Position numbers and translations under genes: made by a program
NCBI GenBank assembly: GCA_014138725.1
Contig: JACJID010000001.1
Coordinates: 868,001 to 932,000, forward strand
Source of the DNA: Kutzneria viridogrisea
GTDB taxonomy: Bacteria > Actinomycetota > Actinomycetes > Mycobacteriales > Pseudonocardiaceae
Direction of reading: 5' to 3'
DNA: 64,000 nt
In this document: positions 1-64,000 of the stretch, in pieces
Layout of the letters: each line of letters starts with the position of its first letter
Numbering within the stretch: position 1 is the stretch's first letter
Notes under the pieces: generated by a model
Seen by the model: only the letters and a program-made list of their open reading frames with translations
Databases searched by the model: none
Told to the model about the DNA's origin: nothing

Positions 1-1
1 C

Positions 2-154
2 GCCCGGACCGGCTGGGCCGCCTATCAGCACGCGGTCCAAGCCTGGATCGACGACCCCGCGCAGAGTTTGGACGCGCATCTCTCCCAGGCCTTCGACGAT
101 CTACGCGCCCTCGCCGCGCCCACCCTGCCGAGGCGGGCGGGCCCCGAACACTGA
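2..154 (+). CDS. C-terminal end of a probable TetR-family regulator (partial)
   Basis: Only the last 50 codons are inside the window, ending in TGA at 152-154. The visible residues (a Trp-Ala-Ala-Tyr stretch, an amphipathic helix, then a Leu/Ala-rich helix) look like the ligand-domain end of a TetR-type regulator, but no DNA-binding part can be seen. It points the same way as the FAD oxidase gene 167 bp downstream. The assignment rests on general resemblance only. Confidence 0.4.
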   Translation, partial: ARTGWAAYQHAVQAWIDDPAQSLDAHLSQAFDDLRALAAPTLPRRAGPEH

Positions 155-320
155 TACAGCCCACCCGCGGTGGTGATGGCGAGCCGGTCAGGTTGTCCGT
201 CGGCGCCACAGGTGTCGTCCCGGCTGGGGAGAATCTTCGACTCCAGTCGACTGCGTTCGCCCGGGGATGGCCCAGAAACTGGAGCAGGCCACGGGAATCG
301 GTTCGGCGAGAGGACACAGC

Positions 321-1604
321 ATGAGTACGGACATGGTCGTGATCGGGGCTGGGGTGATCGGTTCGTCGATCGCGCTCGAACTCGCGCGGGCGGGGCACCG
401 GGTGATCGTGCTCGAGCGGGCGCCGGGACCGGGGCAAGGGTCGACGTCGGCCTCGAGTGCGGTGGTGCGGTTCAACTTCTCGACCACCGCCGGAGTGGCG
501 ATGGCGTGGGAGGCGCACTTCGACTGGCTCGACTGGGCAGGCCACCTCGGGCACGAGGTCGGCGACCTCGCCACGTTCCGGAAGTGCGGCCTCGTCATGC
601 TGGACGTCGACGCGGCTCCCCGCGCGTCGTGGCTCCCGTTGTTCGACAAGATCGGCGTGCCCTACGAGGAATGGGACAGTGCGACGCTGGCGGAGCGGAT
701 CCCGGGTATCGACACCGGCCGCTACTGGCCGCCGAAACGTCTTGACGAGGACGGTTTCTGGAAGGATGCGCAACACTCGCTCGGCGGCGTGTACACACCG
801 GATGCGGGCTACGTCTCGGACCCGGCCCTCGCCGCCGTCAACCTGGCGGCCGCGGCATCCGCTCACGGTGCGGAGTTCCGGTTTCGCAGCACCGTGAGGT
901 CGGTGGAGGAGGCGGGGGGACGGGTGGTGGCGGTGCGGTTGTCGGACGGCAGCCGGATCCCGTGCGATGTGGTCGTGAACGCGGCCGGTCCGTGGTCCGG
1001 CGCGGTGAACCGGCTGGCGGGCGTGGGTTCCGACTTCACCATCGGCGTGCGCCCGATGCGGCAGGAGGTCGCGCACGTGCCGGTTGCGGCGGGCTACCGC
1101 GGACCCGCGGTGGCGGACATGGACCTGGGCACCTACTTCCGCGGTGAGGTCGGCGGGGATCTGCTCGTCGGCGGAACGGAACCGGAATGCGATCCGCTGC
1201 CGTGGATCGACGACCCGGACACCGTCGACATCCATCCGACGGCCGCGGTGTTCGAGGCCCAGGTGACGCGGGCGGCGCGGCGGCTGCCGGAGCTGGCGGT
1301 GCCGAACCGGGCGCGCGGGGTCGTGGGCGTCTACGACGTGGCCGAGGACTGGAGCCCGATCTACGACCGCACCGAACTCGGCGGCTTCTACGTCGCGATC
1401 GGAACCAGCGGCAACCAGTTCAAGAACGCGCCGGTCGTCGGGCAGCTCATGGCGGAACTCATCGGCCGGGTCGAGAACGGCGCCGACCACGACGCGTCGC
1501 CGGTGCGGTTGCGCGCGCCGCGCACCGGACTGGAGATCGACCTGGGTGCGTTCTCCCGCAAGCGCAGCCGCAACACCGCGACCTCGGGCACGGTGATGGG
1601 CTGA
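321..1604 (+). CDS. FAD-dependent amine/D-amino-acid oxidase (DAO family)
   Basis: A 427-residue flavoprotein. The dinucleotide-binding motif VVIGAGVIGSS lies at about residues 6-16, followed by the acidic end of the second strand (VLERAP). The C-terminal part has a conserved flavin-contacting stretch (GTSGNQFKNAPVVG). The family oxidises C-N bonds of D-amino acids, sarcosine or related secondary amines, delivering electrons to oxygen or a quinone. The ATG at 321 is preferred because GAGAGGA sits 7 bp upstream; an in-frame ATG at 267 would add 18 unconserved residues. It lies tail to tail with the PucR gene, 8 bp away, and belongs by context to the peptide/D-amino-acid locus. The exact substrate cannot be told from sequence. 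Confidence 0.85.
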   Translation: MSTDMVVIGAGVIGSSIALELARAGHRVIVLERAPGPGQGSTSASSAVVRFNFSTTAGVAMAWEAHFDWLDWAGHLGHEVGDLATFRKCGLVMLDVDAAPRASWLPLFDKIGVPYEEWDSATLAERIPGIDTGRYWPPKRLDEDGFWKDAQHSLGGVYTPDAGYVSDPALAAVNLAAAASAHGAEFRFRSTVRSVEEAGGRVVAVRLSDGSRIPCDVVVNAAGPWSGAVNRLAGVGSDFTIGVRPMRQEVAHVPVAAGYRGPAVADMDLGTYFRGEVGGDLLVGGTEPECDPLPWIDDPDTVDIHPTAAVFEAQVTRAARRLPELAVPNRARGVVGVYDVAEDWSPIYDRTELGGFYVAIGTSGNQFKNAPVVGQLMAELIGRVENGADHDASPVRLRAPRTGLEIDLGAFSRKRSRNTATSGTVMG

Positions 1605-1612
1605 GCCGCCGC

Positions 1613-2815
1613 TCAGACCAGGCGCCGCATCCGGGCGACCTTGATCCCGAGATGCAGTGCCAGGCGTTGTTCCCCGTCCGCGAGGTCCACGCTGGCGACC
1701 TGTTCGATCCGCCGCAGCCGCTGGTAGATGCTCGCCCGGTGCACGGAAAGGACCTCCGCCACCGTGCGGACGTCGCCGGCGCGGTCGAGGAACAGTTCCG
1801 CGGTGGCGAACAGGACGGGGTCGGCCTTCAGCAGCCGGCTCACCATCGAGTCCAGCTGGCCCGGGAGCCGGTCGGGCGCAAGGCCGACGAGCAGCCCGTA
1901 GACCCCAAGCTTGCCGAACTCCGCTACCGGCCGGAAGAACGGCACGGCATCGGCGACCTGCGCCGCCTGCGCCGCACTCCGGTACGAGGACACCACATCC
2001 GCAAGCGCGGGCGCGGGCGGCCCCACTCCCACGACGACGCTGTGCCCCTTGCCCGCCCGGCCGAACAGCCGGGATGCCGTGCCGTACACCGCCATCGGGA
2101 GGTCCGGGCAGCGGCGCAGGGCCGGTTCGGTGGTGACGAGCACTCCGTGGGTGGGCCGCACCATGCGGAGGCATTCCCGCGCTGGCAACAGCTGGGCCGC
2201 CCGGTCCAGCGACACCGACAATGCCAGCCGATCGTCCTCGTCGAGGTCCGCGCCGTCCGCGGGCACCGCGACCACCACGATGCACACGGCGGCCCCGCGG
2301 GCGGCGAACAGGCCGCTCTCGGTCAGGCGGGCCGCGGCGGACCTGCGCGTCTCGGGTTCGTCGGAAATGAGGTCACGCAACAGCTCACCGCTGCGCGCGC
2401 TCTGCTGGTCAGACAAAACCCGTTCCCGGAACAGGATTTCGCCGGCCTGGTCCGCGAAGGACGAGGCGACGGCCAGGTCGGGGTCGCCGACCGCCCGATC
2501 CTGCTCGATGAGCCACAGGCAGCCGAAGTGCATTCCCCGACAGCGCACCGGAATCGCGATCCGGGGGTAGGCACGCAGTTCCGGATTGGCGGGCAGCCGC
2601 ACCGGACGGGTGGCCTTGGACAGCTCGTAGCCACGGAGCCAGGCGATGCCCTCCGGCGGGACCTCTCGCGTGAGGACGACCGCCTTCCGCAGTTCGTCGA
2701 CCTCCCCGCTCTGCGAGCTGTAGGCGAGCAGCCGGAACGCGCTGTCGTCGACGGCGACCGGCCGCCCCAGCCGCCGGGCGAGTGCGTCGACTAGGTGCTG
2801 CAATTCGTTGCTCAT
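1613..2815 (-). CDS. PucR-family transcriptional regulator
   Basis: A 400-residue regulator with an N-terminal sensor region (about 1-150), a middle GGDEF-like/CdaR-type region and a C-terminal PucR helix-turn-helix. The helix-turn-helix is seen in the segment VRTVAEVLSVHRASIYQRLR, near residues 350-372. PucR/CdaR proteins usually activate catabolic genes for purines, amino acids or other nitrogen compounds. The ATG at 2815 has a GCGGGG stretch close upstream. A TTG at 2836 preceded by GAGAGG is an equally possible start and would add 7 residues. A 23-bp dyad at 2863-2885, matching the one in front of the TetR gene, lies just upstream, so the TetR protein may control this gene. Confidence 0.85.
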   Translation of the reverse strand: MSNELQHLVDALARRLGRPVAVDDSAFRLLAYSSQSGEVDELRKAVVLTREVPPEGIAWLRGYELSKATRPVRLPANPELRAYPRIAIPVRCRGMHFGCLWLIEQDRAVGDPDLAVASSFADQAGEILFRERVLSDQQSARSGELLRDLISDEPETRRSAAARLTESGLFAARGAAVCIVVVAVPADGADLDEDDRLALSVSLDRAAQLLPARECLRMVRPTHGVLVTTEPALRRCPDLPMAVYGTASRLFGRAGKGHSVVVGVGPPAPALADVVSSYRSAAQAAQVADAVPFFRPVAEFGKLGVYGLLVGLAPDRLPGQLDSMVSRLLKADPVLFATAELFLDRAGDVRTVAEVLSVHRASIYQRLRRIEQVASVDLADGEQRLALHLGIKVARMRRLV

Positions 2816-2862
2816 GGTCCCCGCGCCCCTGGTCAAGGCGCCTCTCGCGAGGCCGGAAGGCT

Positions 2863-2885
2863 ATCATGCTACACCGTAGCCTGAT
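2863..2885. promoter_or_regulatory. Dyad operator upstream of the PucR gene
   Basis: Inverted repeat ATCA-t-GCTAC-acc-GTAGC-c-TGAT, centred on 2874. It is nearly the same as the dyad at 5967-5991, including the single mismatched pair (t/c) flanking GCTAC/GTAGC. It sits 48 bp upstream of the ATG of the PucR gene and 22 bp beyond the stop of the M55 gene. The TetR protein encoded at 6021 is the obvious candidate to bind both sites; that is inference. Confidence 0.7.
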
Positions 2886-2907
2886 ACGGGCAAGGGCGTC
2901 TTCTGCA

Positions 2908-3753
2908 TCAACGGCGGAACGCGAGCGCGGAGGTTTGCTGCGCGGCCAGGGCGGCGAGGTAGTACCACGCCATGATCGCCCGGAGCAGCTCGTCGACACT
3001 GGAGGTGCGGTACCGGAGGGTGTGGGCGGCGATCCGTTGGGTGCCGGGCGTGACCGCGGCGAGGTCCGCACCCAGCGCGGAGGCGAAGTCGACCTCCAGG
3101 TCCAGCTGCTCCGGGACGGGTCGTACGGACAGGTGGGAAACCTCGGCGGTCACCTGGGCCACGACCTCTTCGATCGCGGCACATGCGGTCGCAGGGTGCA
3201 GGGAACCCGTCGCCGACCAGCCGATCGCCTCCTTGGTTTCCACCGTCCGGACACCGGGAAAGGCTTCCCGGGCCACCGCGCAGATCTGGTCGTCACCGGT
3301 GAGCGCGCCGATCGGTACTGCCCGGTCGGCGGCGTACAACGCGTTGACCTCGGCCTCGGAAACCGCCGCACCGTTGATCCGGACCTGGGTGAAGTTGGCC
3401 GAGAACGTGTGGGAGAGGACGCCCGGCGCGCCGGCCGCGGCGTGATAGCCGACGAAGATCGCGACGGCGGCGTCTCGGCTGAGGCCCTGGGCCATGCACG
3501 CGGGACGCGGCGCCCCGGTGACGATCCGCGCGCGTGGATCCAGGTCGGCCACCAGGAGGTTGTCCATCGTGCCGTGGCTGTCGCTGACGAGGACCTCGGT
3601 CGCGCCGCCCGCGAAAGCGCCGCGGATCGCCGCGTTCGCCTCGGCCGTCATCAACGACTGCGCCCGGGGATAGCCGGAGCCGCCGCGCAGGACCTGATCG
3701 AGCGCCGCGATGCCGGCGACCCCCTCGAGATCGACCGAGACGTAGACCAGCAC
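2908..3753 (-). CDS. M55-family D-aminopeptidase (DppA-like)
   Basis: A 281-residue zinc peptidase. The residues that bind the two zincs in Bacillus subtilis DppA occur here at the same numbers: Asp8 and Glu10 (in VSVDLEG), His60 (in SDSHG), His104 (in VGYHAA) and Glu133. Residue 115, a Cys proposed as nucleophile in DppA, is His here. DppA releases N-terminal D-amino acids, notably D-Ala, from short peptides. The GTG start lies just beyond the end of the S9 peptidase gene, whose last codons and stop form the ribosome site GGGAGGTGA, so the two are translationally coupled. No signal peptide is seen, so it should act in the cytoplasm on imported peptides. Confidence 0.9.
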   Translation of the reverse strand: MLVYVSVDLEGVAGIAALDQVLRGGSGYPRAQSLMTAEANAAIRGAFAGGATEVLVSDSHGTMDNLLVADLDPRARIVTGAPRPACMAQGLSRDAAVAIFVGYHAAAGAPGVLSHTFSANFTQVRINGAAVSEAEVNALYAADRAVPIGALTGDDQICAVAREAFPGVRTVETKEAIGWSATGSLHPATACAAIEEVVAQVTAEVSHLSVRPVPEQLDLEVDFASALGADLAAVTPGTQRIAAHTLRYRTSSVDELLRAIMAWYYLAALAAQQTSALAFRR

Positions 3754-3759
3754 GAACAG

Positions 3760-5730
3760 TCACCTCCCGGACTGCGCGTCGGCCGGCATGAACCGGGTGA
3801 ACCAGTCGAGGACGCGCGTGCAGTAGTCGACGGTGGCGGGGAAGGTGCGGATGCCGTGGCCCTCGGCCGGGTAGACGACCAGTGCGGACTCCACGCCGTG
3901 ATCGAGCAGCGCACGGTGGAACTGGTGTGCTTCGGTGGCGGGAGTGCAGAGGTCCAGCGCGCCGGCGACGTTCAGACACGGGGTCCGGACGTTCGCGACG
4001 TAGGTGAGCGGGCTGCGAGCCTCGTACACGCCACCCGCCTCGGACGGCTCGGCCCGAACCACGTTCGTGACGAACCGCGGGATGTTGGTCGTGTAGTACA
4101 GCGAGCGCCAATGGGTGACCGGAGCGACGGGGACCGCCGCCTTGAACCGGCTGTCCTGGGTCACGAGCCACGCGGTCATGTACCCGCCGTAGCTGCCGCC
4201 CATCACACCGATTCGCGCTGGGTCCACCGGGCCGGCATCGACGAGGCGGTCGACACCGGCCAGGATGTCGCCGCCGTCGAGTCCGCCGACGTCCCCGAGA
4301 ACCGGTGCCACGAACTCCGGCCCCCGACCCGAGGATCCGCGCGGATTCGGGCACAGCACGGCGTATCCGTGGCTGGCGAGCAACGCGATGATCGGGTTGC
4401 TGCCGAGCCACCGGTCGCGGAACGCCCAGATGGGCCCGCCGTGCAGGTAGACGATCAGCGGATGCGGCCCTGGCCGGTTGGGCGTCACGAACAACCCTTC
4501 GATCCGTTCACCGTCCGGCGCCTCCCAGGAGAGCGTGGCGCAGTCGCCGATCTGGGCCCGCAGCGCCTCGGTTCCGGCATGGGTGGCGGTGACCAGTACG
4601 GTGCTTGCGCCCGCCAGCCGGTGCGCGATCGCGGGCGGTTTCCGGTACTGCTGGACGGCGGCGAGGACGGTTTCGTCGGGTTGGACGTACGCGTCCGGCT
4701 CGTGGAGGCCGCCGAGACCGGCTTCGGTCGCCCAGAGCTCGCGGGTCTCGCCGCTCACGAGGTCGTGGACGCCCACGACGCTGGCGAGTCCGCGCATCCC
4801 GCTGAAGGCCAGACGGCGGTCGTCCAGCCATTGGGTGGCCGTGACCTGGACCTGTCCGGTGTCGACGGGGCGCGGCTGTCCATTGTGGTCGAACAGCAGC
4901 AGCGTCCCGGCGATGATGCCGCGGTCGGAGCAGTCCGCCTCGACCGCGGCGATCCATGCCCCGCCGGGGGAGCCGGTGGGCCGGCCCAGTTGCCGTTCGC
5001 TGCGGTAGAGCTCGGTGGCCACGCCGGTGTCCAGGTCGATGACCGACAAGTGCGCGCGGTACCAGTCGCTTTCGGTGGCCCCAGCGGAGACGACGGCGAC
5101 CGCGCGGTCCGGGCCCGCGTAGCCGACCTCCCAGACGGTGTGGCCGCACGGAACGGGACGCGTCGCGCCCGTTTCGGCCTCGACCAGCCACAGCGACCGT
5201 CCTGGGCTCGTGGTCGCGGCGGTGTCGACGGCCGGGAGCCAGTTCGCCGGGCCGGCGGTCCCGGGCCGGTGGCCGGAACCCTCCGCCCCGGCCTTGTCGG
5301 CTCCCGGATCGGCCACCCGGACCAGTAGCGAGGCACCGGTGGGTGCCCAGACGCACTGCTCGGCCGCGCCCGGCAAGTGGATCTCGCGGCAACCGTCCGG
5401 GCCCTGCACGCACAGGTGGTGCCCGCGTCGCGGGTCCGCGGCGGACAGGTAGGCCAGCCGGGTTCCGTCGCAGGACCAGGTGGCCGCGTGACTGTCCGCC
5501 TTGCCGTCACTGACTTGCGCGAGCTCGCCCTCACGGATGCGCACGATGACGCGGCGCAGCGGGTCGTTCAGCGAGTCGCACACGGTCGCCGTGGCGAGGA
5601 CCTCGGCAGACCCCGGGCGGCCGGACACCTCGGTGAGGTCCGAAGCGCGGAGCTCGCCGGGGGAGTGCATCAGGCGGAAGAACTCGGTGACCCGGCGCCA
5701 GGTGGCGCCGAACCGCACGTCGGTGTCCAT
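3760..5730 (-). CDS. S9-family prolyl-oligopeptidase-type serine peptidase
   Basis: A 656-residue protein with an N-terminal beta-propeller (about 1-390) and a C-terminal alpha/beta-hydrolase domain. The catalytic triad is visible: Ser513 in GGSYGGYM, Asp593 in GALDLCTP and His625 in EGHGI. Family members cleave short peptides or release acyl-amino acids; the propeller limits substrate size. AGGAG lies close upstream of the ATG at 5730. It is the first gene of a two-gene minus-strand operon with the M55 peptidase, and its promoter region carries two TGACAGCTGTC palindromes. No signal peptide was seen. Confidence 0.9.
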   Translation of the reverse strand: MDTDVRFGATWRRVTEFFRLMHSPGELRASDLTEVSGRPGSAEVLATATVCDSLNDPLRRVIVRIREGELAQVSDGKADSHAATWSCDGTRLAYLSAADPRRGHHLCVQGPDGCREIHLPGAAEQCVWAPTGASLLVRVADPGADKAGAEGSGHRPGTAGPANWLPAVDTAATTSPGRSLWLVEAETGATRPVPCGHTVWEVGYAGPDRAVAVVSAGATESDWYRAHLSVIDLDTGVATELYRSERQLGRPTGSPGGAWIAAVEADCSDRGIIAGTLLLFDHNGQPRPVDTGQVQVTATQWLDDRRLAFSGMRGLASVVGVHDLVSGETRELWATEAGLGGLHEPDAYVQPDETVLAAVQQYRKPPAIAHRLAGASTVLVTATHAGTEALRAQIGDCATLSWEAPDGERIEGLFVTPNRPGPHPLIVYLHGGPIWAFRDRWLGSNPIIALLASHGYAVLCPNPRGSSGRGPEFVAPVLGDVGGLDGGDILAGVDRLVDAGPVDPARIGVMGGSYGGYMTAWLVTQDSRFKAAVPVAPVTHWRSLYYTTNIPRFVTNVVRAEPSEAGGVYEARSPLTYVANVRTPCLNVAGALDLCTPATEAHQFHRALLDHGVESALVVYPAEGHGIRTFPATVDYCTRVLDWFTRFMPADAQSGR

Positions 5731-5864
5731 GACTCTCCTGAGGACGATGGGCAGGGTTCCGCAGCGATCACGGTGTGGTCTCGGGGTGAGCCGGCGACAC
5801 CGGGATTTCGGCTCCGGACGGTCACTTTGCCGCGAATCTAGCCGCGAGCCGCGAGCCCCGCGCG

Positions 5865-5908
5865 TGACAGCTGTCGTGTCGCGGACCCCCGCCGGTTGAC
5901 AGCTGTCA
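5865..5908. promoter_or_regulatory. Pair of TGACAGCTGTC palindromes in the divergent promoter
   Basis: Two copies of the palindrome GACAGCTGTC, at 5866-5875 and 5898-5907, start 32 bp apart, about three helical turns. The second extends to TGACAGCTGTCA. They lie 135-180 bp upstream of the S9 peptidase start and about 115-155 bp upstream of the TetR start. The spacing suits cooperative binding by a dimeric regulator, possibly the PucR protein encoded next door, but the binder is unknown. Confidence 0.6.
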
Positions 5909-5966
5909 GGGGCCTCGGCGGTGGCGGGCAGCCCATGCTGTGGCGGTCCCGGCGGCCTTGACCGAG

Positions 5967-5991
5967 AAATATGCTACGCCGTAGCCTATTT
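5967..5991. promoter_or_regulatory. 25-bp dyad operator upstream of the TetR gene
   Basis: Inverted repeat AAATA-t-GCTACG-c-CGTAGC-c-TATTT centred on 5979, ending 29 bp before the GTG start of the TetR gene. TetR regulators commonly bind such dyads in their own promoter. The same core with the same mismatch recurs at 2863-2885 in front of the PucR gene. Confidence 0.75.
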
Positions 5992-6020
5992 TGATCCCGC
6001 CGCCGAAGATGGAGGCAATC

Positions 6021-6668
6021 GTGAGTTCAGTTCAGGGCGCGACTCCGGGTCCGCGCCGCCGCGGACCAGCCCGGAGCCTCACCCGTGACCAGGTGGTCCG
6101 CGCCGCCCTCGACGAGCTTCGGGACAACGGCATCGACGCGGTGTCGTTCCGAAGCGTGTCGCGCAGGCTGGGCGTGAACCCCATGGCGCTCTACACCTAT
6201 GTCGCCGACAAGGACGAACTGCTCTCGGCCATGTTCGACCACGTCTTCAGCGCGATCGGCGATGCGCTCCCGGGCGAGGTCGAGGACCCGAGGCAGGGGC
6301 TCACCGCGTTCTTCACCGCCGCGTTCCGGCTCATGGTCGAGTACGCGGACCTGTCCCGCCTCGTGCGGCCCACGGCCGTCGGCATGGATCTCGACCTCGC
6401 CGAGCGCGTCTACCGCATGCTCGCCGATCTCGGGGTGGACCAGTCGCGCATCGCGGACGTCCACCTCGCTCTCCTCGAACTGACCATCGGCAGCGCGGCC
6501 GCCGCGCACGCTCGCGTCCCGCCGGCCGAACAGCGCGCCGCCGACCCGGAGCGCCCGCTGCTGTCGGCCGTGCTGCGCCGAGCCGAGGACCTGAACGTGG
6601 CGGACCACTTCGCGCGCACCTTCGGACTGCTCCTGGACGCACTCGTGAACGGAGGCGGTTATGCCTGA
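6021..6668 (+). CDS. TetR-family transcriptional regulator (TetR/AcrR C-terminal type)
   Basis: A 215-residue repressor. The N-terminal helix-turn-helix is clear (SFRSVSRRLGVNPMALYTYV, near residues 42-61), followed by the usual KDELL junction. The GTG at 6021 is chosen because GGAGG lies 5 bp upstream; an upstream TTG at 5991 overlaps the operator and is unlikely. The gene overlaps the M19 dipeptidase gene by 8 bp and so heads the operon. It probably represses its own operon and the PucR gene through the dyads at 5967-5991 and 2863-2885. The inducer may be a peptide or D-amino acid, which is inference from the neighbours. Confidence 0.9.
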   Translation: MSSVQGATPGPRRRGPARSLTRDQVVRAALDELRDNGIDAVSFRSVSRRLGVNPMALYTYVADKDELLSAMFDHVFSAIGDALPGEVEDPRQGLTAFFTAAFRLMVEYADLSRLVRPTAVGMDLDLAERVYRMLADLGVDQSRIADVHLALLELTIGSAAAAHARVPPAEQRAADPERPLLSAVLRRAEDLNVADHFARTFGLLLDALVNGGGYA

Positions 6669-7806
6669 GTACGGCAGTTTCCCGTTCGGACTGTCGCCTG
6701 AGGACGAAGCGCGGGCCGCCCGGCTGCACCGCGACTCGATCGTGATCGACATGACCTACCAGGGCCCGTGTTCCCCGGACGTGTGGACCGAACAGCTGCG
6801 TGCCGAACTGCCGGAATCAGCGGATTACGGTACAGCGGCGTCATTTCTGCTCGAGAAGGCGATCCGCGGCGAGTTCCCCGAGTACCGCGCCCTCTTCGAC
6901 GCCTCGGGCGCGACGACCGGCCTCACCGGGTGTGTGCTGGAGAATGCGCAGGGAGTCCTCGAAGCCGCGGCGGAAACGGCGCGGACGCTCGCCGCGTTCG
7001 ACTGGCTGCGCCCGGCCCGGCGCGCGGAGGACATCCGCGAGGCCCACGCCGACGGGGAGCACGCACTGGTCGGCATGTGCCAGCTGAACATGCTGCGCCC
7101 GAGCGACATCGACCTGCTCGACGCGGCCGCGGCGCTGGGCGTGGCGCACACCGTCGACTGCGCCTACAACACGGCGACCTTCATCGGCGCCGGGTGCACC
7201 GAACGCAACGACCCGGGCCTGAGCGCGTTCGGAAACGCCTTCGTGGACCGGTGCAACGCCATCGGGGTCATCGTCGACACCGCGCATTCGGGCCCCCGCA
7301 CGACGATCGACGCGTGCGCCCGCTCGGCGGCGCCGGTCCTCGCCACCCACACCTCGGCCGCGGCGCTGTACGCCTGCGATCGCGCGAAGAGCGACGAGGA
7401 GTTGCAGGCGATCGCGGCCACCGGCGGGGTGATCGGCGTGGTCGCGGTCCCGTTCTTCCTCACCGACCTCGCCGCCGATCCGGCCCCCACGATCGAACTG
7501 ACCCTCGACCACATCGACTACCTGGTGCGGCTGGTCGGGGCCGAGCACGTCGGGATCGGCACCGACTGGCCGCTCGCGCTGCCGGCCGAGGTCCTGGAGC
7601 GGACGTTCCTGCCGATGGCGTTGTCCACCATGGGTTTCCGGCCGGACCACCAGCTCGACGTCGCGGCCACCCTGGACGGGTTCCGGGACTACCGGGACCT
7701 GGTCAACATCACCCGCGGGCTGGTTTCCCGCGGCTATTCCGACCAGCAGATCGAAATGATCCTGGGCGGCAACTTCCTACGCGTTTTCGAGCAGGTCGTC
7801 GGCTGA
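6661..7806 (+). CDS. M19-family (membrane dipeptidase-like) peptidase
   Basis: A 381-residue TIM-barrel amidohydrolase of the renal-dipeptidase family. Conserved pieces are VDTAHSG, the following ATHTSA, the GGVIGV turn and HVGIGTDW. The family hydrolyses dipeptides, often with a D residue at the second position, as well as dehydropeptides and some beta-lactams. The usual N-terminal metal motif (His-x-Asp) is not obvious: the matching segment reads IVIDMTYQGP, so the metal site may be altered or the substrate unusual. The start codon lies inside the end of the TetR gene. No signal peptide. Confidence 0.8.
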   Translation: MPEYGSFPFGLSPEDEARAARLHRDSIVIDMTYQGPCSPDVWTEQLRAELPESADYGTAASFLLEKAIRGEFPEYRALFDASGATTGLTGCVLENAQGVLEAAAETARTLAAFDWLRPARRAEDIREAHADGEHALVGMCQLNMLRPSDIDLLDAAAALGVAHTVDCAYNTATFIGAGCTERNDPGLSAFGNAFVDRCNAIGVIVDTAHSGPRTTIDACARSAAPVLATHTSAAALYACDRAKSDEELQAIAATGGVIGVVAVPFFLTDLAADPAPTIELTLDHIDYLVRLVGAEHVGIGTDWPLALPAEVLERTFLPMALSTMGFRPDHQLDVAATLDGFRDYRDLVNITRGLVSRGYSDQQIEMILGGNFLRVFEQVVG

Positions 7807-7829
7807 ACGACAACGAAGGAGTGCCAGCA

Positions 7830-9194
7830 ATGATCACTGCGGAAGAGTTGCGGGACCGGCTCGGCCGGCTCGTGCGGGAACACAACGTCACCGGCGCCGC
7901 GGCCGCCGTCGCGGTGGGCGAGGAGGTCGTGACCGCCCACACGGGCTGCGCCAACACCACGACCTCGCTGCCGGTCCGTCACGACACCTTGTTCGCGGCG
8001 GGATCGGTCACGAAGGTCTTCACCGCTTCGCTCGTGATGACCCTGGTGGACGACGGGCTCGTCGAACTGGACGCGCCCGTGCAACGGTACCTGCCGAGTT
8101 TCCGGCTGGCCGACCCGGCGGCCTCGAAGCAGATCACGGTGCGGATGCTGCTCAACCACACCGCGGGGATCTCAGGGCATTGCATGTTCGGCCTGCCGCG
8201 CAGCCCGGAGGTCGTGGCGCAGCAGGTGGAATTGCTGCGGGACCACCCGTTCACCTCGCCGCCCGGCAAGTTCTGGTCGTACTCGAACGGCGGGATGGTC
8301 GTCGCCGGCCGCATCGCCGAGGTGGTGACCGGGCAGACCTGGGACGACGCGCTCGCCGAGCGCATCCTGCGCCCGCTCGGGGCGCACGGCACGACCTACC
8401 CGGAGGAGATGATCCTCGGGTCCACCGCGGTGGGCCACCTGGTCGACCCCGTGTCGGGCGAGGTGACCCGCGTGCCCCGGCTGCTGGTCGACTCCGCCAA
8501 CGGACCGGCCGGCGCCACGCTCTGGTGCGACATCGAGGCGATGATCGGGTTCGGGCAGATGCACCTGCGCGAAGGCCGGTCGGTCGATGGGAAGCAGGTG
8601 CTCGACGCGGAATCGGTCGCGCTCATGCAGACCCCGTCGCTCGATCCGCGATGGGGCCTGGACTTCGACAACTGGGGCCTGGGCTGGTACATCCGCGGTA
8701 CCGGGGCCGGGCGCACGCTGGGCCACACCGGCGGGAACGCCGGGTCGCACTCGATCCTGACGATCGCGCCGGAGCACGGCTGCGCCATCGCGGTGCTCAC
8801 CAACAGCAGCGCCGGTGCGCTCGTGAACGCCGCCCTGACCCGCGAACTGCTTCAGGACCTCTGCGGCATCTCGGCGGCTCCCGCGCCGGACACGCCCGCC
8901 GAGCCGGTCGCCGTCGACCTCGACCGCTATGTCGGCACGTACCAGGCGGAGGGCGGCACGGTGACCGTCACCGTGCGGGACGACCGGCTGAACGTGGTGC
9001 AGGACATGGATGCGAGTCTGACCGAGCACCTGGACCTGATCGCGCCCGGCGTGGTGCCGCTGCCGCCGATGACGCTGACCCCGTTCGCCCCGGACGGCCG
9101 GTTCCTCAGCGATGTGGGGCTGCCCGTCAGCTTCGTCGACGACGGTTCGTACGTCTACGTCGGCCGGATCTTCCGGCGCGTGTCCGCGGCGTAG
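7830..9194 (+). CDS. Serine hydrolase of the beta-lactamase / D-aminopeptidase fold
   Basis: A 454-residue protein with all three motifs of class-C-type serine hydrolases: SVTK (Ser59, Lys62), YSN (Tyr151) and HTGG (299-302). A C-terminal beta-rich domain starts near residue 370 (YVGTYQAEGG), as in D-aminopeptidases and esterases of this fold. No signal peptide is seen, so it is unlikely to be a secreted beta-lactamase. In this setting it probably hydrolyses D-amino-acid peptides, amides or esters in the cytoplasm. AAGGAG lies upstream of the ATG, 23 bp after the dipeptidase gene. Confidence 0.85.
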   Translation: MITAEELRDRLGRLVREHNVTGAAAAVAVGEEVVTAHTGCANTTTSLPVRHDTLFAAGSVTKVFTASLVMTLVDDGLVELDAPVQRYLPSFRLADPAASKQITVRMLLNHTAGISGHCMFGLPRSPEVVAQQVELLRDHPFTSPPGKFWSYSNGGMVVAGRIAEVVTGQTWDDALAERILRPLGAHGTTYPEEMILGSTAVGHLVDPVSGEVTRVPRLLVDSANGPAGATLWCDIEAMIGFGQMHLREGRSVDGKQVLDAESVALMQTPSLDPRWGLDFDNWGLGWYIRGTGAGRTLGHTGGNAGSHSILTIAPEHGCAIAVLTNSSAGALVNAALTRELLQDLCGISAAPAPDTPAEPVAVDLDRYVGTYQAEGGTVTVTVRDDRLNVVQDMDASLTEHLDLIAPGVVPLPPMTLTPFAPDGRFLSDVGLPVSFVDDGSYVYVGRIFRRVSAA

Positions 9195-9196
9195 CC

Positions 9197-10756
9197 ATGC
9201 GTTTTCTCGACGAGTACGGCGTCGACGTCCGATTCGACGAGGCAATCGCCGGGTCCGACGGCTGCCGCCTGTCGGTGAACATGTTCCGGCCCAACGGAAT
9301 CCGGCCGTCCGCCACGGTGATCGTGTGGACTCCCTTCGGCAACGGACGGTCCACCCCCCTCGGCCCCTCGCCCGTCCCGTCGCTGGGGTCGCCGCGGCAC
9401 TGCCGTCGCCTCGCCGCGGCGGCACAGGTGACCGTGGTGTCGGTGGACATCCGCGGCCGCGGCGACTCCGACGGGGAATTCGTTCCGTTCGTCCACGAGC
9501 AGGCCGACGCCGACGCGGTTGTGACGGCGCTCGCCGGACACCCGTGGTGCGCCGGCCCGGTCGTGGTGATGGGGCAGGGCTACGGCGCCGCCTGCGCGGT
9601 CGCCGCGGCCCGGAACGCGACCGGGCTCGTGACGGCGGCGTTCCTGATCAGCCCGCCCGGCGGGCCCGGGGAGGTGTTCCCGGGGCGGGACGGCGTCCGG
9701 CGCGCGGACCTGCTGGTCTGGCGCCACCTCATGGCCGGACGGCATCCGCTGCCGACCGGGTTCGCCGACTGGGCCGAGGTGCTGACCCGGCCGTGGCAGG
9801 AGCAGGAGCACGGCCTCGGGCACGAAAACCTCGGGTGGGCCGACTTCGGCGCCACAGCCGCCGGGCTGCCCGGCGACGCGCCGCTGCCGGTCCCCGTCAC
9901 GATCCTGACCGGCTGGTGGGACCCGGCGTGCCGCCCGTCGTGGGCACTGGCCCGCAGCTGCCCGGACGCCGAGCTGGTGGTCGGCCCGTGGACGGCGTAC
10001 GCGGCGCGGCACCCGTCGCAGCACGTTGGCGGCATCGACTGGGGCCCTGGCAGCGTCGTCGATCCGCTGGAGTTGCAGGTGGATCTGCTCCACCGGGCGA
10101 GCGAACCCGCCCGGCGCACCCGCGTGTTCGTCACCGGGGACAACGCCTGGCACGACCTGCCGCGCACCCCGTCGACCGTCGAGTGGACGCTGCGCCCGTC
10201 GTCCTCGCGGGGAGCATGGACGACGGCGGGCGATGGACAGCTCGCCGACACCGCGGGCACGGGCGCGGACGAGTTCACCAGCGACCTGGCGGACCCGGTG
10301 CCCGCCCAGCCCAGCCTCGGGCAGGCCGTCAGCCCGAGCGCGCCCGCGCAACTCGATCTGACCTTTGTGGACGGTCGGCACGACGTGCTCGTCTACACGT
10401 CCGCGCCACTGCCCGCGCCGCGCCTGGTCCTCGGGGAGCTGACGCTCGAACTGGACGCGGACAGCGATTCGCCCGCCGAGGCGCTCTGGGTGGCGTCGGT
10501 CGAGGACGTGTTCCCCGGCGGGACGGCGAGCCTGCACCTGGCGCTCGGCGTGGCGGCCGTCCGGCCCGGCGAGCGAAAGGCGGTGCTGCGGCTGGGTCCG
10601 ATCGGGCACCGGTTCCTGCCCGGGCACCGGGTGCGGCTGCGGCTCGCCGCCACCTGCGCGCCGCTGTTCCGTCCGGCCGACCATGTCCCCGCGCGGGAGC
10701 AGCGCCGCGTGCACCACGCGGGCACCGCGCTGCGGCTTCCGGAGGTCGTGCGATGA
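9197..10756 (+). CDS. CocE/NonD-family hydrolase homologue lacking the catalytic serine
   Basis: A 519-residue protein with the two-domain layout of CocE/NonD (S15-like) acylases: an alpha/beta-hydrolase domain and a C-terminal jelly roll. Family landmarks are present, such as RGRGDSDGEF (86-95) and the Asp of TGWWDPA. The nucleophile elbow, normally G-x-S-Y-x-G, reads GQGYGA (126-131), so Gly128 stands where Ser should be. The usual GPW-x-H histidine motif reads GPWTAYAARH. It may therefore be inactive, a partner of the intact paralogue next door, or binding-only. It starts 2 bp after the previous stop and overlaps the next gene by 4 bp. Confidence 0.75.
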   Translation: MRFLDEYGVDVRFDEAIAGSDGCRLSVNMFRPNGIRPSATVIVWTPFGNGRSTPLGPSPVPSLGSPRHCRRLAAAAQVTVVSVDIRGRGDSDGEFVPFVHEQADADAVVTALAGHPWCAGPVVVMGQGYGAACAVAAARNATGLVTAAFLISPPGGPGEVFPGRDGVRRADLLVWRHLMAGRHPLPTGFADWAEVLTRPWQEQEHGLGHENLGWADFGATAAGLPGDAPLPVPVTILTGWWDPACRPSWALARSCPDAELVVGPWTAYAARHPSQHVGGIDWGPGSVVDPLELQVDLLHRASEPARRTRVFVTGDNAWHDLPRTPSTVEWTLRPSSSRGAWTTAGDGQLADTAGTGADEFTSDLADPVPAQPSLGQAVSPSAPAQLDLTFVDGRHDVLVYTSAPLPAPRLVLGELTLELDADSDSPAEALWVASVEDVFPGGTASLHLALGVAAVRPGERKAVLRLGPIGHRFLPGHRVRLRLAATCAPLFRPADHVPAREQRRVHHAGTALRLPEVVR

Positions 10757-12387
10757 GTTCCATCCGGAGAATCCTCTGGGCCAGGCGGATTCCGACCGGC
10801 GACGGCGATCTGGTCGCCGACGTCGTCTTCCCGCCCGGACATGACGAGACGACCGGCCCGCTGCCCACCCTGGTCGCGCGCACGCCCTACGGCCGGCAGA
10901 GCTTCCTGCGCGAGGTCTGGCTGCGGCTGGTCGATCGCGGCTACGTGCTGGTGGCCTGCGACCTGCGCGGCCGGGGCGACTCCGACGGGCGGTTCGCGCC
11001 GTGGCAGCGGGACACCGGCGACGGGGTCACGGTCATCGAATGGGCCGCGGCGCAGCCGTGGTCGGACGGACGGGTCGGCACGATCGGCGGCAGCTACGAC
11101 GGCCTGACCCAGTGGTGGGCGGCCGCGGGCCGGCCGGCGCCGTTGCGGTGCATCGTGCCGATGGCCGTCGGGGTTCGCGGCCGCCCGGGCGGGCGGCCGT
11201 TCATGGACACCGGCATTCCCTGGCAGTACTGGATGTGGTGGTTCGCGCTCACCGCGGGGCGGACCCGGCAGGACGTCACCGCGCCGGCGTGGGGACGCCA
11301 CTGGGCGCACCGTCCATTGCGGACCTTCCACGAGGCGGTCGGCTTTCCCACCGCCGCCTGGCCCGACTACGTTGAGGGCCGCATCGACTGCCTCGGGCCG
11401 GGCTGGCGGCTGAGCGAGGAGGAGCTCGCCGCCGTCGACCTGCCCGCCCTGATCGTGCTCGGCTGGTGGGACGACCTGACCACGCTGGAGACCTGGCAGG
11501 CCCTGCAAGCCGGCCCGCACGCGGCGAACAAGCACTTGCTCGTCGGGGCGTGGGATCACGTCGGCAACATCGTGCCCCGCGCCCGGCTCGGCGGCGAGGA
11601 CGTGTCCGCGGGGTCCCTCGACCCGCTCGCGGTGGTCGGTGAGTTCCTGGACCGCCACCTCAAAGGCGGCACCGTCCCGGAGCTGCCGCGCGCCAGGATG
11701 TGGCACAGCGGGGCTAACCGCTGGGAAGATCTGGCCGGCTATCCGGGCGGCACCGGCGAGCGGGTGCTGCACCTGGCGCTCGACGAGTCCGGCAGCGGTG
11801 TCCTGCGGCGGGATGCGTCGGGGCCGGACACCACGGACGAGTGGCTACACGACGCCGCCGACCCCGTCGCGACGTTGACCCCGCTCGACGCCTTCGCCTG
11901 GAGTGATCCGCCGCACGACCAGCGCTACCTGGAAGCCCGGCCGGACGTTCGCGTCTACACCTCCGCGCCCCTGACCGCACCGGTGACGGTCAGCGGACGC
12001 GGGCGGTTCGAGCTGTCGGTGTCGGCCGACGCCGCCGACGCCGACGTGTTCGCCTGGATCACCGACGTCCACCCCGACGGCCGATCCATGCTCCCCGCCG
12101 GGTTCGAGCTCGAAGGGCGTCGGCTCAGTGTCCGCAATGGACCGCGGCCCGAGCCGCTGACCGACGGGGAAGTCGTGCGGGTCGGTGTCGACGCGCAATG
12201 GCTGCACCACACCTTCGCCGCCGGGCACCGCATCCGCGTGCTCATCAGCTCGGCCTTCACCCCGACCTGCGCGCCGGCCACCGGCAGCGACGCCCATTGG
12301 GCAGACCAGGAACACGGGCGTCCCTTCGCCGTGCGGGTCCACCACGGGCCCACGCACCCGAGCACCGTGCACCTTCCGCTCCAGTAG
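10753..12387 (+). CDS. CocE/NonD-family serine hydrolase (intact)
   Basis: A 544-residue paralogue of the preceding gene with all catalytic features: GGSYDG with Ser114, GWWDD carrying the Asp, and GAWDH carrying the His. The C-terminal half is the beta-sandwich typical of cocaine esterase, glutaryl-7-ACA acylase-like enzymes and X-Pro dipeptidyl aminopeptidases. The family cleaves esters or amides with an acyl or proline group. The start overlaps the previous stop (ATGA), so the pair is co-translated. The substrate is likely a modified or D-containing peptide, judged from the operon only. Confidence 0.85.
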   Translation: MSSIRRILWARRIPTGDGDLVADVVFPPGHDETTGPLPTLVARTPYGRQSFLREVWLRLVDRGYVLVACDLRGRGDSDGRFAPWQRDTGDGVTVIEWAAAQPWSDGRVGTIGGSYDGLTQWWAAAGRPAPLRCIVPMAVGVRGRPGGRPFMDTGIPWQYWMWWFALTAGRTRQDVTAPAWGRHWAHRPLRTFHEAVGFPTAAWPDYVEGRIDCLGPGWRLSEEELAAVDLPALIVLGWWDDLTTLETWQALQAGPHAANKHLLVGAWDHVGNIVPRARLGGEDVSAGSLDPLAVVGEFLDRHLKGGTVPELPRARMWHSGANRWEDLAGYPGGTGERVLHLALDESGSGVLRRDASGPDTTDEWLHDAADPVATLTPLDAFAWSDPPHDQRYLEARPDVRVYTSAPLTAPVTVSGRGRFELSVSADAADADVFAWITDVHPDGRSMLPAGFELEGRRLSVRNGPRPEPLTDGEVVRVGVDAQWLHHTFAAGHRIRVLISSAFTPTCAPATGSDAHWADQEHGRPFAVRVHHGPTHPSTVHLPLQ

Positions 12388-12439
12388 CTCCCGGGCTGTC
12401 CCGTCCCGCGCAGCCCACCCATTCATCCGGAGGCAGTCA

Positions 12440-13879
12440 ATGTCGACTCCAGTGGATTCCGGCAGAACGAGAGCGCACCGCATCGCATCGGTCACCGTGC
12501 TGTGCGTGGTCGCGCTCACCTACTCGACCCTCGAGGGCATGGTCGCCCCCGCACTGCCGATCCTGCAGCAGGCCGTCGGTGCCTCACCCGCGGCCATCGC
12601 CTGGGTGTTCACCGGGCTGCTGCTGTCCGGCACGGTCGCCGCGCCGCTGATCGGCCGCCTCGCCGACGTGTACGGGCCCAAGCGGGTGCTGCTCGCCGTC
12701 CTGGCCCTCGTCGCGCTCGGCACGTTGCTCGCCGGTCTCGCCGGCTCGATGGTCGTGCTCGCGCTCGGCCAGGCGTTGCAGGGATTCGGGCTCGGCTTCG
12801 TGCCACTGTCGATCGCGATCCTGAGCGGCATGCGGCGCGGTTCGTCCGGCAAGGGCGGGGTCGGGATGATCATCGGGATGTCCGGGCTCGGCACGGTCGC
12901 CGGCGGCCTCCTCGCCGGTCCGCTGCTCACCGTGCTCCCGTACCGGTTCATCTACTGGATCCCGCTCGCAGTGCTGGTCCTGACGGGGCTGCTCGCGGCC
13001 CGGGTGCTGACGGCCACCGCGCCGAGCGCCCAGCGCCGGATCGACTGGGCGGGCGCCGTCCTGCTGTGCGGGGGACTGGTGGCGCTGCTGCTGGGCATCA
13101 CGTTCGTCCCCACCGCGGGCTGGAGTTCCTGGCTGGTCCTGGCCCTGCTCACCGGCGCGGTCGTGCTGCTCGCGGTCTTCTTCCTCGTGGAGCGGCGTAC
13201 CGCGCAGCCATTGGTCGACCTGCGGGTCGGCGGCCGCTCGATGTTCGTCACGTACGTGATCGGGTTCGCGACCGGCTGGGCGGGCTCGGCGACGTTCGTT
13301 TTGTTGCCGCTGATTGTCTCCGCACCCACCGCGTCCGGCTACGGGCTTGGCGAAAGCCCGCTGACCACCGGCGTGCTGCTCACCGTGTTCGGGCTGCTCG
13401 GCGCGGCCGCCGCCCCGTTCGCCGCGCCTTTGGAGCGGCTGACCGGTCCGCGGCTCCTGCTGGTGTTGTCGTGCCTCCCGCTTCTCGCGGCCCCGGTCGT
13501 GCTCCTCTTCGGACACCCCGACCTCACCCGGCTCGTGATCGCCGCCGGGCTGATCGGGCTCGGTTCCGGGCTCGGCTTCTCGCAGGCGATGAACATCGTC
13601 GTGGGCGCCGTGCCGGTGGACCGTCTCGGCAGCGCGAGCAGCACGGTCTACGTGGTGCGCGGCGTCGGCAGCACACTGGGCTCGCAGGTCACGGGCAGCC
13701 TGCTCACCCTCATGGTGCTTCCCCAGTTCGGAGTCTCGGCGTGGGGCGGCTTCCTCGCCGCCCTGATCACCGCCACCGTGGTCGCGGTCGTGGCCACCCT
13801 CACCGCGGGCAGCCTGCCGCGGGGAAGGACGAGCCTGCCCGTCCAGAGCCCGGAGCCCGTGCCGAATCCAAGGAGTTGA
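12440..13879 (+). CDS. MFS transporter, DHA2/EmrB-like
   Basis: A 479-residue membrane protein with about 14 predicted helices. The cytoplasmic loop motif after helix 2 (GRLADVYGPKRVL) is characteristic of drug:H+ antiporters. GGAGG lies 6 bp upstream of the ATG at 12440. It is the only transporter in the operon, so it either exports a toxic substrate or product or, less typically for DHA2, imports the peptide substrate. Confidence 0.85.
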   Translation: MSTPVDSGRTRAHRIASVTVLCVVALTYSTLEGMVAPALPILQQAVGASPAAIAWVFTGLLLSGTVAAPLIGRLADVYGPKRVLLAVLALVALGTLLAGLAGSMVVLALGQALQGFGLGFVPLSIAILSGMRRGSSGKGGVGMIIGMSGLGTVAGGLLAGPLLTVLPYRFIYWIPLAVLVLTGLLAARVLTATAPSAQRRIDWAGAVLLCGGLVALLLGITFVPTAGWSSWLVLALLTGAVVLLAVFFLVERRTAQPLVDLRVGGRSMFVTYVIGFATGWAGSATFVLLPLIVSAPTASGYGLGESPLTTGVLLTVFGLLGAAAAPFAAPLERLTGPRLLLVLSCLPLLAAPVVLLFGHPDLTRLVIAAGLIGLGSGLGFSQAMNIVVGAVPVDRLGSASSTVYVVRGVGSTLGSQVTGSLLTLMVLPQFGVSAWGGFLAALITATVVAVVATLTAGSLPRGRTSLPVQSPEPVPNPRS

Positions 13880-13883
13880 CAGG

Positions 13884-15209
13884 ATGAAACACGTTCCGCC
13901 ACAACGGGTTGTGGTCGTCGGGGCGGGAGCGGTGGGGCTCTCGTGCGCGTGGTTCCTGCTGGAGCACGGCGCCGAGGTCACCGTCCTGGACCGGTCGGGC
14001 GTGGGAGCCGGCGCCTCCTGGGGCAACGCCGGATACCTCACCCCGGCGATGGCGGCACCCCTACCCGAACCCGCGCTCCTGCGTGAGGGCGTGCGAAGCC
14101 TGCTCACCCCGGGCTCGCCGGTCACGGTCACCGGACCGGTGTCCGCCGCGACGCTGGCGTTCCTGGCTGGCTTCGCCCGGAACTCGACCAGCGCACGGTG
14201 GCGGCGGGGAATGGCCGCGTTGGGTCCGCTGTGCCGGGACAGCCTCCCAGCGTTCGACGAACTCGTCACTGGCGGCGTCGCGGCGGAAACTCACGAGGCA
14301 ACTATCCGGATCGGATTCGGGGACGGCGAGGACCCCGCCGGTCTCGAACACGAACTGGCCGCCGCCCGCGCGGCCGGGCAAACCGTGCGCTACCAGTCAA
14401 CCATCAGCCACGAACCGCCGTTTTCCCATCGCATCAAGCAGATCGTGCACCTGGACGGCCAGCGTTTCCTCGCGCCGGGCCGGTTCCTCGACGCGCTGGC
14501 CGAGGCCGTGCGCGAGCGGGGCGGCCAGATCCTCGACGGCGCCCAGGCCCGTTCCGTCGGGTTCGGCCCCGCAGGTCTCCAGGTCGACACCTGGACCGGC
14601 CCGCCCCACCGCGGTGAGGCCGTCATCCTGGCCACCGGCGCGTGGCTGCCACAGCTGACCAGTCGGCTCGGCGTGCGGATCCCGGTCCAGGCCGGCCGCG
14701 GCTATTCGTGCAGCATCCCGCTCGCCCAGCCGATCACCACCCCGATCTACCTCCCCGGCGTCCGGGTCGCCCTGACGCCGTACGGAAACCGCGTCCGTGT
14801 CGCGGGAACCATGGAGATCAGCGACCGCGACGCGCCATTCGACCGCCGCCGCCTCGACGCGATCCTGCGCTCGATCCACCCCCTGATCGACGGGGCCGAC
14901 TGGGCCGACGTGCAGGACCCGTGGGTCGGCGCCCGTCCCCTGACCCCCGACGGTCTGCCCCTGATCGGCCCGACCGCGGTGGACGGCATCCACATCGCGG
15001 GCGGCCACGGCATGTGGGGCCTCACCCTCGGACCCGTCACCGGCAAACTCCTCGCCCGACAGATCATGACCGGCACCGCCCTACCCGAACTCGCCCCCTT
15101 CCACCCACTCCGCTCCCCGTGGAGCGGCGCCTTGCGCCTCCGTGCGTGGGGTCGGCCGAGGGCCGCGGCTCCAGGCGAGGTGTCGTTTTCCGGATTGCGT
15201 GCCCGCTGA
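13884..15209 (+). CDS. FAD-dependent D-amino acid dehydrogenase (DadA-like)
   Basis: A 441-residue flavoprotein. The FAD motif VVVVGAGAVGLSCA (about 9-22) is followed by VLDRSGVGAGASWGNAG, a typical DadA signature, and a C-terminal GGHGMWGLTLGPVTGK flavin loop. The family converts D-amino acids to 2-oxo acids and ammonium, feeding electrons to quinones. It is the last gene of the operon, starting 4 bp after the MFS stop, and a strong hairpin at 15333-15378 follows. Together with the D-aminopeptidase and dipeptidase genes it points to use of D-amino acids released from peptides. Confidence 0.85.
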   Translation: MKHVPPQRVVVVGAGAVGLSCAWFLLEHGAEVTVLDRSGVGAGASWGNAGYLTPAMAAPLPEPALLREGVRSLLTPGSPVTVTGPVSAATLAFLAGFARNSTSARWRRGMAALGPLCRDSLPAFDELVTGGVAAETHEATIRIGFGDGEDPAGLEHELAAARAAGQTVRYQSTISHEPPFSHRIKQIVHLDGQRFLAPGRFLDALAEAVRERGGQILDGAQARSVGFGPAGLQVDTWTGPPHRGEAVILATGAWLPQLTSRLGVRIPVQAGRGYSCSIPLAQPITTPIYLPGVRVALTPYGNRVRVAGTMEISDRDAPFDRRRLDAILRSIHPLIDGADWADVQDPWVGARPLTPDGLPLIGPTAVDGIHIAGGHGMWGLTLGPVTGKLLARQIMTGTALPELAPFHPLRSPWSGALRLRAWGRPRAAAPGEVSFSGLRAR

Positions 15210-15332
15210 ACAGGGGCGATGCGGGGTGCGTGCGGTGGGTAGCGTGGTGGGTTCCCCGGCAGGCAGGCTGGTGCTTGGCCATCACAGCCATCCGGGCAAG
15301 CCGCCCCAGTCCTTGTCGGCCTGCCTCCCTGG

Positions 15333-15378
15333 GGCGCGGACTCCGGGCGATCCCTCCCCGACGCCCGGAGTCCGCGCC
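15333..15378. terminator. Bidirectional hairpin terminator between convergent genes
   Basis: Perfect 16-bp inverted repeat: GGCGCGGACTCCGGGC at 15333-15348 and its complement at 15363-15378, loop 14 nt. It lies between the stop of the DadA-like gene (plus strand) and the stop of the AraC gene (minus strand), 11 bp from the latter. No clear T-run, as is common in actinomycetes. Confidence 0.75.
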
Positions 15379-15388
15379 GAGGCACGGG

Positions 15389-16351
15389 TCAGCGAGTGTG
15401 GCGGAGCAGGGTCCGCGACGGTGGGTGGCCGTAGGCGCGGCGGTAGTAGTGGGCGAAGTGGCCGGGGTGGAAGAAGCCCCAGCGGGCGGCGATCTCGGTG
15501 ACGGTGACCCCGGTGGTCGGGTCGGCGGCCACGAGCTCCTGGTGGGCGTGGTGCATGCGGACCTGGCGCAGGTAGCCCATGGGGGTCGTGCTGCGGTGAC
15601 GGCGGAAGGCGTACTGCAAGGCGCGGATGCTGACGTACGCGGCTGCGGCGATGTCGGCGAGGCTGATGTCGCGGTGGGCGTGGTCGTCGATGAAACCGAT
15701 CGCCCGTCGCAGTGTGGCGGGGTGGGCGTCGTGGCGGTCCTCGATGGTGGGGTCGGTCAGTGCGGTGTGGGGGAAGGTGGCCAGCACCATGGCCGCCAGC
15801 AACTGGGTTGCGGTGGAGGCGATCAACGGCGCGCCCCGCAGCGCGGGGGCGGTCGCGACGTGGTCGCGCAGGAAGGTGATGGTGCGCAGCAGTTGCTGGC
15901 CCGCAGCCGGGGAGATTGGCCGGTAGCTGGTCAACCGCACCGGGGCCTCGATGCGGCCGGGCGCGGTCCCGGCCACCTGCGACAACAACGCAGGCTCCAG
16001 CATGGTGTAGCTGATGTGCGCATGGCTCAGCCGGCCGGCGAAGGGCCGGTCGGGTTGGGCGACCAGGAACACCTCACCCGGGCCATGGCTGTCCTCCACG
16101 CCCCCGGTTCCCACATGCGGAAAGGTGCCGGACTCCACTCCGATCAGGCACAGGCTGCCCGGTGGGGTGGCGGCGTAGTCCACCTCGAAGCGCCAGTCGG
16201 CCAGATCCAGGCTGACCGGCCCCAACGGGTTCACGATGAGCCGCACTTTGTGCTGGTCTTGGGACCGGACCTTGAACCGCGTCGACGCGTAGCCCGTGCT
16301 GACGAATTCCTGGATCTCGTCCAGGTCGGTGCTTTGGAAAACCAGTCCCAT
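15389..16351 (-). CDS. AraC-family transcriptional regulator
   Basis: A 320-residue regulator with an N-terminal AraC-binding-like domain (about 1-200) and a C-terminal double helix-turn-helix. The first helix pair is in ISLADIAAAAYVSIRALQYA and the second in VTVTEIAARWGFFHPGHFAHYY. The ATG at 16351 has GAGGA 5 bp upstream; the reading frame stays open upstream but without resemblance to the family. Immediately upstream is a broken copy of the same gene type (16371-16583). The regulated target is unknown. Confidence 0.85.
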   Translation of the reverse strand: MGLVFQSTDLDEIQEFVSTGYASTRFKVRSQDQHKVRLIVNPLGPVSLDLADWRFEVDYAATPPGSLCLIGVESGTFPHVGTGGVEDSHGPGEVFLVAQPDRPFAGRLSHAHISYTMLEPALLSQVAGTAPGRIEAPVRLTSYRPISPAAGQQLLRTITFLRDHVATAPALRGAPLIASTATQLLAAMVLATFPHTALTDPTIEDRHDAHPATLRRAIGFIDDHAHRDISLADIAAAAYVSIRALQYAFRRHRSTTPMGYLRQVRMHHAHQELVAADPTTGVTVTEIAARWGFFHPGHFAHYYRRAYGHPPSRTLLRHTR

Positions 16352-16370
16352 GATGGTCCTCGTGCCGTGC

Positions 16371-16583
16371 TCAGAGGGGTTCGTGGGCCAGGTCCCGGTG
16401 GGGCGGGTGGCCGTAGGTGTCGCGGTAGCGGGCGGTGAACCGGGCGGGGGTCGTGAATCCCCAGCGGCGGGCGATGGCCGCGACAGAGTCCCCACGGGTG
16501 GGGTCGGCGGTGAGTAGGTCCTGGTGGGCGTGGTGTAGGCGGACCTGGCAGAGGTAGCCCATCGGGGTGGTGCCGCTCCACCG
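16371..16583 (-). pseudogene. Truncated AraC-type helix-turn-helix remnant (paralogue of the 15389 gene)
   Basis: About 70 codons that align with the C-terminus of the neighbouring AraC protein: TTPMGYLCQVRLHHAHQDLL against TTPMGYLRQVRMHHAHQELV, then IARRWGFTTPARF and YGHPP. The sensor domain and first helix-turn-helix are missing; the frame upstream has no resemblance to the family. It looks like the remains of a tandem duplicate whose front part was deleted. Confidence 0.75.
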
Positions 16584-16992
16584 GCCGGCGCGCAGGAAAC
16601 CGAGCACTCCGCGCGGGAAGGGAGCGGTGTCCAGTGACAGCGAACCGGTGACCCGCAGCTGGTCCGACCGACCGGGAGTAGGGCCTGGTGTGCGGGCACG
16701 GCCGCGTTCCCTTCCGCTGCGGCGCCGATGGGTGGGGCATGTGCACAGTGCGACCCCATCCACGACGCCGGGCAACAGTGTCCACAGCCCGGTAGGTCGA
16801 CACCAGGGCTGTAAGCCCTTACCAGGAATATTCGCCCATACACCCATCCTGTGCCGACCCCACCCAGACCGTCCCCCAAACGACCGTGAGTGTGCGTTCA
16901 ATGATCATTGGCACGAGCTTGCGGCGAACCTCACGATCGAGCAGTTCCGGCGCGAAGATCTCCTCGACCGTCCAGAGCCGTGAGGACAGGCC

Positions 16993-17049
16993 GTGTCGTG
17001 AAAGTGCCGTTCAGGACACTGGATGTCCTGAACGGCACTTTCACGACAC
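16993..17049. repeat. Perfect 26-bp inverted repeat (long hairpin)
   Basis: The left arm at 16993-17018 begins GTGTCGTGAAAGTGCC; the exact complement lies at 17024-17049; the loop CTGGA is 5 nt. It lies 16 bp past the stop of the minus-strand HxlR gene, so it could end that transcript. Its length and perfection look more like a dispersed intergenic palindrome than an ordinary terminator. Confidence 0.8.
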
Positions 17050-17065
17050 CGCTTCGACTTTCGGA

Positions 17066-17455
17066 CTAGGCCGGCGAGGTGTCGACACGCGCGTCGTATT
17101 CGGCGCGAGCGGCGTCGATGTGTGCCAGGTGCGTGATGCTCCACTCCAACAGGGGGAGGACGGCTGCGCGGAGGGTCGTGCCCATCGGGGTGAGTTCGTA
17201 GCTGACGTGGGGCGGCATGACGTTGCGCACGGTCCGGGTCAGGATGCCGTCGCGTTCCAGTGCGCGCAGGGTGACGGTGAGCATGCGCTGGCTGATGCCG
17301 TCGACGGTGCGCTTGAGTTCGGTGAATCGGCGTGGCCCTTGGCTGAGATGGCGCACGACCAGCAGCGACCACTTGTCCCCGATGATGTCCAGCACTTCCC
17401 GGGTCCGGCACGCGTCGTCCTGCGTCTGCCGCGGATCGTCCGCTGTGGCGGTCAT
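17066..17455 (-). CDS. HxlR-family winged-helix regulator
   Basis: A 129-residue regulator with the HxlR core: an N-terminal Cys (residue 15), then IIGDKWSLLVVRHLSQGPRR, a recognition-helix region (ELKRTVDGISQRMLTVTLRAL) and the wing HVSYELTP. HxlR proteins act as dimers, often through a redox- or aldehyde-sensitive Cys. GGAGGT precedes the ATG. It is divergent from the alpha/beta hydrolase gene at 17607, the likely target. Confidence 0.9.
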   Translation of the reverse strand: MTATADDPRQTQDDACRTREVLDIIGDKWSLLVVRHLSQGPRRFTELKRTVDGISQRMLTVTLRALERDGILTRTVRNVMPPHVSYELTPMGTTLRAAVLPLLEWSITHLAHIDAARAEYDARVDTSPA

Positions 17456-17606
17456 GGTTACCTCCCAGGAACCGGGGCACCGAAAAGTGCCTTATTGCCC
17501 GTCTTGTATCGAGCGCACCACAATGATCGTGGTTCCCAAACAGTACCGAGGTATGAATAGTAACCGCCAGTGTTGCGTGTGCGGTCGCATCCGGAAAAGG
17601 GAGATC

Positions 17607-18335
17607 ATGTCAACATTTCTGCTGGTCCACGGCGCCTGGCACAGTGGCCAGTGCTGGCAGCGAGTGGTGCCGCTGCTGGAGTCGGCGGGGCATCAGGTGT
17701 ACGCGCCGTCGCTGACCGGCTACGGCGACAAGGAGCATCTACTCACCCCCGAGGTGGGGCTCGACACCCACGTCGACGACCTCGTCAAGCTGATCAACGA
17801 CAAGGACCTCACCGAGGTCGTGCTCGTGGGGCACAGCTACGCGGGACTGGTCATCTCGTCCGTGGCCAACCAGATCCCGGACCGGATCGCCCACCTGGTG
17901 TATCTCGACGCGATGGTCCCCGAGGACGGCGAGACCGCGGTCGACGTCCAACCCATGACCCAGAACCTGATCGACCTCGCCGCAAGCTCGGGCAGCGGCT
18001 GGCGCGTTCCCCCGCTGCCCGAGCAGCCGCCGCCGTTGGGCCTGTTCGGGGTCACCGACCCGACGGATATCGCCTGGCTGCGCACGATGCTCTCGGATCA
18101 GCCGGTGCGCTGCCTGCGGCAGCCGGTCCACCTGGACAACCCGGCCGTGAACGCGATCGAACGCACGCACATCCACTGCGTCGGCGCGACACCGGCGGGC
18201 ATCACCCGGCGACCCGTTCCCGCGATCCAGCCCAACGGTTCCGCCGCGCGGATATGGGAGTTGCCGACCGGTCACGACTGCATGATCACCATGCCCACCG
18301 AACTCAGCGAACTACTGCTCAAGCTCGGCAGTTGA
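17607..18335 (+). CDS. Alpha/beta-fold hydrolase (esterase-like)
   Basis: A 242-residue single-domain hydrolase. The oxyanion segment FLLVHGAWHSGQCW opens the protein, the nucleophile elbow is VGHSYAG (near residue 75), and the catalytic His is in PTGHDCMI near the C-terminus. It resembles the plant-esterase-like group of actinomycete hydrolases. The ATG at 17607 has AAAGGGAG upstream. Divergent from the HxlR gene, which probably regulates it. The substrate is unknown. Confidence 0.85.
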   Translation: MSTFLLVHGAWHSGQCWQRVVPLLESAGHQVYAPSLTGYGDKEHLLTPEVGLDTHVDDLVKLINDKDLTEVVLVGHSYAGLVISSVANQIPDRIAHLVYLDAMVPEDGETAVDVQPMTQNLIDLAASSGSGWRVPPLPEQPPPLGLFGVTDPTDIAWLRTMLSDQPVRCLRQPVHLDNPAVNAIERTHIHCVGATPAGITRRPVPAIQPNGSAARIWELPTGHDCMITMPTELSELLLKLGS

Positions 18336-18444
18336 CAGCGTCCGAGCCGTCACCCGTCGCTTGTGGTCTTGGGGGACGAAAGGGCCTGGCTGTGCCCGTC
18401 TGGCGGCGTGCCACCCCGCAAGAGCACGAACTACTGCTGGACTA

Positions 18445-18762
18445 CTAGAAGCAGCCGAAGTCCTCGCTGGAGCTTTCGATGTCGCTCCTCGGTGCGATCA
18501 GATCCGTGTGCCCCGGCGCGACGCAGTGCGTCTTCCACTCGTGAGCCGAAATCGAATTCCAGGTGACGGTCATGTACAGCGACTGCTGGCAGTTCGTGAA
18601 GACCAGCCACATGTTGCCGTTCGAATCCGGCTCGTCATGCGAGTTGCACAGCAGTGCGGTCGCCGGGGGCGCACCGAGAGCGGGAGTCGCCGCCGCGGTG
18701 GTCACCATGCTCGCCAGTGCGACAGCCGCCATCCCACTCGCCAACAACATCTTCTTCGACAT
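18445..18762 (-). CDS. Small secreted protein of unknown function
   Basis: A 105-residue protein with a signal peptide (Lys-Lys, hydrophobic stretch, cleavage after about Ala30). The mature part of about 75 residues has four Cys (in LLCNS, TNCQQ, THCVA and the C-terminal GCF), suggesting two disulfides. The Cys pattern recalls small secreted DUF6355-type proteins of actinomycetes, a weak match by eye. It lies 61 bp downstream of the broken lectin gene, in the same direction. Confidence 0.7.
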   Translation of the reverse strand: MSKKMLLASGMAAVALASMVTTAAATPALGAPPATALLCNSHDEPDSNGNMWLVFTNCQQSLYMTVTWNSISAHEWKTHCVAPGHTDLIAPRSDIESSSEDFGCF

Positions 18763-18823
18763 CAGGTGCTCCAGGGTTGGTCAATTGAACTTGACAGGTC
18801 GTCAGGTTGATCGCGCATCGAGA

Positions 18824-19306
18824 TCAGCGCAGACCGGAGTTGGTCCAGTGTTGGTCGTTGAATCCCTCGTTGCACGGCGACAGGAAGACGGCGCCGTCCG
18901 CGTGCGCGGCCAGGCAACGGCCCGCGAGATGCCAGTTCTCCCGCACTTCACCGTTTCCTTGATAAGGAGGCCACAACTGGTCCGTGAAGTTGGGGTTGTA
19001 CGGGTTGGTGAAGACCGAGTTGTCGTCGTGGGCCGCGAGGCACTGCCCGGTCTGCTCGTTGACGTACATGGGCCCGAAGTTCCGTGCGCGCCAGTACTGG
19101 TCGCGGTAGTCCTTGTGGCACTCGTACGCGAATACATGGCCGTCGCCGTGAGCTTATAGGAACATGATGAGTCCTCTGTTGAGCAGCAAGAACGGATTTG
19201 AGTCGGCTGGCCTCGACGGGGCGGCTGACGCGGGAACGGAAACCAGAACCAGCGACACCAGTACCGACATGAACATGGACAGTGACAGCGAAACCCTGTT
19301 TCTCAT
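18824..19306 (-). pseudogene. Secreted ricin-B-type lectin gene with in-frame TAA at codon 51
   Basis: From the ATG at 19306 (GAGGAAGG upstream) the frame encodes a good signal peptide (RNRVSLSLSMFMSV, ending in VPASAAPS), but codon 51 (19154-19156) is TAA. The same frame then runs open to the stop at 18824. That part holds three QxW-type beta-trefoil repeats (DQYW, DQLW, DQHW) with CLAAH units. Signal peptide and lectin part are in one frame, so one base change would restore a 160-residue secreted lectin. It is either a nonsense pseudogene, a sequencing error or a stop read through. Confidence 0.75.
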
Positions 19307-19603
19307 CAGGCCTTCCTCTCAAGGTGGCGAGTAGTCCCCTTCTCGCGTTGTTGGGTGCCAGGCGCCATGTGCGCACCGGCAACCCGACCGGGTCTCTCCT
19401 GGCCGGGAGGACCCCTCGGCGGTGTCGGTACCTGTGTAGGCCGAACGGGTTGTTCAGTGTCGGTGGCAAGACCCTGAACGCTCGAATCTGAACAATGAGG
19501 ATGATCGAAGGGGGGAGACCGATGCGAGGGCAACGGCCGCTGATGGGGCGGCCAGCCCGTCACCGGCACGGCAGCCACCCCAGCAACCCACCTGGACGCA
19601 GCG
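19307..19603. other. Intergenic stretch with no recognisable gene
   Basis: About 300 bp upstream of the broken lectin gene. Reading frames here lack start sites and family resemblance. It should hold the lectin promoter, but no clear operator was seen. Confidence 0.5.
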
Positions 19604-19690
19604 CTAGCCGATCTGTAGGACCAGCTTGCCGCGTGCGTGTTCCGACGCGGACATTCGGCCGCCAACCGTTCGTGATCGACTGCGTTTCCG
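19604..19690 (-). pseudogene. C-terminal remnant of a zinc-type alcohol dehydrogenase / quinone oxidoreductase
   Basis: The end of a medium-chain reductase is readable on the minus strand: a HERLAAE segment in one frame, then SASEHARGKLVLQIG and a stop (19604-19606) in another. This matches the usual C-terminus of NADPH:quinone oxidoreductases (AHERLAAG..RGKLVL). The frame change and lack of any upstream domain show a decayed fragment. Confidence 0.55.
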
Positions 19691-20024
19691 CACCAAGTGG
19701 CACCGGAAACGCCTGAGCACGCCTGACACCGGCCCGCTGCGAGCGCTGTGGTCGGACCAGTGCGCGTGGCACGAGCTGGTCGTCGTCTCGGACGTCACGC
19801 CGGGGCCGACATCGCTTGTGCGGTAAAGGGCTTGGCGGCGTTACCTTTGCCGCTGGCCGCGATGGCCTTGCGCTTGCTCGCTGGACTCTTGTGAGCCGCA
19901 GGCTCACAACCGCAGCATCGCCGCCTTCATCGCCAGGCCGAGCCCGTTCCCGCAGCCCCGGTTCCAGCGCGTGCAGCAGCTCGGTGCCGATGCCCGGCAA
20001 GCATCGGTCTCTCTTCCCCCCCAC

Positions 20025-20604
20025 TCAGAGTCGCAACCCGTCCAGTTCCCGGTCTACCACGGAGTGCCGGCGCACGGTGGCGAAACCCAGGCAGTGGTTG
20101 ATGTCGGCCAGGTACTGCTTACTGACCTTGAACGCCCTGTTGGCCAGTACGGTGCACCGCAACACCGATCAGATTCCCGCCACTGGCTTGAGGTCCGGTG
20201 CGTAGGCCGGGAGCTGGTAGATGGGCCGCCTGGACCAGGTGCCGATAGTCGGTCCATGCGAAGCTCTTGCGCCCGTCCGGACGAGCATCCGGACAGGGCC
20301 AGCAGATCAGCCGGGATGGGTGGCTGGGCTTGAAGAAGCACGCCAACGCGGCGACCGATAAGCGACCCAGTACCCGCACGATCGGCGTGTGGCCGCCCCG
20401 GGGCTGGTGGCTCCATCCGTGCTGCCATGCTCGGTGCCATCGCTGCACCGATCGCACGCTGACCCGCAACTGCTTGGCGATCACAGCATTGCTGTGCCCG
20501 CTGGTGAACATCTCGGCTGCCCGCATCCGGATGCGCTCGCGAAACGCTCGCCGTTGGGCGGTCAGACCGCCAACCTCATGGCTTGGGCATACCGCGACGA
20601 TCAT
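20025..20604 (-). pseudogene. Degenerate IS630-family transposase
   Basis: Readable pieces are the N-terminal helix-turn-helix (AAEMFTSGHSNAVIAKQLRV, then SVRSVQRWHRAW), the segment GRKSFAWTDYRHLVQAAHLP, and a C-terminal piece QYLADINHCLGFATVRRHSV ending at 20025, in another frame. Much of the DDE catalytic core is missing. No terminal inverted repeats were found by eye. Confidence 0.7.
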
Positions 20605-20610
20605 CGCCTG

Positions 20611-20796
20611 TCAGCCGCCAAACGGCATCACGCCTACAAGTGTGAAGCTGACCAGTGCCGCGGCGAGAGTGAGGAATGCCAGGTAGTTGCGGGGATTGCG
20701 CTCGTATCGAGGTGGCAGGCGGTGACATCCCAGCAGCCAGGCCAGGCTGCGTTCGACGGACCACCGGTGACGGCACAGATCGTCACGCGCACGTAC
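20611..20796 (-). pseudogene. C-terminal remnant of an IS5-family transposase
   Basis: About 60 codons of the conserved DDE end: CRHRWSVERSLAWLLGCHRL, then PRYERNPRNYLAFLTLAAAL, ending in a stop at 20611-20613. A stop in the same frame at 20797-20799 cuts it off upstream. It abuts the IS630 remnant. Confidence 0.7.
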
Positions 20797-21127
20797 TCAC
20801 CAGGACATACACGATGGCCGCGAATATGCCTCATAAGCGATGTTCGCCGTGCCGCCGCGGAGGGCACGGCTTTAGCGCAGCTTTTCCTTTCCGTCAACCA
20901 AAAAGCGGCACCGAGAGCTGCTCCGGGCACGGTGTGCCGAACAACGGTGCGGAGGATGGCTCGGATGTTGACCGTGCCGTAACGGCGGTGTCGACTGGAG
21001 TGTGTCGGTGCGCCCGCGCCGAGCAGGCTGGGTCTCAGGGGAGAGACCGTCGCGGGGTCCGCCACCGCCAGCTGACCAACCGGTTCCGAGAATTCTCTTT
21101 GTGAACACGTGATCAGGAGGCTGTCAA
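20797..21127. other. Non-coding gap ahead of the salicylate operon
   Basis: About 330 bp between IS debris and the first gene of the operon. No credible gene. It must contain the operon promoter; no obvious iron-box-like AT-rich palindrome was seen. Confidence 0.5.
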
Positions 21128-21676
21128 GTGACGAACGATTCGGGGGATCGGGCGGAGCTGCTTGCCGGGCTGAACGTCTTCGTCGGCGGGCCGATCCAGC
21201 ACGCCATTCTCGAGGACAGCTTCTTCGTCCCGTTGCAGGAGGCGATCGAGGCGGCGATCGGCACCGTGCGCGACCACGGCGGCGAGGTCTTCTCGGCGCA
21301 CGTCGTGGAGAAGTTCGGCCTGGACACCGCCGCCTACACGCCCAAGGACGTCTCGGCCCGGGACTTCCAGTGGATGAAGGCCTGTGACGTGTTCGTCCCG
21401 GTGCTGCCCGCGCTGCCGGACGGGACGCTGTACCGCACCGACGGCACGCACATCGAGCTGGGCTGGGCCACCGCGCTGGAGCGGCCCGTCGTGCTGATCA
21501 CCGAGCAGCCGTTCGCGGAGGGGGCCAGCCACCTGCTCAAGGGCCTGAACTGGGTGGGCCGCGTGCAGGCGATCGACTTCACCACCTTCACCGAGAACCC
21601 GGCCCTGCTGGTGGACGCCGTGCTCGCCGCGGTTCGCCCGCAGCGGGAGGCCGCCGAGGTCGGCATGACCGCCTGA
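21128..21676 (+). CDS. Nucleoside 2-deoxyribosyltransferase-like N-glycosidase
   Basis: A 182-residue protein of the nucleoside deoxyribosyltransferase fold. It starts with NVFVGGPIQ, has the substrate loop KDVSARDFQWMKACDVFV, and the catalytic Glu in THIELGWA (consensus GT-x-x-E-LG-x-A). Members transfer deoxyribose between bases or, as in BlsM and MilB of nucleoside antibiotic pathways, hydrolyse CMP-type nucleotides to the free base. The GTG at 21128 has AGGAGG 7 bp upstream. First gene of the operon; it suggests that a nucleoside or nucleotide is a precursor. Confidence 0.8.
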   Translation: MTNDSGDRAELLAGLNVFVGGPIQHAILEDSFFVPLQEAIEAAIGTVRDHGGEVFSAHVVEKFGLDTAAYTPKDVSARDFQWMKACDVFVPVLPALPDGTLYRTDGTHIELGWATALERPVVLITEQPFAEGASHLLKGLNWVGRVQAIDFTTFTENPALLVDAVLAAVRPQREAAEVGMTA

Positions 21677-21725
21677 TCGACAGGAAGAACCGCCGTTCCC
21701 GCTGTCCGACTCAGATGGAGCACCC

Positions 21726-22589
21726 ATGCCCGACTTCCGCATCCTGGGCCTGCGGACGACAAACCCGGTGATCGTCGGCTCCGGTCTGCTGACCGACCAG
21801 ACGAGCAACATCCGCAAACTGCTGGCGAGGGGGGCCGGCGCCGTCATCACCAAGACGATCCACCCGAGTCCCCCGCAGGGGCTGGACGAGCGGATCGTGC
21901 GGCTGCCCGTCGGCATGCTCAACAGCACCACCTATTCCAAGCGCCCGGTGGGCTACTGGCTGAAGATGCTGCGTGCCTGCGCCGAGGAGGGCCTGCCGGT
22001 CATCGCCAACGTGCACGCCGACACACCGGCGGAGCTGGGCGCGCTCGCCCACGAGGTCGAGGCCACCGGCTGCCCCGCGCTGGAGCTCGGCATCTCCTGC
22101 ATCAACGAGGAGGCCGGCGCGGACGAGGACGCCGACCGGGTGTACGCCTACACCGTCGAGACCCGCCGCCGGGTGGCCATCCCGTTCTCGGTCAAGCTGG
22201 CCGTGGGCGAAGGCCTGGCCGGCCGGGTGCACGCCGCGGTCGAGGCGGGCGCGGACGCCATCACCCTCAGCGACACCATCCCGGGCGCGGCGGTCTCCCC
22301 GCGGACCGGGGAACTGGAACTGGACGGAGTGTTCGGCTACTCGGGGCCGGGCATCAAACCACTGGTGCTCGCGGCCATCTGGGGACTGCGCAAGCGCGGC
22401 TTCGACCTGCCCATCATGGGCAGCGGCGGCGTGGCCTCCGGCCGCGACGTGGTGGACTACCTCCAGGCCGGCGCCGACGTCGTGCAGGTGTACACCGCAC
22501 TGCACACCGACATGTACGCCACGCTGGACGCCATCGTCACCGGGGCCGAGCACATCCTGGCCGACACCGGGGTACGGGTGAGCAGCTGA
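21726..22589 (+). CDS. Dihydroorotate dehydrogenase-family flavoprotein
   Basis: A 287-residue TIM-barrel enzyme. It has the FMN phosphate-binding stretch MGSGGVASGRDVVDYLQAGA near residues 225-250, a KTI segment near residue 44, and a Cys in GISCINE near the position of the class 1 catalytic base. It resembles PyrD and dihydropyrimidine dehydrogenase barrel domains, but its setting in a biosynthetic operon argues for a redox step on a pyrimidine-like or other ring. Its stop overlaps the next start (TGATG). Confidence 0.8.
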   Translation: MPDFRILGLRTTNPVIVGSGLLTDQTSNIRKLLARGAGAVITKTIHPSPPQGLDERIVRLPVGMLNSTTYSKRPVGYWLKMLRACAEEGLPVIANVHADTPAELGALAHEVEATGCPALELGISCINEEAGADEDADRVYAYTVETRRRVAIPFSVKLAVGEGLAGRVHAAVEAGADAITLSDTIPGAAVSPRTGELELDGVFGYSGPGIKPLVLAAIWGLRKRGFDLPIMGSGGVASGRDVVDYLQAGADVVQVYTALHTDMYATLDAIVTGAEHILADTGVRVSS

Positions 22590-23368
22590 TGCCGCGCGAA
22601 CTCGCCGACCTGACCAGCGCCCAGGTCCTCGACCGGGTGGCGGGCGGCACCGTCGTCTGGCCGCTGGGCGCCACCGAGCAGCACGGCCCGCACCTGCCGC
22701 TATCGGTGGACTCGGTGCTCGCCGAGGCCTTCGCAGGGCCGATCGCCGAGGCCTTCCAAGGGTTCACCCTCCCGGTGCAGGCGATCGCCGCCCGGTCGTT
22801 GCCGCAGAGCGGCGGCGGGCTGTCCTTCCCCGGCACGGTGCACGTGGGCGGGGACACTCTGGTCCGGTTCCTGCGCGAGGCACTGCAATCGCTGTTCCGC
22901 CTGCCGCTGGGCCGGCTGGTCGTGGTCAACGGCCACTTCGAGAACGAGCCGTTCCTGTTCGAGGCGCTCGACCAGGTGCGCCAGGAGGGCCTGATCGGCG
23001 ACCGGGAGGTCTTCGCCTTCAGCTGGTGGAGCCTGGTGCAGGACTCCTGGCTGGCCACCGAGACCACGGACTTCCCCGGGTGGCACGCCGAGCACGCGGG
23101 GGTCACCGAGACCAGCCTGATGCTGCACCTGCGGCCGGACCTGGTGACCGACCTGCGACCCGATCACGACCGCCCGCCACGGGCCGGCGTGTACCTGCAC
23201 CCGGTGGACGTGGACCAGATCACCGAGCAGGGAGTCCTGTCCTCGACCTCCGGATCGAGTGCCGAGTTGGGCGAGAAGCTGTTCAGCCACGTCATCGAGC
23301 AGGCGGTGGCCATGATCCGCGACGGTGCCGGGCTGCTGTCGCGCAAGGCCGGGAAGAAGGAACAATGA
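22589..23368 (+). CDS. Creatininase-family amidohydrolase
   Basis: A 259-residue metal-dependent hydrolase. Metal ligands are visible in ATEQHGPHLPLSVD (Glu, His, Asp), VNGHFEN (His) and HAGVTETSLM (Glu). The family includes creatininase, MftE of mycofactocin synthesis and ArfB, which deformylates a formamidopyrimidine in F420/riboflavin pathways. Here it probably opens a cyclic amide or removes an acyl group from a nitrogen heterocycle. It is coupled to both neighbours by 1- and 4-bp overlaps. Confidence 0.85.
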   Translation: MPRELADLTSAQVLDRVAGGTVVWPLGATEQHGPHLPLSVDSVLAEAFAGPIAEAFQGFTLPVQAIAARSLPQSGGGLSFPGTVHVGGDTLVRFLREALQSLFRLPLGRLVVVNGHFENEPFLFEALDQVRQEGLIGDREVFAFSWWSLVQDSWLATETTDFPGWHAEHAGVTETSLMLHLRPDLVTDLRPDHDRPPRAGVYLHPVDVDQITEQGVLSSTSGSSAELGEKLFSHVIEQAVAMIRDGAGLLSRKAGKKEQ

Positions 23369-24678
23369 CACGCAAATTCCACCTCGCCTTCATCTTCGAC
23401 TTCGCCGCCGACGAGTGGCAGGGACCGTTCGGCAACGGCGGTTCCCCCTGGAACGGCAAGTTCCACACCGAGGTGGCGGTGGCACTGGAACGGGCCTGCT
23501 TCGACTTCGTCGTGGTCGAGGACAAGCTCATGGTGCCCGAGAGCTACGGCGGCTCCAGGCAGGCCGCGCTCAGCCAGGCCATGATCGTGCCCAAGCACGA
23601 CCCGGTGCCGCTGGCGGTGTCCATGGGACTGGCGACCTCGCGGCTGGGTATCGTCACCACACTGTCCACACTGGCCTATCCACCGTTCATGACCGCCCGC
23701 CTCGCCTCCACCATGGACAACATGCTCGGCGGCCGGTACGGCTGGAACATCGTCACCAGCGCCGAGGACCTGGCCGCGCAGAACTTCGGGATGAAGAAGC
23801 TGCCGCCGCGCCAGGAGCGCTACGAGCGGGCCGAGGAGTACGTCCAGGTCGTCCGGGCGCTGTTCGAGTCCTGGGACAAGGACGCGGTCGTGCTCGACCG
23901 GGACAACGGGATCTACGCCGACCACACCAAGGTCCGCCCCATCAACTTCGAGGGCAAGTACTTCAGCGTGCGAGGCCCACTGAACACCGTGCCCTCCCCG
24001 CAGCACCGACCCGCGTTCGTCCAGGCCGGCGCCTCCCCGCAGGGACGGGACTTCGCCGCCCGCAACGCCGACTCCATCATCGCCATCGCCAACGGCGTGC
24101 AGAGCATGAAGGACTTCCGCGACGACATCCGGCTGCGCGCCGAGAAGGCGGACCGGGACCCCGACGAGATCAAGGTGCTGTTCTGCGTTACCCCCACGCT
24201 GGGCGACACCGAGCGCGACGCACAGGACAAGCAGCAGCGGATGGTGTCCTCGACCAGGTTCGTCAAGGACATCCTCGCCCAGATGTCGGCCCTCACCGAG
24301 ATCGACTTCGCCCAGTTCGACGTGGACAAGCCGCTGCCGCACCGGCTGGAGACCAACGGGGAGAAGGGCACGCTGGACAAGTTCCAGCAGTGGGGCAGCG
24401 GGAAGACCCTGCGCGAACTGGTGATCGACGGTGCGGGCGGATTGGTGTCCTCGGTGCCCCTGGTCGGCACCCCCGACCAGGTCGCCGAGCGGATGGGCGA
24501 GGTGATGGAGCAGGTTGGCGGGGACGGGTTCATGCTCACCACCCCGTTGCTGCGGATGAACCGCCGCTACATCGCCGAGGTCACCGACGGACTGGTCCCC
24601 GCGCTCCAGCGCCGCGGCCTGACCCGGGCGGCCTACACGGCGGGCCACACGCTGCGGGAGAACCTGCTGGAGTTCTGA
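23365..24678 (+). CDS. Flavin-dependent monooxygenase, LLM class (NtaA/SnaA/DszA type)
   Basis: A 437-residue bacterial luciferase-like protein. Hallmarks are the opening strand KFHLAFIFDF, ARLASTMDNMLGGRYGWNIV and the FMN loop FVQAGASPQGRDFAARNAD. Members of this branch oxidise nitrogen or sulfur compounds with reduced FMN from a separate reductase, which is not encoded here. It could hydroxylate nitrogen or cleave a ring in the pathway. The ATG overlaps the previous stop (ATGA). Confidence 0.85.
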   Translation: MTRKFHLAFIFDFAADEWQGPFGNGGSPWNGKFHTEVAVALERACFDFVVVEDKLMVPESYGGSRQAALSQAMIVPKHDPVPLAVSMGLATSRLGIVTTLSTLAYPPFMTARLASTMDNMLGGRYGWNIVTSAEDLAAQNFGMKKLPPRQERYERAEEYVQVVRALFESWDKDAVVLDRDNGIYADHTKVRPINFEGKYFSVRGPLNTVPSPQHRPAFVQAGASPQGRDFAARNADSIIAIANGVQSMKDFRDDIRLRAEKADRDPDEIKVLFCVTPTLGDTERDAQDKQQRMVSSTRFVKDILAQMSALTEIDFAQFDVDKPLPHRLETNGEKGTLDKFQQWGSGKTLRELVIDGAGGLVSSVPLVGTPDQVAERMGEVMEQVGGDGFMLTTPLLRMNRRYIAEVTDGLVPALQRRGLTRAAYTAGHTLRENLLEF

Positions 24679-24703
24679 CCCCGTGGGAATTGGAGAGGCA
24701 ACT

Positions 24704-26035
24704 GTGCGCAGACCCACCGTGGAACTCCTCGAACTGACCGGTGCCCAGCAGGGCATCTGGCAGGAACTGGCCGACCGGCCGCACAGCCCGGCGTTCAACT
24801 CCGCCGAATACGTGGAGCTGACCGGGGACCTGGACCTCGCCGCCTTCCTGCTCGCGGTGGACCAGGTCGTCGAGGAGGCGGAGGCCATGCGGGTGGCCTT
24901 CGTGCAGACCCCTGACGGGCCCCGGCAGAAGATCTGCTCACCCGAGGACCAACCGCTGGGGTTCGTCGACCTCAGTGGCTGCGCCGATCCGCACGCCGAG
25001 GCGCTGTCCCGGATGCGGGCCGATCTCGACCAGAAGGTGGACCTGATCAACGGCCCCCTGGCCAGTCAGTTGCTGTTCCGGCTCGGCGAGCAGCAGTTCA
25101 TCTGGTACCAGCGGGTGCACACCCTGCTGGTGGACGGGTTCAGCCTGTCCAAGATGACCAGCCGGGTCACCGATCGGTACGTCGCGCTGACCACCGGCGC
25201 CGAGGAGCGCGCCCCGGTGTTCCGGCCGCTGGGGGACCTGCTGGCCAGCGAGGCGGCGTACCGGTCCTCGGACCGCTTCACCGCCGACCGGACCTTCTGG
25301 ACCCAGCAACTGGCCGCGCAGCCCCGCCCGTTCTCCCTGTCCACCGCTTGGCCTTCCGTTGCCTCGGAGACCTTCCTGCGTGCCTCGGTGGTGCTCCCAC
25401 CCGCGCTGATGAGCCTGGTGCGACGGGCCGAACGGGCCCTCGGGGCCACCTGGCCGGTCCTGTTCACCAGCTGCGCTGCCGCGTATCTGAGTGCCGCTCG
25501 GGAAGCGGAGGCCGTGGTGCTCGGATTGTTCGCCACCGGGCGGTACGGCACCGACGCGGCCAACGTCCCGGCGATGGTCTCCAACGTGCTGCCGCTGCAC
25601 CTGGCCGTCCTCCGGACCTGGACCACCGAACGCTATGTGGCCCAGGTGCTGGAATCCATGGTCCGCGTACTCGGGCACCAGCGCTTCCGCCAGGAGGAGA
25701 TGCGGCACTGCCGGGAACCGGGGGAGGTGTCGGCACCGCTGTACGGACCGCTGGTCAACATCATGCCGTTCCCCCGGGAGTTCGAGTTCGCCGGGGTGCG
25801 CGGCCGGACGCACAACCTCAGCACCGGCCCGATCGACGATCTCATGCTGGCCGTGTGGGAGGTCCAGGACTCCTCCGGGGAGACCACCCTCGCGGTGAAC
25901 GTGGACACCAACCCCGAGCTGTACTCACAGAACGAGACCACTGGGCACGCCGAAGGGATCGCCGCGTTCCTGGAGGCGTTCGTCAGCGCCGACTCCTCGG
26001 CCCGGCTGTCCGATGTCCTGGGAATGGTGGTGTGA
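24704..26035 (+). CDS. Stand-alone NRPS condensation-domain protein
   Basis: A 443-residue lone C domain. The catalytic motif HHxxxDG appears as V-H-T-L-L-V-D-G with His139 and Asp144, so the second, catalytic His is kept. Other C-domain landmarks are LTGAQQGIWQ at the start and MVSNVLPLHL. It likely joins the salicyl thioester on the aryl carrier protein to a free amine or alcohol, because no other adenylation or carrier domain is present. GTG at 24704 is chosen over the upstream GTG at 24683 because GGAGAGG lies 5 bp before it. Overlaps the next gene (TGATG). Confidence 0.85.
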   Translation: MRRPTVELLELTGAQQGIWQELADRPHSPAFNSAEYVELTGDLDLAAFLLAVDQVVEEAEAMRVAFVQTPDGPRQKICSPEDQPLGFVDLSGCADPHAEALSRMRADLDQKVDLINGPLASQLLFRLGEQQFIWYQRVHTLLVDGFSLSKMTSRVTDRYVALTTGAEERAPVFRPLGDLLASEAAYRSSDRFTADRTFWTQQLAAQPRPFSLSTAWPSVASETFLRASVVLPPALMSLVRRAERALGATWPVLFTSCAAAYLSAAREAEAVVLGLFATGRYGTDAANVPAMVSNVLPLHLAVLRTWTTERYVAQVLESMVRVLGHQRFRQEEMRHCREPGEVSAPLYGPLVNIMPFPREFEFAGVRGRTHNLSTGPIDDLMLAVWEVQDSSGETTLAVNVDTNPELYSQNETTGHAEGIAAFLEAFVSADSSARLSDVLGMVV

Positions 26036-27621
26036 TGGAAGGGTTCGTTTCCTGGCCCGCCGAACTCGCCGAGCGCTACCGCCACGAGGGCTACTGGCGG
26101 GGCGAGGTGTTGGGGGACATCCCCCGCCGCACGGCGCGAGGCCACGGTGATCGGACCGCCCTGGTGGACGAGCGCCGGTCGTGGACCTACGCCGAACTGG
26201 ACGACGAGGCCGACCGGATGGCGGCCGGTCTGCGGCAACTGGGCATCCAGGCGGGGGACCGCATCGTGGTGCAGCTGCCCAACGTCGGCGAATTCGTGGT
26301 GCTGTGCCTGGCCGCCTACCGGGCCGGGGTGATCCCCGTACTGGCCCTGCCCGGACACCGCCGCAGCGAGATCGCCTACCTGTGCGAGTTGTCCGGCGCG
26401 GTCGGCTACGTCATCCCCAGCCGGCACGGCGGCTTCGACTTCCTCGGCCTGGCAAGAGAAGTCGTAGCCGAGGTGCCGAGGGTCCGGCACGTGCTGGTAC
26501 TGGGCGATTCCGGCGAGTTCACGGCACTGGCCTCGGTGACCGCGGAACCCGAACCGCTGCCGGCACCGGATCCCGCCGGGGTCGCGATGCTGCTGCTGTC
26601 CGGCGGTACCACCGGGCTGCCCAAACTCATCCCGCGCACGCACGACGACTACGCCTACAACGTGCGGGCCAGCGCCGAACTGTGCGCCGTGGACGAGAAC
26701 ACCAGCTACCTCGTGGTGCTCCCGGTCTCGCACAACTTCGCCTGGGGCTGTCCCGGGGTGCTCGGTGTCCTGCGCTCGGGCGGCAAGGTGGTGCTCGCCG
26801 GCAACGGCAGCCCCGCCGAGGTCTTCCCGCTGGTGCAACGGGAACAGGTGTCCATGGTGGCCCTGGTGCCACCGCTGCTCGCGCTGTGGTCCGACGCCCG
26901 GTACCGGTTCGACGCGGACCTGTCCAGCCTGCGGCTGCTCCAGGTCGGCGGGTCCAAACTGGCCGAACCGCAGGCCAGGGAGGCACTGGGGACCTTCGGG
27001 TGCACCCTGCAGCAGGTGTTCGGCATGGCCGAGGGGCTGCTCAACTTCACCCACCTCGACGATCCCGAGGACGTCGTGGTCACCACCCAGGGCAGGCCGC
27101 TGTCGCCGGCCGATGAGGTGCTGGTGGCCGACCAGGACCGGAGCGGCCGCGGCGAACTGCTCACCCGTGGCCCGTACACCCTGCGCGGCTACTACCGCGC
27201 CGCCGAGCACAACCGCTTCGCCTTCACCCCGGAGGGCTACTACCGGACCGGTGACCTGGTCCGGCTGACCGCCGAGGGCAACCTCGTGGTGGAGGGCCGG
27301 ATCAAGGATCAGATCAACCGGGGCGGGGAGAAGATCGCCGCGGCGGAGATCGAGGGGCATCTCGCCGAGCACCCGTCGATCCAGGAGGCCGCGGTCGTCG
27401 GTGCGGCCGATCCCGTGCTCGGCGAGACGATCTGCGCCTTCGTGCGGGTCAGTGGACCCGCGCCCAGCCTGGCCGAGATCAGAAGGTTCGTGCAGGCCCG
27501 CGGAGTGGCCGCGTACAAGGCGCCGGACAGCGTCGAAGTCGTGGACTCCTGGCCGCTGACCAGCGTGGGGAAGATCGACAAGAAGGCGCTCGCCCGCAGC
27601 CTGGCCGAACGCGGCCGCTGA
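26035..27621 (+). CDS. Salicylate-AMP ligase (DhbE/EntE/MbtA-type aryl acid adenylation enzyme)
   Basis: A 528-residue adenylation enzyme of the aryl-acid group. It carries the ATP loop LLLSGGTTGLPKLIPRTH (187-204), the core motif YYRTGD and the C-terminal Lys in GKIDKK. The aryl-binding segment SHNFAWGCPG gives Asn234 and Cys239 at the places of Asn235 and Ser240 of DhbE. Cys at the latter position is typical of salicylate rather than 2,3-dihydroxybenzoate enzymes (for example YbtE and MbtA). It should activate salicylate and load the carrier domain of the next gene's product. Confidence 0.9.
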   Translation: MEGFVSWPAELAERYRHEGYWRGEVLGDIPRRTARGHGDRTALVDERRSWTYAELDDEADRMAAGLRQLGIQAGDRIVVQLPNVGEFVVLCLAAYRAGVIPVLALPGHRRSEIAYLCELSGAVGYVIPSRHGGFDFLGLAREVVAEVPRVRHVLVLGDSGEFTALASVTAEPEPLPAPDPAGVAMLLLSGGTTGLPKLIPRTHDDYAYNVRASAELCAVDENTSYLVVLPVSHNFAWGCPGVLGVLRSGGKVVLAGNGSPAEVFPLVQREQVSMVALVPPLLALWSDARYRFDADLSSLRLLQVGGSKLAEPQAREALGTFGCTLQQVFGMAEGLLNFTHLDDPEDVVVTTQGRPLSPADEVLVADQDRSGRGELLTRGPYTLRGYYRAAEHNRFAFTPEGYYRTGDLVRLTAEGNLVVEGRIKDQINRGGEKIAAAEIEGHLAEHPSIQEAAVVGAADPVLGETICAFVRVSGPAPSLAEIRRFVQARGVAAYKAPDSVEVVDSWPLTSVGKIDKKALARSLAERGR

Positions 27622-27651
27622 CCGCCCCCGTCAAGAAACCCGAGGAGGACC

Positions 27652-29187
27652 ATGTCCGTCCAGCGCTACCACGAAAGCGTCGTGCCCACCTCCAACGATC
27701 CGCTGCTCGTCATGGCGGCGCTGGCCCGGACGTTCCACGCCGAGGACCACATCGTCTACGAGAACACCAGTGGGTACACCTTCGCCCTGGGGCGCCTCGC
27801 GGAGGTCACCGTCGATCGGGACTGCGTGTTGGTGCGGCACAACGGTGTGGAAAGCCGCGAACCGTGGACCGACAGCCCCTATCCGGTGCTGGACCGGGTG
27901 CTGGCCGGCCTGCCCGTGGCGGACTGGCGGGCCTACGGTGTCGCCGACTTCGAGCTGAGCTACGTGGGCGGGGACCTGCACGGCACCCTGGGCGACCGGC
28001 CGCTGCTGCGGCTGGTGGTCCCGGAGGCGGAGGTGTCGCTGCGGGCCGGGCAGGCCGCCGTACGGGCGGTGGACCGGGAACGGCTCGACCGGATCCTCGG
28101 GCTGCTGTCCGGTACGGTGCCCGACCAGGTCGTCGAGAGCATGCCCGTGGCCGTGGAGCAGGAAGGCGTCGCCGAGTACGCCAGGGCGGTCAACCGGGCG
28201 ATCCGGGACATCAACGAGGGCAAACTGCAGAAGGTGATCCTCTCCCGGGTCGTACCCGTGCCCGCGGCGGTGGACCTGGTGGCCACCTACGTCGAGGGGC
28301 GGCGCAACAACACCCCGGTCCGTTCCTTCCTGATCCGGCTGGCCGGGCAGGAGGCCGTGGGGTTCAGCCCGGAGATCGTCGTCGAGGTGGACGCGCAGCG
28401 GCAGGTCACGGCCCAACCACTGGCTGGAACCCGTGCGCTGCACCGGGATGCCGAGCAGAACGCCCGGGTGCGGGCGGAACTGCTCGCCGACAGCAAGGAG
28501 ATCTTCGAGCACGCCATCTCGGTCAAGGTCGCCCACGACGAACTGGCCGCCGTGTGCGGCGCACGGGCGCCGCTGATCGCCGAGTTCATGGCAGTCAAGG
28601 AACGCGGCAGCGTGCAGCACCTCGGCTCGGAGGTCCGCGCCGAACTGCCGGAGGACAAGGGGGTGTGGGACGCGTTCGCCGCGCTGTTCCCCGCCGTGAC
28701 CGTCTCCGGTGTCCCCAAGGACGCCGCCTACCGGTGCATCCGTGAGTACGAGTCAGGTCCCCGGGGCTGGTACGGCGGGGCCGTGCTCGCGGTCGGCCAG
28801 GACGGGTCGCTGGACGCGGCCCTGGTGCTGCGGACGGTGTTCCGGGCGAACGACCGGACCTGGCTGTGTGCCGGCGCCGGGATCGTCGCGCAGTCCACGG
28901 CCGCGCGGGAGGTCCAGGAGACCAGCGAGAAGCTGCGCAGCGTTGCCCTGCACGTGGTTCCCGCCGTCTCCGACGACCGGCTGGACATGCGCCGCGCCAT
29001 CGCCGACCACCTCGGCGTGGACCCCGGCGAGGTCGGCGACCACGAGGACCTGATGATGCGCGGCCTGTCGTCGCTGGCCGTGATGACCCTGGCCAACAGT
29101 TGGAGCAGCAACGGATCCATCGTCCGCTACACCGACCTGCTGGAACGCCCGACCCTGGCCTACTGGTCCTCGCTGGTGAAGCGGTGA
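27652..29187 (+). CDS. Salicylate synthase fused to an aryl carrier protein
   Basis: A 511-residue fusion. Residues 1-430 are a chorismate-using MST-family enzyme closest to MbtI/Irp9/YbtS: GFSPEIVVEV, QPLAGTRAL, SKEIFEHAISVKVAHDEL and KERGSVQHLGS. These make salicylate from chorismate through isochorismate. Residues 440-511 form a carrier domain with RGLSSLAVM, in which Ser474 is the expected phosphopantetheine site, and the end ERPTLAYW resembles aryl carrier domains of EntB/VibB. No isochorismatase or separate carrier protein is present, so one protein makes and carries the starter acid. Last gene of the operon. Confidence 0.9.
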   Translation: MSVQRYHESVVPTSNDPLLVMAALARTFHAEDHIVYENTSGYTFALGRLAEVTVDRDCVLVRHNGVESREPWTDSPYPVLDRVLAGLPVADWRAYGVADFELSYVGGDLHGTLGDRPLLRLVVPEAEVSLRAGQAAVRAVDRERLDRILGLLSGTVPDQVVESMPVAVEQEGVAEYARAVNRAIRDINEGKLQKVILSRVVPVPAAVDLVATYVEGRRNNTPVRSFLIRLAGQEAVGFSPEIVVEVDAQRQVTAQPLAGTRALHRDAEQNARVRAELLADSKEIFEHAISVKVAHDELAAVCGARAPLIAEFMAVKERGSVQHLGSEVRAELPEDKGVWDAFAALFPAVTVSGVPKDAAYRCIREYESGPRGWYGGAVLAVGQDGSLDAALVLRTVFRANDRTWLCAGAGIVAQSTAAREVQETSEKLRSVALHVVPAVSDDRLDMRRAIADHLGVDPGEVGDHEDLMMRGLSSLAVMTLANSWSSNGSIVRYTDLLERPTLAYWSSLVKR

Positions 29188-29191
29188 CGCG

Positions 29192-29228
29192 GCATCTCGG
29201 GCAGAGGCGCCGACCCTGCCCGAGATGC
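29192..29228 (+). terminator. Terminator of the salicylate operon
   Basis: Perfect 13-bp inverted repeat: GCATCTCGGGCAG (29192-29204) and CTGCCCGAGATGC (29216-29228), loop 11 nt, starting 4 bp after the stop of the salicylate synthase gene. It may also serve the convergent lactonase gene. Confidence 0.8.
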
Positions 29229-29268
29229 TCACCTCGACGAGCTGATCAGGAGCAGCGCCATCGCAGTA

Positions 29269-30393
29269 CTAGGGCACCGGCTGGCCCAGGAGCAGGCACA
29301 CCGGGCTCGGCGTCGACAGCGGCCGTCCGATGGGCGAGAGCCGACCAGTTGCCTGGTCGACGCTGAACGCGGTCACCGAATTTGAATACTGGTTGCTGGC
29401 GAACAAGAATCGCCCCGACCGGTCGATGGTGATGTGCCGGGGCCAGTTCCCGCCGCACGGGGTGGTGCCCACGGCGCGCAACCGCCGGCCGTCCGCCTCG
29501 ATCGCGAACACCGCGACGCTGTTGTGCCCCCGATTGGACACGTACACGAACCGTCCGTCCTGTGAGACAAGGATTTCCGCGGGATAGTTGCGGGCTCCAC
29601 CGGGCGGCGCGGCGGGCAGGACCTGTCCGGGGGTGAGCAGCCCGCTGGTCGGATCCTGGGCGCAGACGGCGACCGTGGAATCGAGCTCGTCGGCGACGTA
29701 GACCGCGGGCGCGGTCGGGTGAAACGCGAGGTGCCGAGGCCCCGCGCCGGATGGCAGCGCCGTGTCGCCGATCGAGCGGAGTCGACCGGTGCCGAGGTCG
29801 AGCGCGTGCACGTGCACCTGGTCGGTGCCGAGGTCGGGCACGTACAGGTATCGGCCGGCGGGGTCGAACGCCACCATGTGCGCGTGCGGTCCGTCCTGCC
29901 TGGTCGGATCGGGACCGCTCCCGGTGTACTGGACGAGGTCGGTCCTCGCGCCGAGAGTGCCGTCGGAGTTGATCGGGAACACCGCGGTGCTGCCGGCACC
30001 GTAGTTGGCCACCAACAGAAACCTGCCGCTGGGGTGGATGGTGAGGTGGGTCGGCATGGCTCCGCCGGTGGGCTGGCCACCGAGCACTGTCAGGCCGCCG
30101 CCGGCGCCCACCGCCAGAGCGGTCACGCGACCGCTGTCGGTGTCGTTCACCGCGTAGAGCGTGGTTCCGCGTGCTGCGAGCGTGAGGAAGGCGGGGTTGT
30201 CGAGGCCGTTGACCGTACCGGTCGCGGTGAGCGTTCCGGTGTCGCCGAGCCTGGCCAGTCCGATCGCCTTCGTGAAGTTGCCGATGTACGCCGCGACGCC
30301 ACCCGCGGGCCTGGCTGACACGGCCAGTCCGACCATGCCGAGAAACGGGCGCCGCCCGAACCTGGTGCGGGCGATTTCGGGTCCGGCTGCCAT
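29269..30393 (-). CDS. Exported seven-bladed beta-propeller lactonase-like protein
   Basis: A 374-residue protein of the 6-phosphogluconolactonase (YbhE)/lactonase propeller family. It shows repeated strands such as HPSGRFLLVANY, DPAGRYLYVPDLG, SQDGRFVYVSNRG and DRSGRFLFASNQ. The N-terminus has a Tat-type signal (FGRRPFLGMVGLAVS), so it should be folded in the cytoplasm and exported. The ATG at 30393 is chosen because the Tat motif follows and GAGAGG lies upstream. The substrate is not predictable; it may act on sugar lactones or be a binding protein. Confidence 0.8.
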   Translation of the reverse strand: MAAGPEIARTRFGRRPFLGMVGLAVSARPAGGVAAYIGNFTKAIGLARLGDTGTLTATGTVNGLDNPAFLTLAARGTTLYAVNDTDSGRVTALAVGAGGGLTVLGGQPTGGAMPTHLTIHPSGRFLLVANYGAGSTAVFPINSDGTLGARTDLVQYTGSGPDPTRQDGPHAHMVAFDPAGRYLYVPDLGTDQVHVHALDLGTGRLRSIGDTALPSGAGPRHLAFHPTAPAVYVADELDSTVAVCAQDPTSGLLTPGQVLPAAPPGGARNYPAEILVSQDGRFVYVSNRGHNSVAVFAIEADGRRLRAVGTTPCGGNWPRHITIDRSGRFLFASNQYSNSVTAFSVDQATGRLSPIGRPLSTPSPVCLLLGQPVP

Positions 30394-30521
30394 GACCAAG
30401 CACCTCTCGGCTCGTCGGGAGCGGGCATCCCACAGTGGCCTAGACCACTTCTGGCACGCAAGGGCGCGCGGTCGTTGCCGTTTGCCGGTAGTCAATCCAC
30501 GTGCGCGTGGTGCGAGGTAGT

Positions 30522-30598
30522 TGTACGTCTATGCCTTCGCGGAAGCCAACAAGGACATGAAGGACCTGTTGGGGGCAAGGGAGCGAATCTGGGGGAGA
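30522..30598 (+). pseudogene. 5' remnant of a pyruvate phosphate dikinase gene
   Basis: About 25 codons match the N-terminus of pyruvate phosphate dikinase: YVYAFAEANKDMKDLLG, then, after a one-base frame change, GGKGANLGE. Nothing of the rest of the roughly 900-residue enzyme follows. It is a short deletion scar. Confidence 0.6.
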
Positions 30599-30973
30599 GG
30601 ACCAGACGCAGCACTACAACCTGTGCCGAACCCACCGGTCGCTTGTTGCAGCGGCACCCTTGCGCGTACTGCCTCGGCCTCTTGAACCCAACCGGATTGA
30701 AAGCCTTGCGATACGTCGGGCAGGACCGTCCCGGCGGAGTCATTCACGAGTACCGACATGCCGCTTGACATGTGTGGACGCAGTTTTCGGCACGCACAGG
30801 GCCAGTCCCAGCCCGGCAGCCGATGGCAGGCGGTCCCCTTGATCCTCGTGATCGGGCGGAGCCAGGCCGAGGAGATGACGCGAAGGCCCCCTCCCTTGTG
30901 GGGGAGGTGCGTTGACGGCAGGAGGCGTCTCCCATGGAGGAGACTTCACTGCATCGCACCATCGGTGAATCGG
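30599..30973. other. Non-coding stretch upstream of CRISPR array 1
   Basis: About 375 bp with no recognisable gene, between the dikinase remnant and the CRISPR leader. No cas gene fragment was seen here. Confidence 0.5.
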
Positions 30974-31031
30974 CACGAGGAAAGTGATGCCAGATTGGGG
31001 ACTGCCGCTGTATCGTCGCAGGTCAAGAAGT
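30974..31031 (+). promoter_or_regulatory. Leader of CRISPR array 1
   Basis: The sequence just before the first repeat shares many bases with that before array 2 (43505-43562). Examples are GAAAGTGATGCC against GAAAGTGACGCT, and CAGGTCAAGAAGT against CAGGTCAGGAAGT directly at the first repeat. Conserved sequence next to the first repeat is what is expected of a CRISPR leader. Confidence 0.7.
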
Positions 31032-31181
31032 GTCTTCCCCGCGCACGCGGGGATGGTCCCTGCGATCGACGGCGAATGCCCCCTGGATGTCGGTCTTCCC
31101 CGCGCACGCGGGGATGGTCCCCACATCGGGTTGTTGTTCGCCCCGATCCTGCGGTCTTCCCCGCGCACGCGGGGATGGTCC
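31032..31181 (+). CRISPR. CRISPR array 1: three 28-bp type I-E-like repeats, two 33-bp spacers
   Basis: Repeats at 31032-31059, 31093-31120 and 31154-31181 are identical. Each begins GTCTTCCCC, has the stem CCCCGC-GCAC-GCGGGG and ends GATGGTCC. The spacers (31060-31092, 31121-31153) are each 33 bp, giving a 61-bp period typical of type I-E. No cas gene occurs in the window. Confidence 0.95.
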
Positions 31182-31276
31182 TGACCGCGACCGACTTCGC
31201 CTCGGTCATCACCTCTGGACGGCGAGGACGCCGCGCACCCGAGTGCACGCGGCGTCCTGGTGAGCCGGCTGGATCG

Positions 31277-31840
31277 TCAGCGCAGCACGGGGAAGCTGTC
31301 CGCGTAGATGCGCGAGGGCGCGTAGTCCACGGTCAGGCCGTTGGCCCAGTTCTGCTCGACGCGGGCCGCCTCGGCGGAGTTCGGCCGGGAGTTGTGGCAG
31401 GAGGTGCCGGGGCCGCCACCGGACATCAGCTCGGAGCACGGGCCGCTGTAGTGGTCGGGCAGGCCGAGCGCGTGACCGGTCTCGTGCGCGGTGATGCGGA
31501 CCTTGTCGTACTGCTTGGCCTGGGTGTAGTCGATGAAGATCGTGCCCCGGCCGTGGCCGTTGGTGTTGGCGTAGGAGCCGCGCGAGTCGTTGCCCTCGGT
31601 GTAGCGCAGCGTGGCGCCCGAGCTGCTCTCCTTGAGCTGCACGTTGCGCACGGCCGCGTTCCAGTTCGCCGCACCGGCGCGGATCGCGTCACGGAAGGTG
31701 GGCGCGCCGGAGGTGTCGTAGTAGACGGTGGTGGTGCGCAGGGCGCTGGAGTCGGTCGCGGCGACAGCGGTCGGGGCGAGCAGCGGTGTGGCCAGCAGGG
31801 CGACGCTGGCAGCGCCGATCGCCAGGGTCCTGAGGGACAT
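31277..31840 (-). CDS. Snapalysin-family (M7) secreted zinc metalloprotease
   Basis: A 187-residue protein with a signal peptide (cleavage near Ala28) and the extended zinc motif [11 protein letters not shown] (His119, Glu120, His123, Asp129) typical of snapalysin, where Asp is the third ligand. Cys135 and Cys148 probably form a disulfide. Snapalysins are small neutral proteases cutting before aromatic residues. ATG 31840 has AGGAG 8 bp upstream; an in-frame ATG further up would add residues not needed for the signal peptide. Confidence 0.9.
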
Positions 31841-32213
31841 GCGGGTTCTCCTCGTCATCGCAGGGTGATGATCCGGTGTCACGGCGTCAGGGCACGCCGT
31901 GACTGCGCATTAAAGTAGGCTTGGCCCTGCCTTTGTACATCCCTTCTTTCGTCGTACGTGCGTGACTAACCGCGACGACCGGTCGCTGAGCGCAGCTGGG
32001 CGTCGGCCACCGGGAACTGCCGACTCTGGCAGTGGCCCGCCCGTCGCGGTCCACCGCTACTGCCGCCGCGCCAAGACGGCGTTCCGGACTGGTGAGGTCG
32101 CGTATTCGAACTGTCGCCAGTGCTTGGAGCTCGTCACTCTCAGTGAAAACCCAGGGTATGTTGGTTCCAGGTGGCCTGCGCCAGAGGCTGGTTCCGGGAG
32201 CTCCTAGGATCTG

Positions 32214-32954
32214 GTGGTGCCGTCGATGAAGGTCATCACCACCAGCGAGCGCCCCGACCTCAAGGGCGGTGCCATGGCGCCCCTGTATGTCGGTTGGCCG
32301 ACGTTCATCCGCCACGATCCGGTCTCCCGGACCCACCGTCGTGCCGTGGAGAGCTACTTCCCGCGCTTTGACGTGCTGCTCGTAGACGATGCCGAGGTGC
32401 TGGCCAGAGCAGTTGCGGTGGCCCTGCGCTGGGACGGCACAACGGACACGCTTCCCGACGGTTACGACGGCGCCGTGGTTACCGCGGTCGCTGAGCACGA
32501 AAGCCGCGTGGAACCGGACACCCTGTGCATCGTGGCCGCCACCGTGCGACCCGATCGCACCGGCGGCGGACTGGCCGGGGCAGCACTCACCGCCCTGCGC
32601 GATCGTGCCGCGGACGCCGGACTGCGACGAGTGATCGTGCCAGTGCGGCCAACACTCAAGGCGAGCTACCCGTTGACCTCGATGGCGGACTACCTGCGGT
32701 GGACCCGCGAGGACGGTCTCCACCTGGATCCCTGGATCCGCACCCACCAACGCCTCGGCGCCACGATCCTGGCTCCGGCCCCGGACTCCATGGTCGTGTC
32801 CGGCACCGTCGCGCAGTGGGAGGAGTGGACGGGCATGGCGTTCCCACAAACAGGGCGATACGTCATTCCCGGCGGGCTCGATCTGGTCGAGATCGACCGC
32901 GAGCACGACCAGGGGCTCTACAGGGAAACAGATGTCTGGATGCGCCACGCCTAG
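32214..32954 (+). CDS. GNAT-family acetyltransferase-like protein
   Basis: A protein of up to 246 residues. The segment CIVAATVRPDRTGGGLAGAA contains the acetyl-CoA loop (R-x-x-G-G-G-L-A). The rest is atypical: long, with a C-terminal region rich in Trp and Asp that recalls predicted transferases of unknown substrate. The start could be GTG 32214, GTG 32217 or ATG 32226; AGGA at 32206-32209 suits the first two. It overlaps the stop of the convergent MerR remnant by 4 bp. Confidence 0.65.
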   Translation: MVPSMKVITTSERPDLKGGAMAPLYVGWPTFIRHDPVSRTHRRAVESYFPRFDVLLVDDAEVLARAVAVALRWDGTTDTLPDGYDGAVVTAVAEHESRVEPDTLCIVAATVRPDRTGGGLAGAALTALRDRAADAGLRRVIVPVRPTLKASYPLTSMADYLRWTREDGLHLDPWIRTHQRLGATILAPAPDSMVVSGTVAQWEEWTGMAFPQTGRYVIPGGLDLVEIDREHDQGLYRETDVWMRHA

Positions 32955-33400
32955 AGGGGCTTGACTGGTGAGGTCGCGTGTTCAGCCATCGCGGGCACGC
33001 CGTGGAGACGACGGCGTGTGATCACCGGGGGCGTGTCGGTTCCAGGTCCCGTCAGAACTTCAAACAGATCGCGGAACGGGACAAGGAGTAGCGACCGATA
33101 GCGAACGCCTCCACACTCGCTGACGAGGCGGTCGGCTTCGGTGACGCCGACCTCAGCGAGGGGTTGGGCCAACAGGCGCGGCAGGTCGATTCCCGTGCCG
33201 TGGCACAGCAGTCTGCCCACCACGGTGCGGGTTCGTTCCAGCTGTTCGATCGTCGCGGCGAGTTCCCCGTCCAGCACGCGCAGCGCCTGCTCGGGGTGTT
33301 CGTCGGCGTTGCCCAGCTGGGCGACCTGGGGGAGGGGCAGGCCGAGGTCGGTCAGTGGCTTGATCCGCAGCAGCCAGACCAAGTGGCCCGTGTCGTAGTC
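32951..33400 (-). pseudogene. MerR-family regulator lacking its DNA-binding domain
   Basis: The frame opens at 33400, just after a TAG, with DYDTGHLVWLLRIKPLTDLG. This is the end of the winged helix and the start of the coiled coil of a MerR protein, followed by VLDGELAATIEQLERTRTVV. The first 40 or so residues with the helix-turn-helix are absent. Downstream of the coiled coil a ligand-type region of about 80 residues is intact. A 5' deletion is likely, joining it to the kinase remnant. Confidence 0.7.
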
Positions 33401-33622
33401 CTAACAAGGCCAACGCGTGCCGGCAATCGACTGCGGAATGAGCGGCCGTTGTCCGAAAGTGGTACGGGCGGGCCTGGCAGGAGAACAGGGTGGCGCGCAG
33501 GAGGAGGACGTCACCCCGCTGGGCGTGCTGCCCGCAGGCACGCTCTCAGTCTGGATCGCCGTCCTGGCTTCGGGTTCCTGCTGGTACGCCGCCAGTACCC
33601 GTGCGCCGCCGTCGTGGTCACG

Positions 33623-33984
33623 ATGGTCGCGGCCGTCCTGGTCGGGGCCCGCACCGAGCTGCCCGCTGAGCTGCCGGGCAGTATCGCGCGTGCGGTCTAC
33701 GGGATGGTGTGTGAGTACCTGGTCAACACCGCCAAACACGCGCCGGGCGCCGAGGTCACGGTGACCCTGTACGAGCTGGCCGAATCGGTGGATGTGCGGG
33801 TGAGCAACACCGCGGGCGAGCCTACGGCACCGGCGCCGCGATCCAGGTTCGGGTTGTTGGGCATGCGGGAACGGGTACTGCTCTCCGGAGGCAGCCTGTC
33901 GGTCGGTCCGACCCCGGCCGGCGGGTTCGCCGTGTCCGCGACCTACCCCAAGGAGAGCAGGTGAGCCATCCGGTCCGCGTTCTC
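33623..33984 (+). pseudogene. Remnant of a NarL-type two-component pair (kinase ATPase domain plus first codons of regulator)
   Basis: Residues readable from 33623 to the stop at 33964 are the HATPase domain of a sensor kinase: VYGMVCEYLVNTAKHAPG (N box), then RFGLLGMRERVLLSGGSL (G box). The sensor and dimerisation parts are gone. A GTG at 33961 overlaps the stop (GTGA) and starts SHPVRVL, as response regulators do, but the match ends after about eight codons. Both genes are broken at deletion points. Confidence 0.7.
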
Positions 33985-34201
33985 CGACGGCACTCCGACT
34001 CACCAGGCCACTGCGCGCAACAAGTTGTCCGTGCTCACCTGCTGACTCAGGGCGAACTCGGGTGTTCTGGGGCAGTGTTCCGAAGTGCTGGGGGCAGGTT
34101 CCCCCGATGCGCAATCCTTCCGATGCGTTCTGGACGACTCTGTGCTGCGGCCTGTTCATGAGCTTGCCTCGACGGACCTTGATGGCGATGGAGGTAGTGC
34201 G

Positions 34202-35149
34202 GTGAAACTCCGGATAGTGGCTGCGGTTGTCGCGGCACTGGGTTCGGTTGTCCTCGGTGCTCCCACGGCGGTGGCCGCCGGGCAGCGGCCGGTGTACGCG
34301 ATCGCGCACCGGGTCGACACCCTGGACGGGGTGCACGCCGCGATCAAGCACGGGGCCAACGCGATCGAGATCGACATGTGCTCCTGGTGGAACCCGAACG
34401 AGTGGCGGGCATACCACGACTGCTCCTCGGCCGGGGAGAACCGCCGTGGCCCCAGCGTGGACAGCATGTTCGACCTGATCGTGTCCGAGGCGCGGGCGGG
34501 CCGGCGGTTGTCGTTGGTGTGGTTGGACATCAAGGACCCCAACTACTGCGGTGAACAGCCCAACCGTACGTGCGCCGTCGCCGGCCTCCGGGACAAGGCG
34601 CAGAAGCTGACCGCGGCGGGCATCCAGGTGCTCTACGGGTTCTTCGAGTACCACCCTGGCAACACCCCGGACGTGGGCGGACGCGGCTGGCAGAGCCTGC
34701 AGGGCCGGCTGGGCCCGTTGGAGGGCATCACCACCACCGGATCGCTGTCCACGGTGCAGGGCGTGTACGCCAAGCACGGGTCGGGCCTGCCCAACGGGCA
34801 CCGGGCGATGGACTACGGCGATTCCGACATCAGGAAGGGCTTCGGCAACTGCACGGAGGCCAGCTACAACACCTGTGCGGAGCTGAAGAAGGCCGCCGGG
34901 TACCGCGACTCCGGCTCGCTCGGGGCGACCTTCTCCTGGACCACCGACTACAACGACCCGTGGTACGTGGACAAACTGCTCGGTGAGGCGGGTGTCAACG
35001 GCATCATCGCCGGGTGGGCCAAGGACCAGGTGACCGAGTACAACGACACCTGGCAGTGCTCCCAGTCCATCGCGGCCATCCGCGACTGGGTGGGCAAGCA
35101 CGGCGGCACGCACCGCATGGCCAACCCGGGCGACCGCCTGTTCCGGTAG
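34202..35149 (+). CDS. Secreted phospholipase D / sphingomyelinase D-like GDPD-fold enzyme
   Basis: A 315-residue protein with a signal peptide (cleavage near Ala26). Catalytic residues of the spider/actinobacterial sphingomyelinase-D family are placed correctly: His36 in AIAHR, Glu56 and Asp58 in ANAIEIDM, His72 in YHDC and Asp109 in VWLDI. These enzymes cleave choline or other head groups, often forming cyclic phosphates. GTG 34202 is chosen for GGAGGT upstream. Its stop is immediately next to the stop of the NACHT gene, with no spacer. Confidence 0.85.
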   Translation: MKLRIVAAVVAALGSVVLGAPTAVAAGQRPVYAIAHRVDTLDGVHAAIKHGANAIEIDMCSWWNPNEWRAYHDCSSAGENRRGPSVDSMFDLIVSEARAGRRLSLVWLDIKDPNYCGEQPNRTCAVAGLRDKAQKLTAAGIQVLYGFFEYHPGNTPDVGGRGWQSLQGRLGPLEGITTTGSLSTVQGVYAKHGSGLPNGHRAMDYGDSDIRKGFGNCTEASYNTCAELKKAAGYRDSGSLGATFSWTTDYNDPWYVDKLLGEAGVNGIIAGWAKDQVTEYNDTWQCSQSIAAIRDWVGKHGGTHRMANPGDRLFR

Positions 35150-37456
35150 CTAGCGCAGCCCCAGTTCGGTGTAGGCGAGCAGCGTCTCCAGCAGGCACAC
35201 CACCAGGAAACCGACGTTCGCCCCGCGCAGGACAACGGAGGCCTGGTACCTGGGCTGCGGGCTCGGGTACCAGGCCACACCGAACTCCGGTGCGCGTTCC
35301 AGCAGCCTTGCCCGGAGGAGGTCGTGCCGGAACTCGTACGCGCCACCGACCTGGTGCAGCACGCCCCGTCGATGGGCCTCGGCCAGAAAGCCCATGACGG
35401 ACAACGGCATCCGGTCGGTGAGCGCCAAATACAGTCTGGCCACGGTGAACCTGCCCCATGCCGAGGCCAGCAGGCCGTACCAGAGCATCGCGGCTCCCGT
35501 CACGCCCAGCGCCACGATCCAGCGCTGGGTGGTCATCCAGTCCCCACCCAGCCACACGTAGGTCATGATCACGGGCAGCAGCAGGAACAACGCGGATCGG
35601 GCCAGCGGATCACGTTGGTACGGCATCATGGCGCACCAACCGAACCAGGCCGCGGCACGATCGGTACGCAGCAGGACGCGCGGGGTGACGGTGACGGCGG
35701 CGTCTCCCGGTTCGCTGAGCAAGGTCAGCGCGACAGAGCCCAGACCGACCACGGCGGAGATCGCGAACCACGGCAGACCGCCGGTCAGGTAGGCGAACAG
35801 TCCGAGTCGGTCGGCGATGAACACCAGCAGGTAGTACCCGAGCCCGGTCGCGGTCACGGCCAGCAGCCTCCGCCCACGGCTGTGCGCCGATAGCCGCACG
35901 GGTGTCGCATCCTCGCTGGTGAGTGCCTTCCACGCGGTCAGGTACTGCACCACCACCATCACTGCCAGCGATGGCAACGGGGACACCTGCCGGACGAAGT
36001 CGGTGGTCGGGCCGAAGAAGTCCCCGAGCATGAGCGCGGCGAAGGTACCCGCGTAGGGAACGGCGAGCGCGATGCCGAGCACCCAGCGCGGTACCGCGTG
36101 CCACAACCGCCACCAGGCGATCTGCGTGCTCCCGGTGGCGTCGAGGTGGGTGGCGAGGAAGGCCAGCCAGCGCTTCACCTGGGGAGCCGATCCCTCGAAA
36201 CGGGCGTCCACGAACCCGTCCAGCAGCTGCGCCTTGACCTCCTCGGAGTTGGCGAACCGCTTCCGGTCGAGCAGTTCCTCCGGTGCGGCTTCGGTGTCGC
36301 TGTAGGCCACCCAGGCCAGGTACGCCATCAGCGGGGACTCCAGCACCCTGGTGAGCCGGTGCGGCTGCTTCCGACTGTTGGTCGGGCGCAGCTTCCCGAT
36401 CAGTAGGTCCCATTTCGTGCCACCGTCGCGGACCGGCGAGGTGGTGCGCGACAGGTACTCCGTCAGGTCGGCCAACGACAGGTGCTGCAACTCCACTGCG
36501 GCGGCACCCGACACCACCAGCCCACAGCCCTGGTACTCCGCGGTCCGGCTGGTCAACACCAGTTGCGGCAGCACGGATCTTGCCTTGTTGAGTTGGCGCA
36601 GGAACACCGGGCGTGCCGGTTTGGGCAGTTCGTCCAGCCCGTCGAACACCGGCAGTACCCGGCCCGCCAGCACCAGCTTCTCGGCGCGGGTCCGCCCGTC
36701 CGGCTCGACCGCACCGAGTTCGCCGCACCTGTCCACGAGTTCGTCGACCAGCCACCGTTGCAGGCCGCGCTCGGCGTTCCAGTTCGCCACCGGTACCACG
36801 ACAGCCGCCCGGTCATCGGGTGCCCCGCGGACGAACAACCAGGCCGCCACGGACTTTCCGGCACCGGCCGGGCCGAGCACCACGAGCCTGCCCGACGGCA
36901 CCCGCGTGAACACCTCGGACACGCCCTCGACCGTGCCGTCCAGATCCAGCGGACCCGACCCGCCCGTCGATCCGTGGATGTTCGCCCAGTGATCGCCGAG
37001 CCCCTCGGGTGCGGTGGCCAGCCGCACCGGCATCGTGCTTGTCCAGTCCACCAGTGAAAGCTCCTGGTTGGCGTGGCTCCGCTCCTGGTCGACCAGGAGC
37101 CGCAGCGCTGCGTTCAGCCGCGCTTGGGTGCCCGCCGCGTCCATCTTCCGGAACGCGCGCAACCGTGCGAAGGACTGCGCCAGCGCGAACCCGAAGCGCA
37201 CACACCCGGCACCGGCGGCGGCCACCGCGATGACAAGGGCGTCCGGGAACACCGTGGGTGCCGCAGTCCGCACCACGAGCGCGACAGCGAGCACGGCGGC
37301 CGAGCCGATCAGCCGGTCCCGGGCGGTGAACAGTCGCCCTTCGAGTTCGGCCTCTCGGTCGTGCAGCGTGAGGTGGTCGATCGTCCCCGCCATGATCGCG
37401 TGGCCCTCGACGTGCCCGCTGATCTCGTTGTGATACTTGGGTCTGTGTCTGGGCAC
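35150..37456 (-). CDS. Membrane NACHT-type STAND NTPase with N-terminal RHIM-like motif
   Basis: A 768-residue protein. The NACHT NTPase has Walker A GPAGAGKS (195-202) and Walker B LPVFDGLDEL (268-277), followed by a TSRTAEY sensor. Two hydrophobic segments lie at about 50-92 and some seven more helices in the C-terminal half (about 470-680). At the very N-terminus, NEISGHVEGHAIMAGTID (10-27) resembles the amyloid signalling motifs (N-x-I-S-G..V.AG) found in front of actinobacterial NLR-like proteins. The start GTG 37456 lacks a clear ribosome site; ATG at 37393 would remove most of the motif. A role in anti-phage or stress signalling is inference. Confidence 0.8.
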   Translation of the reverse strand: MPRHRPKYHNEISGHVEGHAIMAGTIDHLTLHDREAELEGRLFTARDRLIGSAAVLAVALVVRTAAPTVFPDALVIAVAAAGAGCVRFGFALAQSFARLRAFRKMDAAGTQARLNAALRLLVDQERSHANQELSLVDWTSTMPVRLATAPEGLGDHWANIHGSTGGSGPLDLDGTVEGVSEVFTRVPSGRLVVLGPAGAGKSVAAWLFVRGAPDDRAAVVVPVANWNAERGLQRWLVDELVDRCGELGAVEPDGRTRAEKLVLAGRVLPVFDGLDELPKPARPVFLRQLNKARSVLPQLVLTSRTAEYQGCGLVVSGAAAVELQHLSLADLTEYLSRTTSPVRDGGTKWDLLIGKLRPTNSRKQPHRLTRVLESPLMAYLAWVAYSDTEAAPEELLDRKRFANSEEVKAQLLDGFVDARFEGSAPQVKRWLAFLATHLDATGSTQIAWWRLWHAVPRWVLGIALAVPYAGTFAALMLGDFFGPTTDFVRQVSPLPSLAVMVVVQYLTAWKALTSEDATPVRLSAHSRGRRLLAVTATGLGYYLLVFIADRLGLFAYLTGGLPWFAISAVVGLGSVALTLLSEPGDAAVTVTPRVLLRTDRAAAWFGWCAMMPYQRDPLARSALFLLLPVIMTYVWLGGDWMTTQRWIVALGVTGAAMLWYGLLASAWGRFTVARLYLALTDRMPLSVMGFLAEAHRRGVLHQVGGAYEFRHDLLRARLLERAPEFGVAWYPSPQPRYQASVVLRGANVGFLVVCLLETLLAYTELGLR

Positions 37457-37533
37457 CGCTGGACATCGGCGCGTGTCCAGCTGTTGTTACGAGTACTCGC
37501 CGACTGTGTCGTCTCCACAGGTTCCGTCTATGA

Positions 37534-38742
37534 TCAACTCCTTGTGTCCTGCCGCCCTGCGGACCTCGTACCAGTGACGACCAGCGGAGCGAGCGCACCC
37601 GCACCGGCGAAGCACAAGCCGAGGATCAGCCAGCCGTACCCGCTGCCGAGGCACAGGACGGTGAGCAGACCAGGTGCAACGGCGGTGGCCAAACCCCGGC
37701 CGAGAGCGAAGAAGCCTTGGTACTGCCCATGTGCACCGTCGGGTGCGAGGGTGAAACTGAGGCCGAACGAACCTCCTGACGTCCAGAGTTCGCCGGCCGT
37801 CAGGAGGACGGCGAAGATCAGCAGGAGCGCAACGGCGTGCCACTGCGGCAGGGACCCGGTCGGGGCAACGACGCAGCAGGCCGCGAGCAGGGCCAGTCCG
37901 GCACAGCGGCAGAGCCGGGCAGCGGTCGGGTTGTCCTCGGCGCCCTTGCTGGCCCGCGCCTGCAGGAAGATCACCAGGACGGTGTTGACCACGACCAGCA
38001 CGGATACCAGTACCGGCGGCGCGGTCGTGTGGCCGGTGACCCAGAGCGGGACGGCGAACGAAAGCACCTGGGCGTGCAGCGAAAGCACCCCACAGATGAA
38101 CGTGATCACCACGTAGCGCCCGTCCCTGAACACCCTGGTCGGGCGGCTACGCGGAGTGGTGGAACCAGCTGGGGTCTCCAGAGGCAAGCCGCGTAACGGC
38201 GCGGCCGCGGCGAGGTAGGTGGTGGCGGTCACCAGCAGCAGCACAGTGTAGGCAGCGGTCGTGTCTGCTTGGATGGCCAGTGCGGCGAGGCCGGCCCCGA
38301 TGGTGACCGCAATGCTGGCGACGATGCGCAGATATACCCGGAACTGGACGCGTTCGCTACCTTCACCGACCGTGGCGACGAGGGCGCCACGCGCCGCTGT
38401 GCTGCCTTGTTCGGCAAGCAGGAAAACCGTGATGGCGCAGAAGAAAAAGGGGAACGATCGGACCAGTGCCAGACCGGCGAGAACGATGAACTGGGTCGTC
38501 AGCAGCATGGTGTAGAGCCGCCGGGGACCGAAGCGGTCGGCGAGGACGCCCAATGGCAGCGATCCGGCGAAAGTCACCAGCCCAGCCACCGTCAAGCCGA
38601 GTGCGACCTCATGCACGCCGAAGCCGGCCACACGAGTGAAGTACAGCGTGCTGGTCGGCAGGTACAGCCCGCTCCCGACGTTCTTGATCAGCCACGAGAC
38701 CACCAGCCAGCGTTTCGGCCCGGGTGGGGGCAGCAGTTTCAC
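37534..38742 (-). CDS. MFS exporter of the phosphonate operon
   Basis: A 402-residue, 12-helix major facilitator protein. It opens with LVVSWLIKNVGSGLYLP and has the loop-2/3 motif GVLADRFGPRRL typical of drug:H+ antiporters. The GTG start overlaps the stop of a 31-residue ORF, itself overlapping the upstream synthase gene, so translation is coupled. Phosphonate clusters often contain an MFS transporter thought to export the product, which fits here. Confidence 0.85.
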   Translation of the reverse strand: MKLLPPPGPKRWLVVSWLIKNVGSGLYLPTSTLYFTRVAGFGVHEVALGLTVAGLVTFAGSLPLGVLADRFGPRRLYTMLLTTQFIVLAGLALVRSFPFFFCAITVFLLAEQGSTAARGALVATVGEGSERVQFRVYLRIVASIAVTIGAGLAALAIQADTTAAYTVLLLVTATTYLAAAAPLRGLPLETPAGSTTPRSRPTRVFRDGRYVVITFICGVLSLHAQVLSFAVPLWVTGHTTAPPVLVSVLVVVNTVLVIFLQARASKGAEDNPTAARLCRCAGLALLAACCVVAPTGSLPQWHAVALLLIFAVLLTAGELWTSGGSFGLSFTLAPDGAHGQYQGFFALGRGLATAVAPGLLTVLCLGSGYGWLILGLCFAGAGALAPLVVTGTRSAGRQDTRS

Positions 38743-38834
38743 CGGGCTGGCCTCGCCAGGGCGTGCAGCCGGGTGTTGCGGTCTTCGGCCTCCGCGGGAT
38801 CGGGTGCGGTGAAGCGCACTTCGAGTTGGGTCAC
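38739..38834 (-). CDS. 31-residue overlapping small ORF in the phosphonate operon
   Basis: A GTG at 38834 overlaps the stop of the synthase gene (GTGA), and its own TGA overlaps the GTG of the MFS gene. The 31 residues are charged (VTQLEVRFTAPDPAEAEDRN, then an Arg/Ala-rich end) with no signal peptide. The double 4-bp overlap fits a real coupled gene or a bridge ORF for translational coupling, but may be chance. Confidence 0.45.
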   Translation of the reverse strand: MTQLEVRFTAPDPAEAEDRNTRLHALARPAR

Positions 38835-39979
38835 TGGGTGGCCTTGTGTGAGCTCGCTCCGGCCAGTGCTGTGCGGTAGATCTGTCGTAGCGCGGTTGCC
38901 GGTACCTCGCCGCGATGCTCGATCGCGTAGCCCCGAACCTGGGTCAGGCACTCGCCGAGCACTGACTCGTTCACCTCGACACCGTCCTGCTCCAGCTGGT
39001 GCTTGATCACCGCCCGGCCGGAGTGCTTGCCGACCACTAGCCGGCGGGTGCCGCCGACCAGCTCTGGCATGAACGGCTCGAAGGTGTTGGCGTCGCTGAG
39101 CATCCCCTTGGTGTGGATACCCGATTCGTGCGCGAACACGTTCATGCCGACTACCGGCTGCCACGGCTGGATCGGGGTGCCGCAGGCCTCTGCGACCAGC
39201 TGGGACAGCGCGACCAGCTTGGTGGTATCGATGCCCAGGTCTTTCCCGTGGAACTGGGACAGTGCCAACACCATCTGGGCCAGATCCGGCATTCCGGCTC
39301 GCTCACCGATCGCGTTGACCGTGACGTGGAAATACCGGGCACCGGCCTGCAGGCCGCCCAGCGTGTTGGCCACCGCGAGGCCAAAGTCGTTGTGGCAATG
39401 GGTCTGCGTGTCGATATCGGCTGCGGCGACCACGGCCGCGACCCGCTCGGCATAGCCGGCCGTGTCCAGGATGCCGATGGTGTCCGACAGCCGCAGCCGG
39501 TCCGCTCCCGCCTCAGCGACCTTGCCAGCGTACTCCTGCAGGAAGTTGAGGTTGGTGCGTCCGACGTCCTCGGCGCTGATCGAGACGAAGCAGCCCTGGT
39601 CCTTGGCGAACTTGACCATGTCCTGCGCGGTCGACAGCAGCCAGCCGCGGTCTTTTTTCACGCTCTTGTCGAGGTGGATGTTCGAGGTCGGCAAGCCAAG
39701 ATGAATAGCCTTGAAGCCGAGCGAGATGGTGTATTTCAGGTCGTCCAGTACGCCCCGGTTCCAGCCGATCAGGTTGACCTCGTCGCGGCGTTCCAACATC
39801 ACCTTCATGGCCTCGACATCCTGGCCGCCCATGGCCGGGATGCCTGCCTCGATCCAGCGCACGCCGGCGTCCACCAACGCGTTGAAGATGGCGATTTTGG
39901 TATCCCGAGAGAACGCTACTCCGGGCGCCTGCTCTCCGTCCCGGAGAGTGGTGTCCTCAAGGATAATGTCATCGCGCAT
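38831..39979 (-). CDS. Homocitrate/isopropylmalate synthase-like enzyme, probable 2-phosphonomethylmalate synthase
   Basis: A 382-residue DRE-TIM metallolyase. Motifs are LEDTTLRDGEQAPGVAFS (7-24), the metal pair HCHNDFGLA and HESGIHTKGM. It lacks the C-terminal leucine-regulatory domain of LeuA and is NifV-sized. Downstream of PEP mutase, as in the FR-900098 (FrbC) and pantaphos (HvrC) pathways, such an enzyme condenses phosphonopyruvate with acetyl-CoA. The role here is inferred from that pairing. ATG 39979 has GGAG 8 bp upstream. Homocitrate synthase in another pathway is the alternative. Confidence 0.85.
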   Translation of the reverse strand: MRDDIILEDTTLRDGEQAPGVAFSRDTKIAIFNALVDAGVRWIEAGIPAMGGQDVEAMKVMLERRDEVNLIGWNRGVLDDLKYTISLGFKAIHLGLPTSNIHLDKSVKKDRGWLLSTAQDMVKFAKDQGCFVSISAEDVGRTNLNFLQEYAGKVAEAGADRLRLSDTIGILDTAGYAERVAAVVAAADIDTQTHCHNDFGLAVANTLGGLQAGARYFHVTVNAIGERAGMPDLAQMVLALSQFHGKDLGIDTTKLVALSQLVAEACGTPIQPWQPVVGMNVFAHESGIHTKGMLSDANTFEPFMPELVGGTRRLVVGKHSGRAVIKHQLEQDGVEVNESVLGECLTQVRGYAIEHRGEVPATALRQIYRTALAGASSHKATQ

Positions 39980-40077
39980 GATCGTACTCCGATCTTCTTC
40001 TCGACAACGGCCAAAAAGTAGCTGTACCCGGCCAACGGGCGCCCAGAAACAGCTGTCACCCACTCATGCCGGATTGC

Positions 40078-40995
40078 TCAATTTCTCGTGCTCGCACTAG
40101 CGGGACCGATATGCAAGATGTGTTCGAGGCCGACGCAGCGGCGCTCCGCCTCGGCGGTGCGGCCGTGTCGCAGAATGTCCATGGACACGTCCTGCATCGC
40201 CTTTACCGCAGCGCGCAGCATGTGGTTCGCATAGATGATCACATTGAACCCGGCCGACTGAAGTTCCTTCGCGTGAATCGAGTTGTACGTCGTGGGCGCC
40301 GAGATCAGCACCACCGATGGGTGAATGCGGCGGAACTCGCGAGCGAACTCCAGTACCTCACCCGGGTTCGACTTGCGACTGTGAATCATGATGCCGTCCG
40401 CACCGGCCGCAACGTAGGCATCTGCCCTGGTCAGAGCGTCAGCCATGCCGAGGTCCAGGATCAGACTCTCGATCCGCGCAATGATCATGAACTCCGGTGT
40501 GCGCTGCGCGGCCTTACCTCGCCTGATCTTGGCGGTAAACTCGCCGACGTCCGTCGAGACCTGCTTGACGGTGGTGCCGAGCAGCGAGTTGCGCTTCAGG
40601 CCGGTCTTGTCCTCGATGATCACCGCGGAGACCCCAGCCAGCTCCATGTTCCGCACGAAGAACTCGAAATGCTCGACTTTCCCCCCGGTATCGCCGTCCA
40701 TAATCAGTGGTTTGGTGGTGACCGCGAAAATGTCGCGGATGTTCGCCAAGCGGGTCTGCGGATCGAGCACCTCGATATCTGGCAGCCCGTGAAGCGTCGA
40801 ATCGGTCAGCGAACTGGACCACAAGCCGTCGAACTCCTCGACGCCGAGACTGCTTCCAAGCGACACGCTCGCGTTTTCCGCAATAATCGCCGAGATCGGA
40901 TTGTGTGCCTCAATGATCCGAATGCACTGACGGGTGGCGACCAGCTCGCCAAGACGGGCGCGCCGAATATCGTTGGTCACAGAGTCGATGTGCAT
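40078..40995 (-). CDS. pepM: Phosphoenolpyruvate mutase (PepM)
   Basis: A 305-residue PEP mutase/isocitrate lyase-family barrel. The motif that separates true mutases from lyases, E-D-K-x-x-x-K-x-N-S, is complete at Glu128 to Ser137 (IIEDKTGLKRNS). The metal-binding Asp100 and Asp102 (MDGDTGG) are present. PEP mutase makes the C-P bond of nearly all natural phosphonates by converting PEP to phosphonopyruvate. ATG 40995, preceded by GGGGGAAAA, is preferred to TTG 41025. First gene of a minus-strand operon with the synthase and exporter; a symmetrical element lies upstream (41076-41115). Confidence 0.92.
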   Translation of the reverse strand: MHIDSVTNDIRRARLGELVATRQCIRIIEAHNPISAIIAENASVSLGSSLGVEEFDGLWSSSLTDSTLHGLPDIEVLDPQTRLANIRDIFAVTTKPLIMDGDTGGKVEHFEFFVRNMELAGVSAVIIEDKTGLKRNSLLGTTVKQVSTDVGEFTAKIRRGKAAQRTPEFMIIARIESLILDLGMADALTRADAYVAAGADGIMIHSRKSNPGEVLEFAREFRRIHPSVVLISAPTTYNSIHAKELQSAGFNVIIYANHMLRAAVKAMQDVSMDILRHGRTAEAERRCVGLEHILHIGPASASTRN

Positions 40996-41075
40996 GTAGA
41001 TTTTCCCCCATTCTGCTTGGGTCAAACCAGGCTGCCGCCTACGCAGATTGAGAAGTACCTAATCGCCCAATATAA

Positions 41076-41115
41076 CTTACGGTAACCAGACGACTCCGGT
41101 CTGTCAAGACGTAAG
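41076..41115. promoter_or_regulatory. Nested dyad upstream of pepM
   Basis: Outer arms CTTACG (41076-41081) and CGTAAG (41110-41115) enclose inner arms CAGAC (41087-41091) and GTCTG (41099-41103), with nearly the same centre (about 41095). It lies about 80-120 bp upstream of the pepM start, in a locally AT-richer stretch. It could be an operator or an mRNA hairpin. Confidence 0.5.
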
Positions 41116-41132
41116 TCTGACTTCGCCTGTTT

Positions 41133-41718
41133 TTAACCTGAATGTCGTTGACTTTGGCCCCTGGTGCTGGATGTCGCCGTGTGGTTGGACGGGGAGCAGG
41201 GGTCCCCGGTGCGTGTGATCGAGACGTACGGGTCGTCGTCGAGTTCGCCGAGGTCAGGTCGGGCCCCGGACAGGCTGAGGTACCAGGTTGCGTGCGGTGA
41301 ACCTGTTGCGGCGCAGGCGTTGCAGGTGACGGTCAGCATACCTTCACTGGTCTCCACTGCCTTGTAGGTGACGACGTGGAGGGTGGACCGTGCCGGAGAA
41401 TCCGGAACTGGTTGATCGTGGTGGCCGGGTGGGGCCGACCGCAAGCAGATCCAGCAGCCTGGCTTGCACGGGATGATCGCAGGCTGGTCGGCTTTGTTGG
41501 TATCCGGCGGGATCCAAGGTCGCCGGCTTCGGCGTGCCAGTCGTACTCGTAGTGGTGGGCGCCTTCGAGGTCGCGGCCGGCTGATCGCCAGAAGGCCGGA
41601 AGACGATGATCGCCAGGGCGCCCACCACGATCACGACCGAGAGCACGAGCGGCGGCAGTCGCCATCGGCGACGCCTCGACGTGACCGGATCCTGGTTGTG
41701 ATCGGTGAGGTTTTCCAC
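41133..41718 (-). pseudogene. Membrane-anchored protein, apparently frameshifted
   Basis: The first 80 or so codons from ATG 41718 encode a basic N-terminus, one transmembrane helix (LPPLVLSVVIVVGALAIIVF) and a Thr/Pro-rich linker. The frame then becomes unlikely. In the next frame a Cys-containing segment (PCKPGCWIC) and a plausible beta-rich end (HVVTYKAVETSEGMLTVTCN) continue to the stop at 41133. One frameshift near 41480-41530 would join them into a roughly 190-residue surface protein. No family recognised. Confidence 0.45.
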
Positions 41719-41786
41719 TTCGCGGATGGTGGATGGCGGCGATCACGGTGGGGCCTGCAATTCTGCCGTGATCGCCGCCGCGGGTA

Positions 41787-42602
41787 CTAGGCGAGGTCGA
41801 CGACCTCGTGTAGGCCCAGCCGGCGGTTGAGCGCACCGGTCGCCCGCGCGACCACGGTGCGCGGCAGCAGGCGCGCGGGCCAAGTCATGGCCCTGGTCAC
41901 GCCTCGGCCCGGGTAGGACACCGCGCGCCGCCGGGCGTAGTCGTCCAGTGTTCGGGCCGCGACGGTGGCCGGCGCGTCGGCGATGGCCGGGTTGATGGTG
42001 GCCGAGGTCCCCTCGAAGAAGCCGGTCGCGATCGCGCCCGGATGCGCGGCCATGACGTGGACGCCGGTGCCGCGCAGTTCCTCGGCCAGCGCCTCGGTGA
42101 AGGAGAGCACGAACGCCTTGGTCGCGGCATAGCTGGCTTGGTAGGGCATGGGTTGGAAGGCCGCGGTGGAAGACACGTTGATGATGCCGCCGCGGCCGCG
42201 CGCGACCAGTTCGGCCCCGATCGCGTGGGTCAGCGCGAGCAAGCCGTTGACGTTGAGTCCGACCGAGCTCAGTTGCGGCTCGAGCGGGCGGTCGAGGAAC
42301 GGGCCCGCGCTGCCCGCGCCGGCGTTGTTGAGCAGCAGGTCGATGGTCAGGCCGCGATCGTGCAGCTCCCGCAGGATCCGCTCCGGTCCGTCCGCGGCGG
42401 CGAGGTCGGCGGCGATCACCTCGACGTCCGGTCCACCGTGCTGTTCCCGGATCTGCGCGGCGAGCCGCTTCAGGTCGCCCGCCGAGCGGGCCAGCAGGAT
42501 CACCCGCGCTCCCCTGCGGGCCAACTCCAGCGCGTACGCCCGCCCTAATCCCTTGGACGCACCGGTGACGAGCGCGGTGACGCCGCGATAGCCGTCTCTC
42601 AC
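41787..42602 (-). CDS. Short-chain dehydrogenase/reductase
   Basis: A 271-residue classical SDR. The cofactor motif TGASKGLGRAYAL lies at about residues 13-25, NNAG follows, and the catalytic set is Ser in NVSSTAAF and YAATK. An Arg after the glycine motif (LARRGARVILLARS) favours NADP(H). The GTG at 42602 has GGAGGG upstream. It is divergent from the MarR gene, and two perfect TTCGAGTCTCGAA palindromes lie between them, so MarR control is likely. The substrate is unknown. Confidence 0.9.
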   Translation of the reverse strand: MRDGYRGVTALVTGASKGLGRAYALELARRGARVILLARSAGDLKRLAAQIREQHGGPDVEVIAADLAAADGPERILRELHDRGLTIDLLLNNAGAGSAGPFLDRPLEPQLSSVGLNVNGLLALTHAIGAELVARGRGGIINVSSTAAFQPMPYQASYAATKAFVLSFTEALAEELRGTGVHVMAAHPGAIATGFFEGTSATINPAIADAPATVAARTLDDYARRRAVSYPGRGVTRAMTWPARLLPRTVVARATGALNRRLGLHEVVDLA

Positions 42603-42617
42603 AGGACCCTCCGATAG

Positions 42618-42664
42618 TTCGAGTCTCGAAGTACCGACGCTAGCACGATCCTTCGAGTCTCGAA
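42618..42664. promoter_or_regulatory. Two perfect MarR-type operators in the SDR/MarR intergenic region
   Basis: The 13-bp palindrome TTCGAGTCTCGAA occurs at 42618-42630 and again at 42652-42664, centres 34 bp apart. They lie in the 81 bp between the divergent SDR and MarR starts. Identical paired palindromes here are strong evidence of binding sites for the MarR protein, controlling both genes. Confidence 0.85.
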
Positions 42665-42683
42665 GCATCGGTAGGATGGTGGC

Positions 42684-43103
42684 ATGACCGCGCCCGATCT
42701 CACCGCGGCGGTCGCCGCGACCTACGACATCTGGATGCGGACCGTCGACCTGACTGGCCCCGCGCTGGCCAGGAACCGCCTGACCCCGGCGACGTTCCAG
42801 GTGCTGTGGGCGATCGACCCGGACGAGCCGCCGCCCTCGATGAAGGTGATAGCCGAGCGCCTGTACTGCAACGCCCCGAACCTGACCTTCATGACCAACC
42901 AGCTCGTCGACCGAGGCCTGGTGGAGCGCGCCGTGGACCCGGCCGACCGCCGCTCCCGCGTCCTGGTCCTGACCGCCAAGGGCCGCCGGGTCCGCGCCGA
43001 GGTGGTACGGGCGACGCTGGAGAAGACCCCGCTGGCGGCGCTGACCGACGGCGAACTGCGACAGCTCATCGCCCTGCTGAACCGCGCCCTCCACCCCGGC
43101 TAG
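42684..43103 (+). CDS. MarR-family transcriptional regulator
   Basis: A 139-residue MarR protein. The winged helix-turn-helix is visible as MKVIAERLYCNAPNLTFMTN, with the wing RAVDPADRRSRVLVLTAKG. MarR proteins repress until a small phenolic or redox signal releases them; a single Cys lies in the recognition helix. ATG 42684 follows the second operator by 19 bp. It is probably self-regulated and controls the SDR. Confidence 0.9.
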   Translation: MTAPDLTAAVAATYDIWMRTVDLTGPALARNRLTPATFQVLWAIDPDEPPPSMKVIAERLYCNAPNLTFMTNQLVDRGLVERAVDPADRRSRVLVLTAKGRRVRAEVVRATLEKTPLAALTDGELRQLIALLNRALHPG

Positions 43104-43504
43104 CCCCATCTTCCACACGCGAGGTCGGCTGCGCCGGGCAGGTAGGTCCCGGATACGCCCGACCTGCGGTTCTGCCAGGGGGATCAACGGGGGAGGGGCG
43201 GGCCCGCTACATCGCGGCGAGCGCGGAAATGCAACTCGGAGCGTTGCCGGTGGCGGCTGACTTCTGTCGGCGTCTGGGCCTAGCCGGGATCAACGACCGA
43301 GCCTGCGCGTACGCGATCTGGCGCGCATCACCCACGGACAGGTGATCGAGGCGTTGGTCGCCAACCGGTTGACCTCCCCTCACCTCTGGTCCGGTCATCA
43401 GCCCGCCCACCGGGACAGTCCTTACGTTGGCCGGAACTCCACCAGCCGACCACCTTCCTCGTGTGCCGTAGGTGGGTGCTGGCTGTTGTGCGTTGTGATG
43501 CCTG
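43104..43504. other. Intergenic region ahead of CRISPR array 2
   Basis: About 400 bp with no gene of recognisable family. It continues into the CRISPR leader. No cas genes. Confidence 0.5.
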
Positions 43505-43562
43505 GTCGATGAAAGTGACGCTGAAATCGGGCGTGTACCGACATTGCCACAGGTCAGGAAGT
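43505..43562 (+). promoter_or_regulatory. Leader of CRISPR array 2
   Basis: It resembles the leader of array 1 (30974-31031), sharing GAAAGTGA-GC and CAGGTCA-GAAGT next to the first repeat. Two arrays with related leaders suggest a common adaptation machinery elsewhere in the genome. Confidence 0.7.
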
Positions 43563-43712
43563 GTCTTCCTCGCGTGAGCGGGGGTGGTCCCAGCGCGACA
43601 CCCTGGAGGACGCGAAAGCGATCGTCTTCCTCGCGTGAGCGGGGGTGGTCCGCCGCCCCACACGCCGACCGGCTCGCGCATCCAGTCTTCCCCGCGCACG
43701 CGGGGGCGGTCT
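43563..43712 (+). CRISPR. CRISPR array 2: three 28-bp repeats, two 33-bp spacers
   Basis: Repeats at 43563-43590, 43624-43651 and 43685-43712, spacers 43591-43623 and 43652-43684, period 61 bp. The first two repeats are identical (stem CCTCGC-GTGA-GCGGGG). The third differs (CCCCGC-GCAC-GCGGGG) and is closer to the array 1 repeat. All are type I-E-like. No cas gene in the window. Confidence 0.92.
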
Positions 43713-43906
43713 GCGGTGCAGTCGCATGTCTCTGTCGTCGAGGACGGCGCCCGTCATGAGCAGAAGGGCCCGACCCGCAGCCGTGGTGTCGAGCTGCCGA
43801 GTGGTGCGGTCGAACAGCCGTACCCACAGGAGACGCTCGACTTCCTTAATCCTTCTGCTGAGGATGATGTGGCCCCCTGTTGCTGAGCCGCGGTTATGAG
43901 AGTTGA

Positions 43907-44725
43907 GGGCTGGACTGGGCCTTCGACCAGATCGCCACCGTCGGCGTCGGCTCCGGTGAGGGCGCCATCGAGATCGACAACGACATCGCCTCCGGCATCG
44001 ACCTCGGTCAGAACGTGTTCGACGAACCGGTCAAGGGGTTCGGCCTGGACGTGGAGTTCGACATGTCCCAGAAGGCCGCCATGCTCAAGGACGCGCAGAC
44101 CTACCTGGAATCGATCAACGTACCGGAGACAGGAGGACCGGGAACCGACATCGGCCAGCCCAACAGCACGACCTTCTCGTTCGAGACCATGCTGACCCAC
44201 GACGTGCGGATCACCAACCTGGCCCGTAACCTGCGGATCCGCAAGTCACTCATCCAGTGCCCCCTGATGTGGGAGATCCGCAAGTACAACCTGGACGACC
44301 CGGTCGCCGACCAACTGGTCAAGGACCACTACCAGGGCACCGGGATCAGCACCAAGAACGACAGCAGCACCGGGCTCGGCCAGATCTTCGCAGCCACCGC
44401 GATCCGTGCCCGTAACCACTGCATCAACCAGGGCATCGTCTCCGGCCCCATCATGGATCCCGGGAAGGAGTCCGACCTGTGGCCGGTGTGGCAGAACCTG
44501 CACAACGACGCCAACTACAACATCAGCACCATCCCGCTGGTGCTCATCGAGGGAGCACACGCGGTGGGTCTGGGGCGGCCAGGCCTGGACTTCAGCGAGG
44601 ATGACAGCCGCAAGACCCTGGCACGGTACAACGGAACCGGGGACAAGGCCGAGCAGTACGGTCGTCAGCTGATCGGGCTGTACCGGGTGTTCGAGAAGTA
44701 CAACGCGGCACTGCGCAGAAGGTAA
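43907..44725 (+). pseudogene. Lysozyme/transglycosylase-like protein, probably truncated at the 5' end
   Basis: The frame opens at 43907 right after a TGA and reads FDQIATVGVGSGEGAIEIDN, continuous with the rest, yet there is no good start before a GTG at 44015. The C-terminal part has a lysozyme-like layout: a Glu in PLMWEIRKYN followed by DSSTGLGQIFAATAI, like the E..GLMQI pattern of lytic transglycosylases. It is about 270 codons as visible. Either the N-terminus (with a secretion signal) was lost or it starts at GTG 44015 as a shorter cytoplasmic protein. Followed closely by two other cell-envelope genes. Confidence 0.5.
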
Positions 44726-44737
44726 GAGGTATTCGGG

Positions 44738-45109
44738 ATGAGCAGCACAGCAACACCAGCGGTCGCGTCACGGCGCTGGTGGGTCTGGCCGCTGATGGTC
44801 GTGCTCAACGCCGTGCTGGGCTACTTCGGGGTCATCCCGTTCGGCTTCCTGGCTGGCGCCCTGGGCACGGCCGTGGGCTGGGCCGAGCCGGATCCGACGA
44901 TGAACGATGGCGTGCTGGTGGTGGTCCTGACTGGCGCGGTGCTGTCGATGCTCGTGCTTGCCGTCTTCGCCGCGGTCAACTATCCGCTGGCTCGGATTGG
45001 CAGGGCCCCGGCGCGGTGGTACTGGCCACTGAGCGTTCTCGTGTTGCTCATCCCTGTCGTCGTCGTACAGATCTGGCCGCACCTGTGGTCGCTGATTCGG
45101 TGGTACTGA
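44738..45109 (+). CDS. Small membrane protein of unknown function
   Basis: A 123-residue protein with three hydrophobic segments (VWPLMVVLNAVLGYFGVIPF, then a segment near residues 60-82, and a C-terminal one near 94-113). It starts 12 bp after the preceding gene and lies 46 bp before the M15 peptidase gene, so the three may form an operon for envelope work. No family recognised. Confidence 0.7.
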   Translation: MSSTATPAVASRRWWVWPLMVVLNAVLGYFGVIPFGFLAGALGTAVGWAEPDPTMNDGVLVVVLTGAVLSMLVLAVFAAVNYPLARIGRAPARWYWPLSVLVLLIPVVVVQIWPHLWSLIRWY

Positions 45110-45155
45110 CCGGCGACCTCGAAATCCGACAACGCAGCAACTAGGGGGAACCTCA

Positions 45156-45830
45156 ATGACCAAGGCCAACAACGGCCTGTCCCGTCGCACCGTGTTGAGA
45201 TCCGGCGCCGTTGCGGTAGCCGCCGTCGGACTCAGCACCGTGTTCGCGACAACCGCGAGGGCCACGGACAGTAAGGCAAGTGCCAGTACGGCCGCTGACC
45301 AGGCACGGGCACGAGTGCTTACCGGAGAACACAGCGCCAATGGCTGGGCCATCGAGAAGGGCGCCGACATCGGCGGCTCGATCTGGACACGGCCAATCCC
45401 CGGCAGTCCGGTCACCGCCGCGCTGCGCATCGGTGACGTGGCCGTTGTCCTGGTGCACGTCGTGCGGCGATTCCACTACGAGATCGGCACGCTCAACCGC
45501 GGCGAAGTGGTCGGCTACAAGAGCCCGAGCACAGTGACCGGCTACGAGACCAATCACGCCTCCGGAACAGCCGTCGACATCCGCCCTGGCTGGTATCCGC
45601 CGGGAGTCAGGGGCGGTTTCCTGCCGCACGAGCTGACCGTGCTGCGGGACGTGCTCGGCGACTGCGAGGGAGTCGTCGGCTGGGGTGGGGACCGCAGCCA
45701 CCCGGATGAGGGGCACTTCCAGATCGAGGTCGGTCCCGGAGACCCCCGTCTGGCCAAGGTCGCAGCCAAGATCCGAGGGTGGAACAACTCCCCGGGCAAG
45801 GGTGCGGGCGTTCTGATCGCGATCTCCTGA
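45156..45830 (+). CDS. Tat-exported M15-type peptidase (D-Ala-D-Ala carboxypeptidase-like)
   Basis: A 224-residue protein. The N-terminus carries a Tat motif (LSRRTVLRSGAVAVAA) with a cleavage region after ATTARA. The catalytic domain has the VanY/M15 zinc pattern: NHASGTAVDIR (His and Asp) and DEGHFQIEV (second His). These enzymes cut D-Ala or cross-links of peptidoglycan outside the membrane. A ribosome site AGGGGGAA precedes the ATG. Confidence 0.8.
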   Translation: MTKANNGLSRRTVLRSGAVAVAAVGLSTVFATTARATDSKASASTAADQARARVLTGEHSANGWAIEKGADIGGSIWTRPIPGSPVTAALRIGDVAVVLVHVVRRFHYEIGTLNRGEVVGYKSPSTVTGYETNHASGTAVDIRPGWYPPGVRGGFLPHELTVLRDVLGDCEGVVGWGGDRSHPDEGHFQIEVGPGDPRLAKVAAKIRGWNNSPGKGAGVLIAIS

Positions 45831-45862
45831 ACACCTCGGCCTGCGCTGGTGTCCAGACGACA

Positions 45863-46242
45863 TCAGCGCAGGCCACGAACGTCCCGTGTATGTCGGAAGC
45901 GGAGGACTGGACCAGGCCTTGCGGCACGGTGTCTGTCGACCGCAACCTGGCCCTTCGCGCCATCCCGATCGTCCACACTGGCCGGACTGACACATGCCAC
46001 CACCACCGTGCCCAAGGTGTCGACAAGCAGATGCCGCTTGACTCCGTCCGCCCCCGTCGATGGCTGGCGCACTGACTGTCGATCGCGCCCGCGCTCGGGA
46101 TGGGGGCACGGCATAGTCGCGTGCGCTCCTGAACAGCGGGACGGCCTCCCGGCTTCGGGTCAGGAACCAACGGGGACAGCCGAGCCCACCCGGCATCGGA
46201 CAGATCCGTGGGATACGCCGCACGGTGAGCAACCATCACCAC
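45863..46242 (-). pseudogene. Degenerate IS5-family transposase
   Basis: The N-terminal start is readable (YPTDLSDAGWARLSPLVP, then PGGRPAVQERTRL) from 46242. A later piece follows in another frame (VKRHLLVDTLGTVVVACVSP, then SVDDRDGAK). The DDE core between them is deleted. No terminal repeats were identified. Confidence 0.75.
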
Positions 46243-46445
46243 AACCCCAACAACACCTCACGCTCCCAAGGCGCCTACGTACCCGAACACCCCCTTCTCA
46301 AGCACCCTCTAGTTATCTGGAGTGTCAGTCCCGAGCCCTGGCGCCAATGTCAACTTCGGATCAGTTCCTCGGCTATCAGCAGTGGATCGCCGAGCGTGCC
46401 GAGCAGTTCCGGTAGCGCTGACCAGTCCCAGTCCCAGTCCCAGTG

Positions 46446-47285
46446 TCAGCGGAACGCGGCGACATTGCGGGTGGCCCAGTCGGCGAAGGAACGCGGGGCG
46501 CGGCCGAGAACCCGCTGCACGTCCGGGCTGACGCGCTGCTCGGCCGGGCTCGGGGAACCGAGGATGTCCAGGGTGTCATCGGCGAGCTCCGCCGGCATGC
46601 TCTGGGCCATGCCGGCCTTGGCCTCCTCGCGGGTGAGCTCGTGAAACCGCACGGGTGAGCCCAGCGCGGCGGCGATGGCCTCGGCCTGCTCGCGCGGCGT
46701 GATCACCTCCGGACCGGTCAGTTCATACACCCCGCCGGTGTGCCGGTCATCCAGCAGGCAGGCGGCCGCGACCTCGGCGATGTCCGCCGGGTCGATGATC
46801 GGCACGCCGACATCGCCGAAGGGCGCGGCGACGAGCTGCCGCGCGCGGACGGACTCGGCCCACCACAGGGCGTTGGAGGCGAAGCCGCCCGGCCGCAGGA
46901 TGGCCCAGTCCAGGCCAGACTCCCGCAGCACGTCCTCCAGCGCGCGCATCGCGATCCGCGTCGTGCCGAAGGGCCTGGTCGCCACGCCCTGCGAGGAGAG
47001 CAGGACGACCCGGCGGACTCCGCCGGCCGCGGCTTTGCCGATGATGTCGGCCGGGCTGGCTCCGGCGGCGTGCAGGTCGCCGGACAGCAGCAGGAACAAC
47101 GCCTTCGCCCCGGTCAGCGCGGGCTCGAGGCCGGCGGGTTCGGCCAGGTCGGCCGCCACGTGGCGGACGCCGTCCGGCACGGCCGCGGCGTGCCGCGACA
47201 CCGCCGTCACCTGCTGGCCCGCCTCGGCCAGCGCCTGCGTCAACGGCCGGCCCACATTCCCGGTAGCCCCGGTCACCACGATCAT
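46446..47285 (-). CDS. NmrA-like NAD(P)-binding oxidoreductase
   Basis: A 279-residue atypical SDR: IVVTGATGNVGRPLTQALAE opens the Rossmann fold, VVLLSSQGV marks the fourth strand, and LDWAILRPGGFASNALWW is typical of NmrA/quinone-reductase (QorB)-type proteins that lack the SDR Tyr. Such proteins sense or reduce with NADPH. Divergent from an HxlR gene, the common QorB/HxlR arrangement, so HxlR control is likely. Confidence 0.9.
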   Translation of the reverse strand: MIVVTGATGNVGRPLTQALAEAGQQVTAVSRHAAAVPDGVRHVAADLAEPAGLEPALTGAKALFLLLSGDLHAAGASPADIIGKAAAGGVRRVVLLSSQGVATRPFGTTRIAMRALEDVLRESGLDWAILRPGGFASNALWWAESVRARQLVAAPFGDVGVPIIDPADIAEVAAACLLDDRHTGGVYELTGPEVITPREQAEAIAAALGSPVRFHELTREEAKAGMAQSMPAELADDTLDILGSPSPAEQRVSPDVQRVLGRAPRSFADWATRNVAAFR

Positions 47286-47376
47286 GAACAGCTCCTTGTT
47301 CGATGTCCTCTGTGGGCAGGACGCTAGGAGCTGGGCTAACTCTTGGTAAGGACATACCTTGAGGTAAGCTCATCAC

Positions 47377-47775
47377 GTGACGGGAGGCGTGCAGTTCACA
47401 CAGGCCGATACGGGGGCGCGGTATGAGGTGTTTCACACCGATTGCCCTGCGCGCGATGTGGTCGACCACGTGACCAGCAGGTGGGGCATCTGGGTGCTGA
47501 TCTCTTTGCAGAGCAACGACCTCCGGTTCTACGAGCTGCGCGAGAGCATCCAGGGCATCAGCGAGAAGATGCTCGCCCAGACCCTGCGCGCACTGGTCCA
47601 GGACGGCCTTGTCTGGCGGCGGGTCGAGCCGACGACGCCACCCCAGGTCACCTACGGGCTGACCGAGTTCGGCCGGGACATCGGCGAGTCGCTGGCGGAG
47701 CTGTTCGGCCGGATCACACGGCGGTTGTCACCGCGCAGCGCGGAACAAGGTCGAGAACGTCGACCTGGATCTTGA
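47377..47775 (+). CDS. HxlR-family regulator (divergent to NmrA-like gene)
   Basis: A 132-residue winged-helix regulator. Cys24 (TDCPARDVVDHVTSRWGIWV) is the conserved N-terminal Cys that in QorR-type proteins senses oxidants. The recognition region ELRESIQGISEKMLAQTLRA and the wing PQVTYGLTE follow. GTG start at 47377. The intergenic region has GGTAAGG-type half sites, including GGTA-N6-TACC near 47345-47360, a possible operator. Confidence 0.88.
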   Translation: MTGGVQFTQADTGARYEVFHTDCPARDVVDHVTSRWGIWVLISLQSNDLRFYELRESIQGISEKMLAQTLRALVQDGLVWRRVEPTTPPQVTYGLTEFGRDIGESLAELFGRITRRLSPRSAEQGRERRPGS

Positions 47776-48079
47776 CGTCCCCTATGCCCTGGGTAAGGGC
47801 GGTCGCCACCGAGTGGTGCCCTGATCATGCCGCCGAGGACCGTCCGGCGTGTGATCGAGCGTCCAGCGGGGTGACGCTCGCTGGATCATGGTTCGGTGGC
47901 CGTCGCCGGGCCGGCGTCAGCGGTCTGGACTGTGACGGCGCCTTGTAGTGGCAAGGCCCCTCGGGACACGCTCTGCCGGTCCGGCGGCTGCGAGTACCGC
48001 CACGGACCCGGTTGACAGATCAAACACAGGGCACCGAGGGCCAGCCAGAGTACGGGTCAAACCGACTCCGTGGCGACAC
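47776..48079. other. Intergenic region with a short hairpin
   Basis: About 300 bp between the HxlR gene and an IS remnant. The only structure seen is the hairpin at 47856-47880. No gene. Confidence 0.5.
47856..47880. terminator. Possible terminator hairpin after the HxlR gene
   Basis: Inverted repeat CGAGCGTC (47856-47863) and GACGCTCG (47873-47880), loop 9 nt, 81 bp past the HxlR stop. Short, so only a tentative terminator. Confidence 0.35.
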
Positions 48080-48330
48080 TCCCACATCCTCACAGCCGGA
48101 GTAGTACCGCCGGTCGGTGGCGATCCGGTCGATGGGCAGCGGCGTTCCATCCAGGATCACGAACGCCTTGCGTGCGGCCGAGCGGATGGTGGCTGTGATG
48201 TCCGGGGCGAGAGCGGCGAGGATGTCGACGGCTTCGGCCACGTACCGGTACACCGTGGTGGTCCCGACCCTGAAACCGGCCGCGAGCTGGGTGTAGGTAT
48301 GTCCGCACCGCAGATGGGCAGATCCAGCCC
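48080..48330 (-). pseudogene. N-terminal remnant of an IS5-type (DDE_Tnp_4-like) transposase
   Basis: A fragment of about 75 residues: GHTYTQLAAGFRVGTTTVYR, then ALAPDITATIRSAARKAFVI and LDGTPLPIDRIATDRRYYSG. This is the helix-turn-helix and first DDE strand of this transposase family, ending abruptly at the YYSG point. Nothing downstream matches. Confidence 0.75.
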
Positions 48331-48669
48331 TGATGGGTAGACAAGCACATGAAGCTCTGGGTGGACAGGTTGCTCTCATCTACCAGGAGCTTCACCTTTT
48401 CCCGCGGGCACTCCGTGTGCTGGCAACGCCACCTCACCCGGCCGTCAACCAGGTTGAAGAAGGCTCACTGTGTCATGCGAGGACCAACCGGCGGGATGAT
48501 CATGAGAACTGTGGTGCCGCGGAACCGGGCCGGCACGCGGTATCGGTGGACAGATGACACTCGCCGAATCATTCTTCAGGTTGATAGCGAGATCAGTCTG
48601 TGGTCTGACGCGCGTGGTGACATGAGTCCCGATAGGCTCCGAATTGGAGAAGGTATTGAGGAGGGGGTT

Positions 48670-50310
48670 ATGGCATCTCGAAAAAGGCAGGCTGCCGGAT
48701 TCTGGCTGGTCAGCGAAAACGTAGGCCGCTGCACTGTAGCAGCGTCCCTGAATAGCCCGGTGGGCGACCCAGCCCGACCAGAAGGCCGATCCGCCCGGAC
48801 CGGCGCGGGAGGCTGGCGTGGTAAACGGAAACCACGGTCCATCGCGGCTGCCGCGCTGGCGGCGATGCTGCTGCTCACCGGGCCGGCGGCCACTACGGCG
48901 ACCGCCGCAACGCCATCGCCTGGTGCATCGGGGATCGGTGATCCGATCTGGCCCACCACTGGAAACGGCGGCTATTGCGTCGAACGGCAGTGGTTGTCGT
49001 TCGATTTCGCCGCCGATCTCGGTTCCTACAACGCGACGTCCCGGCTGCGTCTACGCGCGTCGCAAACGCTGTCCCAATTCGACCTCGACCTGCTCGGCCC
49101 CGAGGTCCGCGCGGTGGAGGTGGACGGCAAGCCGGCCGCCTGGCAGACCACGCCGGAGGGCAAGCTGGTCATCACCCCGCCCACGCCGGTGCGCGAGGGA
49201 GCAACGTTCACCACAACCGTGACGGTCTTCAACACCGCACCCGACCTGATCAAGAACCCGCCCACCCCGGAAAACCTCCACAACGGCCTGTTTCACATGG
49301 GTGATTTCATCGAGCTGCACAACCAGCCCGCCGGTGCCCGGCGTGTGCTTGCCGTGGACGACCACCCGTCGGCGAAGGCACCCACCAGCGTCGCGATCAC
49401 GACCTCGGGCGCGGTGAACTCGGTCGCGAACGGGAGGCTCGCGTCCACCACCACCGCGGGCGACCGGACCACCCGCGTGTTCGACGAGCCCCGGCCGCTG
49501 GCCACCGAACTGCTCCAGGTCGGCGTCGGGCCGTTCACGGTCACCCACCGACGCGGTCCGGGCGGAATCGACCTGCGCTACGCGCTGCCGTCGACCCAGT
49601 CCGCGACGATCCTCCCGCAGCTCGACACAACGTTTCCGGCGGCGATCGAGTTTCTCGAACGGCAGCTCGGGCCGTTCCCCGGCCGAATCGCGGGCACCTA
49701 CGCAACACCGACCGGCGGAGCGTTGGAGACCCAGGGACTCACCTGGCTGAACTCTGGGCAGCTGACGCCGGAGGGCTTCCCCCGGAACGGGACCGACTCC
49801 ATCATCGCGCACGAGATCACGCACGAATGGTTCGGTGACTCGGTATCCCCAGCACGGTGGAGCGACCTGTGGCTGAACGAGGGGCACGCCAGGTTCTACG
49901 AATGGCAATGGGACGAGGCACACGGCCACAGCACGGTCGATGAGCAGATGCGCGAGGCCTACCGCACGCACCGGAGCTGGCTCGGAAAGTTCGGTCCGAT
50001 CGCCGCGCCGGATCCGGCGAGCTTCAACAACTCCGAGGGCCGTCCGTTCGCGTCCGGCGCGTACGAAGGCGGGGCACTGGCGTTGTACGCGCTGCGGCAG
50101 CACGTTGGCGCCGAGACGTTCCAGCGGATCGAGCGGGCGTGGGTCACCGAGAACCACGACAAGGTCGCCGACACCAGCAAGTTCATCGGCACCGCCTCCC
50201 GCGTGGCCGGACAGGACCTCGGCCCGTTCCTGCGCAGTTGGCTCTACGCCGCTGGCACCCTACCGGCCATGCCGGGGCATCTGGACTGGCACGCGGACCC
50301 CACGACCTGA
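48670..50310 (+). CDS. Secreted M1-family aminopeptidase
   Basis: A 546-residue zinc aminopeptidase. The zinc site is HEITH (381-385) with the third ligand Glu404 in WLNEGHARFY. The substrate N-terminus motif (usually GAMEN) appears as GALETQG, and the catalytic Tyr is probably Tyr465 in SGAYEGG. A hydrophobic signal-like stretch (IAAAALAAMLLLTGPAATTA) begins only near residue 57, after a long basic leader, which is unusual; a shorter true start may exist. GGAGGGGG precedes the ATG at 48670. It removes N-terminal residues from peptides outside the cell if exported. Confidence 0.88.
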   Translation: MASRKRQAAGFWLVSENVGRCTVAASLNSPVGDPARPEGRSARTGAGGWRGKRKPRSIAAAALAAMLLLTGPAATTATAATPSPGASGIGDPIWPTTGNGGYCVERQWLSFDFAADLGSYNATSRLRLRASQTLSQFDLDLLGPEVRAVEVDGKPAAWQTTPEGKLVITPPTPVREGATFTTTVTVFNTAPDLIKNPPTPENLHNGLFHMGDFIELHNQPAGARRVLAVDDHPSAKAPTSVAITTSGAVNSVANGRLASTTTAGDRTTRVFDEPRPLATELLQVGVGPFTVTHRRGPGGIDLRYALPSTQSATILPQLDTTFPAAIEFLERQLGPFPGRIAGTYATPTGGALETQGLTWLNSGQLTPEGFPRNGTDSIIAHEITHEWFGDSVSPARWSDLWLNEGHARFYEWQWDEAHGHSTVDEQMREAYRTHRSWLGKFGPIAAPDPASFNNSEGRPFASGAYEGGALALYALRQHVGAETFQRIERAWVTENHDKVADTSKFIGTASRVAGQDLGPFLRSWLYAAGTLPAMPGHLDWHADPTT

Positions 50311-50329
50311 CGAACCAGCAAGAGCTGGT

Positions 50330-50690
50330 CACGAAGACAAGATGGCGCCGACCACGCCCACCAGCGAGGTCGGCGCGCCCCTGGTCGGTGCGCGCGAGCC
50401 GCCGTAGTAGGCCGCTGAGCTGCTCGAAGACACCCTCGCGCTGCCAGTGCGCGAAACAGGAGTAGACGGTTTGCCACGGCGGGTACTCGTGCGGGAGGTA
50501 GCGCCACGGGATGCCGGTGCGGTCCACGTAGAGCACGGCGTCCAGCAAGTCCCGCAACTCCTGCTTGGGCGGACGGCCGATGTCCAGGCCCCTGCGTCGG
50601 TGCGCTCGCGCCAGGCGGTCAGCACCGGCTCGACCAAGGCCCACCGGGCATCGGGCAGGTCACTGGGATGGGGTCTGCGCTCGGTCATGC
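50330..50690 (-). pseudogene. Frameshifted 5' fragment of an IS5-family transposase
   Basis: MTERRPHPSDLPDARWALVE starts at about 50688. In a second frame GLDIGRPPKQELRDLLDAVL and DRTGIPWRYLPHEYPPWQTV follow, as in IS5-family proteins. The match ends near 50340, before the DDE core. Some IS5-group elements use frameshifting, but here the catalytic half is absent. Confidence 0.75.
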
Positions 50691-51068
50691 CCCGGCGTAC
50701 CCGCTCAGGCCGGGCCGCCCACCCCCTCGACGGCCCGACAACGCGACCCATCGAGCCACACTCACGCCTGAGAACCATCACAATGAGCATGATTCAGGAT
50801 CAAACGTCCTCTCGGGAGAAGTTCCGCATCCTGGTCCGGCGCTCCCGGAGGTCAATTGCCGGTACGGCGCACGAAGGATAGCCACTAAAACAATAGATTT
50901 AGGGTCGGCGGTGTAACAAGTTGCGAAATAAATCACGGACGCGACCGCGGGTCCATGGACTGCCTGATTGTCTCGGTCGAGGTCACGAGCGCGGCTTCGG
51001 TAAGCCGCTCGCGGATTTTTGGTCGGAGCCGGTTAGGTGGCCTCTCTGTAGCCGCCATCCTCCTCGTT
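50691..51068. other. Non-coding stretch upstream of the small-peptide gene
   Basis: About 380 bp, locally less GC-rich than its surroundings near 50880-50940. A 32-codon ORF at 50787 has no ribosome site and is not called. No family match. Confidence 0.5.
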
Positions 51069-51166
51069 AGAGTTGAGCCGTTCACTCAATGGTTCAGCGA
51101 AAGGCGTGACGCATACCTTGTTTAACATGTAGCGCATTCCGTCCAGTGTCACACTGGCTCAACTCT
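51069..51166. promoter_or_regulatory. Structured region upstream of the small-peptide gene
   Basis: Three symmetrical elements: AGAGTTGAGCC (51069-51079) is the exact complement of GGCTCAACTCT (51156-51166); between them is the perfect palindrome CCAGTGTCACACTGG (51143-51157); and TTGAG/CTCAA can form a small hairpin near 51072-51088. It lies 200-300 bp upstream of the peptide ATG. It could be an operator or a regulatory leader RNA. Confidence 0.5.
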
Positions 51167-51363
51167 CCTCCAGGTTGATTTCCGGTGTGACCGTCTATTT
51201 GGGATGCGGTTCAGTAGCAAGTTGGCTTGGAGAGCGGAGCGCTATTTGTTGAGTGGCCTGCATGTAGTGAACGTGGAGACGATCGTGGGCTCGCAGCAGT
51301 CCCACGACTGTTCGAGGTGAACTGTCTTCACAACCGTTGAAATCGAAGAGAGAGCGGTGCTCA

Positions 51364-51492
51364 ATGGAATCGATCAAGGATCTTCAGGCGCCTCAGTCGG
51401 CTGACGGCGGATGGGGCGGCGGCTGGGGCCAGGGCGACTGGTGGAGCCAGGGCCACGGCCACGGCCACGGCCACGGCGGCTGGAAGTGGTAA
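51364..51492 (+). CDS. 42-residue Gly/Trp/His-rich peptide, candidate RiPP precursor
   Basis: A short gene, ATG 51364 to TAA 51490-51492. The first 14 residues (MESIKDLQAPQSAD) are ordinary and leader-like. The rest is extreme: Trp at 17, 21, 26, 27, 40 and 42, His at 31, 33, 35 and 37 in four His-Gly repeats, and 13 Gly in all, with no Cys or Thr. The sharp change in composition is typical of a leader-core precursor; a metal-binding mini-protein is the alternative. The ribosome site is weak (GAGAG about 10 bp upstream). Two hairpins follow. No cyclase, radical-SAM, YcaO or P450 gene is next to it. Confidence 0.65.
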   Translation: MESIKDLQAPQSADGGWGGGWGQGDWWSQGHGHGHGHGGWKW

Positions 51493-51516
51493 CAGATCAG
51501 GTCCACTGATCAAGTC

Positions 51517-51554
51517 TGCGGGTGTCGACGCTCTTAGCGGCGTTGGCACCCGCA
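51517..51554 (+). terminator. Hairpin just after the peptide gene
   Basis: Arms TGCGGGTG (51517-51524) and CACCCGCA (51547-51554), extended inward by imperfect pairing (ACGC/GCGT). It begins 24 bp after the stop of the peptide gene. Confidence 0.6.
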
Positions 51555-51594
51555 GTTCGGTAAGCGGCTTCGTCCAGGGGTGAGGTCGTGCCGA

Positions 51595-51628
51595 TGGTGT
51601 TGTCCCTGCCCCGGCAGGGACAACACCA
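51595..51628. terminator. Strong second hairpin after the peptide gene
   Basis: Perfect 16-bp stem TGGTGTTGTCCCTGCC (51595-51610) with its complement at 51613-51628; only two bases separate the arms, so the real loop is about 4-6 nt. A strong terminator or a bidirectional barrier. Confidence 0.7.
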
Positions 51629-51838
51629 CGGCATCGCGAGGACGACCGCAGGCATCAGCCATCTGGGCAACGGCCGGAACTCGGTTCCGCGGGGCACATC
51701 TGGTGAAGTAGATGCCCCACTTGGATCGGTCACGTGCGGGTTCCCCGTCGTGGTGCCCCGGAGTGCAGTTGCCACCCGAGCAGGCTGGCTAGCGCGGAGA
51801 GCTACTGGTGGCCGGTTCGCCAGCAGCCAGGGTCGCGT

Positions 51839-52251
51839 TCAGGTGGGCTTCGGGGCCGATGTCCGGTGCCATGGGGAGGTGAGGACGAGCATGATCTCGC
51901 GGCGGTCTACGGCGGTGGTGCGCCACTCCTGGTCCACGGGGTCGGTGATGTACTCGCCGTCCGGTGCGTACAGGCGGGCCCAGCCGTCGTCGGTGAACGC
52001 CAGGTATGTGTCGACCGTCGGGCGGGGGAGCACGGTACGGGGTTGGGGTGCGTGCCCGAGGCCGCCCGCGAGCGCATCTGGTCACCGGCAGGGGCGCTGG
52101 CGTCGTCTGTGGTGCCGAAGTAGACGAAGGCGAGGTCCTTGTCGCAGTGGGGGTCGTCGTCGACCCAGCCGCCGAGGATCAGCTCTCCGGTCACGCCTGC
52201 GAACGCGTTGGCCACAAAGCCATCCCCAGCACCGGTCTGGCGTGTTCCCAC
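51839..52251 (-). pseudogene. Hypothetical protein, apparently frameshifted
   Basis: From about 52251 the frame reads GDGFVANAFAGVTGELILGG and DLAFVYFGTTDDA; then sense is lost and the next frame continues with TVDTYLAFTDDGWARLYAPD and a plausible end at 51839. Both halves look like real protein (balanced composition, alternating strands), so one frameshift near 52040-52080 is likely. No family recognised. Confidence 0.45.
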
Positions 52252-52340
52252 GCTAGGACGTCTCCGGCGGGCGTGAGTTCTGTCGATTGGTTGATTCGCC
52301 TTGCCTACGCGCCGTCGGCGAGTAGTTGGTCGAGCAACTG

Positions 52341-52727
52341 TCAGGGGTTGTCCGCCTCGACCTGCCCGGCGTCCACCGCGGTCTCGAGGCTGCGGGTCAG
52401 GGCGGCGGCGGGAATGGTGCGGGTACCGAGTACGACCTCGATCCCGACCTGCCCGCGATGCCGGGTCTCCTCCGAGCCCGGGATCAGGAACCCAGCCTGG
52501 AGGTCGGCGAGGCCGATGAGGATGCCCAGGGCGATGCCGACGTTGTGCGCGGAGGCCAGAGCGTCCAGGAGCGGGTTGTAGTCGGAGTAGGCGGCCAACC
52601 AGGTCTCGTCGGCGGCCTTACCCAGTGACTCCAGGGCGGTGCGGGCGGCCTCGGCATCGGGCGGCAGGGATCCGGGATGTTGTGGCGGCAGGCACGGCTC
52701 TCGCACCTGATCGTACGGACTCGACAC
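52341..52727 (-). CDS. Hypothetical protein
   Basis: A 128-residue acidic protein from GTG 52727. It has a mostly helical look (AARTALESLGKAADETWLAA, then an aliphatic stretch NVGIALGILIGLADLQAGFL that may be a buried helix). The ribosome site is not clear. No family recognised; codon use is normal for the window. Confidence 0.5.
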   Translation of the reverse strand: MSSPYDQVREPCLPPQHPGSLPPDAEAARTALESLGKAADETWLAAYSDYNPLLDALASAHNVGIALGILIGLADLQAGFLIPGSEETRHRGQVGIEVVLGTRTIPAAALTRSLETAVDAGQVEADNP

Positions 52728-52968
52728 TCAGATGATCATCGAGACGGTGCCTGCCTCTCACGCGGCCTGACCAGCCCCTACCCGACTTTGCCGGGACCGT
52801 GGGGCGGTGGGCGTGCCGTTATCCGGCGTTGCGATGGCGTCGTCAGGCCCACTCACCATCCGGGAGTGGACCACCCCCGTGGTCCGTTCGCCCTCGATGG
52901 GTGCCGGTGAATTCGGTTCCGTCACGGTTGCCGCGACGTCCGGTGCCACGGCCGAATGACGCTGTGGG

Positions 52969-53949
52969 TCAGAGCCAACCGCGTTGGGAGGCCTTCATAC
53001 CGGCCTCGAATCGACTGCGCGCCCCAAGCCGTTTCATGATCCCGGCCATGGCGCGGCGAACCGTGCGCAGCGACAGGCCGAGGCGGTTGCCGGTGGCCGC
53101 GTCGGTCAGGCCCTGGGACACGAGTTGCAGGATCTGCCGGTCCTGGGTGGTCAGGCCGTCGTCGCGGGCACACTCGGCACCGAGCGGACAGGAGCTGGTC
53201 CAGATCATCTCGAACAGCGCGACGAGTCCGGTGATGACACCGGGCAACCGGGCGACGGCGGCACCTTTCCGGGGCCCACTGGTGTCCATGGGCACGAGCG
53301 CGGTGGTGGCGTCGACGATCAGCATGCGCAGCGGCAGCGCCGGTGCGGTGCGCACCTCACCGCCGAACTCGGTGAGCCGGCGGGCGTAGTCGAGCGTGGT
53401 CTCGTCGGTCCGGACGCTGTCGGGGAAGACGGTGCGAATGCTGACACCGCGGACCAGCGCGCTGCGGTCGTTGCGCAGCGCCGCCCCAGCCAGTTCCACG
53501 GAGCGCATGGCCGCGGGAGCCAGCGTGCACACTGAGGACTCGGCCTCACTGGACAACCGTTCCAGCCGCTGGTGCACGTTGTCCAGGCCGATGATCGTCT
53601 CCACCTTGTCGGACTTCGTGTCCGGCTGCCGCCCGGCGACCTCGGCCACGAGCCGGGAGAACGCCAGTTGACTCTCCCGCATCTGTTGCTGCTGCCGCTG
53701 GATGTCCTGCTGCTGCCGCAGTATGAGGGCCTGCAAGGCCGAATGCGGGTCCACCGGGCGCAACGTGCCGGGGCGCTCAACGGACTCTCGCATCAGGGCC
53801 AGGTCGACGAGGGTGTCCAGCGCCTCGCGGATCTCGTTCCCGGTGACCCGCAGGTGCTCGGCAAGGCGGGCCGGCCCCCAGTCGGGCTCGACGAGCATCA
53901 CTCTGTAAACCGATTCCGCCAACGAGTCCAAACCCAGCCCTACGACCAC
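52969..53949 (-). CDS. LuxR-type regulator with TrmB-like N-terminal domain
   Basis: A 326-residue regulator: an N-terminal winged-helix-like region (PARLAEHLRVTGNEIREALD), a Gln-rich coiled coil (RQQQDIQRQQQQMRESQLAF), a middle domain resembling PLD-like TrmB effector domains, and a C-terminal LuxR helix-turn-helix (GLTDAATGNRLGLSLRTVRR). The GTG at 53949 is chosen because GGGAGTGAG lies 4 bp upstream. Such proteins are common near actinomycete biosynthetic genes and are often orphan regulators. Confidence 0.8.
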   Translation of the reverse strand: MVVGLGLDSLAESVYRVMLVEPDWGPARLAEHLRVTGNEIREALDTLVDLALMRESVERPGTLRPVDPHSALQALILRQQQDIQRQQQQMRESQLAFSRLVAEVAGRQPDTKSDKVETIIGLDNVHQRLERLSSEAESSVCTLAPAAMRSVELAGAALRNDRSALVRGVSIRTVFPDSVRTDETTLDYARRLTEFGGEVRTAPALPLRMLIVDATTALVPMDTSGPRKGAAVARLPGVITGLVALFEMIWTSSCPLGAECARDDGLTTQDRQILQLVSQGLTDAATGNRLGLSLRTVRRAMAGIMKRLGARSRFEAGMKASQRGWL

Positions 53950-54514
53950 GACCTCACTCCCTTCCGCCAACCGGGTCCCGCAGATCACGATCCCGACCGC
54001 ACGAACAGATCCATGGCCAGTGCCCCGGCAACGGACACAAGCCAGGGCCGACGCCCCTGCGGTTCGGGCAGTTCAGATCGAGTAAGAGCGGTCCCGCTGC
54101 CCGACGCAGGGCCGCATGCGGCTGCCCCGTCTCCTCAGCGACTCCGACCACGCGCAGGACTCTGATCTCGGGCCTGGCATATCCCCTCCTTGAGCTGGCT
54201 CGACCCCGCTGCCCCTGCATGGCAACCAGCCGCCATCAGCATGGCGGCGCGTGGTCGCCGCGTGGTCGCGCGGGCGTGGGCCGAGGTCCATACCTGGATC
54301 GCTGGCCGCGGCCCGGACGTAAATAAGGGAAGCAATCCGTGGACGAAGGACATGAAGTGCCGCAGGCTGGGGTTGTCAGAAGCTGGGCTCGACAGCACGC
54401 TGGCACCAGTCGCGGCCGCCTACCAACACGGTTTTTGTGTCGGCGAGTACGCGGGTGCTGGGGCGTCCATGCCTGGACTGCGCGGGGTGGCCAGGATGTC
54501 GAGGGGAACCAGTC
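53950..54514. other. Divergent intergenic region between two regulators
   Basis: About 565 bp between the divergent LuxR-type and SARP-type genes. No credible gene; an AT-rich patch near 54320 (GTAAATAAGGG) may be a promoter element. Confidence 0.45.
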
Positions 54515-57373
54515 TTGGGGGACGGATGGGGCTTCCGTTTGCTGGGGCCGCTGGAGGTCCGGCACGGCGATGTGCTGGTGCCGGTGCCGGCCACCAAGCA
54601 GCGGGTGCTGCTCGCGGTGCTGGCGCTCGCGGCCAACGAGCCGGTGACGGTCGACCGGTTGATCACGTGCCTGTGGGGTGACCGACCCCCACCCAGTTCC
54701 CGGAACACGCTGCAGAACTACGTGCTGCGGCTGCGCCGCACCCTCACGGTGGACGACGAGCCGTGTCCGCTGGTGACGACGGCGGCCGGGTATCACCTGG
54801 AGGCGGACGCCGACGCGATCGACGTGCACCGGTTCCGCACCCTGCTGGGGTCCGCGCGGTCCGAGGTGACGGCCGGCGAGCCGGAGTCGGCCTCGGAGTT
54901 GCTGGATGAGGCGCTGCGGTTGTGGCATGGGGACCCGCTGTCGGACATTCCCAGCGAGGTGCTGCACCGCGAGGTGGTTCCCGGGCTGGTCGAGCAGCGG
55001 ATGTCCGCCCAGGAACAACGCATCGACCTCGCGCTGCGACTGGGCCGGCACCGGGAACTGGTCCCCGACCTGATCGCGCTGACCACCGAACATCCGTTGC
55101 GGGAGCGGATGCGGGCCCAGCTGATGCTGGCCCTGTACCGCTGTGGGCGTAGCGCCGAGGCGCTGGATGTCTACCGCCAAGCCAGCACGGTGCTGGCCGA
55201 GGAGTTGGGCATCGATCCCGGAACGGAGTTGCAGCGGGTATACCAGGCGGTGTTGACCAACGACCCCGACCTGACGATCACTGACCCCGTACCCGGCGTC
55301 GCCGGGCTCCACCCCGTCGTGCCCCGGCAACTGCCGGCCCCCATTGGATTCTTTGTCGGCCGCACCCAGGAACTGCGCCACCTCGACTCCCAGTTGGCGG
55401 CCGCGAGCAACTCCGCGCTCATGGTGATCTCAGCGATCGGCGGCACCGCCGGAATCGGCAAAACGACGCTGGCCGTGCACTGGGGACACCACAACGCCGA
55501 CCGGTTCCCCGACGGGCAGCTGTATGTCAACCTGCGTGGCTTCGACCCCAGCGGCGCACCCGTGCCGTCCGCGGCCGCGGTGCGGGGATTTCTGACCGCG
55601 CTGGGCGTGCCCGCCCAGCAGATTCCAGCGGATTCGGACGAGCGGGTCATGCTCTACCGTTCGCAGTTGGCGGACCGGCGGATGCTGGTGGTGCTGGACA
55701 ACGCCCGCGACGCCGAGCAGGTGCGGCCGCTGCTGCCCGGCGTTCCCGGCTGCGTGGTGTTGGTGACCAGTCGCAACCAGCTGGCCGGTCTGGTCGCCAT
55801 TGAGGGCGCCGTGCCGCTGACCTTGGACCTGCTCACCCGCGACGATGCCCACGACCTGCTGATCCGCCGCCTGGGCGTCGACTGCGTCGAGCGCGAGCAG
55901 TCCGTGGTGGACGAACTGATCGAGCTGTGTGCTCGGCTGCCGTTGGCGGTGAACATCGCCGCCGCGCACGCCGCACTACACCCCACCCGCCCCCTGGCCG
56001 CGCTCGTGGATGAGTTGCGCGACGCCCACCGCAGGCTGGACACGCTGAGCACCGGAGAAGCCGCAGCCGACGTCCGCGCCGTGTTCTCCTGGTCCTACCG
56101 CAGGCTCACCCCCGAGGCAGCCCGGGTGTTCCGGCTACTGGGGGTACACCCCGGTTCCGACATCGGCCTCGCCGCCGCGGCCAGCCTGACGGCACTGGAC
56201 CCAGGTCTCACCCGTCGTCTGCTCGACGAGCTCACCCGGGCGCACCTGGTCACCGAACGCGCCTCCGGCCGCTACACCTTCCATGATCTGCTCCGCGCCT
56301 ATGCGGCCGACCAGTCCCACATCTGCGACACCGAGTCCGAGCGACAGGCCGCACTGCGGCGGTTGTGCGACTTCTACACCCACACCGCCTACACCGCCGA
56401 TCGCATCCTGTACTCCCACCGCCCCCCGATCCAGCTCGCCCCACCTGTCCCCGGCGCCCGGCCGGAACCGCTTGCCGACGTGCCGTCGGCGCTGGCCTGG
56501 CTCGAGGCCGAACACGCCAACCTGCTGGCCGCCCAACACACCGCCGCCGGCCATGCCTGGCACCTCACGGTCTGGCAGCTGGCCTGGACCCTCTACAGCT
56601 TCCAGGTTCGGCGGGGACGAGACCACGACCGGCTCGCCGTGTGGCAGGCCGCGCTGGAGGCCGCCGCGCACCTGCCCGACCCCGCTCCGCGCATCCTCGC
56701 CCACCGGCTCCTCGGCTTCGTCTACTCCACACTGAGGTGTCACGAGGAGGGGATCGGGCACCTGTACCAGGCTCTCGCCCTGGCCGAGGAACACCACGAC
56801 ACCCACCAGCAAGCCCATACTCACCGAGGGCTCGCGTCGTCCTGGGCGCTGCGGGGGGACAATCGGAAAGCCGTGGACCACGCCACCCGGAACCTGGACC
56901 TCGTCCGCACCCTCAACGAGCCGGAGTGGGAGGCCGGCGCACTGGGCACGATGGGCTGGTACTTGGCCCAGTTCGGTGACTATGACACTGCCCGTGCGCA
57001 CTGCCACGCCGCCCTCGCGCTACATCGACAACACCGCAACCTCGACGGCGAGGCGGAAAACCTCTCGAGCTTGGGCTACATCGATCACCACACCGGCCGC
57101 CACCGGCAGGCCGTCGATCACTACCAACAGGCCCTCATCGTGTACCGATGCCTCGGCGACATCTCAGAAGTCGCCGGGGAGCTCGACACCCTCGGACACC
57201 CCTATGTCGCACTCGGCGAGTACGAGCGGGCCCGCACGGTCTGGCGGGAGGCACTGGAGCTGTATCGGCAGCAGGGCCGCGACCAGGACGCCGACAGGGT
57301 GCGGCGACAACTCGACACGCTCAACCATCCCGACGACCAGCAATTGTCTGGACCTCGGTGTGGTCCTGTGTAG
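54515..57373 (+). CDS. AfsR/SARP-type regulator with BTAD, NB-ARC and TPR domains
   Basis: A 952-residue protein. Order: OmpR-type winged helix (about 5-90, RLLGPLEVRHGDVLVPVPAT), BTAD helices (about 95-245), NB-ARC ATPase with P-loop GGTAGIGKTTLA (about 307-318) and hhhD (MLVVLDNARD), then C-terminal TPRs (from about 690). The layout matches AfsR-like activators of antibiotic clusters. The TTG at 54515 is preferred as GAGGGG lies 8 bp upstream; in-frame GTGs further up have no resemblance to the family. It is likely an activator of a nearby or distant specialised cluster. Confidence 0.88.
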   Translation: MGDGWGFRLLGPLEVRHGDVLVPVPATKQRVLLAVLALAANEPVTVDRLITCLWGDRPPPSSRNTLQNYVLRLRRTLTVDDEPCPLVTTAAGYHLEADADAIDVHRFRTLLGSARSEVTAGEPESASELLDEALRLWHGDPLSDIPSEVLHREVVPGLVEQRMSAQEQRIDLALRLGRHRELVPDLIALTTEHPLRERMRAQLMLALYRCGRSAEALDVYRQASTVLAEELGIDPGTELQRVYQAVLTNDPDLTITDPVPGVAGLHPVVPRQLPAPIGFFVGRTQELRHLDSQLAAASNSALMVISAIGGTAGIGKTTLAVHWGHHNADRFPDGQLYVNLRGFDPSGAPVPSAAAVRGFLTALGVPAQQIPADSDERVMLYRSQLADRRMLVVLDNARDAEQVRPLLPGVPGCVVLVTSRNQLAGLVAIEGAVPLTLDLLTRDDAHDLLIRRLGVDCVEREQSVVDELIELCARLPLAVNIAAAHAALHPTRPLAALVDELRDAHRRLDTLSTGEAAADVRAVFSWSYRRLTPEAARVFRLLGVHPGSDIGLAAAASLTALDPGLTRRLLDELTRAHLVTERASGRYTFHDLLRAYAADQSHICDTESERQAALRRLCDFYTHTAYTADRILYSHRPPIQLAPPVPGARPEPLADVPSALAWLEAEHANLLAAQHTAAGHAWHLTVWQLAWTLYSFQVRRGRDHDRLAVWQAALEAAAHLPDPAPRILAHRLLGFVYSTLRCHEEGIGHLYQALALAEEHHDTHQQAHTHRGLASSWALRGDNRKAVDHATRNLDLVRTLNEPEWEAGALGTMGWYLAQFGDYDTARAHCHAALALHRQHRNLDGEAENLSSLGYIDHHTGRHRQAVDHYQQALIVYRCLGDISEVAGELDTLGHPYVALGEYERARTVWREALELYRQQGRDQDADRVRRQLDTLNHPDDQQLSGPRCGPV

Positions 57374-57819
57374 ACCTGCTAAGGACTCGCACCGAGGCTG
57401 GAACGCGGTTGTGGTGGGGGAGGGGACGCGGTGCTGGTTCGACGCGGAACACGACACACCATCACGACGATCCTGCTGATCGCCACCGCCGCCGCACTGA
57501 CCGGCGCGCGCTCATTCACCGCGATCGGTGAATGAGCCGCCGACCCGTCCCACCACCTGCTGGCCGCTCACGGAGCACGCAGGGACCGACGATGGTCCGC
57601 GCCGGCAACGCCCCGCGGGTGATGGCCAGCTTCCGCAACCTGGCGGTCAGCCTCCTGCGGGGCGAGTCCTCAACATGCCAGGCCGGTTGGTGCCAATCCG
57701 ATTCTCTTGCGCCTCGGCCGTGCGACGGGCAAAGTTTTCAGCGGGGCCGGGCGGGGGAACGCAAGGCCGCAACTTGTCAGGTTTTTCATCCGAATTACTC
57801 TGTGGGGGGCGGATCTGCC
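57374..57819. other. Intergenic region downstream of the SARP gene
   Basis: About 445 bp without a recognisable gene. The short frames here have no resemblance to protein families. A promoter for the small gene pair at 57820 must be here. Confidence 0.45.
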
Positions 57820-57990
57820 ATGTCGAAAATCGTTCGTTTTTTCGCGTCCGCGTCCATGGCTCTCGGGGTGAGCCTCACCGGGGCGCCGGTGGCGGCGTCG
57901 AACAACGCGCCCGGCCGATGCCCGGGCGGGTTCACCTGGGACGGCACCGAGTGCGTGCCCACCGGTTCGAGCACCAGCGTGGCCGAGTGA
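57820..57990 (+). CDS. Small secreted peptide (56 residues), unknown
   Basis: From ATG 57820 (purine-rich GGGGGCGGA upstream): Lys and Arg, then a hydrophobic signal stretch (FFASASMALGVSLTGAPVAA), leaving a mature peptide of about 30 residues that begins near Ser27 and holds two Cys within RCPGGFTWDGTECVP, able to form one disulfide loop. Its stop overlaps the next start (GTGA), so both are co-translated. It might be a signalling or antimicrobial peptide; no match recognised. Confidence 0.6.
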   Translation: MSKIVRFFASASMALGVSLTGAPVAASNNAPGRCPGGFTWDGTECVPTGSSTSVAE

Positions 57991-58313
57991 ACCACGCGAC
58001 GGTGGTGCTGCGGCTTCGCGGCTCGCACACTGACGAGGCCTCGCTGGAGAGCGCCGCCGTGGACGCGATGTGGGCCACGGCGACGCCCGAGGATTCGATC
58101 GAGCACGTGCATGCCCTGGTCATGCGCGACCGCCTGTACGTGACTCTGTTCCGGATCAGTCGGAATCGCGAGGAGACCCGGGCGATCGCGACGGAAGTCT
58201 GTCGGCGAACGATCTCGGCATCCCCTTTCCTTTCGCAGATTGTCCACGGGGAAATCAGGACCATCGTGCTGCCCCTGAAGCCCTTCGGGATTGACCCGCA
58301 GTATGAGCTGTAG
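57987..58313 (+). CDS. Hypothetical protein coupled to the small secreted peptide
   Basis: A 108-residue protein from GTG 57987. It reads as alternating strands and helices (ATVVLRLRGSHTDEASLESA, then HALVMRDRLYVTLFRISRNR) with no signal peptide. The 4-bp overlap with the secreted-peptide gene suggests a shared function such as immunity or regulation. No family recognised. Confidence 0.6.
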   Translation: MNHATVVLRLRGSHTDEASLESAAVDAMWATATPEDSIEHVHALVMRDRLYVTLFRISRNREETRAIATEVCRRTISASPFLSQIVHGEIRTIVLPLKPFGIDPQYEL

Positions 58314-58375
58314 GAGCAGAAATGGATGCGGTGGTCCCGGGGTGATTTCAAAGTCGGTTTGTGCTGTTACGGAGG

Positions 58376-58469
58376 TTGAAGGGCCAGGGTCTCCACGGTG
58401 GTTCGGCATCGAAGGCGAGTCCTGTCCGGCCTCGTCCTCGAAGACCACCCATGCCCCGGTCGACGCCGC
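58376..58469 (-). pseudogene. IS630-family transposase fragment
   Basis: About 30 codons with TGAWVVFEDEAGQDSPSMP, matching the first catalytic Asp region of IS630 transposases (FEDEAGQ). Surrounding frames do not continue the match. Confidence 0.55.
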
Positions 58470-58699
58470 TAGCCTCGCATCTCCGCCCAGGTGGTGGTCC
58501 GCCATGCGGTGATCTTGTCCTCGTCGCGTGACGAAGAGCCACTGGCCAGCAGGGTGTTCGCCTGCGTCTGTCCGATATGGACTTGTTGGTGGATTCCCCT
58601 CTCTCGCCGCTTGTCCGACCGCGCGGACGGGACCGACACGGCGGATCGCCGTGTCGGAACGGACGCGCAATCGGCGGGTGACCTTCGTCCACGACCCGG

Positions 58700-58990
58700 A
58701 CCGTCCTGGCCCACAACGTGGTCACGGTGACGATCCCACGGTCGGTCTTGCCATAGCGGCCCAGCCACTGACTGCCCACATGCGCGGTGGCCGAGTCGGC
58801 CAGCGGCAACCCCAACCGGCGAACGTTGATCACCTCATGGTCCCATCGGGACTCCGATTGTTCCGGTCCCGCGGGGCCAACAGTCCGATCAGGTACTCCC
58901 GAAACCCTCGCCGTTGCGCCAGCGAGGAGAACACCTCATCGAACCGGGCCGCGTAGTCCTCCAACGGTTCACGGAGCTTCCTACCTCTTC
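58700..58990 (-). pseudogene. IS701-family transposase remnant
   Basis: The piece LREPLEDYAARFDEVFSSLA followed by RGFREYLIGLLAPRDRN (about 58985-58860) is the usual N-terminus of IS701-type transposases. ATAHVGSQWLGRYGKTDRGI and VTVTTLW (about 58830-58740) belong to the DDE region. Frames change between them and much is missing. Confidence 0.7.
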
Positions 58991-59190
58991 TGCCCTACCG
59001 CAGCTCAGAACCGCTGTCAACAAACTACCGCTAGGAAGGCAGGAACGCTGGCCCGTAGCCGATGAGCCCATGGTTGAGAATTGTCAGCCGCCCATGGGAA
59101 GGTAAGTGTCCACGAACGAGGCCACACCGTCCACGGCGGACCACGGCGTGGGTGATGGTCGGCCTCCCGCGACCAGGACAAGGAGCTGCC

Positions 59191-59490
59191 ATGGCCGTCT
59201 TCGCCGTGACGACAGCAAAGGGACCCCGTTGGGAGTACACCCGCGGCATTCGGGAGCAACCCGAATGGGACCAGCACTCAGATTTCGCCGACGACCTCTT
59301 CGACCGTGATGTCATCATTCTCGGCGGTCCGATCGGTGACGGCGGCGGTGAGGATGTCGGACTCCTCGCCGTGGTGGCGGCCGATGAGGACGAAGTGCGG
59401 TCCATCTTCGCCACGGACCCGTGGGCACTGAACGGAGTACTACGCATCAAGGAAGTACGCCCCTGGACTTTGTGGCTCGATCGACGGTGA
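59191..59490 (+). CDS. YCII-domain protein
   Basis: A 99-residue protein from ATG 59191 with AAGGAG 6 bp upstream. It has a ferredoxin-like pattern with the YCII-type end FATDPWALNGVLRIKEVRPW and an early Trp/Arg stretch (RWEYTRGIREQPEWDQHSDF). YCII proteins are small dimeric enzymes or binding proteins, some lactone- or dehalogenation-related. It is isolated among IS remnants but looks intact. Confidence 0.75.
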   Translation: MAVFAVTTAKGPRWEYTRGIREQPEWDQHSDFADDLFDRDVIILGGPIGDGGGEDVGLLAVVAADEDEVRSIFATDPWALNGVLRIKEVRPWTLWLDRR

Positions 59491-59574
59491 AGCGATCTCG
59501 AGGTCGAGTGTCACTGACCTCGAAAGGGCCGGGCGGATCGAGTTGTGGGCTGGCCGCATAGCGTCTGGATCGGT

Positions 59575-59732
59575 TGGCTCAGGTGTTGGAGCAAGGCCCT
59601 GCCGCGCTGGGCTTCGGTGCGAACCAGCGCCGAACCCCGGCGCGGGTGGCCGATCTGATCGCACGGTTGTTCCACGTCCGCTATACGCCGCGTGGGGTGT
59701 CGTACCTGTTGCGCCGCATGGGTTCGCGGTGA
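59575..59732 (+). pseudogene. IS630-family transposase N-terminal fragment
   Basis: About 50 codons: ALGFGANQRRTPARVADLIA, then FHVRYTPRGVSYLLRRMG, the second helix-turn-helix of IS630-type transposases, ending at a TGA (59730-59732). The neighbouring acyl-carrier remnant begins in the next base on the opposite strand. Confidence 0.65.
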
Positions 59733-59882
59733 TCACATGAGCGAGTCCACATACTTCGCCACCGCCCCAAGCGTCGGGTGGTCGTAGATGACCATGGCGG
59801 GAATGTCCAAGCCGATCGCGGCGACTGCCCTATTGCGCAGGTCGACCGCCACAAGCGAGGTGAATCCGAGTTCGAAGCGTCC
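59733..59882 (-). pseudogene. C-terminal acyl-carrier fragment of a type I polyketide synthase
   Basis: On the minus strand the frame reads FELGFTSLVAVDLRNRAVAA, then IPAMVIYDHPTLGAVAKYV and a stop at 59733. This is the second half of a PKS carrier domain: the G-F-x-S-L motif with the phosphopantetheine Ser, helix 2 and helix 3. It is cut at 59882 by an IS5 fragment. It shows that a PKS or hybrid synthase gene once ended here. Confidence 0.75.
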
Positions 59883-60159
59883 TGACACCGTGTACACCGA
59901 CCGGGGCTACGACCACGACAGGTACCGCAAGCTGGTGTGGGAGAAGGGCTTCACGCCGTTCATCGCGCGACGTGGCACCGAGAACGGGTCCGGACTGGGG
60001 GTACACCGCTGGGTGGGAGAGCAGGGCTTTGCGCTGTTGCACTGGTTCCGACGGCTGCGCATCCGCTGGGAGAACCGGGATGACATCCATGAGGCGTTCC
60101 TCCGCTTGGCGTGCGGGATCATCTGCTTCCGCCGACTGGCCAACCTCTTGCTCTGTTAG
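59883..60159 (+). pseudogene. C-terminal half of an IS5-family transposase
   Basis: About 90 codons: TVYTDRGYDHDRYRKLVWEK, then HRWVGEQGFALLHWFRRLRI and DDIHEAFLRLACGIICFRRL, with the conserved C-terminal DDE Glu region, ending at TAG 60157-60159. The 5' part is missing at the junction with the carrier fragment. Confidence 0.75.
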
Positions 60160-60300
60160 GAATTCTCAGGCGTCGTTGGCTGGTACGGTGGCATGCCCAG
60201 GCCGGTGAGGTGCCGAGTACGCGCGCCATGCCCGTTTTCTCTTCGACTGCGTCCTGTTGGCGGTTGTACTGAAGCTGCCGTGGGCTGCGAGGATCGAGTG

Positions 60301-61818
60301 GTGAGCGCCAACTACATGCACAGGGTTTTGGACTTGCTCGGTCGGCGGCCCGAGCGGATCGCCTGCCACCAACCCGACGGGAGCGTGATCCGCCGTGGTG
60401 AGTTGCTGGCGCTGGTCCACAGGTTCGCGCACGTGTTGGCGGCCAAGGGGGCGCGGCGAGGATCGAGCGTGACCCTGTTGTCCGACAACCGGATCGAAAT
60501 CGTGGCCGTCAAGTGGGCGGCGAACCTGCTCGGCGCACGGATCGCGTTCCTCTACAACGGACTGGCGGCGGCCGCGCAGGCAGCCATCGTCGCCGACGTG
60601 GACACCGATGTGCTCGTGGTGGACGCCGCGCTGGCCGAGCGGGCGGCCGAACTGCTCGAACGGGTGCCGGTGGCCACGGTGCTCAGCCTCGGCCCAGCGG
60701 GAGTCGGCGAGGACTTGCTCACGTTGGCGGACAAGGCTTCCAGCGATCCGGTCCGCCCGAGCGAAGTGGACGCCGATGACGTGTGCTACGTCCGGCACAC
60801 CGGCGGCACCACCGGCAACCCCAAGGGAGTCGTGTTCAGCTATGCGACTCAGGCAAGCATCGTCGACCTCGTGAGCACGGTCGTCGACACGGACATGGTG
60901 CTGCTGCTGTGCACGACGTTGGCGCACGCCGGTGGCTTGTCGGCGGAAATGGTGCTCAGCCTGGGGGGTCGACTGGTGCTGCACCGAGGTTTCGATCCCG
61001 CGAAGGTGCTCGCCGACGTGGCCGCCTATCGGGTGACCGACCTGGCTCTGCTCCCACCGTTGCTGTATCAGATCATCGACCACCCGAGGTTCGGCGACCA
61101 CGACCTGTCCAGCCTGCGCTCGATCAGCTACGGCGGCTGTCCCGCGTCGTCGACCAGGATCGCGCGGGCCGTCGAGCTGTTCGGTCCCGTGCTCGTGCAG
61201 GTGTACTCCCAGAGCGAGGCTGGCGTGATCTGCGAACTGTCCGCCCAGGAGCACCTGGATACGGAACTGCTGGCCACCGTTGGACGCCCGATCCCCGGAA
61301 CGCGGGTGAGGATCTGTGACCAGGATGGCAACGAGTTGCCCACCGGGCAGCCGGGGGAGATCTGCGTGCGGTCGACGAGGGCGGCTGCGACGGGGTACTG
61401 GCGCAACCCGGAACTGACCGCGCAGGTGTGGCGCGCCGGCGAGGTGCGCACCGGGGATGTCGGCTACCTCGACGAGCGGGGCTACCTGCACCTGTGTGAC
61501 CGGATCAAGGACATGGTGATCGTGGTTGGTGGGCACGTGTACCCAGCGGAGTTGGAGGAGTTGTTGGTGCGGCACCCGGCGATCGCCCAGGCCGCGGTGT
61601 ACGGGGTACCTGATGCGGACGCGGTGGAACAGGTGCACGCCACCATCGTGGCGGTATGGGGACACAGCGTCACACGAGAACAGGTGCGTGCCTTCGTCAC
61701 TGCCGAACGGGGCGCCATGTACGCGCCGCACCAGGTCCACGTGGTCGAGCAACTCCCGCTCACCGACGCCGGCAAGCCCGACAAGAAACTGCTCCGCCAA
61801 TCGTCGGCCGCCCGATGA
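60301..61818 (+). CDS. Acyl-AMP ligase / acyl-CoA synthetase
   Basis: A 505-residue ANL-family enzyme. Motifs: A3 RHTGGTTGNPKGVVFSYA (about 164-181), A5 VQVYSQSEAG, A7 EVRTGDVGYLDERG, A8 DRIKDMVIVVGGHVYPAE, and the C-terminal Lys in TDAGKPDKK. It activates a carboxylic acid as acyl-AMP and joins it to CoA or a carrier protein. The GTG at 60301 is favoured by GAGGA upstream. It lies just downstream of a PKS carrier remnant, so it may have supplied a starter acid to that lost pathway. The substrate is not predictable. Confidence 0.88.
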   Translation: MSANYMHRVLDLLGRRPERIACHQPDGSVIRRGELLALVHRFAHVLAAKGARRGSSVTLLSDNRIEIVAVKWAANLLGARIAFLYNGLAAAAQAAIVADVDTDVLVVDAALAERAAELLERVPVATVLSLGPAGVGEDLLTLADKASSDPVRPSEVDADDVCYVRHTGGTTGNPKGVVFSYATQASIVDLVSTVVDTDMVLLLCTTLAHAGGLSAEMVLSLGGRLVLHRGFDPAKVLADVAAYRVTDLALLPPLLYQIIDHPRFGDHDLSSLRSISYGGCPASSTRIARAVELFGPVLVQVYSQSEAGVICELSAQEHLDTELLATVGRPIPGTRVRICDQDGNELPTGQPGEICVRSTRAAATGYWRNPELTAQVWRAGEVRTGDVGYLDERGYLHLCDRIKDMVIVVGGHVYPAELEELLVRHPAIAQAAVYGVPDADAVEQVHATIVAVWGHSVTREQVRAFVTAERGAMYAPHQVHVVEQLPLTDAGKPDKKLLRQSSAAR

Positions 61819-62052
61819 ATGGGTCCGCAAGAACGGACAACGTCGAAGCATTGCGCCACAACACAATTGTTCAAACCAGCGGGTCGATTGCTGGCAACGA
61901 TGATGCTACGGATTAGCCTCATCGGCCATGGCGACTTGAAGACTCCTTGGCCTCATGGTTACCCAGTGCTGCTCTATGTAATCCAAGCATGCCGGTCGGC
62001 TGTCTACGTCAAATGTGATACTCCAACCGGAGGGGACTGGTAGGAATTTCGG

Positions 62053-62874
62053 TCAGTTGTGGGGAGCTTCATCGAAGTTCCGTCTGCCTGGTTCGCAAAT
62101 GAATTCGGTGACGACTCCTATCTTTCGGAAGCCGGCCCGCCGGTACGCGCGTTCGGCGACGCCTCCGGTGGCCGCGAAAAGGCTGGCGGGTACCCCTGTC
62201 GCACAGGCGGTGGCATGGGCGGCCAGTGCAACTTCGGTAGCGATTCCCATCCCTCGCCAACTGGGGTGGAGGAGCAGGTTCTTGACTCGAATCATTGTGG
62301 CCGAATGCATGATTCCCACCGTTCCGTACGTCTCATTCGCGCCGTCGATCATGAAGTAGCGGAGGATGCCACTTTTCCATTTTCCGTGCTCGTATTCCGC
62401 CCATGACCGTACATCGACATGGTGGCCGTCGGGAGCATGAGTGGATTCGCTGTCGATACGCACCTTTTCGGCCCAGTTCGATGCCGACGTGATCTCCCGT
62501 AGCCGTACTCGGGTACTCCCTTGTGGTGCGCATTCCGGGTCGCGAACGAGTATCGACTCGAAACGCCGCACATATCCGTGGGTGAGCAGTTCGGTCTCGA
62601 GGGCAGGCGATCGGTCGGTCAGGTAGAGTCGATAGCGGTGCCCACCCCCGATTCGAACGGCATCTTCGAATTCGAGCCGCCATCGACGCGCACTCTCCTC
62701 TGCGGCGGAGAGATCGACGCGGATGGCCAGACAGCCTGCGGCGAGGTGCTCGAGACCAGGAGTTCGGACGAGTGTGAAACCGTTGCCTTGTAATGATTCG
62801 GCACCTGCCTCGAAGTAGACGGTGTCGGTTTCGACGACATCGTCCAGGTAGCGCCGCTGGAGCAGGGAATCCAT
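62053..62874 (-). CDS. GNAT-family N-acetyltransferase
   Basis: A 273-residue protein with a C-terminal GNAT domain: VKNLLLHPSWRGMGIATEVA holds the acetyl-CoA loop (R-G-M-G-I-A), followed by ERAYRRAGFRKIGVVTEFIC. The N-terminal 130 residues form a second, less clear domain, perhaps a degenerate GNAT fold. ATG start at 62874. Divergent from the amidinotransferase gene, which would fit N-acetyl protection or resistance, but that is a guess. Confidence 0.8.
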   Translation of the reverse strand: MDSLLQRRYLDDVVETDTVYFEAGAESLQGNGFTLVRTPGLEHLAAGCLAIRVDLSAAEESARRWRLEFEDAVRIGGGHRYRLYLTDRSPALETELLTHGYVRRFESILVRDPECAPQGSTRVRLREITSASNWAEKVRIDSESTHAPDGHHVDVRSWAEYEHGKWKSGILRYFMIDGANETYGTVGIMHSATMIRVKNLLLHPSWRGMGIATEVALAAHATACATGVPASLFAATGGVAERAYRRAGFRKIGVVTEFICEPGRRNFDEAPHN

Positions 62875-63146
62875 GGTTCAGTCTCCATTCACGCACTGCG
62901 TGGCCGTGAATTCAGCGGTTTCCTGGTAGCGCGACCGCTCGCGCCGAAGCCATCGAGCTGGACCAGCCATTTCGGACAGGATGGGACGGGTGCATGCATG
63001 TGAGCCTCCCGTACCCGCCCCGGATGGTCTGCGGGACCAAGGTCCCATGGTCCCCGCGCCAAACTCCGGACCACACTGGTTGAGCGGCTCGGGTTCGCGA
63101 GTCCACCGCTCAACCGGGAACTGCCACCCACGGCGAGGAGGAACCG

Positions 63147-64000
63147 TTGCCCCACCCAGCCGCATCGGCGAGCCCCGTGCGTTCGTACACGGAGTGGGAT
63201 CCGTTGGAGGAGGTGATCGTCGGCGTCGTCGACGGGGCCTGTTTTCCGGGCTGGCACCTCGCTCTTCCCCCGGTATTGCCGGCCGACCAGCACGAGAGAT
63301 TCCGCCGGATGGCCGGGCAGCCGTTCCCGGCGGAGCAGGTCGCGGCCGCGGCCGCTGAGCTCGACGAGTTCGCGCACATCCTGGAGTGCGAAGGCGTGAC
63401 CGTGCGCCGGCCCGAGCCCATCCCGCAGGACCGGCCGTACCGGACGCTCGACTGGACCAGCACCGGGATGTACGCGGCGATGCCGAGGGACTCGCTGCTG
63501 GTGGTCGGCGACCAGATCATCGAGTGCCCGATGGCCTGGCGCTCCCGCTACTACGAGACGCTGGCCTACCGGCCGCTGCTCAAGGAGTACTTCCACGGCG
63601 GCGCCCGGTGGACGGCCGCGCCCAAGCCGGAGCTGACCGACGAGCAGTTCGACCAGGACTGGGTCGAATCCGATCCGGTTCGACTGGTGGTGACCGAGTT
63701 CGAGCCCACCTTCGACGCTGCCGACTTCGTCCGCTGTGGACGGGACATCTTCGCCCAGCGCAGCAACGTCACCAACGACTTCGGCATCGAGTGGCTGCGT
63801 CGGCAGTTGGGGGCGGACTACCGGGTGCACGTGATCGAGTTCGCCGACACGCACCCGATGCACATCGACGCCACCCTGGTCCCGCTGGCGCCGGGCAAGC
63901 TGCTGATCAACGCCGAGCGGGTGCCCGAGGTACCCCGCCAGTTCCGGGACTGGGACGTGCTGGCCGCGCCGGAGCCGGTGATCCCCGACTCGCACCCGCT
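63147..64000 (+). CDS. Glycine/inosamine-type amidinotransferase (partial, runs off the window)
   Basis: The frame is open from TTG 63147 (GAGGAGG 5 bp upstream) to the window end: 284 codons of an expected 370-390. Landmarks of the AGAT/StrB family are EWDPLEEVIVGVVDGA at the start, FDAADFVRCGRDIFAQRSNV (catalytic Asp region) and HPMHIDATLVPLAPGKLLIN (catalytic His). The catalytic Cys lies near the missing C-terminus. The enzyme moves an amidino group from arginine to an amine. Outside primary metabolism this is typical of aminoglycoside and other specialised pathways, so a cluster may continue beyond 64 kb. Confidence 0.88.
   Translation, partial: MPHPAASASPVRSYTEWDPLEEVIVGVVDGACFPGWHLALPPVLPADQHERFRRMAGQPFPAEQVAAAAAELDEFAHILECEGVTVRRPEPIPQDRPYRTLDWTSTGMYAAMPRDSLLVVGDQIIECPMAWRSRYYETLAYRPLLKEYFHGGARWTAAPKPELTDEQFDQDWVESDPVRLVVTEFEPTFDAADFVRCGRDIFAQRSNVTNDFGIEWLRRQLGADYRVHVIEFADTHPMHIDATLVPLAPGKLLINAERVPEVPRQFRDWDVLAAPEPVIPDSHP

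Follow-up and report, generated by a model that had tools for sequence, protein, structure and literature searches.

A pantaphos-lineage operon of two phosphonate enzymes and an exporter in Kutzneria viridogrisea, a candidate pathway to 2-phosphonomethylmalate

Introduction

Which phosphonate, if any, is released by an operon that encodes the first two enzymes of a known pathway together with an exporter? This question is raised by a 64,000-nt stretch of Kutzneria viridogrisea contig JACJID010000001.1 (positions 868,001 to 932,000), hereafter the window, to which all coordinates refer. The predicted product of the two enzymes, 2-phosphonomethylmalate (2-Pmm), is the phosphonic analogue of citrate, in which one CH2COOH is swapped for CH2PO3H2. 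Among the known pathways that start in this way is that of pantaphos, a plant-damaging phosphonate.

Operon Organization

The four open reading frames claimed in a preliminary description of this DNA are all present at the place given for them and on the minus strand (Table 1). The –10 hexamer of the promoter-like element, which is not among the results of a consensus scan, lies upstream of pepM, at about 83 nt from its start codon, and a G-run at 41005–41009 precedes the ATG. The gap between pepM and the synthase gene measures 98 nt and, when read by eye in the three frames of the coding strand, contains no relics of hvr genes. The synthase stop and the mini-ORF start overlap by 4 nt, as do the mini-ORF stop and the GTG of the MFS gene. 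Since both overlaps have the sequence GTGA, these three genes look like a single translational unit, in which the mini-ORF is possibly a translational relay; a search of the plasmid collection for it at E ≤ 10 gave no match.

Table 1. Features of the operon and of its upstream region (window coordinates).
Feature	Coordinates	Strand	Description
Promoter-like TTGACA-17-TACCGT	41079..41107	-	Read by eye; weak; -10 matches 3/6
pepM, phosphoenolpyruvate mutase, 305 aa	40078..40995	-	ATG at 40995; motif EDKTGLKRNS; predicted C-P bond formation
2-Phosphonomethylmalate synthase (HvrC/FrbC-like), predicted, 382 aa	38831..39979	-	HMGL-like and HCS_D2
Mini-ORF, putative, 31 codons	38739..38834	-	GTG start; GTGA overlaps with synthase and MFS genes
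MFS exporter, predicted, 402 aa	37534..38742	-	GTG start; PF07690 (MFS_1)

Identity of the Two Enzymes

The PepM protein carries the EDKxxxxxNS motif and reaches 380 bits against TIGR02320, the NCBIfam equivalog model for PEP mutase (cut-off 319.55), which bears out its earlier designation as a true PEP mutase. It also matches Pfam family PF13714, and the models for phosphonopyruvate hydrolase and methylisocitrate lyase remain far under their own cut-offs. The protein shares 65–67% identity with PepM of Amycolatopsis bartoniae and sits in a four-row hvr-type clade (support 95/97). Judged by homology and phylogeny, it almost certainly has PEP mutase activity.

HMGL-like and HCS_D2 are the only Pfam families found in the synthase at E ≤ 0.001, so the enzyme appears to be devoid of the LeuA regulatory domain, as had been proposed. 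Its top NCBIfam model is that of the homocitrate synthase NifV, which catalyzes the same type of reaction, at 403 bits and thus under the 462.9 cut-off. In the tree, the synthase falls into a 16-row phosphonate-synthase clade (support 100/99), with NifV and the other synthases outside. It pairs there with the A. bartoniae homologue (77–78% identity) with a support of 92/95, slightly below the program's mark of 95. The 15 chosen relatives from this clade are 59–77% identical to the window synthase, as against 29–42% for NifV and the other synthases (Mesorhizobium NifV, also outside the clade, 42%; a LeuA-like protein, 29%). The stretches fetched around the 15 other chosen loci include PepM in 13 cases; the two exceptions, L071 and L085, mean that clade membership alone is no proof of phosphonate use. 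The named FrbC, P. ananatis HvrC and PsfB lie outside the tree's sequence set, and the functions of tree members are those suggested by neighbourhoods matching hvr and bsf. The preliminary description regarded the enzyme as phosphonomethylmalate-synthase-like and named a firm grouping with homocitrate or citramalate synthases among the observations that would speak against it. Because the enzyme lies in the phosphonate clade, it is found apart from both, among PepM-linked relatives, and the designation stands at the level of sequence. From homology and phylogeny, 2-Pmm synthase activity is very probable.

For both enzymes the closest kin found belong to A. bartoniae, where they lie within a complete pantaphos-type (hvr) cluster. 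As far as sequence can tell, the pair is of the hvr lineage, and the family scores, together with homologues paired likewise elsewhere, exclude that these predicted partners are a chance finding.

Exporter and Missing Downstream Enzymes

An MFS transporter had been placed after the synthase in the same operon, and the Pfam MFS_1 match agrees with this. Its position in the operon suggests that it probably performs the export. Neither phmmer nor tblastn detects any similarity of this protein to HvrI. With phmmer, none of the ORFs of at least 150 aa at the 15 synthase-clade loci matched it at E ≤ 10, whereas in the same test Pantoea HvrI recovered its counterparts from the five other complete hvr loci. 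Its best plasmid relatives among the matches listed are Streptomyces MFS proteins (42% identity). An exporter other than HvrI is as expected if the cargo differs from that of hvr clusters.

The claim that the downstream genes are absent holds for the operon, which includes no dehydratase or tailoring gene, and needs one qualification for the window, where a monooxygenase matches at 31% identity 13 kb away. Beyond the HvrA and HvrC homologues, which are of the hvr lineage, this monooxygenase is the only match to come up when the full 64 kb is searched with hvr, HvrI, HvrK and BsfC queries. The operon has no HvrB monooxygenase and the genome no orthologue of it (best 31%). LeuC-like and LeuD-like queries for the HvrD/E dehydratase are without a match in the window, and no second LeuC-type protein close to that of hvr was found in the genome; one frame of the LeuC type (507 aa) and one of the aconitase type (986 aa) are present there. 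The HvrF methyltransferase has no match in the window and no orthologue in the genome (best 33% over about half of the query). BsfC, searched with a presumed B. stagnalis homologue as query and with no positive-control genome, has no match in either.

Comparison with Known Systems

The hvr-type clusters of A. bartoniae DSM 45807 (PepM 67%, synthase 77% identical to those of the window) and of Pantoea agglomerans plasmid pAR1aD (55 and 65%) have homologous enzymes for the same first two chemical steps and an MFS gene in the same stretch. By contrast, the window operon is without HvrB, HvrD/E and HvrF, and its MFS protein is not HvrI. In the accessible part of one survey, each of the nine hvr-like types has orthologues of HvrA–F, apart from type VIII, where an aconitase stands in for HvrDE, and the exporters differ between types (PMC7858074).

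The frb cluster for FR-900098 was not itself identified among the fetched loci. The frb-related synthase-dehydrogenase loci of Agrobacterium (L083) and Bradyrhizobium (L082) share with the window PepM and a 2-Pmm synthase (62–63% identity), but they add LeuCD-like genes and an isocitrate/isopropylmalate dehydrogenase, and their PepM falls into another clade. The Pseudomonas fosfomycin (psf) and Burkholderia flavophos (bsf) clusters, the latter represented by B. stagnalis, also combine PepM with a 2-Pmm synthase, and bsf has a transporter as well, of the EamA family. Unlike the window operon, they include PsfC/BsfC, which according to the part of the source available converts 2-Pmm (PMC12871164), and further genes.

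Distribution

The same short set of pepM, synthase and exporter genes was not found elsewhere in the genome, plasmid and contig samples searched. The synthase occurs in 2 of 390 family genomes at E ≤ 1e-120 (the window's own and A. bartoniae), in 2 of 394 class genomes at E ≤ 1e-105 (one being the window's own) and in 9 of 392 genomes of a genus taken as Streptomyces (g53) at E ≤ 1e-65, six of the nine falling into the clade; these samples overlap. A scan of genome contigs for PepM with two short patterns gave three loci. In viral contigs searched with the synthase alignment, 67 stretches fitted a pattern, none of which was confirmed. The plasmid search yielded 61 records, of which nine were fetched: one of seven from P. 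agglomerans, two of 22 from Ca. Stammera, two from Bradyrhizobium, one each from Streptomyces, Agrobacterium and Burkholderia, and a Mesorhizobium nifV record as outgroup. In a DNA search of 60 relatives, none of the genomes among the matches listed had the two flanks together at a single place, and so no empty site was seen.

Proposed Pathway and Alternatives

PepM would convert phosphoenolpyruvate into phosphonopyruvate, which the synthase would condense with acetyl-CoA to 2-Pmm, this condensation providing the thermodynamic pull. The end product, 2-Pmm itself or a compound simply derived from it, would then be pumped out by the MFS protein. The operon would accordingly have kept only the first two enzymes of the hvr lineage and been joined to another exporter. 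That such an hvr-derived two-enzyme pathway makes and exports 2-Pmm has about an even chance of being correct, and the odds are similarly balanced that 2-Pmm is the released product, a view suggested by the absence of enzymes to consume it.

A candidate 2-Pmm-consuming gene adjoins in all 13 PepM-bearing relatives and 2-Pmm looks like an intermediate in each, whereas the window operon has no such gene; a pathway stopping at 2-Pmm would therefore be exceptional. The operon may thus make 2-Pmm for completion by unlinked enzymes of the 10.2 Mb genome, be it housekeeping aconitase, LeuCD or isocitrate dehydrogenase, or else a non-homologous oxidase encoded at another site, and the products of the LeuC-type and aconitase-type frames might act on it. 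However, the genome searches brought up neither a close paralogue of the LeuC, HvrB and HvrF proteins of hvr clusters nor a match to the presumed B. stagnalis BsfC. E. coli, too, possesses aconitases and LeuCD. Nevertheless, the available part of PMC12871164 has 2-Pmm still visible in lysates of E. coli expressing the PepM and 2-Pmm synthase pair psfA and psfB, and completion by unlinked enzymes is thus unlikely, if a serious contender. A partner nearer by could be the luciferase-like monooxygenase at 23366–24679, acting as HvrB within a small gene set at about 21–29 kb that the operon would feed. With A. bartoniae HvrB as query this protein scores best in the genome (E 1.8e-52), but its identity contrasts with 49–81% for seven other HvrB-like proteins in PepM-bearing loci, it is encoded on the opposite strand to the operon, and its neighbours are dihydroorotate-dehydrogenase-family, AMP-binding and chorismate-binding genes, all of which makes this role very improbable.

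The operon could instead be the remnant of a full hvr-type cluster, now parked or decaying after loss of the monooxygenase, dehydratase, methyltransferase and exporter. The complete cluster of the closest kin found, the place of PepM inside the hvr-type clade and the rarity of the synthase in the family are compatible with this. The window proteins each have one private change at otherwise invariant columns and those of A. bartoniae none, although relatives range from 0 to 5 in the synthase and from 0 to 3 in PepM. The synthase end branch is mildly longer (0.25 vs. 0.16 in A. bartoniae), which lends slight support, but the PepM branches are nearly equal (0.30 vs. 0.29). Both genes are intact, with no frameshift or stop; the dN/dS values against A. 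bartoniae (0.25 for PepM, 0.21 for the synthase) average over the time before and after any loss. With a different, translationally overlapping exporter in place and a gap free of visible relics, the remnant reading is improbable. Lowest in probability stands the absence of any phosphonate pathway, in which case the synthase would be an ordinary enzyme of the homocitrate, citramalate or isopropylmalate type and its neighbour a member of the isocitrate-lyase family. NifV is indeed the top model of the synthase, but the sub-threshold score, the identities and the tree position led to this reading being dropped, and the PepM equivalog score also opposes it.

Significance

Because later hvr enzymes were not found, the operon may yield a novel natural product. 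It can be proposed, tentatively and at somewhat less than even odds, that the operon, with its two enzymes and a dedicated exporter, is the most compact phosphonate natural-product pathway to date, that it arose by trimming of an hvr-type cluster and exchange of its exporter, and that it delivers 2-Pmm as a finished citrate mimic rather than as an intermediate on the way to pantaphos, FR-900098 or fosfomycin. Outside the cell, 2-Pmm may chelate metals or serve as a citrate antimetabolite that targets aconitase or the uptake of citrate. In the flavophos pathway, as given in the accessible part of the source, omission of any one of psfA, psfB, psfC and bsfD leaves lysates inactive on an E. coli indicator (PMC12871164); this four-gene requirement suggests that 2-Pmm is probably not inhibitory to that indicator.

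In the available parts of the literature, 2-Pmm is solely an intermediate, on the routes to pantaphos, FR-900098, flavophos and the fosfomycin of Pseudomonas (PMC12871164, PMC7858074, PMC12723261, PMC13302981). A cluster ending at 2-Pmm would, if true, reveal that the intermediate can serve as a product in its own right, and its two enzymes would put a lower bound on the size of phosphonate pathways. As two enzymes suffice, the pathway is easily tested. Surveys that sort 2-Pmm clusters by their downstream enzymes could miss such an operon.

Operon organization and genomic context

The genome (10.25 Mb, 11 contigs) belongs, as does that of Amycolatopsis bartoniae, to the Pseudonocardiaceae. The phosphonate operon has the composition given in the preliminary description, with pepM, a synthase gene, a mini-ORF and an MFS gene all on the minus strand. 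The synthase gene ends, and the mini-ORF begins, in a shared GTGA; a second GTGA joins the end of the mini-ORF to the beginning of the MFS gene in the same way. The NACHT-type ATPase gene directly downstream is not counted as a member, and its product has no PADLOC match. pepM has a G+C content of 60.5% and the synthase gene one of 64.4%; 58 of the 64 1-kb bins of the window reach at least 63.9% (after rounding up), and a further bin (62-63 kb) falls to the level of pepM. This is weakly suggestive of horizontal acquisition. Two short CRISPR-like arrays, which lie 12.5 kb from each other and share one orientation, flank the operon; each has three 28-nt repeats spaced by 61 nt, and their leader-like sequences are alike (72% over 89 nt, counting the first repeat).

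Features of the window (positions in nt)
Feature	Position	Strand	Remark
pepM	40078-40995	minus	
Synthase gene	38831-39979	minus	98 nt after pepM
31-codon ORF	38739-38834	minus	
MFS gene	37534-38742	minus	
NACHT-type ATPase gene	35150-37456	minus	768 aa; PF05729 24.8 bits, cut-off 26.7
CRISPR-like array	31032-31181		
CRISPR-like array	43563-43712		
Small gene set	21128-29187		
Monooxygenase gene	23366-24679		within the small gene set

PEP mutase and synthase

The identification of a true PEP mutase is borne out by the EDKTGLKRNS motif and an equivalog score of 380 bits (curated cut-off, 319.55). Nine PF13714 matches occur in the genome, eight of them above cut-off, and the eight loci fetched for these matches contain the motif once, in the pepM of the window.

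In the synthase Pfam reports HMGL-like and HCS_D2 domains only, and no LeuA regulatory domain, as previously described. The best NCBIfam model is NifV, with a score under its cut-off, so that family scores alone would mislead. A maximum likelihood tree was built from the window synthase, 15 relatives (59-77% identity) and five outgroup synthases (29-42%; NifV, a LeuA-like protein of the same genome and three other actinomycete enzymes). The 16 sequences form one clade (support 100/99) separate from all five outgroups, some of which, the LeuA-like row most, drew a program warning for very long branches; this agrees with the earlier reading of the synthase as phosphonomethylmalate-synthase-like. 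The window and A. bartoniae synthases pair at 92/95, slightly below the program's mark, and the deep lineages of the clade branch in no resolved order. At 22 positions all clade members share a residue that none of the five outgroups has. Several of these residues adjoin the metal and catalytic motifs of HMGL proteins: E8 (beside D9), H93, G95, S133, S135, S165, Q192 (near H194/H196), F217 and H218, the active-site roles being presumably those of the HMGL family. Their placement suggests a changed substrate pocket in the phosphonate-clade synthases.

No stop or frameshift interrupts the operon genes. Each protein has one private change at an otherwise invariant column, I94L in the synthase and D168E in PepM, a count in keeping with the relatives (0-5 for the synthase, 0-3 for PepM), though A. 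bartoniae has none. Against A. bartoniae, dN/dS is 0.25 for PepM and 0.21 for the synthase; the PepM end branches measure 0.30 (window) and 0.29 (A. bartoniae), and the synthase branch is longer in the window (0.25 vs. 0.16). Taken together, these sequence comparisons argue for function; they cannot tell when the other hvr (pantaphos-type) genes were lost.

Neighborhoods of the synthase relatives

The 15 relatives' loci were scored from record annotations and from tblastn searches, the queries being proteins of the window, A. bartoniae and Pantoea. PepM lies within the fetched stretch in 13. The complete hvr-type set (PepM, HvrB-like, synthase, LeuC-like, LeuD-like, methyltransferase) is found in six: A. 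bartoniae (L053), two loci of a genus that is probably Streptomyces (g53; L066, L067), Pantoea agglomerans (L080) and two of Candidatus Stammera (L079, L086). Four loci (L068, L069, L070, L081) combine PepM with an aconitase-type protein, 25-27% identical to the LeuC-like query, and L068 and L069 additionally have HvrB-like and HvrF-like genes; L082 and L083 carry LeuCD-like and dehydrogenase genes, and L084 is of the flavophos type. A candidate consumer of 2-phosphonomethylmalate (2-Pmm) thus adjoins in all 13 PepM-bearing loci, whereas the window operon has no such neighbor. The consumer belongs to the aconitase superfamily in 12 and is a presumed BsfC in L084, a 250-aa "hypothetical protein" so assigned from its place in the bsf set that PMC12871164 describes.

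In the other two loci the stretch fetched has a phosphonate-clade synthase and no PepM: L071 (9430-10554, genome G922; 60% identity to the window's) and L085 (8986-10143, Bradyrhizobium sp. 62B plasmid p1; 62%), the latter adjoining a PhnF-type regulator and an ABC transporter. The Stammera sets lie on ~9-kb plasmids of the insect symbiont Candidatus Stammera capleta (CP144779.1, CP144792.1) and comprise PepM, LLM monooxygenase, 2-Pmm synthase, LeuC-like, LeuD-like, methyltransferase and an HvrI-type MFS protein. Among the 61 plasmid records with a match to the window synthase, 22 come from Stammera, the full set being confirmed in the two examined; the literature searched yielded no paper joining "Stammera" and "phosphonate".

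With Pantoea HvrI as query, phmmer recovers homologues from each of the other five loci with a complete hvr set (E 4e-54 to 3e-19), and tblastn adds one in L068. The window MFS protein matches nothing at E≤10 among ORFs of at least 150 aa in the 15 loci, nor is it recovered by HvrI, which argues that, within the sampled loci, the window exporter was not inherited from an hvr cluster.

Missing downstream steps

Dehydratase and tailoring genes are missing from the operon, as first noted. The window was queried with the A. bartoniae monooxygenase, LeuC-like, LeuD-like, methyltransferase and GNAT proteins, Pantoea HvrI and flavin reductase, and the presumed Burkholderia stagnalis BsfC; the monooxygenase alone matches (31%), in a different gene set. 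This gene is also the genome's best match to the HvrB-like query, and it is open, the TGA counted by the search being the upstream gene's stop (read by eye). The set encodes nucleoside deoxyribosyltransferase, dihydroorotate-dehydrogenase family, luciferase-like monooxygenase, AMP-binding and chorismate-binding proteins, and perhaps makes a peptide-like metabolite.

Genome-wide, the LeuC-like query finds a 507-aa LeuC-type frame (segments of 46% and 32%), an aconitase-type frame of 986 aa and, weakly, a third match; the LeuD-like query was confined to the window. The HvrF-like methyltransferase query gives partial matches only (27-37%), and presumed BsfC, run without a positive control, gives none.

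Novelty and predicted product

Known hvr-like clusters comprise nine types with HvrA-F orthologues throughout, but with an aconitase instead of HvrDE in type VIII (PMC7858074), and 2-Pmm clusters comprise nine families, several with unknown products (PMC12871164). The claim of a new cluster type holds in part: no second example of the short arrangement occurs in the overlapping samples of the family (n = 390), the genus g53 (n = 392) and the class (n = 394), which supports its novelty within the sample, but one of the nine families could match it.

In the proposed pathway, PepM would convert PEP to phosphonopyruvate, the synthase would condense this with acetyl-CoA to 2-Pmm, and the MFS protein would export the product. 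The enzyme assignments are strongly supported by sequence. The mutase equilibrium favors PEP more than 500-fold, so the following step must drive it (PMC12871164). Expression of psfA and psfB in E. coli was shown to give 2-Pmm (PMC12871164, a figure legend and method passage), so a PepM-synthase pair suffices to form it. Antibacterial activity was lost upon removal of any one of psfA, psfB, psfC and bsfD (PMC12871164), and this counts against 2-Pmm inhibiting that E. coli indicator. That 2-Pmm is itself the product of the operon we judge about evenly balanced. It resembles citrate in structure and, by conjecture, might affect citrate metabolism or bind metal.
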